From contig JABRWF010000004.1 in the NCBI GenBank assembly GCA_018343915.1, positions 3,038,001-3,102,000 on the forward strand: a stretch of DNA of 64,000 bases, read 5' to 3'. This DNA is from Agroathelia rolfsii (lineage: Eukaryota > Basidiomycota > Agaricomycetes > Amylocorticiales > Amylocorticiaceae). Of the stretch, positions 1-64,000 are shown piece after piece. Position 1 is the stretch's first letter. Each line of letters starts with the position of its first letter. The notes beneath the pieces were generated by a model, which saw nothing but the letters and a program-made list of their open reading frames with translations, had not been told where the DNA came from and searched no databases. The position numbers and the translations under genes are program-made.

Positions 1-864
1 AAATGTCTGGAACTTGGTTATTTTATCTTGTAGTTCAGAAATAAGGGGAAGTGGGTAGGCATTCTCGACTATTTCTACATTGAGCTTGTGGTAATCCTGA
101 ACCAGGCAAAGTGAACTATTTTTCTTTGGGACAAAGAACATGGGGGCAGCAATCAGACTTTCCAACTTTCTGATGTAACCCTTTTCAAGGTTTTCCTTAA
201 GGTAGTCCATCAGCGCTTCCTCTTCTTTAGCTAACAGGGGATATACTTTACTTCTTTGGAGTTGTGCCCCATCTTTCAGCTCGATTTTGTGATCCCAGGG
301 TTTTCTGAGCGGAAGTCTCTGGGAAGCTTCTTTTGAAAATACTGACATGTACTTAGAAGCCCATCCTGGTAGAAGACTAGAAGAGATGTTCAGGCGGTCA
401 GGGTGTGTTATTTTTCCTGCCAACCAATCTATTACCGGGTTCTCCAACCGGAGCCAGTCAATTCCTAGGATCACATTCTCTAAGCCAATATCAGTGACCA
501 GGAAAGGAAGTTTCTTTTGGATTCCACCTATACTTGTTTCTAGTATCGCTATTTCTTCAATTTTTCCTTGTGCATTTAGGGAGTTATCGATATTATGTAT
601 AGGGATGCTACAAGGTAATTTTTTTGTGTTTATTTTATTTTCTTTTACGAAACGGGAATGGATGAAGGAAGAGGAAGCGCCTAAATCAATCATAGCTAGT
701 GTTACAAGTGAAGAAAATTGTCTATGGAACATGATGGGGATATGAAGGTGCTGTCCATGTACACCGGAAATTGAAACAGAGTTACAAGAGAGAAGGGAAG
801 AAAATCTATTAGATAAATAAGGGTTGGCCAAAATAGCCCTTTCTGTCAACCCCTCTAAAAACCT
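1..864 (-). pseudogene. pol: B0 pol, N-terminal part (protease and start of reverse transcriptase)
   Basis: Minus-strand translation gives the family-B Pol start: the linker after the gag stop, an aspartic protease, then the first RT blocks ending at the left edge around the LISELQDK segment. It would process Gag-Pol and copy the RNA genome. The protease motif is D-L-G-A rather than the D-S-G-A of the siblings (a TCA to TTA type change), so the enzyme is probably dead. The frame appears open to the edge. It lies in the -1 frame relative to gag, and the slippery heptamer is AGGTTTT instead of GGGTTTT because of a G-to-A change at a former CpG. The rest of pol is outside the window. Confidence 0.8.
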
Positions 865-1564
865 GCCTTGTCCTTGAAGGTGGCAAGTGCTATTGCTTGT
901 TGTTCAACAAGTGCTTGTAGATCTGCCATCATCATTGTTGAAGACCCCTTATTGATGTCGTCACCAGCTGCAGTTGGGCCAAGTTGATCGGGAGTAGGAG
1001 CAGAAGTAGAGGTACTAGTTGCCTGTACCCTAGGCCTCAACCCTTGATATCTTGATACCCTGGGATTTGTACAATTTGAGGCAAAATACCCCCACTATTG
1101 GCAATTGTAGCACTGTACCATGCTCAGGTCCCTAGGAGGGCAACAAGTGCCTTGTGCTGCTGCTGGGACTGAATTTGGGGTGGGGGGTGTTTATGTTGCA
1201 TTGATGGTGATTGGGTTTGCAGCTGTCCCCTGTGTATTCTGGAAGCGAGGTCTTAGCTTCCAGCCATCCATCTAAATTCTGGTGTCTCTTAACCCTTCTT
1301 TGGCATCTATGGCAGCCTCCATTAGATGCTCTAAGGAGTTGCAATGCTCCTTCGGGTAGCCACCAATAATGCCCTTGATTTTTGGGGAGAGGGCTTGCCA
1401 GTAGTGGACTTGAAGATCTTCACCTGATAGTTTGGTTTGGTTAGCAAGCATGGAAAAGGTCGCCATAAAGTCCGCAACCAATGATGTGCCCTATTTCAAC
1501 TCCTGCAGTTTTTGGAGGGCAATCCTCCCGAAGTCCCTTGATCCATATAGCGCCTTGAACCTAG

Positions 1565-2568
1565 TGTTATGAGTTGAATATTTTTCGCATTTTCTTTATG
1601 GACATGTATATATTTTTATTACATTTTTACGATTTTTATTGGCTGAGATATGGATGAAATACCTTGCAGGCAACATCTTAATGCACATGTGACTGGCAGT
1701 GTTAGCCCCACGTGACAGGAGTGCTTGTGACAAGAGTATATTAGGAAGGCGGAGTCTAGACTATTCCTTTTCATCAAAAGGTCTAGACTTAGGAACCAGG
1801 GTCATTCCGATCACTGTGCAATTACTAAGGAGTACTAGACTCATCATTCTGATTGGATGCTCATTGGACTTAGGTACAAAGCACTGCCCCTGCATTTGAC
1901 ATGTTCCTGCTTACGAACCCTGGCTATGCACAGACCACTAAGGCTGCATACGGGCCCTTTCATTTACATATAAATACAAGCATGTAGCCCTTACCTGAAC
2001 CTTAGCTTCGACCTTTTCGCCTTCAGGTAAGGGCATCCCCTCTTGTATTCCCTTATATAGCACTAATATATTTCGCCTTCAGGCTTATTCACATCCTAGC
2101 CTACTCCCCTTTTACTCTCCTTTCTCCTTATTAAGTATAAGGCCTTAAGGGCATCTTAGTAAGTATACATGTAGCCTTGTTACTAGAAGGCAATAAGTAT
2201 AAGACCTCAATACATAAGAGGCACTTGTGAGTGAACAAGCCCTATTCATTTAGGCCAAGGCAGTAATAAGTCCTTGCAGAGATTAGTTGACTACAGTGGG
2301 CTAAGCCACCTATCTTGAGTAAGAAGCAACTTAAAAACTATTTGACACAAAGCAAGTACATGGGAAGATATTACATCTGGAGTACCGAACACAAGCCTAG
2401 CAAAGTAGTAGCTAGGATGCACTATTACAAAGAGTAGCAACGGAAGCACATAGGTCTCTGAAATATATCCAACCTAGTCACACACATAAAACCCGGCATT
2501 ACTGCCTGCCTGTGTACCTTACAAGCAGGTTGTGTTTGTTGGATAAGTCAAGTGCACAAGCCTTGACA
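1565..2568 (+). repeat. Solo LTR, family A
   Basis: 1004 bp, starts TGTTATGAG and ends CCTTGACA, flanked by the 5-bp TSD CCTAG (1560-1564 and 2569-2573). It contains the family-A TATA box and the AGCTTCGACCT primer segment. It is inserted in B0 gag and is moderately decayed at CpG sites. No internal region is attached, so it is a product of LTR-LTR recombination. Confidence 0.95.
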
Positions 2569-3206
2569 CCTAGCATACAAGTCTTTTTTGAAGTTGAAGC
2601 CCTTGGTGTTAATTGCATCATCGAATTTTTGGCTCCAAGCTTTGGGTGCTCCTTCTAAAAGACCAACAAAGTAGTGGGCCTTTGTTTGGTCCAAGGAATA
2701 AATTTTTGGGTTTAACTTGATATGGTTCTCAAAGCTAAACACAAAGGACTGGTACTTGGACCAGTCACCAGAGAATTTTTCAGGTGCTTGACTGATCTCT
2801 TTTGGGGTGCTGCTTGAAGCAACAGTGGCTAGCATAGGGGGTTCTCTTTCCAGAAGGTTGGCAAAGCGGGCCTGAGTCTCTTATATTTGTTCCATGAAGA
2901 CTTGAATGCGTGCCTGGTTTGCCTGTAAGAGGGCCAAGATTTGACCAAGCTCTTGAGGAAGGGACATTTCTACTTCTGGAAGGGGGGAAGAATTGCGTTT
3001 CTTTTCTCTGCAACGTTCATAATAGCTCTTGGAGGGAGAGGGGTGAGGGACGATAGGAGATTTGGGGTATGATGCTTCTGTGGTATAACGTCAGTGAAAT
3101 TTGGAGGGGGAGGGGTACTCAGAGGGTGCTTCTTCTTGCCCTTCTGGTGTTTTGGGCAGTGATGCTTGTGTTGAGACAGCTTCCTCACTGGACTCTTCTT
3201 CTTCTT

Positions 3207-4223
3207 TGTTATGAGTTGGACATTTTTCGCCTTATCTTTACGTACCTGTACATATTTTTATTATATTTTTACGATTTTATTTCATTAAGATATGGACAAA
3301 ATACCTTGTAGGCAATATCTTGACGCGCGCGTAACTAGCTGTGTTAGCCCCATGTGACAGGAGTGCTCGTGACAAGAGTATATTAGGAAGGCGGAGTCTA
3401 GATCATTCCTTTTCATCAAAAGGTCTAGACTCAGGAACCAGGGTCGTTCCGATCACTGTGTGATTACTAAGGAGTACTAGACTTATCATTCCGATTGGAT
3501 GCTCATCGGACTTAGGCACAAAGCACTGCCCCTGCATTTGACATGTTCCTGCTTACGAACCCCGGCTGCGCACAGACCACCAAGGCTGCGCACGGGCCCT
3601 TTCATTTATGTATAAATACAAGCATGTAGCCCTTACCTGAACCTTAGCTTCGACCTTCTTGCCTTCAGGTAAGGGCACCCCACTTTTGTATTCCTTTACA
3701 TAAAACTAATATATTTTCTCGCCTTCAGGCTTGTTATCCTAGCCTGCCCCCCCCCACTCTCACTCTCCCCTCTTACTACTTTAGTGTAAGGCCTAAAGGG
3801 CATCTAAAGTAATATAAGTATAGCCCTAGTACCAGAGGGCCGTATCAGTCATAAAAGTCCTCAATACACGGAGGCATTGCGCGTGAACTAAATCCTGTTC
3901 ATTCAGGTAGAGGCAGTAACAAGACCTCTCAGACGTACGTAGAGCACGGAGGGCTAAGCCGCCTACTCCGAGTAAGAAGTTAATAGAAAACCTATTTGAC
4001 GTGAAGGAAGCATACGGGAAGCCTAGTGCTAGAGTACCGACCACGACCCTAACAAAGTAGGAGTTCGGTTAACACTATTACAAAGGATAGCAACGGGAGC
4101 ACGTGCGTGTCTGTTAAAAGACCAACCCAGAAACACGTAGTAAAAAGGGGTCTTACAACCCATCCCTCGCACCTTCGAGAGGGTTTATGTTTGTTGGTTA
4201 CGTCAAGAGCGCAAGCCTTGACA
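3207..4223 (+). repeat. A1 5' LTR
   Basis: Starts TGTTATGAG and ends TTGACA. TATA box TATAAATA at 3611; candidate transcript start and primer AGCTTCGACCT at 3646-3656; a perfect 12-bp inverted repeat (3630-3641 and 3664-3675) flanks the primer. Confidence 0.95.
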
Positions 4224-4236
4224 TTAGGTCGAAGCT
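3611..4236 (+). promoter_or_regulatory. A1 core promoter, predicted RNA 5' end and self-primer-binding site
   Basis: The TATA box starts at 3611. The segment AGCTTCGACCT begins exactly 35 bp further on (3646). The site AGGTCGAAGCT (4226-4236), two bases after the 5' LTR, is its perfect reverse complement. There is no TGG-starting tRNA primer site. Known biology: Tf1 of fission yeast primes reverse transcription with the first 11 bases of its own mRNA, folded back on such a site. The same use here is inference. Confidence 0.82.
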
Positions 4237-4634
4237 ACACCTAAAACCACCCATTGAGCCTCGCTCCAGGTGTGCAGTCCCAGATACCTGCAAAAGTAGC
4301 ATAAGCCAAGCCCCAACTTTATTCTTCTACAATTGTTCTTACATAAACAACCTCGAACTGTTTGCGGAAGCAATTGATTGAGTAACCCTCAATTTCAACC
4401 CGTTAAGATTTATACTTGCTAGTACCTGTACTTCCAGGGAAAGCTTGTGTCGTTACCCGAAGGCGCTAGTGCAGAGTTAGTCTGCTGCTTCTAGGGACTC
4501 CTCTTTAGGAGTAAAACTGCTTGGTTGTTTAGGTAATTTTACTATACATTTTTATTACGTTACCAGAAGGTGGTTGGCTTACTGCCTTGTTTGAAGAAGA
4601 CAAATCTGTGTGTTGAGCCATCGCTCCACTGTTT

Positions 4635-6137
4635 ATGAGCCAATCCAGAAAAGGAAAGGCACCCGCACAACCCGCCGCCAAGACCTCCACTTGACCTTCC
4701 GTGTCTGCCCCTGCCCCACAACCCACGTTCTCGCAGCCTCCTAAAGTTCCTACTCCACCCAAGCTCCCCTCTCCGCCTAAACCCGCTACCCCCGAAGAAT
4801 CAGAGGAGGAAGAAGATGACGAAGAAGAAGAAGAAGAGCAATACCCTTCCCCATCGGATTATCGCAAACCAGAACCCGCCTCTGAACCAATTGCGTCCCG
4901 GACCCGTTCACGTGTACCTACTCCCGCAGTCACCCCAAAAGTTCGTACACCTATTCCTACCCCTCGAACCCGCACTCCAGCCATCACTTGTCCCCCATCC
5001 CCAAATATGTCAGGATTCGAGCAGTTCATGGGTCAGATGCTGGAAATGCAGCGTCAAACCACTGAAATGATGCGTCACATGACCGAGACGCAACAAAAGC
5101 TGGTTAAGATTGCTGATCGCCCGGCACCCGCTCCTGTTCCTCCTCCTGCTCCAGCCCCTCAGGTCGTCACGGTGGCCTCAACAAAAGAAAGGGGCAAGAA
5201 GCCTTCAAAGTTCACGGGTGACCGTGAAAGATACAAGGACTTTATCCTGGGATTCGAAAACTATCTTGGGTTAAATCCGACCTTGTATAGTTAAGATCGC
5301 AACAAGGGCAGGCTCCTGATTTCCTTGTTAGAAGGAGGACCAAGAAGATGGTCAGAAAAATGGTCTGATATGATCAAGGCGGAAGAAAAGGTTAAAGGAG
5401 CGCCTCCTTTTGTATTTGAGGATTTTTACAAGGCTTTCTGGGGTCTTTATGGCTCTTGGGACTACAAGCGGTCGGCCCTCAACAAACTCAAGGGATTAAA
5501 GCAAGGGTCTCGTAGCACCCAAGACTACATCACAGACTTTTGGTCAACTGCGCAACAGACTGACTTGTCAGAAGAAGATTGGCGGGTCTGATTCCTGGAT
5601 GGGTTGAATCCCAAGATCCGGAATGTGCTGGGCGGTTGGGATCAAACCAACCTGGAAACGGTGCAGAAGGCAATGGATGCAGCACTTCATGCTGAACAAG
5701 GACTACGTTCTGCAGGGTTGTGGCAGGACACTTGGAGACCTTGGGTCCCTGTAGCTGGGTCGGCTACAAACCCTATTACGATTAACGCGGCTCAAGTTGC
5801 TATGCCCTCGACCAGTCAACCCTTCTCTCAGGGAAGACCATCGTTCCCACCTAGGGATTGGTCGAAGGCACAATGTTTCCATTGTGGCCAACTAGGTCAT
5901 CCAAAGCGTCGTTGCCCCCTCCTTGGGTACAAGCCTTGCCCAACTGTTCCTATTGGACAAGCGTCTATTTCTGCCTCTGTCCAATCAGCAGCGCTACCTG
6001 TTGCCCCCTCCATTCCTGCCTTGCCTCCTGCCTCGGTAAGCCCACCTGCGTATACGGTCCCTGATCATATAATGCAGATCATGGAGGAACAAGCGGCCGC
6101 CATCGCCACCCTCAAGGATCAGATGGGTTTTTCTTGA
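4635..6137 (+). pseudogene. gag: A1 gag with three in-frame stops
   Basis: Structural nucleocapsid protein, about 500 codons, starting at the ATG conserved in all A copies (MSQSRKGKAPAQP). N-terminal third: proline-rich with an acidic E/D run, probably disordered. Middle: Gag domain (KDFILGFENYLGLNP, YGSWDYKRSALNKL). C-terminal: CCHC knuckle C-FH-C-GQLG-H-PKRR-C, then a proline-rich tail and a conserved [19 protein letters not shown] heptad-like end. In-frame stops lie at 4692-4694 (TGA), 5292-5294 (TAA) and 5589-5591 (TGA); the first and third fit CGA-to-TGA decay. The frame ends TGA 6135-6137, just after the slippery site shared with pol. Confidence 0.92.
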
Positions 6138-6167
6138 GGTCAGCTGAAAGGGCTATTCAGTCTGACC
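6125..6167 (+). promoter_or_regulatory. A1 -1 ribosomal frameshift signal at the gag/pol junction
   Basis: The heptamer G-GGT-TTT (6125-6131) is in the gag frame, of the canonical X-XXY-YYZ form. After a 6-base spacer that contains the gag stop comes a perfect 6-bp stem, GGTCAG (6138-6143) with CTGACC (6162-6167). Pol is open in the -1 frame from here. Families A and B share the heptamer but have different stem sequences that still pair. Function is inferred. Confidence 0.8.
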
Positions 6168-9100
6168 AATACGTTCAGAATTGTTTTTCTTCTCTCTCTT
6201 CTTGTAATAATATTTCCATTTCCTCTTCTTCATACTTCTCCCTTGCAGGTGCAAATGGACAGCACCTCAAGGTTCCTATCATGTTCCATGGACCTTTTAG
6301 AAATTTTTCTACTTTTGCTATGATCGATTCCAGTGCCTCTTCTTCTTTTGTAAACTATAGATACGTAGAAAAACATAAAATACCCACAAAAAAATTACCT
6401 CGCCCTATTCCCCTGTACAACATCGATAACTCTGCGAACCAAATTGGAAAAATTGAGTCTGTCGCAATTCTGGATACCACGATAGGGTTAGAAAGGAAAT
6501 ACTTGCCCCTTTGTGTCGTGGACATTGGCCAGGAAGATGTCATTCTTGGTATCGATTGGTTGCATCTCGAAAACCTGGTAATAGACTGGAAATCTGCAGA
6601 AGTTACCTTCCTACCTGAAAAGGAAATCGTTCAAGCTACCACGACCATGCCACTAGGATATGAAGACTTTGCTGACGTGTTCTCCGAAGAGGAAGCAAGT
6701 AGATTACCCAGCCATAAGTCGTCAGACCATAAGATTGAGTTGCTTGACGAAACGAAGCTCAGACGAGGGCGTGTATACCCCCTCAGCAGCAATGAAACTG
6801 ATGCACTCAATGAATGGATTGACGATAACCTGGCTAAGGGATATATTTGTAAATCTGAAAGTGAATTTGTGGCCCCAATGTTTTTCGTACCAAAAAAGAA
6901 TGGTAAACTTCGTCCCGTCCAAGACTATCACGCCCTTAACGAGCAGACTGTTAAAAATGCATACCCCCTTCCTTTGATTTCTGAAATCGTTGAACATATG
7001 ACCAAATTCCACTGGTTCACCAAGATTGACCTACGAGCCGGTTTCAACAATATTAGGATCAGAGAAGGGGATGAACGCAAGGCAGCCTTTATCACGTCAC
7101 GCGGTCTTTTCGAACCTCTGGTGATGCCATTTGGCCTCTGTAATGCCCCCTCCTCTATGCAAGCTTTAATGGATGACATTCTCCTTCGCCTAGTCCAGCT
7201 AGGATTCGTCCGGGTCTATATTGATGATGTTATCATTGGAGCTGAAACAAAGGAAAAGCTACGAGAAGTCACGCGAGAAGTCCTCTCAATCCTACGAAAA
7301 CATAACTTGTATGGTAACCTAGACAAGTTCGAGGTCGAAAAACCTGAAGTCAATATCTTGGGATTCATTGTCGCCCATCGACAAGTTCGCATGGACCCTG
7401 AAAAAGTCAAGCCTATCCTAGACTGGCCCCTACCCAAGAACGTTAAGGAAGTATGAAAATTCCGTGGGCTGGCCAACTACTACAGGCGCTTCATTCGTGA
7501 CTTTGGAAAAATTTGCAAACCCCTAGATTGGCTTACTGGCAAGGTGGATTGGACCTGGGGACAGGAGGAGCAAGAAAGCTTTGAAAACCTTAAGAAGGCC
7601 TTCAGTACAGCCCCTGTCCTGAGATCCTACAATCAGAAAGCATCAACCCAAGTCGAAACAGATGCCTCCTCCTATGCAACCAGTGCAGTTCTCAGTCAGA
7701 AGGACAAATCTAGTGCTTGGCACCCAATAGCATTCTTGTCTCAGTCCATGAATGATGCCGAAAGGAATTATGATATCTGGGACAAGGAAATGTTGGGAGT
7801 CATCTGTGCTTTGGACCACTGGCGTCACCTACTCCAAGGTTTACCCGAACCTTTTGAGATCTGGATGGACCACAAGAACCTTGAATACTGGACGACCGCT
7901 CGCAACCTCACTCGTCGACAAGCTCGTTGGTCTCTCTTCTTAGCAGACTTCAATTTCCGCATTCATTACCAGAAGGGCGCTGAGAATGGCAAGGCCGATG
8001 CACTATCACGACACCCTGATCTCCAGATTTTGGATGCCGAGGATAACCAGGATGTGGTTCTACTTGACCCTAAGTTATTCCGGATAAACGCTGCCCGACG
8101 AGGTCATGTATTAATGGAAGGAGAACCTGAGTTGCTTAAGAAAATCCGGAATGCCTCTCCCGAGGCAGAGGTTGCAGAAGCGCTCCGACTAGTCAAGGAT
8201 CTAGGTCCTGTTAAGCTTCAGAAGGGACTAGAAGAGTGGAATCAGGAAAACGGGGTTATTCTACGACAAGGGAGGGTCTATGTACCTGCAGACAAGGAAA
8301 TCCGTACTCAGATCATTGCCATGTATCACGATAGTTTGCTCAGTGGTCATCCTGGTCAGCATAAAACTCTTGAATTAGTATTGCGCAACTACTGGTGGCC
8401 CGGAATAACCAAGGCAGTAAACGAATACGTAGAAACCTGCCAGACCTGCATTCAAAATAAGTCATCACGCCTTCCTGCTTTCGGACCCCTTGAACCACTC
8501 CCTACCCCAACGCGACCCTGGGATCATATTACTATGGACATGATAGTCAAACTTCCCAATTCCCAAGGATACGATAGCATCCTGGTAGTAGTGGACCAAT
8601 TCTCCAAGATGACGCACATCATCCCAACTACCGAGAAGATCAACACCATTGGTACAGCAGAGTTACTTTGGTCACAAGTGTTTAAACTTCATGGGTTACC
8701 TTCCAGGATAACCTCTGATAGGGGCCCCCAGTTTGCAAGCAAGGTTATGAGGGAGGTACACAAACGCTTGGGTATTACTACCGCTATGTCCACAGCATAC
8801 CACCCACAAACCGATGGTCAATCTGAATGTGTCAACCAGGAATTAGAAGCTTATCTCAGGTTCTTCGTATCACATCGTCAAGATGACTAGGCACGATTAC
8901 TCCCTTCAGCTGAATTTGCATTGAACAATAGGCAACACTTGGCTACCAAGATATCCCCCTTCCAAATGAACTATGGATTTGACCCACGTATGGATTTCTC
9001 CCTGACAGGGATCTTTGACACCCCCGCTGTAGAAGACTGGATGCATGTAATATCTGATGCACAAATGGACGCTCAAGCTGCCCTTAACCTAGCAGCAGAA

Positions 9101-9709
9101 AAAATGAAGGAATTGTTTAATAAGTATGTCCGAGAGTCTCCTCAATGGCAAAAAGGTGACAAGGTCTGGCTTTCCACCGAGAACCTCAAAACTTCTCAAC
9201 CGACTAAGAAGCTTGCCGCCAAGTTTGCTGGGCCATACGAAATCCTGGAAAGGATTAGTCCTCTTGCATACCGCCTCAAGATCCCCCGCACTTGGTCCAT
9301 CCATGATGTCTTCCATGTCTCCCTCTTATCCGGACATAAACCGTCAGACTGGGATCAACCCCCACCAGAACCCATGGAAGTCGAAGGAGAGGAAGAATGG
9401 GAAGTTGACAAGATCAAGGATTCCAGAATCTCAGGAAGACCCAAGCGGCTGGAGTACCTAGTTAGCTAGAAGGATGCACCAGGAGAGGACAATTGGGAAC
9501 CAGCAGACAATTTAGCACATGCCAAGGCCAGGATATGAGATTTCCACAAAAGACACCCCAATGCACCTAAACGCTTGAATGCTGCAGTCTTTGGGGAATT
9601 ACCTTTCAGGCCTATCGAAAACTATACGGAGACAACAATAAAGGAAAGCGCCGGATAGGAACTAGGGAAGTTCCGGAGTAACTCCCTTGAGAAGGGGGTA
9701 ATGTTATGA
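6131..9709 (+). pseudogene. pol: A1 pol (protease-RT-RNase H-integrase-chromodomain) with five in-frame stops
   Basis: Polyprotein in the -1 frame relative to gag. Domains in order: protease (AMIDSSASSSF, where siblings have DSGA, so the active-site glycine is changed), RT ([34 protein letters not shown]), RNase H (VETDASSYA, AFLSQSMNDAE), integrase (zinc finger HPGQHKTLE..CQTCIQNK; catalytic TMDMIVK, TSDRGPQF and AYHPQTDGQSE), a GPY/F-like module (KFAGPYEIL) and a chromodomain remnant (RLEYLVS). Stops: 7454-7456 TGA, 8888-8890 TAG, 9467-9469 TAG, 9536-9538 TGA, 9656-9658 TAG. The reading frame ends at a TGA (9707-9709) supplied by the first bases of the 3' LTR. Not functional as it stands. 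Confidence 0.93.
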
Positions 9710-10719
9710 GTTGGACATTTTTCGCCTTATCTTTACGTACCTGTACATATTTTTATTATATTTTTACGATTTTATTTCATTAAGATATGGACAAAATACC
9801 TTGCAGGCGACATCTTGATGCGCGTGTGACTGGCTGTGTTAGCCCCACATGACAGGAGTGCTTGTGACAAGAGTATATTAGGAAGGCGGAGTCTAGATCA
9901 TTCCTTTTCATCAAAAGGTCTAGACTCAGGAACCAGGGTCGTTCCGATTACTGTGCGATTACTAAGGAGTACTAGACTCATCACTCCGATCGGTTGCTCA
10001 TCAGACTTAGTCATAAAGCACTGCCCCTGCATTTGACACAATCTTGCTTACGAACCCCGGCTGCGCACAGACCACCAAGGCTGCGCACGGGCCCTTTCAT
10101 TTATGTATAAATACAAGCATGTAGCCCTTACCTGAACCTTAGCTTCGACCTTCTCGCCTTCAGGTAAGGGCACCCCACTTTTGTATTCCTTTACATAAAA
10201 CTAATATATTTTCTCACCTTCAGGCTTGTTATCCTAGCCTGCCCCCCCCCCACTCTCACTCTCCCCTCTCACTACTTTAGTGTAAGGCCTAAAGGGCATC
10301 TAAAGTAATATAAGTATAGCCCTAGTACCAGAGGGCCGTATCAGTCATAAAAGTCCTCAATACACGGAGGCATTGCGCGTGAACTAAATCCTGTTCATTC
10401 AGGTAGAGGCAGTAACAAGACCTCTCAGACGTACGTAGAGCACGGAGGGCTAAGCCGCCTACTCCGAGTAAGAAGTTAATAGAAAACCTATTTGACATGA
10501 AGGAAGCATACGGGAAGCCTAGTGCTAGAGTACCGACCGCAACCCTAACAAAGTAGGAGTTCGGTTAACACTATTACAAAGGATAGCAACGGGAGCACGT
10601 GCGCGTCTGTTAAAAGACCAACCCAGAAACACGTAGTAAAAAGGGGTCTTACAACCCATCCCTTGCACCTTCGAGAGGGTTTACGTTTGTTGGTTACGTC
10701 AAGAGCGCAAGCCTTGACA
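9702..10719 (+). repeat. A1 3' LTR
   Basis: 1018 bp, same ends as the 5' LTR, preceded by the polypurine tract GAGAAGGGGGTAA that primes plus-strand synthesis. It carries the primer segment AGCTTCGACCT in the same place. Confidence 0.95.
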
Positions 10720-10851
10720 TTCTTCTGATACGTGTAGAGCCGAGCTCAACATGACTTCTCTTGTAACCTCAGGAGGGGAGGCAGTGGACTTTGTGGCCCA
10801 AGGGACCAGGACTTCTTTAGGCTTGTAAGAGGTGCCCTTTCATGTGCTTAT

Positions 10852-11328
10852 TCATAGAGCAAAAATATGCAATCTTCTTCATCACTAGTGGTTGTACCAG
10901 TTTCCAAATGTGGTTAGCGGGATTTGTCTTCTTCTTCCAGGGCTAGAGCTTGCCCGTATAGTAATCACGCAAATGTCACACAAATTTTGAATGGCAGGGG
11001 GGGTGGTAAAGGTGCCACTTATGCTTAGAAGCAATAAACTTTAACCCTCAATGAGGGCTCCTAGAATACCAAGCTTGTGAGGCCTGTTGAGTGCTTCGGA
11101 TACAGCTAAAGAATCGCGTGGAATGTACACGCTATCTCTGTCTAAACAGGGTTGCAAATAGGCTTTGGAAGGCGCTACTCAATGGCTTCCTAAAGTAGTT
11201 TGCTTCTTACATATTCAGAATTTGTATGTAAAGGGAAATTTGAAAAAGGGGGCTCTTCGTAAGTGATCGCTACTTGCTTCTTCTCAGACCATAGAAGTCC
11301 AAGGGATATCCTGGTAGCTTCGACCTAA
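10852..11328 (-). other. B0 leader (5' UTR) and primer-binding site
   Basis: Non-coding minus-strand leader collinear with the leaders of B1 (13724-14198) and B2 (22656-23131). At the LTR edge (about 11316-11326) lies the primer site, seen on the plus strand as AGCTTCGACCT. No ORF supported. Confidence 0.8.
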
Positions 11329-12150
11329 TGTCAAGGATCTACTCCTTGACTATGCTACATTGGGCGTGGTGGGCCTATTTGTGACACAATCAAACAATAA
11401 ACTTTTCTTAACACCAAGACTAAGTACCTAAGAAAGCGGGTTTTCCCACCAATATGCAATCCCTATTATCTATTGAGGGTGCACCGGGTACTCTGCCTAC
11501 TTCTTACGTTGCTCTTATGAATATTACACACACGCACTTACAAGGGGATTTGCACCGCCTCCTAGTGAATGGGGGAAAAGGGAAATGAGGGGAGGAGATG
11601 CTAGAAACCTGGCTCTAGGCCAAAAGTAAACCCTGAAGGCAAAGTTATATTAGTAATCTTCTACTTATTGAAATACAGAACCTATACTTGCCTGAAGGCA
11701 AAGAGGTCGAAGCTAAGCTCTTCAGGACAAGTTACATGCACTATTTATACTACTAAGGAATGGTCTGTGTGCAGCTTTCATGGTCTGTGTGTAGAGGGAG
11801 ATAGAAGTGTAAGAGTGGCAATGCAGGGAAAGAACGTTTAGCCTAACTCCACCAGGCATCCGTGTGGAGATCTGTTTCTGGATCAGTACTAGTAACTATT
11901 AGGAATAGTTCAGGGAAAGGAAGGCTGTGTTCCTGGGCTATGTGTGATGATGAAATGGAAGTATGCGCAGCCCCAAGATTACTCCTGTGATGTGTGGCTT
12001 GGAAACATGTGAGGGCCAATCACATGACCACTGCACTGCCCACAGTCCACGCCCTAAAGGGTAATTTTCTTAAGACAAAAATGGAAAAGAGAAGAAAGTG
12101 CAATAACTAATTAAATAATGGTCCAAATTGTTATGAGTTGGACATTTTTC

Positions 12151-12744
12151 ATGATCGCCTAAGAACTTTGAAGGCTTTTTTCCTCTTTCTTTAGTAGAAG
12201 ACACCGTGACTACTTGAGGGGCCAGGGCAGGGATGGGAGTAGGAGCAGGTCGATCTGCAATTTCAACCAGCTTTCTTTGCGTCTCGGTCATGTGACACAT
12301 CATTTCCGTGGTCTGATGCTGCATCTCCAGCATCTGACCCAAGAACTGTTCGAATCCGGCTGACATGGTTGGTGAAGGGGGACGAGTGATTGCGGGGGTG
12401 CGGGTACGTGGAGTGGGAATAGGCGTTCGGATTTTGGGGGTGACAACAGGGGTAGGGACTCGAGATTGCGTACAAGAGGCAATAGGTTCTGGTGCAGGTT
12501 CAGGCTCTCTATAGTCAGAAGGAGAGGGGTAAGATTCCTCCTCAGGTTCTTCTTCCTCGTCGTCCTCCTCCTCTTCGGATTCTTCGGGTGTAGCGGGTTT
12601 AGGAGGGGAGGGAAGCTTTGGCGGAGTGGGTACCTTAGGAGGTTGAGAAAAGGTGGGCTGAGGAGCGGGTGCGGATATGGAAGGGCGAGCGGAAGTTTTA
12701 GCGGCGGGTTGTGCTGGTGCCTTTCCTTTTCTGGATTGGCTCAT
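12151..12744 (-). pseudogene. gag: A-fold gag, 3'-truncated
   Basis: Starts at the conserved ATG (12744) with MSQSRKGKAPAQPAAKTS. It keeps the proline-rich and acidic N terminus, the region of threonine/proline repeats, the helical MLEMQHQTTEMMCHMTETQ segment and TKERGKKPSKFLGD, then stops being gag at the junction at 12150/12151. About 200 of ~500 residues remain; the central Gag domain and zinc knuckle are missing. The frame stays open to 12070 through foreign sequence, giving an irrelevant tail. No internal stop is present in the retained part. Confidence 0.88.
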
Positions 12745-12874
12745 ATACTTGTGGAGCGAAGGCTCAACACAGGATTCTTGTCTTCTTCAAACTTAGGCAC
12801 CAAGCGGAGTGCCTCTGGTAACGTAATAAAAGAATAAAAGGATTTGTTTTGGGCAGGCAGTTTTGCACCTGAAA

Positions 12875-13723
12875 TGTTATGAGAAGGATAATTTTGCCGA
12901 TTTTTCGAGCTATCTCTTGTATTATTTGGACTAGTATTTAATTTATTATCACGTTTTCTTTCTTTTCTTTTCTTTTCTTTTCCTTTTTCTTATAAAAATT
13001 ACCCTTTAGGGCGTGGACTGTGGGCAGTGCTGTGGTCATGTGATTGGCCCTTACGTGTTCCAAGCCGCACGTCACAGGAGTAATCTTGGGGCTGCGCACA
13101 CTTCTATTTTCACCATCACGCACAGCCCAGGAACACAGCCTTCCTTCCCTGAGCAATTCCTAACGATTACCGGTATTGGTCCGGAAACGGATCTCCACAC
13201 GGATGCCCGGTGGAGTTAGGGTAAAAACTCTTCCCCTGCATTGCCACATTTACGCTTCTATTCCCCTATGCGCACAGACCACTAAAGCTGCGCACGGACC
13301 CTTCAATAGTAGTATAAATAACGCATGTAACTTGTCCTGAAGAGCTCAGCTTTGACCTCTTCGCCTTCAGGCAAGTAAAGGTTTTGTATTCCATAGACAA
13401 TTACTAATAATAACTTCGCCTTCAGGGTATCATCTCTCAGGCCTAGGCCCCCGTCCTAGCCCCTTTTCCTCTTCCCCCCTTTTCTCTTACTTGGAGGTGG
13501 TGCGAATCCCCTCGTGTGTGCACGTGTGATAAGAGCTACGAATACTTAGGAGATAAGAAAGTACCCGGCGCAGCCTCAATAGACATAGGCATTGCGTATC
13601 TGTGGGAAAACTCCTTAGTAGGTACTTCAGAGACTTAACAAGTTGAGAGTATATTGTTTGGTTTAGTGCACAAGTAGGCCCACCACGCCCAAAGTCACAA
13701 GATCAAGGAGTGTACCCTTGACA
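12875..13723 (+). repeat. B1 5' LTR
   Basis: Starts TGTTATGAG and ends CCCTTGACA. TATAAATA at 13313; primer segment AGCTTTGACCT at 13348-13358, exactly 35 bp on; the 3' LTR has AGCTTCGACCT, so this copy took a CpG transition after insertion. An imperfect inverted repeat (13330-13342 and 13365-13376) flanks the primer. Confidence 0.95.
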
Positions 13724-14198
13724 TTAGGTCGAAGCTACCAGGTTTCCCTCGGACTTCCACGGTCTGAGAAGGCAAGAGTAACGATCTTGCACGAAGAGCA
13801 ACACCTTCAATCTTTGTTTTACGTACACACTTCTGAGTGCATAAGGAATAAACTACTTCGGAAAGCAATTGTGTGTGGCCCTCCAAAGCCCATTTACAAC
13901 TCTGTCTAGACAAGAATAACGTGTACGTTCCACGTGATTTCTTGGCTGTATCCGAAGCGCAATACAAACCTAAACCGTTTGGCGTTCTAGGAGTCCTCCT
14001 TGAGGATCAAAGTTTATTATTCCTAAGTGCAAGTGGCACCTTTCCCACCCTCCCCTGCCATTATATTTTTGTGTGTTTTTGCGTGATTACTGTACGGGCA
14101 AGCTCTAGCCCCTGACGAAGAAGAAAAATCCCGTTAACCGAATTAGGAAACCGGTACGACCACCGGTGACGAAGAAGATCGCATCACCCGCTCTGTGA
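13724..14198 (+). other. B1 leader with primer-binding site
   Basis: Primer site AGGTCGAAGCT at 13726-13736, two bases after the LTR. The remaining ~460 bp are non-coding leader; I see no supported ORF in it. Confidence 0.8.
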
Positions 14199-15665
14199 AT
14201 GAGCACATGCAAAGGCACTTCCTACAAGCCCAAAGAAGTCCCGGTCCCCTGGGCTACCAAATCCACCGCATCCCCCCCCGAAGTCACCAGAGAAGTCGCG
14301 TCGAGCTCTGCTCCGCAAGCATCAGAAGAAGAAGAGTCTGGTGAAGAAGCCGTATCAACACAAGCCTCTCCACCCAAAACACCAGAAGGGGAAGAAGAAG
14401 CTCCCTCTGAATATCCCTCCCCCTCTGAGTTCCGTCGACGTTACACAACAGAAGCATCCTATCCAGAATCCCCCATTGTCCCACATCCATCCCCTTCTAA
14501 AAGCCGCCAAGAACGCCGCAGAGAAAAACGAAAAGAAACCTTCGAAGAAGAAGAACCCGTGACAATGTCGTTACTGCAGGAGCTTAGCCAAATCTTGATA
14601 CTCCTTCAGTCCAACCAGGCCCGCATCCAGGCCTCTATGGAACAAATGCAAGAAACTCAGGCGCGCTTCGCCAACCTTCTCGAACGAGAACAACCAGCTC
14701 CCACCACTATTGCAACCTCTTCCACCCCCAAAGAAATCGGGCAATCCCCCGAAAAATGGTCTGGAGACTAGACCAAATACCAGTCTTTTGTGTTCGGCTT
14801 TGAGAACCACCTCAAGTTGAACCCAGGAATTTATTCCACGGACCAAAAGAAAGCACGCTACTTTGTAGGACTTTTAGAAGGGGCACCCAAAGCTTGGAGC
14901 CAAAAATTTGATGATGCAATAGATACCAAAAGCTTCAACTTCAAAAGAGACTTGTACGCCAAGTTCAAAGCGTTGTACGGGGCCAGGGATTTCGGAAGGA
15001 TCGCCCTTCAAAAATTGCAAGACCTAAGACAAGGTACATCATCAATCGCGGACTTTACGGCAATGTTCTCTACCTTGGCGAACCAAACTAAGCTATCAGG
15101 AGAAGACTTAAGGGTCCGCTATTGGCAGGCCCTCTCTCCTAAAATTAAGGGTGTGATTGGCGGTTATCCCAAGGAGCGACGAGATAGCCTGGAACATCTG
15201 ATGGAAGCTGCAGTAGATGCGGAAGAAGGACTTAGGGATGCGGGAATATGGACCGATGGATGGAAGCCAAAGCCCCGTTTCCAGAATCAAGGAACGGCAG
15301 CAAATCCTATTACTATCAACGCCGTACAAGCACCATCCCCTGGTCCAACCCTGGTAACAACACAAGGAAACTGTCGGCCGCCCAGAGATCTAAGCACAGT
15401 GCAGTGCTACAACTGCCAACAATGGGGGCACTTCGCCTCCAACTGCACAAATCCGCGGGTCTCAAGATATCAGGGTTCCAGACCCAGAGTCCAAGCAACC
15501 GTGGTAACAACACCTACCCCTCCATCAGCAGATCAACTTGGAACCTCGGCGTCCAGCGACGATATCAACGAGGGGTCTTCTACAATGACGATGGCCGATC
15601 TACAGGCCCTGGTAGAGCAGCAAGCTATGGCGCTCGCCGCGTTCAAAGACAAGGCGGGTTTTTAG
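14199..15665 (+). pseudogene. gag: B1 gag, one in-frame TAG
   Basis: Family-B Gag of 488 codons starting MSTCKGTSYKPKEVPVPW. N terminus acidic and proline/serine-rich; residues ~120-170 form a coiled-coil-like stretch (LLQSNQARIQASMEQ, QETQARFANLLERE); then the Gag core (KYQSFVFGFENHLKLNP, YFVGLLEGAPKAW, YGARDFGRIALQKL) and a CCHC knuckle, C-YN-C-QQWG-H-FASN-C, near residues 402-415. A single TAG (14769-14771) replaces the tryptophan codon seen in B2. The frame ends TAG 15663-15665 right behind the slippery heptamer. Otherwise intact. Confidence 0.94.
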
Positions 15666-15699
15666 AAGGGTCGACGGAAAGGGCCATTTCGGCCGACCC
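15656..15699 (+). promoter_or_regulatory. B1 -1 ribosomal frameshift signal
   Basis: Heptamer G-GGT-TTT (15656-15662) immediately before the gag TAG, 5-base spacer, then a perfect stem GGGTCG (15668-15673) with CGACCC (15694-15699). Pol is open in the -1 frame. Confidence 0.8.
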
Positions 15700-18600
15700 A
15701 TATCTTTCAAATCGTTTCTCCTCTCTCCTCTCGTGTAATTCAGTTTCCATCTCTGGTGCGCATGGACAGCACCTTCATATCCCTCTCATGTTCCATGGAC
15801 ATTTTTCTTCTCTTGTAACCTTAGCAATGATAGATTCTGGCGCCTCTTCCTCCTTTATTCACTCTCATTTTGTTAAAGAAAATAAAATCACTACAAAGAA
15901 ACTACCACATAGCATTCCTGTACACAATATTGACAACTCATTAAATGCACAAGGAAAGATTGAAGAGATCGCAATTTTAGAAACAAGCATTGGGGGAATA
16001 CAAAAAAGGCTCCCATTCCTAGTCACCGACATCGGCCTCGAAAATGTGATCCTGGGCATTGACTGGCTCCAGTTGGAAAACCCGGTAATAGACTGGTCAG
16101 TAGGCAAGGTCACACATACCGACCGCCTAGCCATCTCTTCTAGTCTCTTACCAGAATGGGCTTCTAAGTACGTATCGGTCTTCTCAAAAGAAGCCTCCCA
16201 AAGACTACCGCTTAGAAAACCCTGGGATCACAAGATTGAGCTCAAGGATGGTGCACAACTTCGGAGAAGCAAGGCGTACCCGCTATCCGTCAAGGAAGAA
16301 GAAGCATTGGTAGATTACCTCAAAGAAAATCTCGAAAAGGGTTACATCAGAAAGTCAGAAAGCCCTATTGCCGCCCCTATGTTTTTCGTCCCAAAAAAGA
16401 ACGGTTCATTATGCCCAGTACAAGATTATCGAAAGCTCAACGCAGAAACAATTGAGAACGCCTATCCCCTCCCCCTTATCTCCGAATTACAGGACAAAAT
16501 GACCAAGTTCCGAACATTCTGTAAAATCGACCTTCGATGGGGGTTCAACAATATTCGGATCCGAGAAGGAGACGAACATAAAGCGGCTTTCATAACAAAC
16601 AAGGGCCTTTTTGAGCCAACAGTCATGACGTTTGGCCTTTGTAATGCACCAGCAACAATGCAGACAATGATGGACGATCTGTTTTACAAGTTCAACCAAT
16701 TAGGTTGGCTAGTCCACTACATTGACGACATCATCATTGGCGCACAAACGGAAGCCGAACTTCGTGAACAAGTCCTGGAAGTACTAAGGGTCCTCAAAGA
16801 AAATGACTTATTCGCAAACCTGGAGAAATTTGAGTACGACGTTCCCGAAGTAGACATCCTGGGTGCCCTTGTCTCATTTGGCTCAATCCGCATGACACCG
16901 GAAAAGGTTAAGGCAGTCCTAGAATGGCCCCCACCCCAGAAGGTTTCTGACGTCCAACGATTCCGTGGCCTCGCCAATTACTACCAACGCTTCATCCGGA
17001 ATTTCGCCCAGATTTGTAAACCCCTAGACCGCTTGACAGGCAAAGTCGAATGGAAATGGGGACAAGAAGAACAGGAGGCCTTTGACAAACTAAAAGAAGC
17101 GTTCACTTCGGCTCCAGTGCTAGGAGCATACAACCAAACTGCCGAAACACGTCTAGAAACCAATGCCTCCAACTTCGCTACTGGAGCGGTGCTTCTCCAG
17201 AAGCAGGGAGACAACTCATGGAGACCAATCGCATTTCTCTCTCAAGCCATGAATGATGCCGAGTGGAATTATGACATTTGGGACAAAGAGATGTTGGGTA
17301 TTATTAGGGCCCTAGATGCTTGGCGCCATTACCTTATTGGTCTTCCACACCCCTTCGAGATCCGGACAGACCATAAGAACCTTGAATATTGGAAAACCGC
17401 AAGAAATCTTACACGACGACAAGCGAGGTGGTCCCTTTTTCTCTCCGAATTTCGATTCACAATCTCCTATCTCCGAGGCTCCGAAAATGGCCGCGCTGAC
17501 CCCCTTTCCCGACGACCGGACTTCCAACGATCAGACGAAGAAGACAACCTGGACCAAGTAGTTCTAGACCCCAAGTTGTTTCGAATCAATGCCGCAAGGA
17601 GAGGTCATGTGGAAGTTCAGGGGGAAAAAGGAATCTTGGACAGAATCAGAAGCAAAGCAAGGGACGCTGAAATTGCAAATGCTTTGGGACTGGTTAAAGA
17701 ACTCGGGCCGGTCAAACTGCAAAAGGGTTTAGAAGAATGGAACGAAGAAAATGGTTTAATTTTACATCTTGGAAAGGTCTACGTCCCTCGCGACACCACT
17801 CTACGTAATGACATTATCCGGTTACACCACGACGTCCCGACAGCTGGTCATCCGGGCCGCCACAAGACCCTAGAACTAGTTTCCAGGAACTATTGGTGGC
17901 CTGGACTCACAAAGGCGGTTAACGATTACATTTCCTCCTGCCCCAGTTGCCTTGCTTCTAAAATGGCTAGAACTATGCCAGTAGGACCCTTATCCCCCCT
18001 ACCAACCCCTGAGCGACCTTGGGAACACGTAACATCGGACATGATTGTCAAGCTCCCCGAGTCCCAGGGCTTTGATTCCATCCTGGTAGTAGTAGACAGG
18101 TTGACTAAAATGTGCCACCTAATTCCATGTGTGGAAGCGATCACCGCATCTGAAATGGCAGACCTCTACTTAGCACACGTCTTCCGACTACATGGCCTTC
18201 CCCGGCAATGGACTTCTGACCGAGGACCCCAGTTTGCCGGAAAAGTCATGCGCAAAATTCACAAACGGTTAGACATCAAGACATCCTTGTCCACCGCCTA
18301 CCACCCGCAGTCTGATGGACAGACCGAACGACTTAATCAAGAAGTCGAGGTTTATTTGAGGAACTATGTGTCACACCGGCAAGATAATTGGGCCGGTCTT
18401 CTACCGCTCGCTGAGTTTGCATTGAACAATCGATAGCAAGTCTCCACTGGGTCATCACCTTTCGAAATGAACTATGGTTTCTCTCCTAGAATGAACCTTA
18501 CGACGGCAGGAATTCCAAACACGGAAGGCGCACAAATATGGACAGAGAAGGTCAAAGAACTTCAAGAAGACGCTAAAGCTGCACTGGACCATGCGGCCAG

Positions 18601-19198
18601 CCGAATGAAATATTTCTTCGATAAATATGCGGCAGAAATCCCGAAGTATGCCGTCGGCAACAAAGTTTGGTTAAGCACCGAAAATATCAAACTAGCCCAA
18701 CCATCAAAGAAACTCTCGGCTAAATGGATTGGCCCGTACAAAATCACGGAACTTATAGGGAACAGAGCAGTTCGGCTCGCCATCCCCAAAAGATGGACCA
18801 TCCACGACGTCTTCCACGTATCACTAATCAAACCACATGTGCAAGTAGAATCCAGACCACTCGCCCCAGTTCCGGAAGTCATTGAGGTAGAAGGAGAAGA
18901 AGAACATGAAGTTCTGCGAATAAAGGACAGCCGCCTAAGCCCAAGAACCAAGAAGTTGGAATATCTAGTCGAATGGAAAGGATATCCCGGTGAAGACTCG
19001 TGGGAAAAAGAATCAAATATTACCAATGCCCCGCGACTCATCAAGGAGTTCCACAAAAAGAATCCCAAAGCACCTAAACGCCTCTCGGCTGCAGTCTTTG
19101 CGAATCTCCCATTCCGACCAATTGAAAATTTCACGGAGACCACAGAAAGGATAGGAGGAACTTGGGAACTTGGGATGTTCCGGAGGAAATCCCCTTAG
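15662..19198 (+). pseudogene. pol: B1 pol, nearly intact (one TAG, RNase H active-site change)
   Basis: About 1178 codons. Protease motif [13 protein letters not shown] with FVPKKNGSLCPVQDY, MTFGLCNAP and the catalytic YIDDIIIGA (first Asp codon 16724-16726); RNase H where the first catalytic motif reads LETNASNF instead of LETDASNF, a D-to-N change; integrase zinc finger (HPGRHKTLE..CPSCLASK), catalytic TSDMIVK, TSDRGPQF and HPQSDGQTE; GPY/F-like module (KWIGPYKIT); chromodomain (KKLEYLVEWKGYPGEDSWEKE). One TAG at 18434-18436 between the integrase core and C-terminal part. Ends TAG 19196-19198, 11 bp before the 3' LTR. Confidence 0.94.
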
Positions 19199-19209
19199 GA
19201 AGGGGGTAA

Positions 19210-20058
19210 TGTTATGAGAAGGATAATTTTGCCGATTTTTCGAGCTATCTCTTGTATTATTTGGACTAGTATTTAATTTATTATCACGTTTTCTTTCTTT
19301 TCTTTTCTTTTCTTTTCCTTTTTCTTATAAAAATTACCCTTTAGGGCGTGGACTGTGGGCAGTGCTGTGGTCATGTGATTGGCCCTCACGTGTTCCAAGC
19401 CGCACGTCACAGGAGTAATCTCGAGGCTGCGCACACTTCTATTTTCACCATCACGCACAGCCCAGGAACACAGCCTTCCTTCCCTGAGCAATTCCTAACG
19501 ATTACCGGTATCGGTCCGGAAACGGATCTCCACACGGATGCCCGGTGGAGTTAGGGTAAAAACTCTTCCCCTGCATTGCCACATTTACGCTTCTATTCCC
19601 CTATGCGCACAGACCACTAAAGCTGCGCACGGACCCTTCAATAGTAGTATAAATAACGCATGTAACTTGTCCTGAAGAGCTCAGCTTCGACCTCTTTGCC
19701 TTCAGGCAAGTAAAGGTTTTGTATTCCATAGACGATTACTAATAATAACTTCGCCTTCAGGGTATCATCTCTCAGGCCTAGGCCCCCGTCCTAGCCCCTT
19801 TTCCTCTTCCCCCCTTTTCTCTTACTTGGAGGTGGTGCGAATCCCCTTGTGTGTGCACGTGTGATAAGAGCTACAAATACTTAGGAGATAAGAAAGTACC
19901 CGGCGCAGCCTCAATAGACATAGGCATTGCGTATCTGTGGGAAAACTCCTTAGTAGGTACTTCAGAGACTTAACAAGTTGAGAGTATATTGTTTGGTTTA
20001 GTGCACAAGTAGGCCCACCACGCCCAAAGTCACAAGATCAAGGAGTGTACCCTTGACA
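19210..20058 (+). repeat. B1 3' LTR
   Basis: 849 bp, matching the 5' LTR almost throughout; primer segment AGCTTCGACCT near 19683, perfectly complementary to the B1 primer site. Preceded by the polypurine tract. Confidence 0.95.
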
Positions 20059-20063
20059 TGAAA

Positions 20064-20341
20064 GGTGTCCCTAGAAGCAGCAGGCTAACCCTGCGGTAGC
20101 GCCTTCGGATAACGACACAAGGTTTCCCTGGAACGTGCAGGTACTCCCAAGCCTAAATCTGAATGGGTTAAAACTAGGTATTAGATCCTAGCTAATTGCT
20201 TCCGCAAACAGTTCAAGCCCAAATACAAATTTGACAAAAGAAACGTATGTAAAAGTTTTTCCTTGCTTGTGCTATTTGGCAGTGAATCAAACTGCACACT
20301 GGAGCGAGGCTCAACAGTGGTTTAGGCTAGCTTCGACCTAA
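20064..20341 (-). other. A-fold leader (resumed) and primer-binding site
   Basis: Continuation of the family-A leader after B1, collinear with 61073-61400 of A3 on the opposite strand. The primer site appears as AGCTTCGACCT at 20329-20339 on the plus strand. Confidence 0.8.
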
Positions 20342-21351
20342 TGTCAAGGCTTATGCGCTTGACTCTACCAAAAGACACAACCTGCTGTAAGGTACGCAGG
20401 TGGGCTGTAAAGCCGGGTTTTACGTGTACGACTTGTTTGGTATTCTATTTCAGACACCCACGTGCTCCCGTTGCTACCTTTCGTAATAGTATATGCTAAG
20501 CTCTACTTTGCTAAGATCGTGGTCAGTACTCTAGCCAGAGGCTTCCCATGTACTCTCTTCGCGTCAAATGAAGCTTATTGTATTTCTTACTGAGGATAGG
20601 TGGCTTAGCCCTCTGTGGTCTACGTAATGTCTGCTAGGACTTATTACTGCCTAGGCCTAAACAAATAGGGCTTTAATCACACGGGCGCCCTCTAATGTAT
20701 TAGGGACTTAAAGACTTATGAGCCTTCTTGTATCAAGGCCTCGGTACACTTACTAAGATGCCCTAAAGGCCTTACACTTAATAAGAAAAAGGGAAAGAGA
20801 GAGGGGGTTGTGGGCTAGGACTTGAGTAAGCCTGAAGGCGAAATATATTAGTCATATATAAGGGATACAAGTGGGGAGGGTGCCCTTACCTAAAGGCGAA
20901 AAGGTCAAAGCTAAGGTTCAGGTAAGGGCTACATGCTTGTATTTATACATAAATGAAAGGGCCCGTGCACAGCCTTGATGGTCTGTGCGCAGCCGGGGTT
21001 CGTAAGCAAGATTGTGTCAAATGCAGGGGCAGTGCTTTATGACTAAGTCTGATGAGCAACCGATCGGAGTGATGAGTCTAGTACTCCTTAGTAATCGCAC
21101 AGTAATCGGAACGACCCTGGTTCCTGAGTCTAGACCTTTTGATGAAAAGGAATGATCTAGACTCCACCTTCCTAATATACTCTTGTCACGAGCACTCCTG
21201 TCACGTGGGGCTAACACAGCTAGTTACACGCGCGTCAAGATGTCGCCTGCAAGGTATTTCGTCCGTATCTCAGTAAATAAAAATCGTAAAAATATAATAA
21301 AAATATGTACATGTTCGTAAGGAAAAGGCGAAAAATGTCCAACTCATAACA
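20342..21351 (-). repeat. A-fold LTR (complete)
   Basis: 1010 bp family-A LTR in minus orientation, plus-strand ends TGTCAAGG..CATAACA. Its outer end abuts the TSD CAAAT. TATA region near 20940, primer segment near 20915. Confidence 0.93.
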
Positions 21352-21405
21352 CAAATATTTCAAGAAAATAACCGAAAAATCGGCGAAAATTCCCTTCTCA
21401 TGATA

Positions 21406-21454
21406 AGGAAGGAGAAAAGAAGGAAGGACAAATAAGAGAGCAGTCGGAAAATAC
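21406..21454 (-). other. Fragment of family-C internal sequence next to its LTR
   Basis: Resembles 36840-36877 beside the C2 LTR (GGACAAATAAGA..AGTCGGAAAATAC), so it is element C1 internal DNA cut off by B0 on the left. Confidence 0.65.
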
Positions 21455-21799
21455 TGTCAAGAGCTGCCTTTGCAGCTAGCTTGAGTGGTGCGGCGATGCC
21501 CCAGGAGCACTAACTACTAAGCAGCTCACTGCTAGATGGCAGCCCTGTGGGTTTGTGGAGTCGCCTCTTTGATATCTCAGGGCCTGCTGTCAAGGGTCTA
21601 CTCCTTGACTATGTTACGTTGGGCATGGAGGGCCTACTTGTGATACAACCAAACAATAACCACTCTTAACACTAAGGTTTAAGTACCTAAAGAAATAAGT
21701 TTTCCCACAGATATGCAAATCCCTTATCTATTGGGGTGCACTGGGTACTCTGCTTAAATCCTTATGATGTTCTCTTATGGTTTTACACATGCTTATGAG

Positions 21800-22655
21800 T
21801 GTCATGAGAAGGGAAATTTTGCGGATTTTTCGAATATTTTCTTGTAATATTTGGACTAGTATTTACGGAGTTATGATATTTTCTTATTCTTCCCCTTTCA
21901 TTTTTCTTATTTCTCTTATAAAAATTACCCTTTAGGGCGTGGACTGTGGGCAGTGCAGCGGTCATGTGATTGGCCCTCACGTGTTCCAAGCCGCATGTCA
22001 CAGGAGTAATCTCGGGGCTGCGCGAACTTCTATTTCATCATTACGCACAGCCCAGGAACACAGACTTCCTCCCCTGATCAATTCCTAACGGTTACCGGTA
22101 CCGGTCCGGAAACGGATCTCCACACGGATGCCCGGTGGAGTTAGGTTAAAAGATCTTCCCCTGCATTGCCACAACTATGCTTCTATCTCCCTCTGCGCAC
22201 AGACCATTCATGCTGCGCACGGACCATTCAGTAGTAGTATATATAGTGCATGTAACTTGTCCTGAAGAGCTCAGCTTTGACCTCTTTGCCTTCAGGCAAG
22301 TAACAAAGTTTGTATTCCCTTTAAAGTAGATTGCTAATAAACTTCGCCTTCAGGGTATACTCCTCAGGCCTAGGCCCTTCCCGTCCTAGCCCAACTCTCT
22401 CTCTCTCTCTCTTATACTAGGAGGCGGTGCAAATCCCCTTGTAAGCATGTGTGTGTAAAAACGTTCATAAGAGCATCGTAAGGATTTAAGCAGAGTACCC
22501 GGCGCACCCCAATAGATAAGGGATTTGCGTATCTGTGGGAAAACTTATCTCTTTAGGTACTTAGTCTTAGTGTTAAGAAGTGTTTATTGTTTGGTTGTGT
22601 TACAAGTAGGCTCCCCACACCCAACGTAACATAGTCAAGGAGTAGACCCTTGACA
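21800..22655 (+). repeat. B2 5' LTR
   Basis: TGTCATGAG..CCCTTGACA. TATATATAG starts at 22238; primer segment AGCTTTGACCT at 22273-22283, exactly 35 bp on. A CT-rich run near 22395 and AATAAA near 22340 are LTR features. Confidence 0.95.
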
Positions 22656-23131
22656 TTAGGTCAAAGCTACCAGTTTCCCTCAGACTTCCACAGTCCGAGA
22701 AGGCAAGACTAGTGATCTTGCACGAAGAGTACCCCATTTCATATTTTTGCACGAACATTTTCTGAGCACATAAGCAGTGACACTACTTCGGGAAGCAATT
22801 GTACAGCGCCCTCCAAAGCCTGTTAACAACCCCGTCTAGATAAGAATAGGGTATACGTTCTACCCGACTTCTTAGCTGTATCCGAAGCACAATACAAGCC
22901 TAAAAAGCTTGGTGTTCTAGGAGTCCCTTGTGGGGATCAAAGTCTATCACTGCTAAGCGTGAGTGGCACCTTTACCACCCCCCCCTGCCATTCAAAATTT
23001 TTGTGTGATTTGTGTGACTACTATACGGGCAAGCTCTAGCCCCGGTTGAAGAAGAAAAATTCCGCTACTCACATTAGGAAACCGGTACGACCGCCGGTGA
23101 CGAAGAAGACCGTTTCAAGAAAGCTCTGTGA
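22656..23131 (+). other. B2 leader with covarying primer-binding site
   Basis: The primer site here is AGGTCAAAGCT (22658-22668), differing by one base from other copies. The LTR primer segment differs at the matching base, so pairing is perfect. The rest is non-coding leader. Confidence 0.82.
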
Positions 23132-24601
23132 ATGAGCACACGCAAGGGCACTTCCTACCAGCCCAAAGAAGTTCCAGTCCCCTGGGCCGCTAAATCCACA
23201 GCATCCCCACCCGAAGTCACGAGAGAAGTCGCGTCGAGCTCAGCTCTGCACATTTCCAAAGAAGAAGAGGAATCAGAAGAAGAGGGCCTCTCTACACAAG
23301 CATTGCCCCCCAAAACTCCAGAAGGACAAGAAGAAGCCCCCTCTGAATACCCCTCCCCCTCTGAATTTCGCCGACGCTACACCACAGAAGCGTCATATCC
23401 TGAATCACCTGTAGTCCCACACCCTTCTCCATCTAAAAGCCGCCGAGAACGCCGTAAGGAAAAACGTAGAGAAGCTGCAGAAGAAGAAGAACCAGCACCA
23501 ATGTTGCTACCACAAGAACTTGGCCAAATTCTGGCTCTCCTTCAGTCTAACCAGGCCCGTATCCAGGCATCAATGGAACAAATGCAGGAGACACAGGCAC
23601 GCTTCGCCGACCTGCTCGAAAGAGAACAACCTGCTCCCGCTACCATCTCCTCCTCCTCTACTCCAAAAGAGATCGGGCAGTCCCCTGAAAAATGGTCAGG
23701 CAATTGGACCAAATATCAGTCCTTCGTGTTTGGCTTTGAAAACCACATCAAGCTGAACCCAGGGATTTATTCCTCTGACCAGAAAAAGGCTCAATACTTC
23801 GTAGGCCTTCTCGAAGGAGCTCCTAAAGCCTGGAGCCAAAAATTCGATGACGCCATTGATACAAAAGGGTTTAATTTCGAAAAAGACCTCTATGCCAGGT
23901 TCAAGGCATTGTACGGCGCAAGAGATTTTGGGAGGATCGCCCTCCAAAAACTTCAGGACCTAAAACAAGGGACCTCTTCTGTAGCTGACTTTACAGCCAC
24001 CTTCTCCACCCTTGCGAATCAAACCAAGCTGTCCGATGAAGATTTGAGGGTTCGTTATTGGCAGGCCTTGTCCCCCAAAATCAAGGGTGTCATTGGAGGA
24101 TATCCAAAAGAGCGCCGTAATTCCTTAGAAAGCCTAATGGAAGCAGCCATAGACGCAGAGGAAGGATTACGTGATGCCGGAGTCTGGACAGACGGGTGGA
24201 AGCCTCGACCACGATTCCAGAACACACAAGGGACCACTGCTAATCCTATCACAATCAACGCAGCACAAGCCTTACCCCCCACCCCAGCCCCTACAACAGT
24301 ACAGGGAAGCCGACGCCCTCCTAGAGACTTGAGCACGGTGCAGTGCTACAACTGCCAACAATGGGGGCATTTCGCCTCCAATTGCACCAACCCTCGGGTC
24401 TCCAGATATCAGGGCTCAAGACCACGAGTCCAGGCAGCAACTACAACTCCTGCTCCTCCTTCCACTGACCAACTCGGTACTTCGGCCGCCAATGATGATA
24501 TCAACGAGGGATCTTCTACAATGACTATGGCCGACTTACAAGCACTGGTCGAACAACAAGCAATGGCGCTTGCCACTTTTAAGGACAAAGCGGGTTTTTA
24601 G
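23132..24601 (+). CDS. gag: B2 Gag, intact
   Basis: 489 residues, MSTRKGTSYQPKEVPVPW to FKDKAGF. It would assemble the virus-like particle and bind element RNA in the cytoplasm. Residues 1-110: acidic and proline/serine-rich, with basic RRERRKEKRRE around 105-115. Residues ~125-170: coiled-coil-like QELGQILALLQSNQ..QARFADLLERE. Residues ~190-330: Gag core (KYQSFVFGFENHIKLNP, YFVGLLEGAPKAWSQKF, ARDFGRIALQKLQDL, RVRYWQALSPKIKG). Residues ~405-418: CCHC knuckle C-YN-C-QQWG-H-FASN-C. The start is the ATG shared by B1 and B4. The TAG stop follows the slippery heptamer directly. Confidence 0.95.
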   Translation: MSTRKGTSYQPKEVPVPWAAKSTASPPEVTREVASSSALHISKEEEESEEEGLSTQALPPKTPEGQEEAPSEYPSPSEFRRRYTTEASYPESPVVPHPSPSKSRRERRKEKRREAAEEEEPAPMLLPQELGQILALLQSNQARIQASMEQMQETQARFADLLEREQPAPATISSSSTPKEIGQSPEKWSGNWTKYQSFVFGFENHIKLNPGIYSSDQKKAQYFVGLLEGAPKAWSQKFDDAIDTKGFNFEKDLYARFKALYGARDFGRIALQKLQDLKQGTSSVADFTATFSTLANQTKLSDEDLRVRYWQALSPKIKGVIGGYPKERRNSLESLMEAAIDAEEGLRDAGVWTDGWKPRPRFQNTQGTTANPITINAAQALPPTPAPTTVQGSRRPPRDLSTVQCYNCQQWGHFASNCTNPRVSRYQGSRPRVQAATTTPAPPSTDQLGTSAANDDINEGSSTMTMADLQALVEQQAMALATFKDKAGF

Positions 24602-24635
24602 AAGGGTCGACGGAAAGGGCCATTTCAGCCGACCC
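24592..24635 (+). promoter_or_regulatory. B2 -1 ribosomal frameshift signal
   Basis: G-GGT-TTT at 24592-24598, gag TAG at 24599-24601, stem GGGTCG (24604-24609) with CGACCC (24630-24635). Same layout as B1 and, with another stem sequence, A1. Confidence 0.8.
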
Positions 24636-27600
24636 ATATTTGTCAAATAGATTTTCTTCTTTTCTTTCTCTTAATTCTGTTTCTATTTCTGGTGCGCATG
24701 GACAGCACCTTCATATTCCCATCATGTTCCATGGACAATTTTCTTCCCTTGTAACACTAGCTATGATTGATTCCGGGGCTTCCTCTTCATTTATTCATTC
24801 TCGCTTTGTAAAAGAAAACAAGATAAAAACAAAAAAATTACCTCGTACTATTCCTGTATATAATATAGACAATTTGCTCAATGCACAAGGCAGTATCGAA
24901 GAAATAGTCATTCTTGAAACAAGCATTGGTGGAATCCAAAAGAAGCTCCCATTTTTAGTCACAGACATCGGACCCAAGAATGTAATCCTAGGCATAGACT
25001 GGCTCCGGTTGGAAAACCCGGTAATTGATTGGTCGGCGGGGAAAGTCATGCACCCTGATCGTTTAACCATCGCCTCCAACCTTCTACCAGAATGGGCATC
25101 GGAATTTGCATCGGTATTCTCTAAAGAAGCTTCCCAGAGAATGCCACTTCAAAAACCCTGGGACCATAAGATTGAGCTCAAGGATGGTGCACAACTTCGA
25201 AGAAGCAAGGCCTACCCGCTCTCGGTAAAAGAAGAAGAAGCATTGGTAGATTACCTTAAGGAGAACCTCGAAAAGGGGTACATCAGGAAATCGGAAAGCC
25301 CGATCGCTGCCCCCATGTTCTTTGTCCCAAAAAAGAATGGCTCACTTCGTCCAGTTCAGGATTACCGAAAGCTCAACGCCAAGACAATCGAAAATGCATA
25401 TCCCCTCCCCCTCATCTCCGAACTCCAAGACAAGATGACCAAATTCAAAACATTTTGTAAAATTGATCTAAGATGGGGGTTCAATAACATTCGAATTCGA
25501 GAAGGTGATGAGTATAAGGCCGCTTTCATAACCAATAAAGGACTGTTTGAACCCACGGTTATGACCTTTGGACTATGCAATGCACCAGCAACAATGCAAA
25601 CCATGATGGACGACTTGTTCTACAAGCTCAACCAGTTGGGATGGCTGGTACATTATATTGATGACATCATTATCGGAGCACAAACGGAACCAGAGTTACG
25701 GGCACGAGTCTTAGAAGTATTGGGGATCCTCAAATCAAATGACCTGTTTGCAAACTTGGAAAAATTCGAATACGACGTCCCCAAAGTAGACATCTTGGGC
25801 GCTCTAATCTCCTTTGGCTCGATCCGAATGACCCCAGAAAAGGTTAAAGCAGTCTTAGAATGGCCGACACCCCAAAAAGTCTCAGATATCCAACGTTTCC
25901 GCGGTCTTGCCAACTACTACCGGCAGTTTATTCGAAATTTTGCACAAATATGTAAACCACTTGACCGCTTAACTGGCAAAACTGAATGGAAATGGGAACA
26001 AGAGGAACAAGAAGCTTTTGACACACTGAAGAAGGCCTTTACCTCTGCACCGGTGCTCGGAGCCTACTCCCAGACGGCGGAAACCCGACTAGAGACCGAC
26101 GCTTCTAATTTTGCTACTGGTGCAGTCCTGCTCCAGAAGCAAAAAGACAACTCCTGGCGACCAATTGCCTTCTTGTCTCAAGCCATGAACGATGCCGAGC
26201 GAAATTATGACATCTGGGACAAGGAAATGTTGGGAATAATCAGAGCTTTGGATGCATGGCGGCACTATCTCATTGGACTTCCACACCCCTTCGAAATACG
26301 GACAGACCATAAAAATTTAGAGTACTGGAAAACGGCGCGAAATCTAACTCACCGCCAAGCCAGGTGGTCTCTGTTCCTATCCGAATTCCGCTTTACAATT
26401 TCCTACCTCCGAGGATCCGAGAATGGCTGCGCTGACCCCCTTTCCCGCTGACCAGACTTCCAATGTTCCGACGAAGAAGACAACCTCGACCAGGTAGTTC
26501 TAGATCCAAAGCTATTTCGGATTAATGCCGCTAGGAGAGGGCACGTGGAGGTACAAGGAGAAAAAGGGATTCTGGACCGTATTCGAAGTAAGGCCAAGGA
26601 TGCAGAAATCGCAAACGCTTTAGGGATGGTTAAGGAACTCGGACCGGTCAAATTACAGAAGGGACTAGAAGAATGGAATGAGGAAAATGGTCTGATCCTA
26701 CATCTGGGAAAAGTCTATGTGCCACAAGATACCACCCTACGCAATGATATTATCCGCCTACATCATGATGTTCCATCGGCTGGACACCCAGGTAGACACA
26801 AAACCCTAGAACTAGTTTCTAGAAACTACTGGTGGCCCGGACTCACCAAGGCAGTTAATGATTACGTAGCCTCATGCCCAGATTGCCTTGCTTCCAAGAT
26901 GGCCCGATCAATGCCTGTAGGACCTCTGTCTCCCTTACCCACCCCCAAACGACCTTGGGAACATGTCACATCTGATATGATTGTCAAACTGCCTGAATCA
27001 CAGGGTTTCGATTCCATACTAGTAGTTGTAGATAGGCTGACAAAGATGTGCCACTTAATACCATGTGTAGAAGCGATTACAGCCTCAGAAATGGCAGACC
27101 TTTACTTGGCCCATGTGTTCCAATTACATGGCCTACCACGCCAGTGGACTTCTGATCGAGGACCCCAGTTCGCAGGAAAGGTCATGAGGGAAATCCATAA
27201 ACAGTTAGAAATCAAGACATCTCTCTCAACTGCTTATCACCCGCAGTCAGACGGTCAAACAGAGCGCCTTAATCAGGAAGTAGAAGTATATCTTCGAAAC
27301 TATGTGTCACACTGCCAAGACAATTGGGCAGGCCTTCTTCCGCTAGCTGAATTCGCGCTTAACAACCGACAACAAGCCTCTACGGGTTCTTCTCCTTTCG
27401 AAATGAATTATGGCTTCTCACCCAGAATGAACCTCACCACGGCAGGAATTCCAACTACCGAAGGAGCACAATTATGGACGGAAAAGGTTAAAGAACTCCA
27501 GGAAGACGCTAAAGCAGCCTTGGACCACGCGGCTAGCAGGATGAAGTACTTCTTCGACAAACACGCAGCAGAAATCCCTAAGTACGCTATTGGCAACAAG

Positions 27601-28134
27601 GTTTGGCTAAGCACGGAGAACATCAAGCTTACCCAGCCATCGAAGAAACTTTCTGCGAAATGGATTGGTCCCTACAGGATCACAGAACTTGTCGGAAACC
27701 GGGCAGTACGGCTTGCGATCCCAAAGAGATGGACAATACATGACGTTTTCCACGTGTCACTGATCAAGCCACATGTTCAGGTTGAATCCAGACCCCTTGC
27801 ACCTATTCCAGAAGTAGTAGAAGTCGAAGGAGAAGAAGAACATGAGGTCCTACAAATTAAGGACAGCCGGTTAAGCCCGAGGACAAAGAAGTTAGAATAT
27901 TTGGTCAAATGGAAAGGATACCCAGGAGAAGATTCGTGGGAAAAGGAAGCAAACATCACAAACGCCCTGAAACTAATCAAAGAATTCCACAAAAAGAACC
28001 CCAAAGCACCTAAACGCCTTTCGGCTGCAGTCTTTGCGGATCTCCCATTTCGACCAATAGAAAACTTCACAGAAACTACGGAAAAGATTGGAGGGACATG
28101 GGAACTTGGGATGTTCCGGAGGAAATCCCCTTAG
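24598..28134 (+). pseudogene. pol: B2 pol, one in-frame TGA, all catalytic motifs present
   Basis: 1178 codons counted from the slip site. Residue ~58: protease D-S-G-A. RT: FVPKKNGSLRPVQDY, MTFGLCNAP, and Y-I-D-D with its first Asp at ~355. RNase H: LETDASNF Asp at ~501, then AERNYDIWDKE and TDHKNLEYW. A TGA (26449-26451, ~618) replaces an arginine codon by a CGA-to-TGA change, just after RNase H. Integrase: zinc finger starting HH at ~722 (HPGRHKTLE..CPDCLASK), catalytic D ~793, D ~853, E ~889 (DD35E), GPY/F-like KWIGPYRIT, chromodomain ~1095-1145 (KKLEYLVKWKGYPGEDSWEKE). Known role of such chromodomains: directing integration to modified histones. Without the TGA this would be a complete polyprotein. 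Confidence 0.95.
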
Positions 28135-28145
28135 GAAGGGGGTAA

Positions 28146-29001
28146 TGTCATGAGAAGGGAAATTTTGCGGATTTTTCGAATATTTTCTTGTAATATTTGG
28201 ACTAGTATTTACGGAGTTATGATATTTTCTTATTCTTCCCCTTTCATTTTTCTTATTTCTCTTATAAAAATTACCCTTTAGGGCGTGGACTGTGGGCAGT
28301 GCAGTGGTCATGTGATTGGCCCTCACGTGTTCCAAGCCGCACGTCACAGGAGTAATCTCGGGGCTGCGCGAACTTCTATTTCATCATTACACACAGCCCA
28401 GGAACACAGACTTCCTCCCCTGATCAATTCCTAACGGTTACCGGTACCGGTCCAGAAACGGATCTCCACACGGATGCCCGGTGGAGTTAGGTTAAAAGAT
28501 CTTCCCCTGCATTGCCACAACTATGCTTCTATCTCCCTCTGCGCACAGACCATTCATGCTGCACACAGACCATTCAGTAGTAGTATATATAGCGTATGTA
28601 ACTTGTCCTGAAGAGCTCAGCTTTGACCTCTTCGCCTTCAGGCAAGTAACAAAGTTTGTATTCCCTTTAAAGTAGATTGCTAATAAACTTCGCCTTCAGG
28701 GTATACTCCTCAGGCCTAGGCCCTTCCCGTCCTAGCCCAACTCTCTCTCTCTCTCTCTTATACTAGGAGGCGGTGCAAATCCCCTTGTAAGCATGTGTGT
28801 GTAAAAACGTTCATAAGAGCATCGTAAGGATTTAAGCAGAGTACCCGGCGCACCCCAATAGATAAGGGATTTGCGTATCTGTGGGAAAACTTATCTCTTT
28901 AGGTACTTAGTCTTAGTGTTAAGAAGTGTTTATTGTTTGGTTGTGTCACAAGTAGGCTCCCCACGCCCAACGTAACATAGTCAAGGAGTAGACCCTTGAC
29001 A
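28146..29001 (+). repeat. B2 3' LTR
   Basis: 856 bp, same length as the 5' LTR, preceded by GGAAGGGGGTAA. It keeps AGCTTTGACCT, matching the altered B2 primer site, so the variant existed before insertion. Confidence 0.95.
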
Positions 29002-31867
29002 ATGAGGGGATTTACACCACCTCCAAATATAATGAAGAGAGAGAGAGAGAGGGAGAGGGACTGCGCTAGGACACAGGGCCTAGGCCTGAGGAGTATACCC
29101 TGAAGGCAAAGATTTTATTAGTAATCTATCTTTAAGGGAATACAGACTCTTGGTTACTTGTCTGAAGGTGAAGAGGTCAAAGCTGAGCTCTTCAGGACAA
29201 GTTACATGCCTTATTTATACTACTATAGAAGGGTCCGTGTGCAGCCTTGTTGGTCTGTGCGCAGAGGGAAATAGAAGCATTATTGAGGCAATGCAGGGGA
29301 AGATCTTTTACCCTAACTCCACTAGGCATCCATGTGGAGATCCGTTTCTAGACCGGTACTGGTAACCGTTAGGAATCAATCAGTGAAGGAAGCCTGTGTT
29401 CCTAGGCTGTGCGCGGTGATGAAGAAGAAGTGCGTGCAGCCCCGAGATTACTCCTGTGACATGCAGCTTGGAAACACGTGAGGGCCAATCACCTGACCAC
29501 TGCACTGCCCACAGTCCATGCCCTAAAGAGGTAATTTAATAAGAGAAAAATAGAAAAATAGAAAGAAAATGTGATAACTAGTTAACTAATAGTCCAAATA
29601 ATACAAGAGATAGCTTGAAAAATTGGCAAAAATTGCCTTCTCATGACACCTGTGGTGATACAGGTGTTGCAGCGAGCAGACAAGCGCACGGCAGGTTGAG
29701 CGGGAGGTCCAGCGAGATCGTGCATTGAGCAAAGAGACCAAGCGGAGACAAGAGACTAGATGAGACACTCAAGGATGCTTGAGTCCACAGATTGACCACT
29801 GGCTATGCAGCGGGTGTAGAGCTTGTTTAGGGTGATACACACTTAATTTTCCAACTACTGTAACTACTACATCAGGTACAGTAAATATATACAAAGTACA
29901 GTAGTTGTGAAAATGATAAATAAAGAAATGCAAGGAAAACAATAAAGACAATAAGTAATAGCATGTGCTGTGTGCTCTGGTAGTTGTGCCATGCTGTGCA
30001 TGGAGTCGGGGATGTGTTCTTTTGGAACCATCAGTAGTCTGATCATTGATTAGAGTGCAATCAGGAGGAAAGTCCAAGCGCAATCTTCCCAGATAGAAAG
30101 GATCTGCTGGTGTGGGCACATGGCGACTTGGGGAATGTCTTTGAGAAGTCCAGTCAGCATGTGGAATGCTCTGATGGACAGAAGTGCATTGATGATGGGA
30201 AGGAAGCGTGGGAAGGCGCTGTGTACATGGCTCTGGGGAAACATTAGCAGACACATTGGAAATGCATCCGATGCATGGGGTACATGGTGACTCAGAAGGG
30301 AGGGCATTGCTGGTGACTCCATCGTAGGTGTTTGCATAGTTGATGTGTGTGCTTGGGACATTTGGTGGCCAGGTGCATTGGCAGGTCGTGACAGTATCCC
30401 CCTACTATGTCCTAAGCCCTTAAAGGACCAGTTGAGACTCCAGACATAGGGGAGCACTATAGGCATGCAGTTTGATGAACCAGAGGAGAAAGTTGAAAAG
30501 TAAAAGTAAAAAGTAACAAATTCAAGTGAAAAAGAATAGGAATCATAACACAAGAAATTGAAGTGAAAAGGGAAAATAGCACAAAGGCACATAGAAGGGG
30601 AAAGTAAACATAAAGACAAAAGTTAAATTTCAATAAGAAAATGCACAAGGTGTAGAGAAAGTAAGAGGGATAGTAAAACAACAATTTAAATGGAAAGAAA
30701 AAGAGGAATCACGTCAAGGCACATAGAAGAAGTAAGGAAAACAGTGTAGAGCACAATGAAAGTAAAAGGAGGAAAATGCAAATTAAAAGGAATATAACAA
30801 GGATTGCAAAAGGTCAGGATTCCTGGTGGTAAATGGTGAAAAGCCAGAACTTGAAAAGGATTAATGCGATGAATGGTGAAGCATATTGTTTGTAAAGCAA
30901 AATAAAAGTGTTGGGGTGCTTGGCAAGAGCGCGTCTTCATAAAAACAATTGTATGGGGTTAACCCAAGGAAGGGGAACAGTAACACATTGAAAATGTGGA
31001 GCAACAGCCAATCATGGCAAAGAAATGCAAGAATGCAACAACAAGAAAAAAGGCCGACAAGGGCAGAATGAAAAATAGAGATGAAAACAAGAGGAATATG
31101 GCAGAGACACAGTGGGAAGGAAGAATGTTAAAAGAAAAGACAAAATGAAAAGGTTAGAATGTAACCTTTGATGGGCAAAGTGCCTGGTGCTAAGGAAAAA
31201 GTGTGATGGGCTTGCTCCTGGAATAGGTGATATATAGGGAGGACCTCTCGGAGGCTGCGGCACAAAGAGACGGATGGTACAAAGACCAGAAAGATGGGCA
31301 ACAATGCTAACAAGCATTGAAGGGACGGGTGACGATACTGGAATGTGCTGGAGGCAGGCGATGTACAGAAAATCCAATTGGAGATTGCAGCAAATGTTGA
31401 TTGGTCTGTCAATGCTCATGAGGCCAGTACAAAGCACTCCCTCTGATTTGGTGACCAGCAAAGTGCATTGCGCGGGCTGGTCTACCCAGTGGTATATGGC
31501 TTGCCAAAAGGCCCAAGAGTGGAGACAAAAACAAGAGAGAAACATGCAAACTCAAAAGAGAATCTGACACGAAGGACAGATGGTCCAAAGACCAGAAGGA
31601 CGGGCAACAATGGTGACAAGGCACCAAAGGAATGGGCAACAATGCTGATGAGCGCTGAAGGAAATGGGCAACAACACTAGAAGTATTGAAGGGACAGGTG
31701 ACGATGTTGGGGAACGCCAAAGGGCAGGTGCAAGGTGGGAAGAGAAGGTGAAACAAAAATATAAATGGACAAGCGGGGACAGCAGTGGGAGCATATCCCC
31801 CTACTTGGTAGATGTCCCATTCATCCATGATAAATATCAGGTAAGGTATACAATAGAGACAGGAAGA

Positions 31868-32876
31868 TGTCAAGGCTTGCGTACTTGACGTAACCAACAA
31901 ACGTTAACCCTCTCAAAGGTACGAGGGATGGGCTGTAAGACCCCCTTTTACAACGTATTACTAGGTTGGTTTAATAGCAGATGTGCACGTGCTCCCGTTG
32001 CTATCCTTTGTAATAGTGCTACTCGAATTCCTACTTTGTTAGGGTTGCGGTTGGTACTCTAGTGCTGGGCTTCCCGTATGCTTCCTTCATGTCAAATAGG
32101 TTTTCAAATAACTTCTTACTTGGAGTAGGCGGCTTAGCCCTCCGTGCTCTACGTATGTCTGAGAGGTCTTGTTACTGCCTCTACCTGAATGAACAGGATT
32201 TGTTTCATGCACAATGCCCCTTTATATTGAGGACTTATAATTCGGACAGCCCTCTGGTACTAGGGCTACGTATACTACTTAGATGCCCTTAAGGCCTTAC
32301 ACTAAATAGGGAAAGGAGAGAGTGTTGAATAGGCTAGGAGTAAACAAGCCTAAAGGCGAGAGTATATATTAGTGAATCTTATGTAGGGGATACAAGATGG
32401 GGGGTGCCCTTACCTGAAGGTGAGAAGGTCGAAGCTAAGGTTCAGGTAAAGGCTACAAGCTTGTATTTATACACAAAATGAAGGGCCCATGTGCAGCCTT
32501 GATGGTCTGTGCGCAGCCGGGGTTCGTAAGCAGGAACATGTAAAAATGCAGGGGCAGTGCTTTGTGCCTAAGTCCGATGAGCAGCTGATTGGAATGATGA
32601 GTCTAGTACTCCTTAGTAATCGCATAGTGATCGGAATGACCCTGGTTCCTGAGTCTAGACCTTTTGATGAAAAGGAATGATCTAGACTCCGCCTTCCTAA
32701 TATACTCTTGTCACAAGCACTCCTGTCACATGGGGCTAACACAGCCAGTCACACACACGTCAAGATGTTGCCTGCAAGGTATTTTGTCCATTTCTCAACG
32801 AATAAAAATCGTAAAAATATAATAAAAATATGTACATGTTCGTAAGAAAAGGGCGAAAAATGTCCAACTCATAACA
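31868..32876 (-). repeat. Solo LTR, family A
   Basis: 1009 bp, plus-strand ends TGTCAAGG and CATAACA, perfect TSD GAAGA (31863-31867 and 32877-32881). Inserted in C2 internal DNA. Confidence 0.95.
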
Positions 32877-33186
32877 GAAGATTGTAAGCATCTTTGATGC
32901 GGTGCCACAACAACATCATTGCAATAGTAGGCTATGCTATTGCGGAGCTACAAAACCAAAGTCCATTGTCAGGTAGCTTTACGAAGGCCAGGGGGTGTTA
33001 TGTGCACAGGTGCCATGTATTGTTTGAAGATTTCAGTTGCGATAATTTACTTCATGCTCTAAGCTCCAATGGGTGCCACGTGAGGTGAGTAATGTATATA
33101 TCATAGGCTTTAGCAAACCAAGACAGGAGCTGGCTAGGCTTGGGGGGTACTATTAATACCAAGGAGGAAAAAATAAAGGTCAATCG

Positions 33187-34059
33187 TGTCATGACCCGCC
33201 AACACACCTGGCTGCTAAACATCCCAATTGTGTATATCAACATACGCAAATACTTACAATGGAGTTACTGGTGACACCCTCCTTTCTGAGTCGCCATGTA
33301 CCCCGTGCATCGGAAGTATTTCCAATGTGGCCACCGACGTTTCCCCGGAGCCATGTGCACAGCCGCCCTTTGTGCTTCCTTCCCATTATCAATGCACTTC
33401 TGTCCATCAGAGCACTCCACATGATGACAACACTTCTTGATGCCAATCCCCAAGTCACCATGTGTCCCCACCAGCAGATCCTTCCTATCTGGGAAGATTG
33501 CGCTTGGTTCTCTCCATGATTGCACTCTGATTGACGATCAGACCGCCGATGGTTCTGAAGGAATGCACCCTTGCCTTCATGCACAGTGTAGCATGACTAC
33601 TAGAGTGCGCGGTGCATGCTATTACTTATTGTCTCTATTGTCTTTCATCCATTTCTTTATTTATCATTTTTACGACTACTATACTTCATATATATGTACT
33701 GTACCTGATGTAGTAGTTATAGTAGTTGGAAAATTAAGTGTGTTTGGCCCTAAACAAGCCCTATACCCACTGCATCATCAGCGGTCAACCTGTGGACTTG
33801 AGCGTCCTTGAGTATCTCATCTAGTATCTTGTCTCCACTTGGTCTCTCCGCTCTACACCTGATCTTGCCAGACCTTCCACTCAACCTGCCGTACGTCTGA
33901 CTGCTCGCTGTGCCACCCGTATCACCGCAGGCCCCAAGATATCAAAGAGGCAACTCCACAAACCCATAGGGCTGCCATCTGGCAGTAAGCTGCTTAGTAG
34001 TTAGCACTCCCAGAGCATCGCCGCACTGCCTGAGCTAGCTGTGAAGGCAGCTCTTGACA
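33187..34059 (+). repeat. Solo LTR, family C, plus orientation
   Basis: 873 bp, TGTCATGACC..GCTCTTGACA. TSD AATCG (33182-33186) against AATTG (34060-34064), one CpG-type change. TATATATG starts at 33689 and the primer segment AGTTGGAAAAT at 33724, again 35 bp on. Confidence 0.85.
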
Positions 34060-34521
34060 AATTGGGGACCTTGGCAATGAGCATGCGGAACCTGATGAAA
34101 GACACAGTTCGAGAGCTGTGGCGTGAGTGCATAGCGATATATGTATCCTGCAGCAGATGTGCGCAAGCTCCAAACAGGGAGAAGAAAAATGGCCAAAACT
34201 AAATGTGGCAAGGAAAGAAAAACAACAAAGTGTAAAACATCAAACAAGATGAAGAAGAGTATACAAGTATACTACAAGAAGAAGAACATTCCATATGTGT
34301 GCCATAAAAAGGAAATAAAAGCAATATAGTAAAACAAAAACACAACAAAAAACACATGCACAGGAAATAAGACAAAGTATGCAAAGTGTGAGGACAGAAA
34401 TGTACAAGGAAGATGAAGACAAAGGGGTAACAAAAGAAGATGAAAAACAAAAGGGGCTTCCTCTGCACATTGAAATTGATGATGGTGCTGTCAGGTCATG
34501 CAGCGTATTGTGTATGTATGT

Positions 34522-35380
34522 TGTCATGAGTAGGACATTTTCGCCGATTTTTCGGCTATTTTCTTGTAATATTTGGACTACTATTTAGTTAGTTATTGCA
34601 TTTTCTTTTCATTCTCTTATAACTTTTCTTATAAAATTACCCCTTTAGGGCGTGGACTGTGGGCAGTGCAGTGGTCATGTGATTGGCCCTCACGTGTTTC
34701 AAGCCGCATGTCACAGGAGTAATCTCGGGGCTGTGTGTACTTCCTTTTCACCATCACGCACAGCCTAGGAACACAGACTTCCTCCCCTGATCAATTCCTA
34801 ATGGTTACCAGTACCGGTCCGGAAACGGACCTCCACACGGATGCCCGGTGGAGTTAGGTTAAAAGATCTTCCCCTGCATTGCCACATTTACGCTTCTATC
34901 TCCCTCTGCGCACAGACCACTAAGGCTGTGCACGGACCTTTCCATAGTAGTATAAATAATGCATGTAACTTGTCCTGAAGAGCTCAGCTTCGACCTCTTT
35001 GCCTTCAGGCAAGTAAACCAAAGTTTGTATTCCTTTAATAGATTACTAATATAATCTTCGCCTTCAGGGTATTTCCTTTTGGCCTAGGCCCCTCCGTCCT
35101 AGCCCCCCCCCCTTTTCTCACTCTCTCTCTCTCTCTCCCTCTACTTTACTTGTGGGTGGTGTAAATCCCCCAGACGTGTGCGTGTGAATAAGAGCAACGA
35201 TTACGTAAGAGATAAGAAAGTACCCGGCGCACCCTCAATAGACAAAGGGATTGCATATCTGTGGGAAAACTCTTACGTAGGTACTTTAGTATTTAGTGTT
35301 AAGGAGTGTTTTGTTTGGTTATATGCACAAGTAGGCCTTCCACGCCCAACGTTGCATAGTCAAGGAGAATACCCTTGACA
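34522..35380 (+). repeat. Solo LTR, family B
   Basis: 859 bp, TGTCATGAG..CCCTTGACA, perfect TSD TATGT (34517-34521 and 35381-35385). Inserted in C2 internal DNA. Confidence 0.94.
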
Positions 35381-35515
35381 TATGTCTGGGCTGCTTCAAT
35401 TGCCAATTGGGCTGTGCGGCATGTGACACGTATGCAATAGGGTCGTGGAAGAGAACTTCTAAGTGGACCGCATGACACTGTGACTATGCAAACACTCTTG
35501 CTTCATAACATAACT

Positions 35516-36425
35516 ATGGCTCCTTGCAACAACAAAGGAAAAGGCAAAGCCCAGCTCCCCTCTTCTGATATCGACTAGGAGGAGGAGCTCAAGCACCAGA
35601 TGCGTGAGCACAAGGAGACAATGGCGCATCTGCACAAAGAACGGGATGCAGCACAATGAAAGCACAAAGCAGCAGAGCGTATGGTGGAAGAAAAGAAGAA
35701 ACAGGAGGAGGAGGAGAAATGACGGAAAACGGAGGCAGTGAGGGTGGCAGAGTGCATGAGGCCAGCCCAGATGATGCCAGAGGGTGGCAGGCTATGCAAG
35801 CACGCTAGCAACGCTGAAGTCGTTGAGGTCAAGGCCCCTGCAATGAAGCAAAGGGCAACAGAGCCATTACCTCCTGTGGTAAGTCCTCCTAATAAATCAA
35901 ACAAAATCACTCTTTTCCATAACAGCAATTGGACAGGCATGCAACACATGCCAATGGCGATCCAAGGCCTATAAGTGGCCGCAAGATGGTGGGGCCAAGT
36001 GCATGCCATATTAGGTCAGCCACCTGAAGTGCAATGGGATAGACCTTGTCGGGCCCGGAAATGGATTGGGGGCCAACAATCCCCTTGTCATGGGGCTTTT
36101 GAGTGCCCTGGAGAGGATCACAGGGGTACTTGAGGCCATTGTGGATGGGCTGGTGGGACGAGTGTCAAGCGGAGGTGCCGGTGTGCAGCACGTCGAGGCC
36201 GTCAAGCCACCATCAGTGGAGGAGATGGTCGCAGAGTCGATCGCCGGACCTTCTGGCATAGCAAGGGATGAGGGTGCTGAGGAGGTGCCCGGAGAGGTCA
36301 GCAAGGAAGGGATGGAGAAATAGCCTGTGGAGGATGAGGGTGAGGCAGCGGATGAGAATAAGGAGGGGAAGGGCAAGGAGGAGGACATTGCCAAAGGCTC
36401 CGGTGCATCTTTGCCATCCCAATAA
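35516..36425 (+). pseudogene. Degenerate unrecognised ORF, antisense to element C2
   Basis: Plus-strand reading frame starting MAPCNNKGKGKAQLPSSD, followed by a Lys/Glu-rich, probably coiled-coil stretch (EEELKHQMREHKETM, ERMVEEKKKQEEEEK). It has at least three in-frame stops before 35974. A second segment in another frame (36066-36323 and beyond) reads MGANNPLVMGLLSALERITG and ends in a glutamate/lysine-rich tail. I do not recognise the family. Composition and layout resemble lysine/acid-rich ORFs carried by some fungal non-autonomous elements, but that is a guess. The opposite strand is also partly open, as expected for such composition. Confidence 0.35.
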
Positions 36426-36786
36426 TTGATTGTAGCCATCGTAGTCATCGCAGCCCATGGCCGCTAATACATCCTGCATTGATGTCCAAATGTGTGAAAA
36501 AGGAAAGAAGAAATAAAAGTAGAAAAACGACAGGTATTAAGGCCAGGGAAACCATGACAAGCAGATAAGGAGGAAAACATAAGAAGTCTTGTCAAGGGAA
36601 ATAGGAAGTGGTACAAAATACTATCAAAGTATAGGGAAGTCCAAAAGGAAGGTGATTTGTAAAGGAATGGCAAGACCACAGGGAAATATAAAAAATGGAA
36701 GGTCTTGTCATAAAAACATAATGATACTACAAAATACTGTCAAAGTATAATGTAGTCATGAAGAAATTAAAAGGACAATTAAAGGA

Positions 36787-36884
36787 GTAGTCGGAAAATA
36801 CTGTTAAGCAGGATTTTCTGACTCAAAGGTCAGGAAAGAAGAAAAGAAGGACAAATAAGAAGGTAGTCGGAAAATACTGTTAAG
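36787..36884 (-). repeat. Tandem duplication of the C primer-site/LTR junction
   Basis: A 22-bp block covering the primer site and the first LTR bases occurs at 36787-36808 and again at 36863-36884, 76 bp apart. Only the second copy leads into a full LTR. Confidence 0.8.
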
Positions 36885-37752
36885 AGCTACCTTTGCAGCT
36901 AGCTCGGGCGGTGCGGCGATGCCCCTGGGGTGCTAACTACTAAGTGACTCACTGCCAGATAGCAGCCCTGTGGGTTCATGGAGTTGCCTCTTCGATATCT
37001 CAGAGCCTGCAGCGATACGGGTGTTGCAGCAAGCAGACAAGTGCATGGCAGGTTAGTGCAGGAGGTCCAGCAAGATCAGGCATAGAGTGGAGAGACCAAG
37101 TGGAGATGAGATACTAGACAAGATGCTCAAGGATGCTCAAGTCCACAGGTTGACCACTGATGATGCAGCAGGTGTAAGGCTTGTTTAGGGCTAAACACAC
37201 TTAATTTTCTGACTACTGTAACTACTACATCAGGTACAGTACATATATACAAAGTACAGTAGTCAAGAAAATGATAAATAAAGAAAGGCAAGGGAAACAA
37301 TAAGAACAATAAGGAATAACACGCTCCGCATGCTCTGGTAGTCATGCCACACTATGCATAAAGGCAGGGGTGCATTCCTTCAGAAACATTGGCAGTCTGA
37401 TTGTCGATCAGAGCACAATCATGGGGGAAGTCCAAGCGCAATCTTCCCAGATAGGAAGGATCCGCTGGTGTGGGCACATGGCGACTTGGAGAATGTTGTT
37501 GAGAAGGCCAGTTGGCATGTGGAATGCTCTGATGGACAGAAGTGCATTGATGATGGGAAGGAAGTGCAGGAAGGCGCTGTGCACATGGCTCTGGGGAAAC
37601 GTTGGCAGATGCATTGGAAATACTTCTGATGCACGGGATACGCAGCAACTCAGAAGGGAGGGTGTCACCAGTGATTCCGTCATAAGTGTTTGCGTATGTC
37701 GATGTGTGCGATTGGGATGTTCGGCAGCCGGGTGTATTGGCAGGTTGTGACA
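36878..37752 (-). repeat. C2 5' LTR
   Basis: 875 bp, plus-strand ends TGTTAAGAGC and GGTTGTGACA. The primer site GTAGTCGGAAAATAC (plus-strand view) abuts it at 36863-36877. To its right the family-B leader of element P resumes with CCTGT, the expected TSD; the other TSD copy is off the window. The minus-strand primer segment is AGTCAGAAAAT. Confidence 0.87.
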
Positions 37753-37993
37753 CCTGTTGCACTTTGGATACAGCCAAGAAATCATGTGGAGTGTACACAC
37801 TATTCTTGTCTAAACAGGGTTGTAAGTAGGCTTTGGAGGGTGCTACACAATTGCTTTCTGAAGTAGTTTATCACTTACGTGCTCAGAATTTGTATGTAAG
37901 ATTTAATATGAGAAAAAGGGCTCTTCATACAAGATTGTTACTCTTGCCTTCTCAGACCATAGAAGTCCAAGGGATCTGGTAGCTTCAACCTAA
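37753..37993 (-). other. Element P: part of a family-B leader
   Basis: Collinear with the B4 leader (53291-53536), so it is the 5' UTR of a minus-strand B element whose body was cut away to the left by the C2 insertion. The primer site appears as AGCTTCAACCT near 37981-37991, one CpG change from the norm. Confidence 0.8.
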
Positions 37994-38850
37994 TGTCAAG
38001 GGTATGCTCCTTAACTTAAAGATACTGCAAGTCAACACCCATAAATGTCTCTAAGCACAATAAATGCCCTTCTTAACACAATAAGTCTTTATGAAGTACC
38101 TGTAAACAAGTTTTCCCACAGATACTGCAAGTCTTAATTCTATTGAAGACACAGCCAGGTACTTTCTTATCTTGCTTACAATTGATGCTCTTATAATTCA
38201 CACATGTGTGAGGGGATTTGCACCACCTCTAAGTATTGGGAGAGAGAAAGGAAAAAAGGGGGGGAAGCTAGGACGGAGGGCCTAGGCCTATGAGTAAATA
38301 CCCTGAAGGCAAAGCATTTTTATTAGTAATCTCTTAAGTAAGCGGATACAAAACCTATACTTGCCTGAAGGCAAAGAGGTCAAAGCTAAGCTCTTCAGGA
38401 CAAGTTACATGTACTATTTATACTACTACTGAATAGTCCATGTACAGCATAGATAGTCTGTGCACAGAGGGGAATAGAAGCATAAAGGTGGCAATGCAGG
38501 GGAAGATCTTTCAACCTAACTCCACTGGGCATCCATGTGGAGATCCATTTCCAGACTAGTACCAATAACCATTAGGAATTGATCAAGGGAGGAAGGCTGT
38601 GTTCTTGGGCTATGCGTAATGGTGAAATAGAAGTACACACAGCCCCAAGATTACTCCTGTGACATGCGGCTTGGAAACACATGAGGGCCAATCACATGAC
38701 TACTGCACTGCCCATAGTCCATACCCTAAGGGGTAATTTTATAAGAAAAATAAGAAAGTGTGAAAGAAAAACACTATAGCTTCATAAATACTAGTCTAAA
38801 TATTACAAGAAAATACTCGAAAAATCCGCAAAATTTCCCTTCTCATGACA
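37994..38850 (-). repeat. Element P 5' LTR (family B)
   Basis: 857 bp, TGTCAAGGG..TCATGACA in plus view. CpG-depleted. The right flank ACAAT is the likely TSD in element Q's leader. Confidence 0.88.
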
Positions 38851-39859
38851 ACAATGGCTTTCTAAAGTAGTTTATTGCTTACATGCTCAGAAAATGTCTT
38901 TTTAAGGAAAAGGAGAAAATGCTCTTTATAAGTGATCGCTAATTGCTTCTTCTCAGACCGTGGAAGTCTGAGGGATGTCCTGTGTCAAGGAATCACTCTT
39001 GACTATGTGGAGATAATCAAAGTAACCTCCCGCCACTAAATAAAGTACCTAAGTCACAAGTTTTCCCATACTACACAAACCCTTTTATCTATTGAGGGTG
39101 GTAAGGGTACTCTGCTTATGCCTTACAAAGCTTCTAGAGACTTAAGTCGGAGGAGAGCAGAGGTTCCAGAACTTCTGATTCATGCATCATGCATCTAACT
39201 AAGTAATCTAGGGAATTTCACCCTACTAATTGAATGTTTTGTTGTGCTAAGATGCTGAGCTAGGCCCAGAGGTAAATGAACCCTGAAGGCAAAGTTAATT
39301 GAGTAATTCTAAGAGGAATACAAACACTAAATACTTGCCTGAAGGTGAAGAGGTCAAAGCTGGCCTTTCAGGACAAGTTACATCAACTACTTATACTACT
39401 ACAAAAGCTCCACGCTAGTTCCAATGTGGAGACAAGAGATAGAGAAAGTAGAATACGCAGGGGAAGACCTTTTCCCTAACTCCAATGGGCAGCCGTGTAG
39501 AGATACAACACTTGCGGAGGCTCTGTGCTCAGGAGCAGAGCTCCTGAAGAGCTCCAGAGCTGAAGCTTGGAAGTGTGTAGCAGAACCAGTATCTATTAGG
39601 AGTTGGTCAGTGACCGAAGGTTTGTACTCCGGAGTTGTGCAGAATAGTGAACAGGAAATGCATAACTCATGATTACTCCTGTAGCATGCGGCTTAGTCAC
39701 ATGAGGGCCAATCATAGAACTACTCACTGCCTATAGACTATGCTCTGAGGGTAATATAATGAAAGAAAATGAAACAAAATATAATACATTGTTTAAATAA
39801 TAATGAAAAATTTATAGTCCAAACTTCCAACTCATAACATCCTGGTAGCTTCAACCTAA
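38851..39859 (-). other. Element Q: family-B leader, split by a solo LTR-D
   Basis: Segments 38851-38982 and 39845-39859 match family-B leader and primer site (AGCTTCAACCT near 39848). The rest of Q lies beyond P on the left and is outside the window. Confidence 0.78.
38983..39839 (-). repeat. Solo LTR-D (B-like variant)
   Basis: 857 bp, plus-strand ends TGTCAAGG and CTCATAACA, perfect TSD TCCTG (38978-38982 and 39840-39844). The body resembles family B (leader hairpin, AGCTTTGACCT region), but the minus-strand start TGTTATGAGTTGGA is like family A. Confidence 0.9.
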
Positions 39860-40706
39860 TGTCAAGGGCGTACTCCTTGACTAAGTGATATTGGGCATGG
39901 AGAGCCTACTTGTGTGCTTAACCAAACAATACACTTTCTTAACACTAAGTTTAAGTACCTATACAAGAGTATTCCCATAGATATCCAACCTTTATTATAT
40001 TGAAGGTGGACCAGGTACTTTCTTAACTCTTATATATTCATTTGCTCTTATTCACATACACACGTGAGGGGATTTACACCACCTCCAAGTATAGGGGAGA
40101 GAGAGGGAGAGAGAAAATGAAGAGGGGGCTTAGACACAGGGTCTAGGCCTATAGAGTATACCCTGAAGGCAAAGTTTTTATTAGTAATCTTTTATCTATG
40201 GGATACAACCTGGGTTGCTTGCCTAAAGGCAAAGAGGTCAAAGCTGAGCTCTTCAGGATAAGTTACATGCACTATTTATACTACTATTGAATGGTCTGTG
40301 CACAGCATGGATGGTCTATGCATAGAGGGAGATAGAAGCATAAGGGTGGCAATGCAAGGGAAGAACATTTAGCCTAACTCCACCAGGCATCCATATAGAG
40401 ATCCATTTCTGGACCAGTACCAGTAACTGTTAGGAATAGTTCAGGGAATAAAGGCTGTGTTCCTAGGCTGTGCATGGTAATGAAAAGGAAGTGTGCACAG
40501 CCCCGAGATTACTCCTGTGATGTGCGGCTTAGAACACGTAAGGGCCAATTACATGACCACTGCACTGCCTATAGTCCATGCCCTAAAGGGTAATTTTTAT
40601 AAGAGAAGTAACAAAAAGAAAAGAAAATATGATAACAAATTAAATATTAGTCCAAATAATACAGGAAAATAACCAAAAAATTGGCAAAAATATCCTTCTC
40701 ATGACA
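39860..40706 (-). repeat. Element Q 5' LTR (family B)
   Basis: 847 bp, TGTCAAGGG..TCATGACA in plus view, CpG-depleted. The right flank ACGCA (40707-40711) is a known stretch of the C LTR, so Q went into an LTR-C. Confidence 0.87.
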
Positions 40707-40711
40707 ACGCA

Positions 40712-41809
40712 GTGACTCAGAAGGGAGGGCATTACCAGTAGCTCCATCATAGTTGTTTGCATTATATCAATATACATAATCAGGACATTTGGTGTCAAGA
40801 GCACACCTGACTCTTGTCACTAAAACTCAACCTATGCCTACGTCAACCCCTCAAAGGTATGGGGTAGCCAAGTAACAGCTATTTTACAACTCCCAAGGCT
40901 AGGGATGCGCGGGTGTACACTTCCTTGCACTGTCACAACTGTCACGCAAGCTCGAGTCTTTGTGTCACCAAGCTTTACTCCAAGTCTATGAGACTTTCAA
41001 GCAAGGTCTACATGCAGAACACAAACTGTCTTGTGTATGCTATTAGGCGTGCAATGTATCTTAACCGCAAAGAACGTGGAGTGATGTCTTTGTTCTCTTA
41101 GGTGCACTAAGCACAATGGATTTGTTAACAGAAACGCAAATGGTCACCCAAAGGGCTGGACCTGTCTTATGCGTTCTAACGTAGAGGAGCACTAAGCAAC
41201 CTCTAAACAACAAGCAGCACAGAGCACACTTGCTACCTCCTAGCACACAGTAGAGAGGATTTTTGTGGGGGAGAGAGAGAGGGGGGAGACAGGCTCTAGT
41301 AGCCTATAGAGGTGATAGGCTCTGAAGATGAAGTTTTTATTATGTTAGCATATAACTAATACACAGTACTACTGTGCTTACCTGAAGACGAAGAGAACAA
41401 ATCTAAGGTCTTCAGGTAGAGGCACTACAAGGTTATATATTAATTCTACCTAGTCTGTGTGCAGTTTACATGGTCTATGCGCAGTAATGCTAAATATGGT
41501 GTGATATTGCACCATTATTTGTTATGGTAAATCTGAAATGGTGTCATGATCCGGACCCATGTTCTAGACTTTAGCTTACATAATATGTCACATAACTAGT
41601 GGTTACATGATGGCCAGTCACATGGTCGACTGGTCACATGACTTGCTTAGTCATCAGAGTATATGCTTACATAATATAATATATATATATCAAAAAATAG
41701 AGAAAAATCAGGAAAAATTCAGAAAAATAATGAAAAATTCGAAATAAAATTATAATACAACGAGCGACTCGTAACATTTGGTGGCTAGGTGTGTTGGCAG
41801 GTTGTGACA
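40712..41809 (-). repeat. LTR-C fragment (oldest visible layer here), split by LTR-E
   Basis: Pieces 40712-40792 and 41782-41809 match the 5' end portion of the minus-strand C LTR (ACTCAGAAGGGAGGGC.. to GGCAGGTTGTGACA). The remainder lies beyond Q on the left, outside the window. Confidence 0.78.
40793..41776 (-). repeat. Solo LTR-E, a separate family
   Basis: 984 bp, minus strand begins TGTTACGAGTCGC and ends GCTCTTGACA, perfect TSD TTTGG (40788-40792 and 41777-41781). It has the same promoter layout as A and B: minus-strand TATATAA starting at 41439, AGATTTGTTCT exactly 35 bp downstream (41404-41394), inside a TACCTGAAGAC/GTCTTCAGGTA inverted repeat. No internal region of this family is in the window. 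Confidence 0.88.
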
Positions 41810-42593
41810 GAGAGTACCCTTGATATCTGTCACAAACCAAACTTGCCAGAGACCCCAACGGAAGGTTTGGCACAACAAGAACATGAATGAGCGATGCAGC
41901 AATAGACAATCATGGTAAAGGGCACTTGTAGAGGCAACAGCATGATACAGATGCATAAGGCTAAGGACGGGCAATAAATCGAGAGGGTTGGGTGCTTTGG
42001 CAAATGGCCAAGTCAATCAATGTGACTCAACAAGACAATAATCAAGAGAGGAGGAAAGGGGGTCAGATGCAAAGGCACTAGTGGATGATGGGGCAAGTTG
42101 CTTTAGTCTGGACTTTGGCCAAATGAATGGCTTTGGCCCTTGTGTCACTACTTCCAACTAAATGGAATAAGAGGGGAAGTGTTCTTAGTCACTAGATGTT
42201 TGAATTTCCAAACTAGAGTACATAGGTACAAAGTATTCGTGTATATATACTACTACTCAGTGGAACATGTACGATGGAGTGAGAACAATAAAGAAAATGG
42301 ATAAAATCAATGATGAGTCAAAAAGGGAAATGATAAGAAAGGGAAGGATTGACATGCATAGTGAGAAGTGCTGCAGTTGTTGATTGATGCTAGGCATCAG
42401 TGAGACCATGCGGTGTGTCCGGAGTTTGTTGATTGGCAATCAGGTTTGGTTCCAACAGATGTGTGCAACACAGAGGTTCCAGTGAGACAGTGCATCATGA
42501 GTCACTACTGTGCAACCTGAATGAATGCATATTGTGGTGTGCATCAGAAAACATTCCAGATGTTGATTGGGATGTGCAGCATGTGATAATATC
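41810..42593. other. Unassigned repeat-like sequence
   Basis: No coding region or RNA gene seen. Its right end (about 42560-42590, ATTGGGATGTGCAGCATGTG) resembles C2 internal DNA near 35405-35425, so it may be decayed family-C internal sequence. The left few bases resemble a B-LTR end. Otherwise unexplained. Confidence 0.4.
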
Positions 42594-42755
42594 AGGACAA
42601 GTTACATGCTTTATTTATACTACTATAGAAGGGTCTATGCATAGCCTTAATAGTCTATGCACAGCCAGAGATAGAAGCATAAGTATAGCAATGCAGGGGA
42701 AGATCTTTTACTCTAACTCCACTAGGCATCCATATAGAGATCTGTTTCTGGATTG
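42594..42755 (-). repeat. LTR-B fragment
   Basis: Matches the middle of the minus-strand B LTR (TCAGGACAAGTTACATGC.. onward) and is cut at GATTG by an LTR-A insertion; the left part of the LTR is missing. Confidence 0.8.
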
Positions 42756-42864
42756 TGTCAAGGCTTGTACTCTTAACTTATCCAACAAACACAACCTTCT
42801 ATAAGGTACAAAGGCAGGCTGTAGAGCTGGGTTTTATATGTGTTACTAGGTCAGATATTTATCA

Positions 42865-42990
42865 GGGACCTGTATGTTGTAATCAGAAGAATTCACACTC
42901 TAGTAATGGCAAGATAGCTCAGTTAGTAGAGCACCTGTATATATAATAGGAGGCCCTGGGTTCAATTCCTAGTCTAGCCAATTTTCTAGT
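42865..42990 (+). mobile_element. 126-bp tRNA-containing insert with TSD (SINE-like or retroposed tRNA)
   Basis: Relative to other A LTRs, this block is extra. It is flanked by the direct repeat TTTATCA (42858-42864 and 42991-42997). It holds 43 bp of unmatched sequence, then a 73-base tRNA-like sequence and a short T-rich tail. The 7-bp TSD suggests retroposition or an end-joining capture. Only one copy is seen in the window. Confidence 0.6.
42908..42980 (+). tRNA. tRNA-like gene, anticodon ATA by position (possible pseudogene)
   Basis: 73 bases fold as a full cloverleaf: acceptor GGCAAGA with TCTAGCC (6 of 7 pairs), D arm GCTC/GAGC, anticodon stem CCTGT/ATAGG with the 7-base loop ATATATA, five-base variable loop, T arm CTGGG/CCTAG with loop TTCAATT, discriminator A. 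A-box-like (TAGCTCAGTTAG) and B-box-like (GGTTCAATTCC) promoters are present, with TTTT runs behind. Positions 34-36 read ATA, which eukaryotes rarely use; C-to-T decay may have altered the anticodon. No encoded CCA, no intron. Confidence 0.65.
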
Positions 42991-43576
42991 TTTATCACTA
43001 TGTGCTCCTGTTGCTGCTCTTTGTAATAGTATACTTTATCTACTACTTTGCTAGGCTTGTGCTTGGTACTCTAGACCTTTATCTTCCCATATACTTGCTT
43101 TGTGTCAAATAGTTTATAAAGTATTTCTTACTGGAGACAGGTGGCTTAGCCCATCATGGTCTATGTAATCCCTGCAAGGACTTGTTACTGCCTTGACCAG
43201 AGTGAACTGGATTTCTTATCACACACAATGCCTCTTATATATTAAGGGCTTATGATTTTATGGCCTTCTTGTACCAAGGCTTGCATATACACTTACTAAG
43301 CTGTCCTTAGGCCTTATACTTAATAAGGGGAGGAGAGGAGAGAGAGGTGTGGGCTAGGACAAGTGTAAGCCTGAAGGCAAGAAATATATTAGTTAGTTTA
43401 TGTAAGAAATACAAAGGGTAGGGTACCCTTACCTGAAGGCAAGAAGGTCAAAGCTAAGGTTTAGGTAAGGGCTACAGACTTGTATTTATACACAAAATGA
43501 AGGGCCCATGCATAGCCTTGATGGTCTATGCGTAGCAGGGTTCATAAGCGGAAATAACTAGAATGCAGGGGCATAT

Positions 43577-44433
43577 TGTCATGAAAAGGCAATTTTTGCC
43601 GATTTTTCAAACTATTTCTTGTATTATCTGGACTAGTATTTAATTTATTATTGCATTTTCTTTCTTTTCCTTTTACTTTTCTTATAAAAATTACCCTTTA
43701 GGGCATGGACTGTGGGCAGTGCAGTAGTCATGTGATTGGCCCTCATGTATTCTAAGCTGCATGTCACAGAAGTAATCTTGGGGCTGTGTGCACTTCCATT
43801 TCATCATCACGCACAGCCTAGGAACACAAGCCTTCCTTCCCCTGAACTATTCCTAATAGTTACTAGTACTGGTCCAGAAACAGATCTCTACACAGATGCC
43901 CAGTGGAGTTAGGCTAAATGTTCTTCCCCTGCATTGCTACTTTCATACTTCTATTTCCCCTGCACACAGACCATCCAAGCTGTGCACGGACCATTCAATA
44001 TTAGTATAAATAGTGTATGTAACTTGTCCTGAAGAGCTCAGCTTTGACCTCTTCGCCTTCAGGCAAGTAACCAAAAGTTTGTATTCCTTTAAAATAGATT
44101 ACTAATGAAATCTTTGCCTTCAGGGTATTCACTCATAGGCCTAGGCCCTCCATCCTAGCTTCCCCCCCCCCCCTTTTTCCTCTCTCTCTCTATACTAGGA
44201 GGTGGTGAAAATCCCCTCACATGTGACTCATAAGAAAGAGCATCAATTGTAAGTAAGATAAGAAAGTACCTGGCTGCACCTTCAATAGAATCAAGGCTTG
44301 CAGTATCTATGGAAAAACTTGTTTACAGGTACTTTATAAGACCTATAGCATTAAAAAGGATATTCATTGTGCTTGAACACATTTATGGGTGTTGACTTGC
44401 ATTTTGGACAAGCCAAGGAGTATACCCTTGACA
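43577..44433 (+). repeat. Solo LTR, family B
   Basis: 857 bp, TGTCATGAAAAGG..CCCTTGACA. Flanks CATAT (43572-43576) and CATGT (44434-44438), one transition apart. It spans the junction between LTR-A and LTR-F. Confidence 0.85.
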
Positions 44434-44435
44434 CA

Positions 44436-44590
44436 TGTCAAGAGTGTCATGGGTTACTCATGACTCAAACCAACCAAACACATCTAGCCTAGGAAGGCTA
44501 GGTAAAGGGGGGGGGGTACTACTGATATCTTTAATCTCCCCCAGTAGGGAGGTGCAACTCATGTTTAAAGACCTAGAGACAAGGTCTCCC
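44436..44590 (-). repeat. LTR-F fragment (unclassified)
   Basis: Begins TGTCAAGAGTGTCATGGG directly after family-A LTR sequence and is cut at 44590 by B4. The TG start and the placement suggest the end of a minus-strand LTR of another family. A poly-G run lies near 44508. No second copy in the window. Confidence 0.4.
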
Positions 44591-45009
44591 TGTCATGAGA
44601 AGGAATTTTTGGTGACAAAGCCTGCCAATAGCAGACTTGAAGATCTTCACCCAATAGTTTGGTCTAGTTGGCAAGGGTAGAGAATGTTGCTGTAAAGTCC
44701 ACAACTGAGGACGTGCCCTGTTTGAGGTCTTGTAATTTTTGGAGGGCAATCCTCCCAAAATCTCTCGCACCATATAGTGCCTTGAACTTGGCGTATAGGT
44801 CCCTTTTGAAGCTGAAACTCTTGGTGTCTATGATGTTGTCGAACTTCTGACTCCAAGCTTTTGGTGCCCCTTCTAGAAGACCCACAAAATACCATGCCTT
44901 TGTGTAATCTGTGGAGTAGATTTTGGGATTCAGCTTAATATAGTTTTCAAAGCCGAATACAAAAGATTGGTACTTGGACCAGTCACCAGAGAATTTCTCG
45001 GGTGCTTGG

Positions 45010-46016
45010 TGTTATGAGTTGGACATTTTTCGCCTTTTTCCTACGAACATGTACATATTTTTATTGTATTTTTACGATTTTTATTGACTGAGATACGGAC
45101 GAAATACCTTGCAGGCGATATCTTGACGCGCGTGTGACTGGCTGTGTTAGCCCCACGTGACAGGAGTGCTCGTGACAAGAGTATATTAGGAAGGCGGAGT
45201 CTAGATCATTCCTTTTCATCAAAAGGTCTAGACTCAGGAACCAGGGTCGTTCCGATCACTGTGTGATTACTAAGGAGTACTAGACTCATCATTCCGATCA
45301 GTTGCTCATCGGACTTAGTCACAAAGCACTGCCCCTGCATTTGACACGATCTTGCTTACGAACCCCGGCTGCGCACAGACCATCAAGGCTGCGCACGGGC
45401 CCTTCCATTTATGTATAAATACAAGCATGTAGCCCTTACCTGAACCTTAGCTTCGACCTTTTCGCCTTCAGGTAAGGGCACCCTCCCCACTTGTATCCCT
45501 TACATATAACTAATATATTTCGCCTTCAGGCTTACACACGTCCTAGCCCAATCTCTCTCTCTCTCCCCCCCTTTTCTTATTAAGAGTAAGGCCTTTAGGG
45601 CATCTTAGTAAGCATATTAAGCCTTGATACAAGAAGGCGCATTAGTCTGCAAGTCCCTAATACATCAGAGGGCACACGCGTGACAAAGTCCTATTCATTT
45701 AGGCCAGGGCAGTAACAAGTCCCTGCGAACATCTGTTGACCATGGTGGGCTAAGCCGCCTGTCCTCAGTAAGAAGTATTTAGATAACCTATTTGACGCAA
45801 AGAGAGCACACGGGAAGCTTCACGCTAGAGTACCGAACGCAATCCTAGCAAAGTAGGATATTTGAATACACTATTACGAAAGGCAGCAATGGGAGCACGT
45901 GGGTGTTCGATAAATATCCAGCCAAGCAATACACATAAAACCCGGCTTTACGGCCCGCCCTCGTACCTTACAGAGGGTTGTGTTTGTTGGATAAGTCAAG
46001 TGCGCAAGCCTTGACA
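45010..46016 (+). repeat. A2 5' LTR
   Basis: 1007 bp, TGTTATGAG..CCTTGACA, with promoter and primer segment as described for A2. Confidence 0.95.
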
Positions 46017-46429
46017 TTAGGTCGAAGCTATACCTAAACCACCCGTCGAGCCTTAGCTCCAGGTGTGCAGTTCCAGATATCTGCAAAATAGCATAAGCCA
46101 AGAACACCTTTTACTTTCTCATTTGTAAGCACACGAAAACTTCGAACTGTTTGTGGAAGCAATTGGTAGGGAAATAAACCTCTCTATTCAACCCATTTCA
46201 ATTTTGGCTTGTTAGTACCTGTACTTCCAGGGAAAACTTGTGTCATTACCCGAAGGCGCTAGTGTGGAGTTAGTCCACTGCTTCTAGGGACACCTCTTTA
46301 GGTGCAAAACTGCTTAGTTTTCGTGCGCATTTTTACTATACCACTTTATTACGTTACCAGAAGGTGGTCGGCTTACCGCCTTGTGTTGAAGAAGATAAAT
46401 CTGTGTGTTGAGCCTCCGCTTCACTGTTT

Positions 46430-47932
46430 ATGAGCTAATCCAGAAAAGGAAAGGCTCCCGCACAACCCGCTGCTAAAACCTCCGCCCGACCATCCGTATC
46501 CGCACCCGCTCCCCAACCAACCTTCTCTCAGCCCCCAAAAGTACCTACGCCACCAAAGGTTCCTTCCCCTCCTAAATCCGCATCACCCGAAGAATCCGAG
46601 GACGAAGAAGACGAGGAAGAAGAACCTGAGGAAGAGACCTATCCCTCCCCTTCCGAATATCGAGAACCCGAACCAGCCCCTGAACCAATTGCTTCTCGTA
46701 CCCGCTCACGCGTACCCACACCTGCTGTAACTCCAAAAATCCGCACTCCCATTCCCACTCCACGAACTCGCACCCCCGCTGTTACCCGCCCTTCTTCACC
46801 CACCATGTCTGGATTTGAGCAGTTTATGGGCCAAATGCTCGAAATGCAACGCCAAACCACAGAAATGATGCGTCACATGACCGAGACGCAACGAAAATTG
46901 GTCGAAATCGCTGATAGACCAGCACCCACGCCTGCCCCTGTCCCAACACCCGCTCCTCAGGTAGTCACAGTGGCCTCAACAAAGGAGAGAGGAAAGGAGC
47001 CGTCAAAGTTCACGGGGAACCGCAAAAATTACAAGGATTTCATCCTAGGATTTGAAAACTACCTGGGTTTAAATCCTACCTTATACAGCTCCGATCGTGA
47101 CAAGGGCAGACTATTGATCTCACTACTTGAGGGAGGTCCCAGGAGGTGGTCAGAAAAATGGTCCGACCAGATTAAGGCAGAGGAGAAAGTCAAGGGAGCC
47201 CCTCCTTTTGTCTTTGAAGACTTTTACAAGGCTTTCCATGGCCTTTACGGGTCTTGGGACTACAAACGTTCGGCCCTGGACAAACTCAAGGGGATGAAGC
47301 AGGGGTCCAGAAGTACTCAAGATTACATCACGGACTTCTGGTCAACAGCTCAGCAAACGGACCTGTCGGAAGAGGATTGGCGCGTGTGATTCTTAGATGG
47401 CCTGAATCCCAAGATACGAAATGTTCTTGGAGGATGGGATCAGTCGAACCTAGAGACAGTTCAGAAGGCCATGGATGCTGCCTTACGTGCCGAACAAGGA
47501 CTACGATCTGCAGGATTGTGGCAAGACACATGGAGACCTTGGGTCCCTGTAGCAGGTTCAGCTACAAACCCTATTACGATTAACGCAGCTCAGGTTGCTA
47601 TACCTTTGACCAGTCAACCCTCTTTCCAGGGGAGACCATCGTTCCCACCTAGGGATTGGTCGAAAGCACAATGTTTCCATTGCGGCCAATTAGGCCATCC
47701 TAAGCGCCGCTGCCCCCTCCTCGGATACAAGCCCCGCCCATCTGCCCCTCCTGGACAGGCCTCCATTTCTGCTGCAATTCAACCCATATCAGCGCCACCA
47801 GCGGCAACCGTATCCGCTCCTCCTCCCCCCTCAAGCCCGCCGGCATACACGGTCCCTGATCACGTGATGCAAATCATGGAAGAACAAGCGGCTGCAATTG
47901 CCGCCCTGAAGGATCAAATGGGTTTTTCTTAG
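46430..47932 (+). pseudogene. gag: A2 gag, two in-frame stops
   Basis: Starts at the family ATG (46430), but codon 3 is TAA (46436-46438) where A1 and A3 have CAA. The acidic run, the helical QFMGQMLEMQRQTTEMM segment, the Gag core (KDFILGFENYLGLNPTLYSSDRDKG, GSWDYKRSALDKLKG) and the knuckle C-FH-C-GQLG-H-PKRR-C are present. TGA at 47387-47389 sits at the same codon as a TGA in A1. Ends TAG 47930-47932; slippery heptamer GGGTTTT at 47920-47926 and GGTCAG stem follow as in A1. Confidence 0.93.
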
Positions 47933-50900
47933 GGTCAGCTGAAAGGGCTATTCAGACTGACCAATATGTCCAAAACAGACTTTCTTCTCTTTCTACTTGT
48001 AGTAATATTTCTGTCTCTTCTTCTTCTTATTTCTCCCTTGCAGGTGCAAATGGACAGCACCTCAAGGTTCCTATCATGTTCCATGGACCTTTTAGAAATT
48101 TCTCCACTTCCGCTATGATTGACTCTGGTGCCTCCTCTTCTTTTGTAAATTACCGATACGTAGAAAAACACAAAATCCCCACAAAAAAATTACCTCGTCC
48201 TATTCCCCTGTACAATATAGACAATTCTGCCAATCAGATTGGAAAGATTGAATCCGTTGCAATACTGGATACTACAATAGGATCCGAGAGAAAATACCTA
48301 CCCCTATGTGTTGTCAATATTGGCCAAGAAGACGTCATCCTTGGAATTGACTGGCTGCGACTCGAAAACCCCGTTATTGATTGGAAATCTGCCGAGGTTA
48401 CTTTCCTACCAGAAAAGGAAAATGTACAAGCCACCATGACTATGCCCTCGGGATACGAAGACTTCGCTGATGTATTCTCCGAAGAAGAAGCGAGTAGATT
48501 ACCTAGTCACAAGTCATCAGACCATAAAATTGAGTTGCTTGATGAAACGAAGCTCAGACGAGGGCGTGTATACCCCCTCAGTAGCAATGAAACTGATGCA
48601 CTCAATGAATGGATTGATGACAACCTGGCCAAGGAATATATTCGTAAATCCGAAAGTGAATTTGCGGCCCCAATGTTCTTCGTACCCAAGAAGAATGGTA
48701 AACTCTGCCCTATCCAAGATTATTGCGCCCTCAATGAGCAAACCGTTAAGAATGCATATCCCCTCCCTTTGATTTCTGAAATTGTTGAACACATGACCAA
48801 ATTTCACTGGTTCACCAAGATTGACCTACGAGCTGGTTTCAACAATATCAGAATCAGAGAAGGGGATGAACGCAAGGCAGCCTTCATCACGTCACGCGGA
48901 CTTTTCGAACCTCTGGTAATGCCTTTCGGCCTTTGCAACACCCCTTCCTCTATGCAGGCCCTGATGGACGATATCCTCCTTCGCCTAGTACAACTAGGAT
49001 TTGTCAGGGTCTATATTGACAATGTCATTATTGGAGCAGAAACCAAGGAGAAGCTGCGGGAAATCACCAGGGAGGTCCTCTCTATCCTTAGGGAGCATAA
49101 CCTTTATGGCAACCTAGACAAGTTTGAGGTGGAAAAACCTGAAGTCAATATTCTCGGATTCATTGTATCACATCAACAAGTTCGTATGGATCCTGAGAAG
49201 GTCAAACCAATCCTCGACTGGCCAACCCCTAAGAATGTCAAGGAAGTCCGCAAGTTCCGAGGCCTAGCCAACTATTATAGGCGATTCATCCAAGATTTTG
49301 GGAAAATCTGCAAGCCCTTAGATTGACTCACAGGCAAGGTTGATTGGACTTGGGGATCGGAGGAACAAGAAAGCTTCGAGAAGCTCAAACAAGCATTTAG
49401 CACCGCCCCCGTCCTACGATCCTATAATCAGAAAGCCTTAACCCGGGTTGAAACAGATGCTTCATCCTATGCTACAGGCGGAGTACTCAGCCAAAGAGAT
49501 GAATCTGGCGCCTGGCACCCTATTGCCTTCCTTTCACAATCCATGAATGATGCCGAAAGAAATTACAACATCTGGGACAAGGAAATGCTAGGGGTTATTC
49601 GTGCTCTAGATCACTGGCGTCATCTGCTCCAAGGACTACCCGAACCATTCGAGATCTGGACTGACCATAAGAACCTGGAATACTGGACGACTGCCCGTAA
49701 CCTCACTCGCCGCCAAGCTCGCTGGTCTCTCTTCCTGGCTGATTTCAATTTCCGGATCCATTACCAGAAGGGCGCAGAAAATGGCAAGGCTGATGCATTG
49801 TCCCGACGACCTGATCTCCAGGTTTCTGATGCCAAAGACAATCAGGATGTAGTCTTACTTGACCCAAAACTCTTCCGGATAAATGCCGCCCGACGAAGTC
49901 ATGTCTTGATGGAAGGAGAATCCGAACTGCTCAAGAAAATCCGGAATGCTTCTCCAGAAGCAGAGGTTGTAGAGGCGCTTCGGTTAGTTAAGGACCTTGG
50001 ACCAGTCAAGCTTTAGAAGGGACTCGAGGAATGGAACCAAGAAAATGGCGTTATCCTACGACAAGGGAAGGTCTATATACCTGCAGACAGGGAAATCTGC
50101 ACTCAAATCATCTCTATGTATCACGATAGCTTACTAAGTGGCCATCCTGGGCAACACAAAACCCTCGAATTAGTATCACGTAACTACTGGTGGCCTGGCA
50201 TGACTAAAGCCGTGAATGAATACGTAGAAACCTGTCAAATCTGTGTTCAGAACAAATCCTCACGTCTCCCTGCCTTCGGTCCTCTAGAACCTTTACCCAC
50301 TCCTACCCGCCCATGGGACCACATCACCATGGATATGATTGTCAAACTACCAGATTCACAGGGATATGACAGCATTCTCGTAGTAGTTGATAGGTTTTTC
50401 AAGATAACCCACATTATTCCTACTACAGAGAAAATCAATGCTATTGGTACAGCTGAATTACTGTGGTCACATGTCTTCAAACTCCATGGATTGCCGTCTC
50501 GAATCACCTCGGACCGAGGACCCCAATTTGCGAGTAGAGTCATGAAGGAAGTGCATAAAAGGCTAGGAATCACAACAGCTATGTCCACGGCCTATCACCC
50601 ACAAACCGATGGACAATCTGAACGAGTAAACCAGGAACTAGAAGCATACCTAAGATTCTTTGTGTCCCACCGACAAGACGATTGGGCTCGTCTACTCCCA
50701 TCCGCTGAGTTTGCCTTGAACAACCGCCAACATTCAGCCACTAAAATCTCTCCCTTCCGGATGAATTATGGGTTTGATCCCCGAATGGACTTCTCTCTCA
50801 CTGGCATCTTTGAAACCCCTGCCGTGGAGGATTGGTTACATGTGATATCAGACGCTCAGGCTGATGCTCAAGCCGCCCTCAATCTAGCCGCAGAAAAGAT

Positions 50901-51504
50901 GAAGGAGTCGTTTGATAAACATGTCCGAGAATCACCTCAATGGGAAAAGGGGGACAAGGTTTGGCTTTCCACTGAGAACCTCAAAACCTCTCAGCCAACC
51001 AAGAAGCTCTCGGCTAAGTTTGCAGGACCCTACAAAATCCTGGAAAGAATTGGTCCCCTTGCATATTGTCTTAAAATCCCTCGCACTTGGTCCATTCACG
51101 ATGTTTTTCATGTCTCCCTGTTATCCGGACATAAGCCATCTAAACGTGATCAATCTCCACCTGAACCCGTGGAGATAGAGGGTGAAGAAGAATGGGAGGT
51201 CGCCAAGATTAAGGATTCTAGAATCTCGGGAAGACCCAAATGACTTGAGTACCTGGTCAGCTGGAAGGACGCCCCAGGAGAGGATAATTGGGAACCTGCT
51301 AGTAACTTGACCCATGCCCAGGCCAGAATAAAGGACTTTTATAAGAAACACCCTAATGCACCTAAACGCTTAAATGCTGCAGTCTTTGGGGAACTACCTT
51401 TTAGGCCAATCGAAAATTTCACGGAAACGAATACAAAGGAAAACGCTGGATGGGAACTAGGGAAGTTCCGGAGTAACTCCCTTGAGAAGGGGGTAATGTT
51501 ATGA
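47926..51504 (+). pseudogene. pol: A2 pol, three in-frame stops and RT YIDN
   Basis: In the -1 frame. Protease [11 protein letters not shown] intact. The RT catalytic motif reads YIDN instead of YIDD (GAT to AAT near 49020), which should abolish polymerisation. RNase H VETDASSYA and MNDAERNYNIWDKE. Integrase HPGQHKTLE..CQICVQNK, TMDMIVK, TSDRGPQF, AYHPQTDGQSE; GPY/F-like KFAGPYKIL; chromodomain LEYLVSWKDAPGEDNWEP. Stops 49324-49326 TGA, 50014-50016 TAG, 51241-51243 TGA all fit C-to-T change of CGA or CAG codons. The frame's last codon TGA (51502-51504) is inside the 3' LTR. Confidence 0.94.
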
Positions 51505-52503
51505 GTTGGACATTTTTCGCCTTTTTCCTACGAACATGTACATATTTTTATTGTATTTTTACGATTTTTATTGACTGAGATACGGACGAAATACCTTGCA
51601 GGCAACATCTTGACGTGCGTGTGACTGGCTGTGTTAGCCCCACGTGACAGGAGTGCTCGTGACAAGAGTATATTAGGAAGGCGGAGTCTAGATCATTCCT
51701 TTTCATCAAAAGGTCTAGACTCAGGAACCAGGGTCATTCCAATCACTGTGCGATTACTAAGGAGTACTAGACTCATCATTCCGATCGGTTGCTCATCGGA
51801 CTTAGTCACAAAGCACTGCCCCTGCATTTGACACGATCTTGCTTACGAACCCCGGCTGCGCACAGACCATCAAGGCTGCGCACGGGCCCTTCCATTTATG
51901 TATAAATACAAGCATGTAGCCCTTACCTGAACCTTAGCTTCGACCTTTTCGCCTTCAGGTAAGGGCACCCTCCCCACTTGTATCCCTTACATATAACTAA
52001 TATATTTCGCCTTCAGGCTTACACACGTCCTAGCCCAATCTCTCTCTCTCTCCCCCCCTTTTCTTATTAAGAGTAAGGCCTTTAGGGCATCTTAGTAAGC
52101 ATATTAAGCCTTGATACAAGAAGGCGCATTAGTCTGCAAGTCCCTAATACATCAGAGGGCACACGCGTGACAAAGTCCTATTCATTTAGGCCAGGGCAGT
52201 AACAAGTCCCTGCGAACATCTGTTGACCATGGTGGGCTAAGCCGCCTGTCCTCAGTAAGAAGTATTTAGATAACCTATTTGACGCAAAGAGAGCACACGG
52301 GAAGCTTCACGCTAGAGTACCGAATGCAATCCTAGCAAAGTAGGATATTCGAATACACTATTACAAAAGGCAGCAATGGGAGCATGTGGGTGTTCGATAA
52401 ATATCCAGCCAAGCAATACACATAAAACCCGGCTTTACGGCCCGCCCTCGTACCTTACAGAGGGTTGTGTTTGTTGGATAAGTCAAGTGCGCAAGCCTTG
52501 ACA
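51497..52503 (+). repeat. A2 3' LTR
   Basis: 1007 bp, preceded by GAGAAGGGGGTAA. A few transitions from the 5' LTR, indicating recent insertion. Confidence 0.95.
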
Positions 52504-53056
52504 CTTGGCCAATCTCTTTTGGGGTGCTGCTTGATGCAATCATAGCGGGGGTGGGCTGTTTGCACTCTAGGAGGTCCACAAAATGTGCCTGTGTTTCCTG
52601 CATCTGTTCTATTAAGGTCTGGATGTGGGCTTAGTTTGCTTGGAGGAGGGCCAAGATTTGGCCAAGTTCTTGCGGAAGGGACATTGCTGCAGGTTCTTCT
52701 TCTTCTAGGACTTCTCTTCGCTTTTCTTTGCAGCATTCTTGGCAGCTTTTAGAGGGAGAGGGGTGTGGTACAATAGGGGATTCTGGATAGGAGGCTTTAG
52801 TAGTATACTGCTAACGGAATTCAGATGGGGAGGGATATTCTGATGGGGCCTCTTCTTGACCTTCTGGTGTCTTAGGTGGTGATGCTTGTGTGGAAACAGC
52901 TTTCTTACCAGATTCTTCTTCTTCTTCTTCAGATGGGTGTGGAGTGGAGCTCGATGCGACTTCCTTTGTGACTTCTAGTGGAGAGGCGGTGGCTTTAGTT
53001 GCCCATGGGACTGGGACTTCCTTTGGCTTGTAGGTTGTTCCCCTTCGTGTGCTCAT

Positions 53057-53536
53057 TCACAGAGAAAGGATATATGTTCTTCTTCATCACCAGTGGTCAT
53101 ACCGGTTTCCAATGCGGGTGACAGGATTTTTCTTCTTTGGCTGGGGCTAGAGCTTGCCTGTAAAGTAGTCACACAAAAGTCACACAAAATTTTTGTAAAG
53201 GCAAGGGAGGGTGGTAAAAGGTGCCTCTCACACTTAGCAATAATAAACTTTAACCCCCAATGAGGGCTCCTAGAATGCCAAGCTGATTAGGCCTGTTGCA
53301 CTTCGGATACAGCCAAGAAATCGTGTGGAGTGTACACACTATTCTTGTCTAGACAGGGTTGTAAGTAGGCTTTGGAGGGCACTACACAATTGCTTCCTGA
53401 AGTAGTTTGTTGCTTATGTACTCAGAATTTGTATGTAAGATTTTAATATGAGAAAAGGGGTGCTCTTCATGCAAGATCATCACTCTTGCCTTCTCAGACC
53501 GCAGGAGTCCAAGGGAATCTAGTAGCTTCGACCTAA
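53057..53536 (-). other. B4 leader and primer-binding site
   Basis: Non-coding leader collinear with B1 and B2; primer site visible as AGCTTCGACCT near 53524-53534 on the plus strand. Confidence 0.8.
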
Positions 53537-54093
53537 TATCAAGGGTCTACTCCTTGACTATGTTATATTGGGCATGGAGGGCCTACTTGTGATACAACCA
53601 AACAATAAACACTCTCAACACCAAGACTAAGTACCTAAGGAAATAAGTTTTCCCACAGATACACAAATCCCTTATCTATTGGGGCGCGCTGGGTACTCTG
53701 CTTAAGTCCTTATGATATTCTCTTATGAATTTCACACATGCTTACAAGGGGATTTGCACTGCCTCCGAATATAAGAAAGATAAAAGAGGGAGAGAGAGAG
53801 AATGCTAGGACGAGGGGCCTAGACCTGAGGAATATACCCTGAAGGCAAAGTTTTATTAGCAATCTATATAAGGGAATACAAACATTTTACTTGCCTGAAG
53901 GCAAAGAGGTCGAAGCTAAGCTTTTCAGGACAAGTTACATGCACTATTTATACTATTGTGAAAAGGTCCATGCGCAGCTTTGATGGTCTATGTGCAGAGG
54001 GAGATAACAGTATAATTGTGGCAAATGCAGGGGAAGATCTTTAGCCCTAACTCCACCAGGCATCCGTGTGGAGATCCATTTCCGGACCAGTAC
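53537..54093 (-). repeat. B4 5' LTR, inner part
   Basis: Starts TATCAAGGG (TGTCAAGGG in relatives) and runs to GGACCAGTAC, where B3 is inserted. The remaining LTR should follow B3's 3' end, outside the window. Confidence 0.85.
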
Positions 54094-54852
54094 TGTCATG
54101 AGAAGGCAATTTTTGCCGATTTTTCGGTTATTTTCCTGTATTATTTGGACCATTATTTAACTAGTTATTACATTTTCTATCTCCTTTTTCTATTTTTCTT
54201 ATAAAAACTACCCTTTAGGGCGTGGACTGTGGGCAGTGCAGTGGTCATATGATTGGCCCTTATGTGTTCCAAGCCGCATGTCACAGAAGTAATCTCGGGG
54301 CTGCGCGTACTTCTATTTCACCATTGTGCACAGCCCAGGAACACAGCCTTCCTTTCCCTGAACAATTCCTAACAGTTACTGGTACTGGTCTAGAAATGGA
54401 TCTCCACACGGATGCCTGGTGAAGCTAGGCTAAACATTCTTCCCCTGCATTGCCACTTCTATACTTCTATCTCCCTCTATGCACAGACCATCTATGCTGC
54501 ACACAGACCCTTCAGTAGTAGTATAAATAGTGCATGTAACTTGTCCTGAAGAGCTCAGCTTCGACCTCTTCGCCTTCAGGCAAGTAACCTCAGGATTGTA
54601 TTCATTTAAAGTAGATTACTAATAAATCTTCGCCTTCAGGGTAAATTCCTCAGGCCTAGGCCCTTCATTCTAGCCCCCCCCCTTCTTCCTTCTCTCTCTC
54701 TCTCCTTATACTTATAGGCAGTGCAAATCCCCTAAATATGTGCATGTGTGAACATCAAAGAGCATTGATTAAGTGCAAGATAAGAAAGTACCCGGCCCCT
54801 CTTCAATAAGATCTAAGAGTAGGGTATCTATGGGAACACTCATACTTAGGTA

Positions 54853-55063
54853 CACTGAGTGACAAAACCATCTCAATGTTTGCATTTTTTACAATTTTTG
54901 ATCTATATCTCCAGAAATAAAATACTTAAAATTATACTAAAAATACTCCTATTAAGTATACCATATCTGCTTTAAATTGAGCCCTAGGTCATGTGATTTG
55001 GTCAATAAACCATAGAGTTATGTATTATTCTTTCAAGGGGTATCATTGAGACAGTTTTGTTGC
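54853..55063 (+). repeat. Left terminal inverted repeat
   Basis: The repeat starts with GTGACAAAAC..TCTCAATG (about 54859-54879) and ends with an inverted version of it (CATTGAGACAGTTTTGTTGC, about 55044-55063), so each arm carries two related sites in opposite orientation, likely transposase-binding sites. Confidence 0.88.
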
Positions 55064-55214
55064 CACTTAATTGAAATATACTTTTTATAGTAAAACATAA
55101 GTTATACTATACTAATTATGTAAGCAGTGCCACCACACATTTAAATACCCCCTATTTAGTATAAATAAACACAAACAACTCTTAAACTGCTACTACCATC
55201 ATCTCTATACTACT

Positions 55215-56219
55215 ATGAAACCTTTATCCAATCAACAAGTCCTTGATGTTATCTGCTTACTTAATAAACATTATTCTGCTAGGGATATTGCTAAAGCTAC
55301 TGGTGTATCCCATTCTTCTGTTAACAGAATATGTTCTAAACACTGTCCCCACCTTTCTAAAAGCTTAGGAGGCCATCCCTCTAAGCTTTCCTCTACTGCT
55401 ATATACTATTCCATCTGTCTTATTAGCTCTGGTCAGGCTGATACTACTATGGATGTGACTAAAGCCCTTAAAAACACACTTGGGGAGTCTGTGTCTACCC
55501 AAACCATGCATAGGAGACTAAGGGAGCAGGGTTTAAAGGCTGTAACCAAGAAAAAAAGTTCTAATCTTAAGCCTCATCATAAAAGGGCTAGATTAAACTT
55601 TGCTCTTGAGCACCAGCACTGGACTCTGGAGGACTGGAAGAGGGTGATCTGGTCTGATGAGACTAAGATCAATAGGATTGGGTCTAATAGAAGGAAATGG
55701 GTGTGGAAAAAGAAGGGAGAAGGGCTTAGTGATAGGTTGGTTTAGGGAACACAAAAGTTTGGTGGTGGAAACATCATATTGTGGGGATGTTTTGGATGGG
55801 ATAGGGCTGGATATACAACCAGGATTATTGGGAAAATGGACTCAGAAGTCTATGTGTCTATTTTAGAGGATGAACTCCAGGATAGTATGGAGTTATGGGG
55901 TAAAAATACTAACAATACTATATTTCAGCAGGATAATGACCCTAAACATAAGAGCAAACTAGCCATGAAATGGTTTGAAAACCATGAATTGGAAGTTATG
56001 GAGTGGCCTGCTAACTCCCCAGACCTCAATCCTATTGAGCATCTATGGGATCACCTCAAAAGAAAGCTGGTAGACTATAATGAGCCTACATCATCACTTA
56101 CTAGGCTTTAGGAGAGGATAGAGAAGGAGTGGGATGCTATTCTAGTATCTGTTTGTCAAAAGTTGATTGAGAGTATGCCTAGAAGGGTGGCAGAGGTGAT
56201 AAAAGCAAAAGAAGGATAA
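55215..56219 (+). pseudogene. Tc1-like transposase (DD34E), two in-frame TAG codons
   Basis: 334 codons, the usual Tc1 length. It would cut and paste the element into TA sites. Residues ~1-50: helix-turn-helix of Tc1 type (ARDIAKATGVSHSSVNRI); ~55-115: second DNA-binding part (GHPSKLSS.., TMHRRLREQGL). Catalytic core: Asp148 in VIWSDETKI, Asp240 in FQQDNDPKH, Glu275 in SPDLNPIEHLW, with 34 residues between the last two. TAG at 55743-55745 (before GTQKFGGG) and 56109-56111 (before ERIEKEWD) both sit where relatives usually have glutamine, fitting CAG-to-TAG transitions. The frame is otherwise open. The start is the first ATG after the left repeat. Confidence 0.93.
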
Positions 56220-56262
56220 ACTAGATACTAAATTTAATAAAATTTGTATTTTGAAAATGTTA

Positions 56263-56473
56263 GCAACAAAACTGTCTCAATGATACCCCTTGAAAGAATA
56301 ATACATAACTCTATGGTTTATTGACCAAATCACATGACCTAGGGCTCAATTTAAAGCAGATATGGTATACTTAATAGGAGTATTTTTAGTATAATTTTAA
56401 GTATTTTATTTCTGGAGATATAGATCAAAAATTGTAAAAAATGCAAACATTGAGATAGTTTTGTCACTCAGTG
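56263..56473 (-). repeat. Right terminal inverted repeat
   Basis: Inverse of 54853-55063 with a single difference; ends CACTCAGTG followed by the TA duplication. Confidence 0.9.
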
Positions 56474-56573
56474 TACTTCAAACTTAAGTATTGAGAGGTG
56501 TATTATTTGACTTGAACGCACAAGTAGGCTCCCTACGCCCAACGTCGTAAGGTCAAGGAGTATACCCTTGACA

Positions 56574-57046
56574 TTAGGTCGAAGCTACCAGTTCCCTCGG
56601 ACTCCCGCGGTCTGAGAAGAAGCAAGTGACAATTGCTTACGAAGAGCATTTTCCCTTATACTTCTCTTACGTACAATTTCTGAGTGCATAAGTGTCAAAC
56701 TACTTTGGAAAGCAATTGTGCGTGGCCTTCCAAAGCCCGTTTACAACTCCGTCTAGACAAGAATAGTGTGTACGCCCCATGCGATTTCTTAGCTGTATCT
56801 GAAGCGCATCACAAACCTAAAACGTTTGGTGTTCTAGGAGTCCCCCTTAGGGATTAAAGTTTATTGACACTAAGTGCAAGTGGCACCTTTTCCACCCCCC
56901 CCTGCCATTACACCTCTTGCGTGATTTTGTGTGAATACTATATGGGCAAGCTCTAGCCCTGGAAGAAGAAGAAAATCCCGTCAAGCGCATTTGGAAACCG
57001 GTACGACCACCGGTGATGAAGAAGATCGTATATTTTTGCTCTGTGA
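56574..57046 (+). other. B3 leader with primer-binding site
   Basis: AGGTCGAAGCT at 56576-56586, then non-coding leader like that of B1. Confidence 0.8.
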
Positions 57047-58513
57047 ATGAGCACATGAAAGGGCACCTCTTACAAGCCTAAAGAAGTTCCAGTCCCGTGG
57101 GCCACTAAATCCACCGCCTCCCCTCCCGAAGTTACAAAAGAAATCGCATTGAGCTCCACTCCGCATTTATCCGAAGAAGAAGAAGAAGAATCCGGAGAAG
57201 AAGCCATATCTACACAAGCATCTCCCCCCAAGACACCTGAAGGACAAGAAGAAGCTCCTTCAGAATATCCCTCCCCTTCCAAATTCCGTTGGCATTTTAC
57301 TACAGAAGCTTCATATCCCGAATCACCCATTGTACCACATCCTTCCCCCTCTAAAAGCCACTGAGAACACTATCAAGAAAAGCGCAGAGAAACTTTGGAA
57401 GAAGAAGAACCTACCACAATGTCACTGCCACAGGAACTTGGCCAGATCTTAGCACTCCTACAAGCAAACCAGGCCCAAATCCAAAACTCCATGGAGCAAA
57501 TGCAGGAGACTCAAGCCCGCTTTGCCGACCTCCTTGAAAGGGAACAACCAGCCCCCACTATAGTCGCAGCCTCATCTGCTCCAAAAGAGATAGGGCAAGC
57601 CCCTGAAAAATTTTCCGGTGATTGGTCGAAGTACCAATCTTTTGTCTTTGGCTTTGAAAACCACATTAAGCTGAACCTGAAGATATACGCTTCCAACTAC
57701 ACAAAAGCACGTTACTTTGTAGGGCTGCTGGAAGGGGCTCCAAAGGCCTAGAGTCAAAAATTTGATGATGCAATTGACACTAAGGGGTTCAATTTCGAAA
57801 AGGACCTCTATGCAAAATTCAAAGCGCTGTACGGAGCAAGGGACTTTGGCAGAATAGCTCTCCAGAAGTTACAGGACCTGAAACAAGGCACTTCATCGGT
57901 TACAGACTTCACAGCCACTTTCTCTACTCTTGCCAACCAAACTAAATTATCAGGTGAGGATCTTCGAGTCCGCTATTGGCAGGCCCTTTCCCCAAAGATT
58001 AAAAACATCATTGGTGGCTATCCAAAGGAGCGCTGTAATTCCTTGGAAAATCTGATGGAAGCAGCTATAGATGCAGAAGAAGGCTTACGTGATGCTGGAG
58101 TTTGGATGGATGGCTGGAAACCACGCCCCCAATTCCAGAATACACAAGGGACTGCTGTGAATCCAATCACAATCAATGCAGCACAAGCCTTGCCTGCTCC
58201 TTCAAACTCAGCCACACAAGGAAGTCATTGCCCACCATGAGATCTCAGTACGGTACAGTGCTATAATTGCCAGCAATGGGGGCACTTTGCTTCCAACTGC
58301 ACGAACCCCAGGGTGTCTCATTACTAAGGGTCTAGGCCAAAGGTATAAGCAACCACAAGCCCGGCCACCCCATCTGTGGACCAGCTAGGAAGCCCCGCTA
58401 CTGCTGACAATATCAATGAAGGCTCCTTGATGATGACAATGGCCAATCTTCAAGCACTTGTAGAACAGCAAGCTATGGCACTCACCGCCTTTAAGAACAA
58501 GGCAGGTTTTTAG
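57047..58513 (+). pseudogene. gag: B3 gag, multiple stops
   Basis: Family-B Gag start ATG 57047 with TGA as codon 4 (57056-57058). The acidic N terminus, coiled-coil-like MEQMQETQARFADLLERE, Gag core (KYQSFVFGFENHIKLN, YFVGLLEGAPKA), and knuckle region (CYNCQQWGHFASNC) are recognisable. Further in-frame stops include 57362-57364 TGA, 57749-57751 TAG (Trp lost), 58238-58240 TGA and 58325-58327 TAA. The slippery heptamer is AGGTTTT (58504-58510), not GGGTTTT. Non-functional. Confidence 0.9.
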
Positions 58514-60069
58514 AAGGGTCGACGGAAAGGGCTATTTTGGCCGACCCATATCTTACAAACTGGTTTTCTTCTTTTCTTTCTCTTAATTCTGTTTCTATCT
58601 CTAGTGCGCATGGACAGCACCTCCATATCCCAATTATGTTCCATGGACAATTTTCCTCTCTTGTAACACTAGCAATGATTGATTCTGGTGCCTCCTCATC
58701 TTTTATTCATTCATGCTTCATTAAAGAAAATAAAATAAATATAAAAAGATTACCATGCTCCATTCCTGTACATAACATAGACAACTCCCTAAACACACAA
58801 GGGGAAATACAAGATATTGCTATCCTAGAAACAAGCATAGGAGGAATACGAAAGAAACTTCCATTCTTAGTCACCAATATCGGACAAGAAAATATGATCC
58901 TGGGTATTGACTGGCTCTGGTTGGAAAACCCGGTAATAGATTGGTCAGCAGGCAAAGTAACACACACGGACCGCCTAGCCATCTCTTCCAGTCTGTTACT
59001 AGAATGGGCTTCTAAGTACATGTCAGTCTTCTCAAAAGAAGCTTCCCAAAGACTACTACTCAGAAAACCTTGGGATCATAAAATCGAGCTCAAAGATGGG
59101 GCACAACTCCAAAGAAGCAAAGTGTATCCCCTCTTGGTGAAAGAAGAAGAAGCACTGGTTGATTATCTTAAGGAGAATCTCAAAAAGTGCTACATCAGAA
59201 AATTGGAAAGTCTAATTGCTGCCCCCATGTTCTTCGTCCTGAAAAAGAATGGTTCACTTCGTCCAGTCCAAGATTATCATAAACTCAATGCAGAAACAAT
59301 CGAGAATGCTTACCCCCTCCCTCTTATTTCTGAGTTACAAGACAAAATGACAAAGTTCAAAACATTTTGCAAAATTGATTTACAATGGGGGTTTAACAAT
59401 ATCCGAATCAGGGAAGGCAATGAACATAAAGCCACCTTCATTACCAATAAAGGATTATTTGAACCCACTGTGATGATATTTGGACTCTGTAATGCACCTG
59501 CCACAATGCAGACAATGATGGACAACCTGTTCTATAAGTTTAACCAGTTAGGATGGCTTGTCTATTACATTGATGACATCATTATTGGCGCACAAACTGA
59601 GGCCGAACTACGCAAAAGGGTTTTAGAAGTTCTGGGAGTTCTCAAGGCAAACGATTTATTCGTGAACCTCGAAAAGTTTGAGTACAACATTCCCAAAGTA
59701 GATATCCTAGGTGCCTTAGTCTCCTTTGGTTCCATCTGTATGACCCCCAAGAAAATCAAAGCAATCCTGGAATGGCCGACCCCCCAAAAGGTCTCTGACG
59801 TCCGAAGATTCCGTAGGCTCGCTAATTACTACTGACACTTCATCAAAAACTTTGCCCAGATTTGTAAGCCACTAGATCATTTAACCGGAAAAACTGATTG
59901 GAAATGGGGCATGGAAGAACAGGAAGCATTTGACAGTCTGAAGAAATCTTTTATGTCAGCACCAGTACTCGGAGCTTACTCGCAAACAGCAGAAACATGA
60001 TTGGAATCAGATGCCTCTAACTTTGCTACCGGGGCCATCTTACTTCAAAAACAGGGTGATGGTTCTTGG
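58510..60069 (+). pseudogene. pol: B3 pol, truncated by A3 in RNase H
   Basis: Protease [13 protein letters not shown] with MFFVLKKNGSLRPVQDY (a Pro-to-Leu change in FVPKK), FGLCNAP and YIDDIIIGAQ, then the start of RNase H (LESDASNFATGAILLQ) until the A3 insertion in the GDGSW segment. Stops at 59833-59835 and 59998-60000, both TGA. Integrase and chromodomain would lie beyond A3, outside the window. Confidence 0.9.
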
Positions 60070-61072
60070 TGTTATGAGTTGGACATTTTTCGCATTTTCC
60101 TTACGAACATGTATATATTTTTATTGTATTTTTACGATTTTTATTGATTGAGAAATGGACAAAATACCTTGCAGGCGACGTCTTGACACGCGTGTTACTG
60201 GCTGTGTTAGCCCCACGTGACAGGAGCATTCGTGACAAGAGTATATTAGGAAGGCGGAGTCTAGATCATTCCTTTTCATCAAAAGGTCTAGACTCAGGAA
60301 CCAGGGACGTTCCGATCACTGTGCGATTACTAAGGAGTACTAGACTCATCATTCCGATCGGTTGCTCATCGGACTTAGGCACAAAGCACTGCCCCTGCAT
60401 TCTAGTCATTTCCGCTTACGAACCCTGCTGCGCACAGACCATCAAGGCTGCGCACGGGCCCTTCATTTTATGTATAAATACAAGCCTATAGCCCTTACCT
60501 GAACCTTAGCTTTGACCTTTTCGCCTTCAGGTAAGGGCACCCCCCTCTTGTATACTTACATAAAAACTAATATATCTTTCGCCTTCAGGCTTATTCACGT
60601 CCTAGCCCACTACTCTCACCCTCTCCTCTATTTAGTATAAGGCCTCAAGGGCATCTAAGTAGAGTACGTAAACCCCTAGTATCAGAGGGGATAAGACGAT
60701 AAGTAACATAAGCCCTCAATACACTGAGGCAATTGCGCGTGACAAAACCCTGTTCATTCAGGTAGGGGCAGAAACAAGTCCCCTTAGGCGTTAGTTGTAG
60801 TATGGAGGGCTAAGCCGCCTACTCCAAGTAAGAAAACTTAGTGAAACCTATTTGACGCGAAGAGAGCACACGGGAAGCCTCTGGCTAGAGTACCGAACGC
60901 AATCATAGCAAAGTAGGATTCCTGAGTTACTATTACAAAGGATAGCAACGGGAGCACGTACGCGCCTACAAAAGACCAAACATATATACGTGTAAAAGGG
61001 ACCTTACAGTCCACCTTCGTACCTTCGAGAGGGTTGCGTCATTTGGTTAAGTCAAGTGCATAAGCCTTGACA
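60070..61072 (+). repeat. A3 5' LTR
   Basis: 1003 bp, TGTTATGAG..CCTTGACA. TATAAATA at 60473 and primer segment AGCTTTGACCT at 60508-60518, 35 bp on; it pairs with its primer site with one G-U. Confidence 0.94.
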
Positions 61073-61485
61073 TTAGGTCGAAGCTATACCTAACCTACTG
61101 TCGAGCCTCGCTCCAGTGTGCAGTCTGATTCACTGCCAAATAGCACAAGCAAGAAAAAGATTTTATATACGTTTCCTTTGTCAAATTTGATTTTGGGCTT
61201 GAACTGTTTGCGGAAGCAATTAGCTGAGATCTAATACTCAGTTTAACCCGTTCAGATTTAGGCTTGGGAGTACCTGCACGTTCCAGGGAAACCTTGTGTC
61301 GTTACCCGAAGGCGCTACTGCAGGGTTAGCCTGCTGCTTCTAGGGACACCTCTTTAGGTGCAAAACTACCTGCCCAATCAAATCCTTTTATTCCTTTTTG
61401 ATTACGTTACCAGAGGCACTCCGCTTGGTGCCTGAGTGTTGAAGAAAACAAAAGAATCTGTGTTGAGCCTTAGCTCCACAAGTAT
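61073..61485 (+). other. A3 leader
   Basis: Primer site followed by ~400 bp of non-coding leader shared with A1, A2 and A-fold; no ORF supported. Confidence 0.78.
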
Positions 61486-62988
61486 ATGAGCCAATTCAGA
61501 AAGGGAAAGGCACCCGCACAACCTGCACCCAAAACCTCCGCACGACCTTCTGTATCCGCCCCTGCCCCTCAGCCTACGTTTTCCCAACCACCCAAAGTAC
61601 CTACTCCGCCTAAGCTTCCTTCTCCCCCTAAACCAGCAACACCTGAAGAATCCGAGGAGGAAGAAGACGACGAAGAAGAACCTGAGGAAGAGTATCCCTC
61701 CCCATCTGACTTCCGCCAGCCCGAACCTGTACCAGAACCCGTTGCATCCCGCACCCGCTCCCGCGTTCCTACCCCTGTTGTCACACCTAAAGTCCGTACC
61801 CCTGTTCCAACCCCACAAACCCGTACTCCTGCCATCACTCGTCCCGCGTCCCCCGCCATGTCAGCAGGATTCGAACAATTCTTAGGTCAGATGCTGGAAA
61901 TGCAGCGCCAGACCACGGAGATGATGCGTCACATGACCGAGACGCAAAGAAAGTTGGTCAAAATTGCAGATCGACCTGCACCTACTCCCGTTCCAGCCCC
62001 GGCCCCTCAGGTGGTCACCGTGTCCTCTACCAAGGAAAGAGGAAAAGAGCCTTCAAAGTTCTTGGGTGATTGCGAGAAATACAAGGATTTTATCCTAGGT
62101 TTTGAAAATTATCTAGGCCTAAACCCTACCTTGTATAGCTCGGATCGCAATAAGGGTAGGCTGTTAATTTCATTGTTGGAAGGAGGCCCGAGAAGGTGGT
62201 CGGAGAAATGGTCCGACATGATCAAACAGGAAGAGGAGGGAGAAGTTAAGGCAGAAAACCCTTTTGTCTTCCAGGACTTCTATAAGGCGTTCCGAGGCCT
62301 ATATGGGTCTTGGGATTATAAGAGGTCTGCACTGGACAAGCTGAAAAGCTTAAAACAAGGGTCCCATAGTACACAGGACTACATCACGGATTTTTGGTCC
62401 ACAGCGCAACAAACGGATCTATCTGAGGAAGATTGGCGCGTAAGGTTCCTAGATGGGTTAAATCCCAAAATCCGGAATGTACTTGGAGGATGGGACCAGT
62501 CCAATCTGGAAACGGTCCAAAAGGCAATGGACGCAGCTCTACGTGCTGAACAAGGGCTGCGCTCAGCAGGACTTTGGCAAGATACATGGAGACCTCGGGT
62601 ACCCGTGGCAGGTTCCGCTGCACATCCTATTACGATCAATGCAGCCCAGGTTGCATTGCCTCAGACTAGTCAACCCTCATTCCAGGGAAGACCATCGTTC
62701 CCACCCAGGGATTGGTCTAAAGCACAATGCTTCCACTGTGGCCAGCTAGGTCATCCAAAACGCCGTTGCCCTCTTCTGGGTTACAAACCGAGACCATCTG
62801 GACCCGTGGGTCAAGCCTCGATCTCGGCCTCAACCCAGCCGGCTCCAGCACCTGCAGCTGTTACTGCACCCCCGCCTTCTTCTTCGACGAACCCGCCGGC
62901 ATATTCAGTCCCAGACCACGTTATGCAGATCATGGAAGAGCAAGCAGCCGCAATCGCTGCGCTAAAAGATCAAATGGGTTTTTCTTAG
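61486..62988 (+). CDS. gag: A3 Gag, intact
   Basis: 500 residues starting MSQFRKGKAPAQPAPKT. Residues 1-50 proline-rich; ~52-72 acidic (EESEEEEDDEEEPEEE); ~75-125 proline/threonine repeats (SRTRSRVPTP, KVRTPVPTP); ~125-165 helical QFLGQMLEMQRQTTEMMRHMTE; ~190-360 Gag core (KDFILGFENYLGLNP, WSEKWSDMIK, GSWDYKRSALDKL, RVRFLDGLNPKIRNVLGG), where A1 and A2 have a TGA but A3 reads Arg; ~425-440 knuckle C-FH-C-GQLG-H-PKRR-C; C-terminal [21 protein letters not shown]. Slippery heptamer at 62976-62982. Confidence 0.95.
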   Translation: MSQFRKGKAPAQPAPKTSARPSVSAPAPQPTFSQPPKVPTPPKLPSPPKPATPEESEEEEDDEEEPEEEYPSPSDFRQPEPVPEPVASRTRSRVPTPVVTPKVRTPVPTPQTRTPAITRPASPAMSAGFEQFLGQMLEMQRQTTEMMRHMTETQRKLVKIADRPAPTPVPAPAPQVVTVSSTKERGKEPSKFLGDCEKYKDFILGFENYLGLNPTLYSSDRNKGRLLISLLEGGPRRWSEKWSDMIKQEEEGEVKAENPFVFQDFYKAFRGLYGSWDYKRSALDKLKSLKQGSHSTQDYITDFWSTAQQTDLSEEDWRVRFLDGLNPKIRNVLGGWDQSNLETVQKAMDAALRAEQGLRSAGLWQDTWRPRVPVAGSAAHPITINAAQVALPQTSQPSFQGRPSFPPRDWSKAQCFHCGQLGHPKRRCPLLGYKPRPSGPVGQASISASTQPAPAPAAVTAPPPSSSTNPPAYSVPDHVMQIMEEQAAAIAALKDQMGFS

Positions 62989-64000
62989 GGTCAGCTGAAA
63001 GGGCTATTCAGTCTGACCAATATGTACAAAACAGACTTTCCTCCTTTTCCTCTTGTAACAACATTTCTATTTCATCCTCTTCTTATTTTTCCCTTGCAGG
63101 TGCGAATGGACAGCACCTCAAGGTTCCTATCATGTTCCATGGACCTTTTAAAAATTTCTCTACCTTTGCTATGATAGATTCTGGTGCATCTTCTTCATTT
63201 GTAAACTATAGATACGTACAAAAACACAAAATCCCTATAAAAAAATTACCTCGCCCCATCCTGCTATATAATATCGATAACTCTGCCAATCAGATTAGGA
63301 AGATTGAATCCGTTGCCATACTCGATACCACGATCAGATCCGAACGAAAGTACTTGCCCTTATGCGTTGTAGACATCGGCCAAGAAGATGTTATTCTTGG
63401 CATCAATTGGTTGCGACTCGAAAACCCCGTTATTGACTGGAAATCTGCTGAGGTTACATTTCTACCCGAAAAGGAAGTCATACAAGCCACTACTACGATG
63501 CCGCCTAGATATGAGGATTTCGCTGATGTTTTCTCTGAAGAGGAAGCGAGTAGATTACCTAGCCACAAATCGTCAGACCATAAGATTGAGCTGCTTGATG
63601 AAACCAAGCTCAGACAAGGGCGTGTATACCCCCTCAGCAGCAATGAAACTGATGCACTCAATGAATGGATTGACGACAACCTGGCCAAGGGATATATTCG
63701 TAAATCTGAAAGTGAATTCGCCGCCTCAATGTTCTTTGTACCCAAGAAGAATGGAAAGCTCCATCCTGTCCAGGATTATCGTGCCCTCAACGAGCAAACA
63801 GTCAAAAATGCCTACCCCCTTCCCTTAATCTCCGAAATTGTCGAGCACATGACCAGATTCCGTTGGTTCACCAAGATCGACCTACGAGCAGGATTCAACA
63901 ACATTCGGATTAGGGAAGGAGATGAACGCAAGGCCGCCTTCATCACATCACGTAGACTTTTTGAACCCTTGGTTATGCCCTTTGGACTTTGCAATGCTCC
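62982..64000 (+). CDS. pol: A3 pol, N-terminal part, open to the right edge
   Basis: About 340 codons in the -1 frame with no stop seen: linker, protease [14 protein letters not shown], then RT through [40 protein letters not shown] and MPFGLCNA. The rest is outside the window. Frameshift stem GGTCAG/CTGACC follows the gag stop as in A1. Some changes (Gly to Arg in TTIRSER, for example) are present but no catalytic residue visible here is lost. Confidence 0.9.

Follow-up and report, generated by a model that had tools for sequence, protein, structure and literature searches.

Fold-back insertions of LTR retrotransposons with a U3 start at both ends, and their possible origin during reverse transcription

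The element occupying positions 12129-21351 of the window (the whole stretch of Agroathelia rolfsii DNA analysed here, 64,000 nucleotides long) and eight more insertions found genome-wide have the U3 start of an LTR as their outermost sequence on both sides and are flanked by matching target site duplications (TSDs); in 8/9 of them the target is rejoined when the element is removed. The integration of a two-U3-ended cDNA is well supported by these data, and it is quite likely, in our opinion, that such fold-back insertions are integrated products of reverse transcription, with one LTR and two U3 termini, generated by the switch of a nascent plus strand. The existence of nine fold-backs points to a recurrent and specific slip occurring early in reverse transcription.

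The fold-back insertion at 12129-21351 and its element families

The features of this insertion, together with those of a second one at 44591, are listed in Table 1. One end consists of an inverted copy of the LTR start and the other of a full LTR, followed by the leader and a truncated gag. The inverted-repeat structure with a perfect CAAAT duplication, described in the initial annotation, was confirmed, in that the arm (TGTTATGAGTTGGACATTTTTC) matches the reverse complement of 21330-21351 at 22/22 bases and CAAAT is found on both flanks. The gag segment was named from its position, its likely ATG lying at 12744 (antisense), and a Pfam search of this piece gave no match. The leader is interrupted by a family-B chromovirus whose two LTRs are 98.9% identical; this is a later insertion, separate from the fold-back cDNA.

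Table 1. Features of the two fold-back insertions of the window (window positions, except where C4 is given)
Feature	Position	Strand	Remarks
Target family-B LTR, portion beyond insertion site	11329..12128	-	joined flanks align
Left TSD CAAAT	12124..12128	+	matches 21352-21356
Short inverted arm, first 22 nt of family-A LTR (U3 start)	12129..12150	+	22/22 identity to 21351-21330, minus strand
gag 5' part, ~594 nt	12151..12744	-	ends at fold-back joint; ORF ATG; homology to same stretch in other family-A copies
Leader part 1, up to nested element	12745..12874	-	terminates in TSD TGAAA 12870-12874
Nested full-length family-B chromovirus	12875..20058	+	TSD TGAAA 12870-12874 and 20059-20063; RT, RNase H, integrase, chromodomain
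Leader part 2	20064..20341	-	primer-binding site AGGTCGAAGCT at 20329-20339 (antisense)
Sole complete LTR of fold-back	20342..21351	-	U3 start at 21351
Right TSD CAAAT	21352..21356	+	
Target, first ~50 bp of same family-B LTR	21352..21403	-	joined flanks align
Left TSD CTCCC	44586..44590	+	
Short arm, 22 nt, U3 start of family-B LTR	44591..44612	+	
gag past joint	44613..45009	-	then broken by family-A element starting at 45010
Partner LTR start, beyond the window	C4:3126162-3126179	minus	TSD CTCCT

When the two flanks of 12129-21351 are joined, leaving out one CAAAT, they align without interruption to family-B LTRs, and the joint is spanned by 23/55 matches (in the DNA searched, with overlapping loci counted repeatedly). 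Both ends therefore derive from one integration. Two objections had been put forward at the outset: that 12129-12150 belongs to a separate insertion, which does not agree with target flanks that rejoin across the element, and that the assembly is wrong at 12150, against which speaks the presence of fold-backs at nine separate loci. That integrase accepted one and the same LTR terminus on both sides is supported by the duplication, by the reconstituted target and by the eight further cases. At the joint the LTR reads ATTTTTC, and gag had been described as near-identical there; this holds for 6/7 bases if a mismatch is allowed, but only two bases agree exactly with the closest relatives (ATTTCTC), whereas against another relative (ATCTTTC) the microhomology is 4.

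Concerning the families involved, family B possesses a gag with a zinc knuckle, RT, RNase H and integrase in 15248-18436, and SH3_Tf2-1 plus Chromo in 18467-19198, that is, the Ty3/gypsy pol domains, SH3_Tf2-1 and chromodomain of the Tf1/sushi chromoviruses. Family A shares RT, RNase H, integrase and SH3_Tf2-1 and corresponds only partly to this group, Chromo not being reported in the scanned piece 8921-9469. Among the best 120 of 2239 protein matches, most of which are unnamed, there are two named mushroom proteins, one of them Tf2-like; Lyophyllum shimeji, Agaricus bisporus and a bacterial metagenome bin are among the named relatives in this set. Complementarity exists between the R-region motif AGCTTYGACCT and the primer-binding site (PBS) AGGTCRAAGCT. 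Both motifs occur in 27 LTR-leader pairs (a count that includes overlapping loci): 18 pairs show exact complementarity, 11 in one and 7 in the other of two co-varying forms, and nine are inexact, five owing to a single G-U; the stretch searched contained no motif in 24 further cases. The predicted mRNA 5' end is complementary to the PBS, and in this sense, at the level of base complementarity, the hallmark of self-priming is present.

Distribution of fold-backs in the genome

LTR starts were paired genome-wide according to their 5-bp flanks, and many individual starts were also read. A search for LTR starts fused to inverted gag with TSDs had been recommended by the initial annotation; the pairing and reading disclosed the eight additional cases, which fall in three LTR types, so that the set comprises window 12129, L064, L066, L069, L070, L071, L072, L057 and window 44591. 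The search patterns consisted of 14 and 13 bases of the LTR start, so that only arms of about 13-14 nt or more are visible to them and the true range may extend to shorter lengths. The duplication is identical in 8/9 fold-backs and has one mismatch in the ninth, at window 44591. Homologous matches span the joined target flanks in 8/9 cases and are solid in six; at window 44591 there are four such matches, from three distinct places, and at L057 there is one, the right flank being only 8 nt long in both, and for L066 no spanning homologous match was found.

The frequency of matching duplications is well above chance, because 4/43 outward-facing pairs of family-A LTR starts within 10 kb share their 5-mer flank, compared with 19/9407 opposite-strand pairs located on different contigs, which represent the chance rate. 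Same-strand pairs within 10 kb sharing a 5-mer were 0/105 in family A and 0/31 in family B. A chance match was rejected on the basis of the different-contig rate and of the rejoining targets.

Some candidates were left out of the count. Both flanks of the inward pair C1:4506844/4508653 (TCAGG) read as family-A LTR at a recurrent TTCAGG motif, and the match was taken as a coincidence; L054, L055, L068, L073 and L212 are short matches that look like diverged or interrupted LTR starts. At L200 (C8:72971) the LTR match ends after 34 nt and is followed by sequence resembling an LTR end in inverted orientation; either a nested LTR or a further fold-back may be involved, and the plus starts listed on C8 include none with a matching duplication.

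Arms, joints and the possible origin of fold-backs

The short arm measures about 10-33 nt in 8/9 fold-backs and 450 nt in the ninth (L069), and the distance from the LTR end to the joint ranges from 2 nt to about 1.6 kb, all nine joints being at or beyond the inferred minus-strand start and 7/9 within leader or gag. In tests framed after the data had been seen and using hand-read values, a uniform spread of arm lengths over 13-1000 would give 8/9 arms of 35 nt or less with a P of about 8e-13, and a uniform distribution of joints across LTR and interior would place all nine in the first 1.6 kb beyond the LTR with a P of about 3e-6. In the same set of tests the mean microhomology to the closest relative was 4.6 nt (2, 9, 1, 11, 0, 1, 6, 6, 5; n=9), compared with a simulated mean of 0.36 (largest 2.0; 0/20000 reaching the observed mean). 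Most joints show microhomology, often ATTTTT; it is 0 at L070 and one exact base in each of L066 and L071 against their closest relatives (in L066 it would be 5 only if the parent had one extra A). The template switch suggested by the initial annotation is supported by microhomology above random across the nine cases, but this is absent or slight in some single ones.

The 450-nt arm ends exactly at the Tf1-like self-primer motif AGCTTCGACCT, joined to the inferred first base of minus-strand DNA, and the 21-nt arm of L070 is joined to the same base. The two arms of L069 are 96.5% identical (12 transitions, 0 transversions), compared with 79-88% between LTRs of different family-A elements (those compared), and are therefore probably from one source. 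L072 and L057 have a common joint site, and the other interiors are cut at differing points. A DNA transposon with short terminal inverted repeats, which would have its own transposase and occur as copies with one and the same interior, does not agree with the interiors that were read; these consist of LTR, leader and gag sequence from LTR elements, mostly cut at different points.

A slip at the polypurine tract (PPT), also envisaged at the outset, offers the best fit to the short arms and to the places of the joints, but the polymerase steps are what we infer, as are the nature of the template, whether RNA or DNA, the direction in which the strand switched and the enzyme responsible. The plus strand would start at the PPT beside U3 and, once about 10-33 nt (once 450 nt) long, its 3' end would leave the template and pair with the sense template at the PBS, leader or gag, mostly via microhomology (e.g., U3 ATTTTT with sense-strand AAAAAT). 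It would then be extended as minus-sense DNA through leader, PBS and full LTR, either on a co-packaged RNA or by joining to an existing minus strand. A plus strand from the other PPT-defined end, copying to the 5' end of the primer, would give a linear duplex with a U3 start at both ends, which integrase would take as a normal substrate, producing a 5-bp duplication. The same sequence could result if the template for the switched strand were plus-strand DNA. For HIV reverse transcriptase, a pause near +12 with removal of the PPT primer is described (PMC3185654, PMC3185700).

We give somewhat more credit than not to a wider idea, that plus-strand DNA released at a PPT pause regularly primes the minus strand on genomic RNA; this would bypass both the primer normally used for the minus strand and the second strand transfer, give a single-LTR cDNA with a primer-supplied integrase site, account for a few per cent of insertions and represent a route from LTR elements to elements with short terminal inverted repeats.

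Different events might produce a similar arrangement. Integrase might join the U3 ends of two different cDNAs to one target, the intervening DNA being lost via microhomology-mediated end joining; this would yield the same duplication, U3 ends and also microhomology, and the participation of a short duplex bearing a U3 end is conceivable. We regard it as unlikely, since random loss leaves unexplained both the arms of about 10-33 nt in 8/9 cases and the restriction of joints to the first 1.6 kb beyond the LTR. The arms of L069 are closer than LTRs of different elements, yet two cDNAs of one parent would be equally alike. Moreover, two cDNAs should give U5-U5 joints equally, and outward U5-U5 pairs within 10 kb were 0/16, against 4/43 for U3-U3 in family A, a sample too small to decide (Fisher P 0.57; U5-U5 patterns for family A only, flanks not starting with T, 183 of 220 places listed).

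The growing plus strand could instead have jumped onto a free U3 oligonucleotide, again with the same resulting sequence: a plus strand leaving LTR, leader or gag would move to the 3' end of a short, unattached U3 plus strand and copy it out. Such a jump also uses the short PPT-primed strand, thus fitting the arm lengths, and in L070 the joint coincides exactly with the inferred start of the minus strand, where a template would naturally end; however, 7/9 joints are within leader or gag, away from template ends, and we find this account quite improbable. As for post-integration rearrangement, separate nested insertions, autointegration, chance or assembly error, nested elements are abundant in the region and chance 5-mer matches occur (31 of the 14111 family-A pairs on opposite strands, a figure that contains the true cases, with L073 as the one inward pair less than 60 kb apart), but matching duplications with rejoining targets in 8/9 cases at nine independent loci make them hardly credible. 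Autointegration, in addition, joins terminal LTR bases and not a site 10-33 nt inside, which counts against it here.

If the switch of a nascent plus strand is the true origin of fold-backs, the genome would preserve, as fossils do, a short-lived stage at which only the initial few tens of plus-strand bases exist, and integrase in a living host would require two valid ends that need not be different. Outward LTR starts sharing one duplication are a simple diagnostic for any genome rich in LTR elements; tools based on direct LTR pairs are expected to miss or split such copies.

Comparison with known systems

In a text search of the literature, whose reach left out most subscription papers, no description of two-U3-ended fold-back insertions was found. 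As in fold-backs, the inverted joint of inverted L1 insertions (twin priming) arises during reverse transcription; unlike them, L1 insertions are target-primed and have neither LTR nor retroviral-type integrase. Another related process is strand displacement-assimilation, reportedly associated with the name of Junghans. According to PMC3187697, plus-strand fragments anneal in this process to a minus strand made from the other RNA; here, too, short plus-strand DNAs detach from the strand on which they were made and function at another site; fold-back plus strands, in contrast, would prime on the sense template, reversing direction.

The self-primed Tf1/sushi chromoviruses (Tf1, Tf2, Tj1) are like family B in their domains and in the complementarity between R motif and PBS, whereas fold-backs are defective, with one LTR, no pol and both ends U3. 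The available sections of two papers on Tf1-like elements (PMC4600332, PMC10085805) contain no mention of fold-back insertions, and PMC5651808, as far as its accessible text goes, deals with a different subject. Finally, Sabot and Schulman (2007; PMC1950507) likewise inferred abnormal template switching during reverse transcription from a complex insertion with matching duplications; their complexes contain three directly oriented LTRs, which they attribute to a jump from one R region to another, whereas a fold-back has a single LTR plus an inverted LTR start, about 10-33 nt long except for one of 450 nt, and two U3 ends.

A single insertion with the same LTR terminus at both ends

The fold-back at window 12129 consists of one 1010-bp LTR, a leader, ~594 nt of gag and a 22-nt arm (12129-12150). 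On sequence comparison, this arm matches, exactly and in inverted orientation, the first 22 bases of the minus-strand LTR starting at 21351; CAAAT adjoins both ends. This structure is the one described by the initial annotation. The flanks are two pieces of a single family-B LTR (A and B being the two LTR retrotransposon families of the window), and once joined, with one CAAAT removed, they align unbroken to family-B LTRs (Table). Since they rejoin in this way, 12129-21351 is a single integration event, and the idea that the arm belongs to a separate insertion fails. The nested family-B element (12875-20058, TSD TGAAA), whose LTRs are 98.9% identical, arrived after the fold-back, which measures ~2.03 kb without it.

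Both families are Ty3/gypsy elements. Family B carries RT, RNase H, integrase, SH3_Tf2-1 and a chromodomain, and the scanned pieces of family A carry the first four; among the 120 matches listed, out of 2239, named relatives include a Tf2-like Lyophyllum shimeji protein and one from Agaricus bisporus. The LTR terminus CCTTGACA is followed by TT and by the PBS AGGTCRAAGCT, whose complement, AGCTTYGACCT, is present in the R region. In 18 of the 27 LTR-leader pairs with both motifs, these are exact complements in two co-varying forms; the motif was absent from the searched stretch in 24 further cases. This co-variation, seen in the window, L064, L066, L069, L072 and others, resembles the signature of Tf1-like self-priming described in PMC4600332 and PMC10085805. 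The 3' LTRs that begin at 9702 and 51497 are immediately preceded by the likely polypurine tract (PPT), GAGAAGGGGGTAA.

Recurrence of fold-backs in the genome

A genome search (37.7 Mb, eight contigs) for LTR starts fused to inverted interior sequence, with TSDs, a check that the initial annotation had proposed for inverted gag, yielded nine fold-backs, including window 12129. In one census, a candidate was any plus LTR start followed further downstream by a minus start whose 5-bp flank is identical. Starts with their preceding five bases were obtained at 302 of 311 places for family A and similar elements (240 of the 302 without the preceding PPT end GGTAA) and at all 189 places for family B (141 without it). 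The listed starts of the two families without GGTAA are very unevenly distributed, being frequent on contigs C1 (173), C7 (82), C8 (69) and C4 (41) and scarce on C2 (12), C6 (3), C3 (1) and C5 (0). Among the starts listed for family A, exact flank matches within 10 kb occurred in 4/43 outward pairs versus 1/52 inward; for family B they occurred in 3/15 outward pairs (3/8 within 5 kb) versus 0/17 inward, and a fourth outward matching pair lies 25.8 kb apart. The background, from pairs on different contigs, was 19/9407 for family A and 2/3759 for family B. The DNA of all eight outward matching pairs was read, and each is a fold-back.

In a second census, the DNA downstream of LTR starts was inspected irrespective of TSDs. 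For family B, this covered 139 of 141 starts (120 taken for this census, every one agreeing with normal LTR starts over at least 75 nt, and 19 others, some selected via TSD pairs). Five have short arms, all with an outward partner and four with identical TSDs; the fifth, window 44591, has CTCCC versus CTCCT, encloses a family-A element starting at 45010 and extends beyond the window, where its far end is located. One of its TSD copies is probably mutated, because matches span its empty site. For family A, inspection of 78 of 240 starts (61 plus 17 drawn at random) revealed three short arms, one of them in L066, whose LTR is a third type, and one long arm, in L069. The random draw contained no certain fold-back (0/17), one ambiguous locus being set aside (L200, C8:72971, minus strand); there the LTR start breaks off after ~34-41 nt and is followed by DNA resembling an inverted LTR end, which may represent a nested LTR or another fold-back. 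Relative to insertions whose start is preserved, fold-backs thus number 5/~136 in family B and at least 4/~236 in family A. Fold-backs are, therefore, a real and recurrent product of integration; shared TSDs, the rejoining target and the nine occurrences uphold the earlier proposal that integrase took the same LTR terminus at both ends.

The nine fold-backs: positions, arms, joints (distance past the LTR end), bases shared at the joint with the closest relative among the sequences compared, and empty-site matches crossing the joint
Locus	Position	LTR type	Arm (nt)	Joint	Shared bases	Empty-site matches
Window 12129	12129-21351	A	22	~1.0 kb, gag	2 (4 with another relative)	23 of 55 (overlapping loci counted more than once)
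L064		A	24-33	78	9	27
L066		third type	10-15	109	1 in register, 5 if parent had an extra A	none
L069		A	450, ending with self-primer AGCTTCGACCT	putative first base of minus-strand DNA	11-13	26
L070		B	21	2, same putative first base as L069	0	11
L071		B	~17-24	~1.58 kb, gag	1, up to 7 if parent differed	5
L072		B	15-21	401	ATTTTT	6
L057	C1:988857	B		leader site of L072	ATTTTT	1 (only 8 nt of right flank)
Window 44591	44586-45009; far end C4:3126162-3126179	B	14-22	~1.4 kb, gag	5 (2 to 8 with others)	4, at 3 distinct places (only 8 nt of right flank)

Joints and a possible route

The near-identity with gag that the initial annotation saw at the joint of window 12129, at ATTTTTC, stands in part: bases are shared there, but the match is modest. 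Over the nine joints, in tests framed post hoc after inspection of the data, the mean number of shared bases is 4.6 versus 0.36 simulated (largest simulated mean 2.0; 0/20000), joints lie within 1.6 kb past the LTR in 9/9 (P ~3e-6), and arms are at most 35 nt in 8/9 (P ~8e-13 versus uniform), the search patterns being blind to arms shorter than 13-14 nt. L057 is an event independent of L072, since TSD and flanks differ; their common leader site, purine-rich and GAAGAAAAAT-like in the sense strand, is a possible switching hot spot. The family-B LTR of L070 (158-1653) contains ~625 bp of extra mid-LTR sequence (51% G+C), with one 124-bp match (78%) in L040 among the sequences compared.

Both outer ends of the fold-backs are the U3 start beside the PPT, and the arm, usually ~10-33 nt, leads into PBS, leader or gag in antisense. 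Most simply, a nascent plus strand begun at the PPT would switch onto a sense template (the same or a second RNA, or plus-strand DNA) and be elongated through one LTR as minus-sense DNA, giving a final duplex that would not need the second strand transfer. In L069, a longer plus strand would have exploited the fact that the self-primer is itself complementary to the PBS. Because the minus strand reaches PBS, leader and gag last, their sense RNA persists longest, which fits the positions of the joints; none of the nine falls in R-U5, which is copied first. HIV RT is described as pausing near +12 and changing orientation, with the PPT primer being removed (PMC3185654, PMC3185700); the fold-back arms are near this length, although mostly longer, and the enzyme is different.

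Alternatives and known systems

Integrase might instead have joined the U3 ends of two separate cDNAs, the middle being lost later. This would predict arms of any length, and U5-U5 cases as frequent as U3-U3 ones; no U5-U5 pair was found among 16 outward family-A pairs within 10 kb (183 of 220 places, with flanks not starting with T), a difference from 4/43 that is not significant (Fisher P 0.57). The same lists of starts and ends gave 77 start-to-end pairs of the normal kind that share a TSD (38 of ~1.0 kb, 11 of ~7.48 kb). Two cDNAs should also diverge as other copies do (79-88% identity among those compared) unless they had one parent, whereas the L069 arms are 96.5% identical, differing by 12 transitions and no transversions. 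In a closely related variant, the template jump would be to a free U3 oligonucleotide. Later rearrangement, chance or misassembly is very unlikely. Fold-backs are thus best explained by a specific slip of reverse transcription.

No description of two-U3-ended insertions turned up in the literature searched, mostly non-subscription text, and an earlier description elsewhere is possible. Sabot and Schulman's template-switching complex (PMC1950507), the nearest product in that literature, has three direct LTRs.
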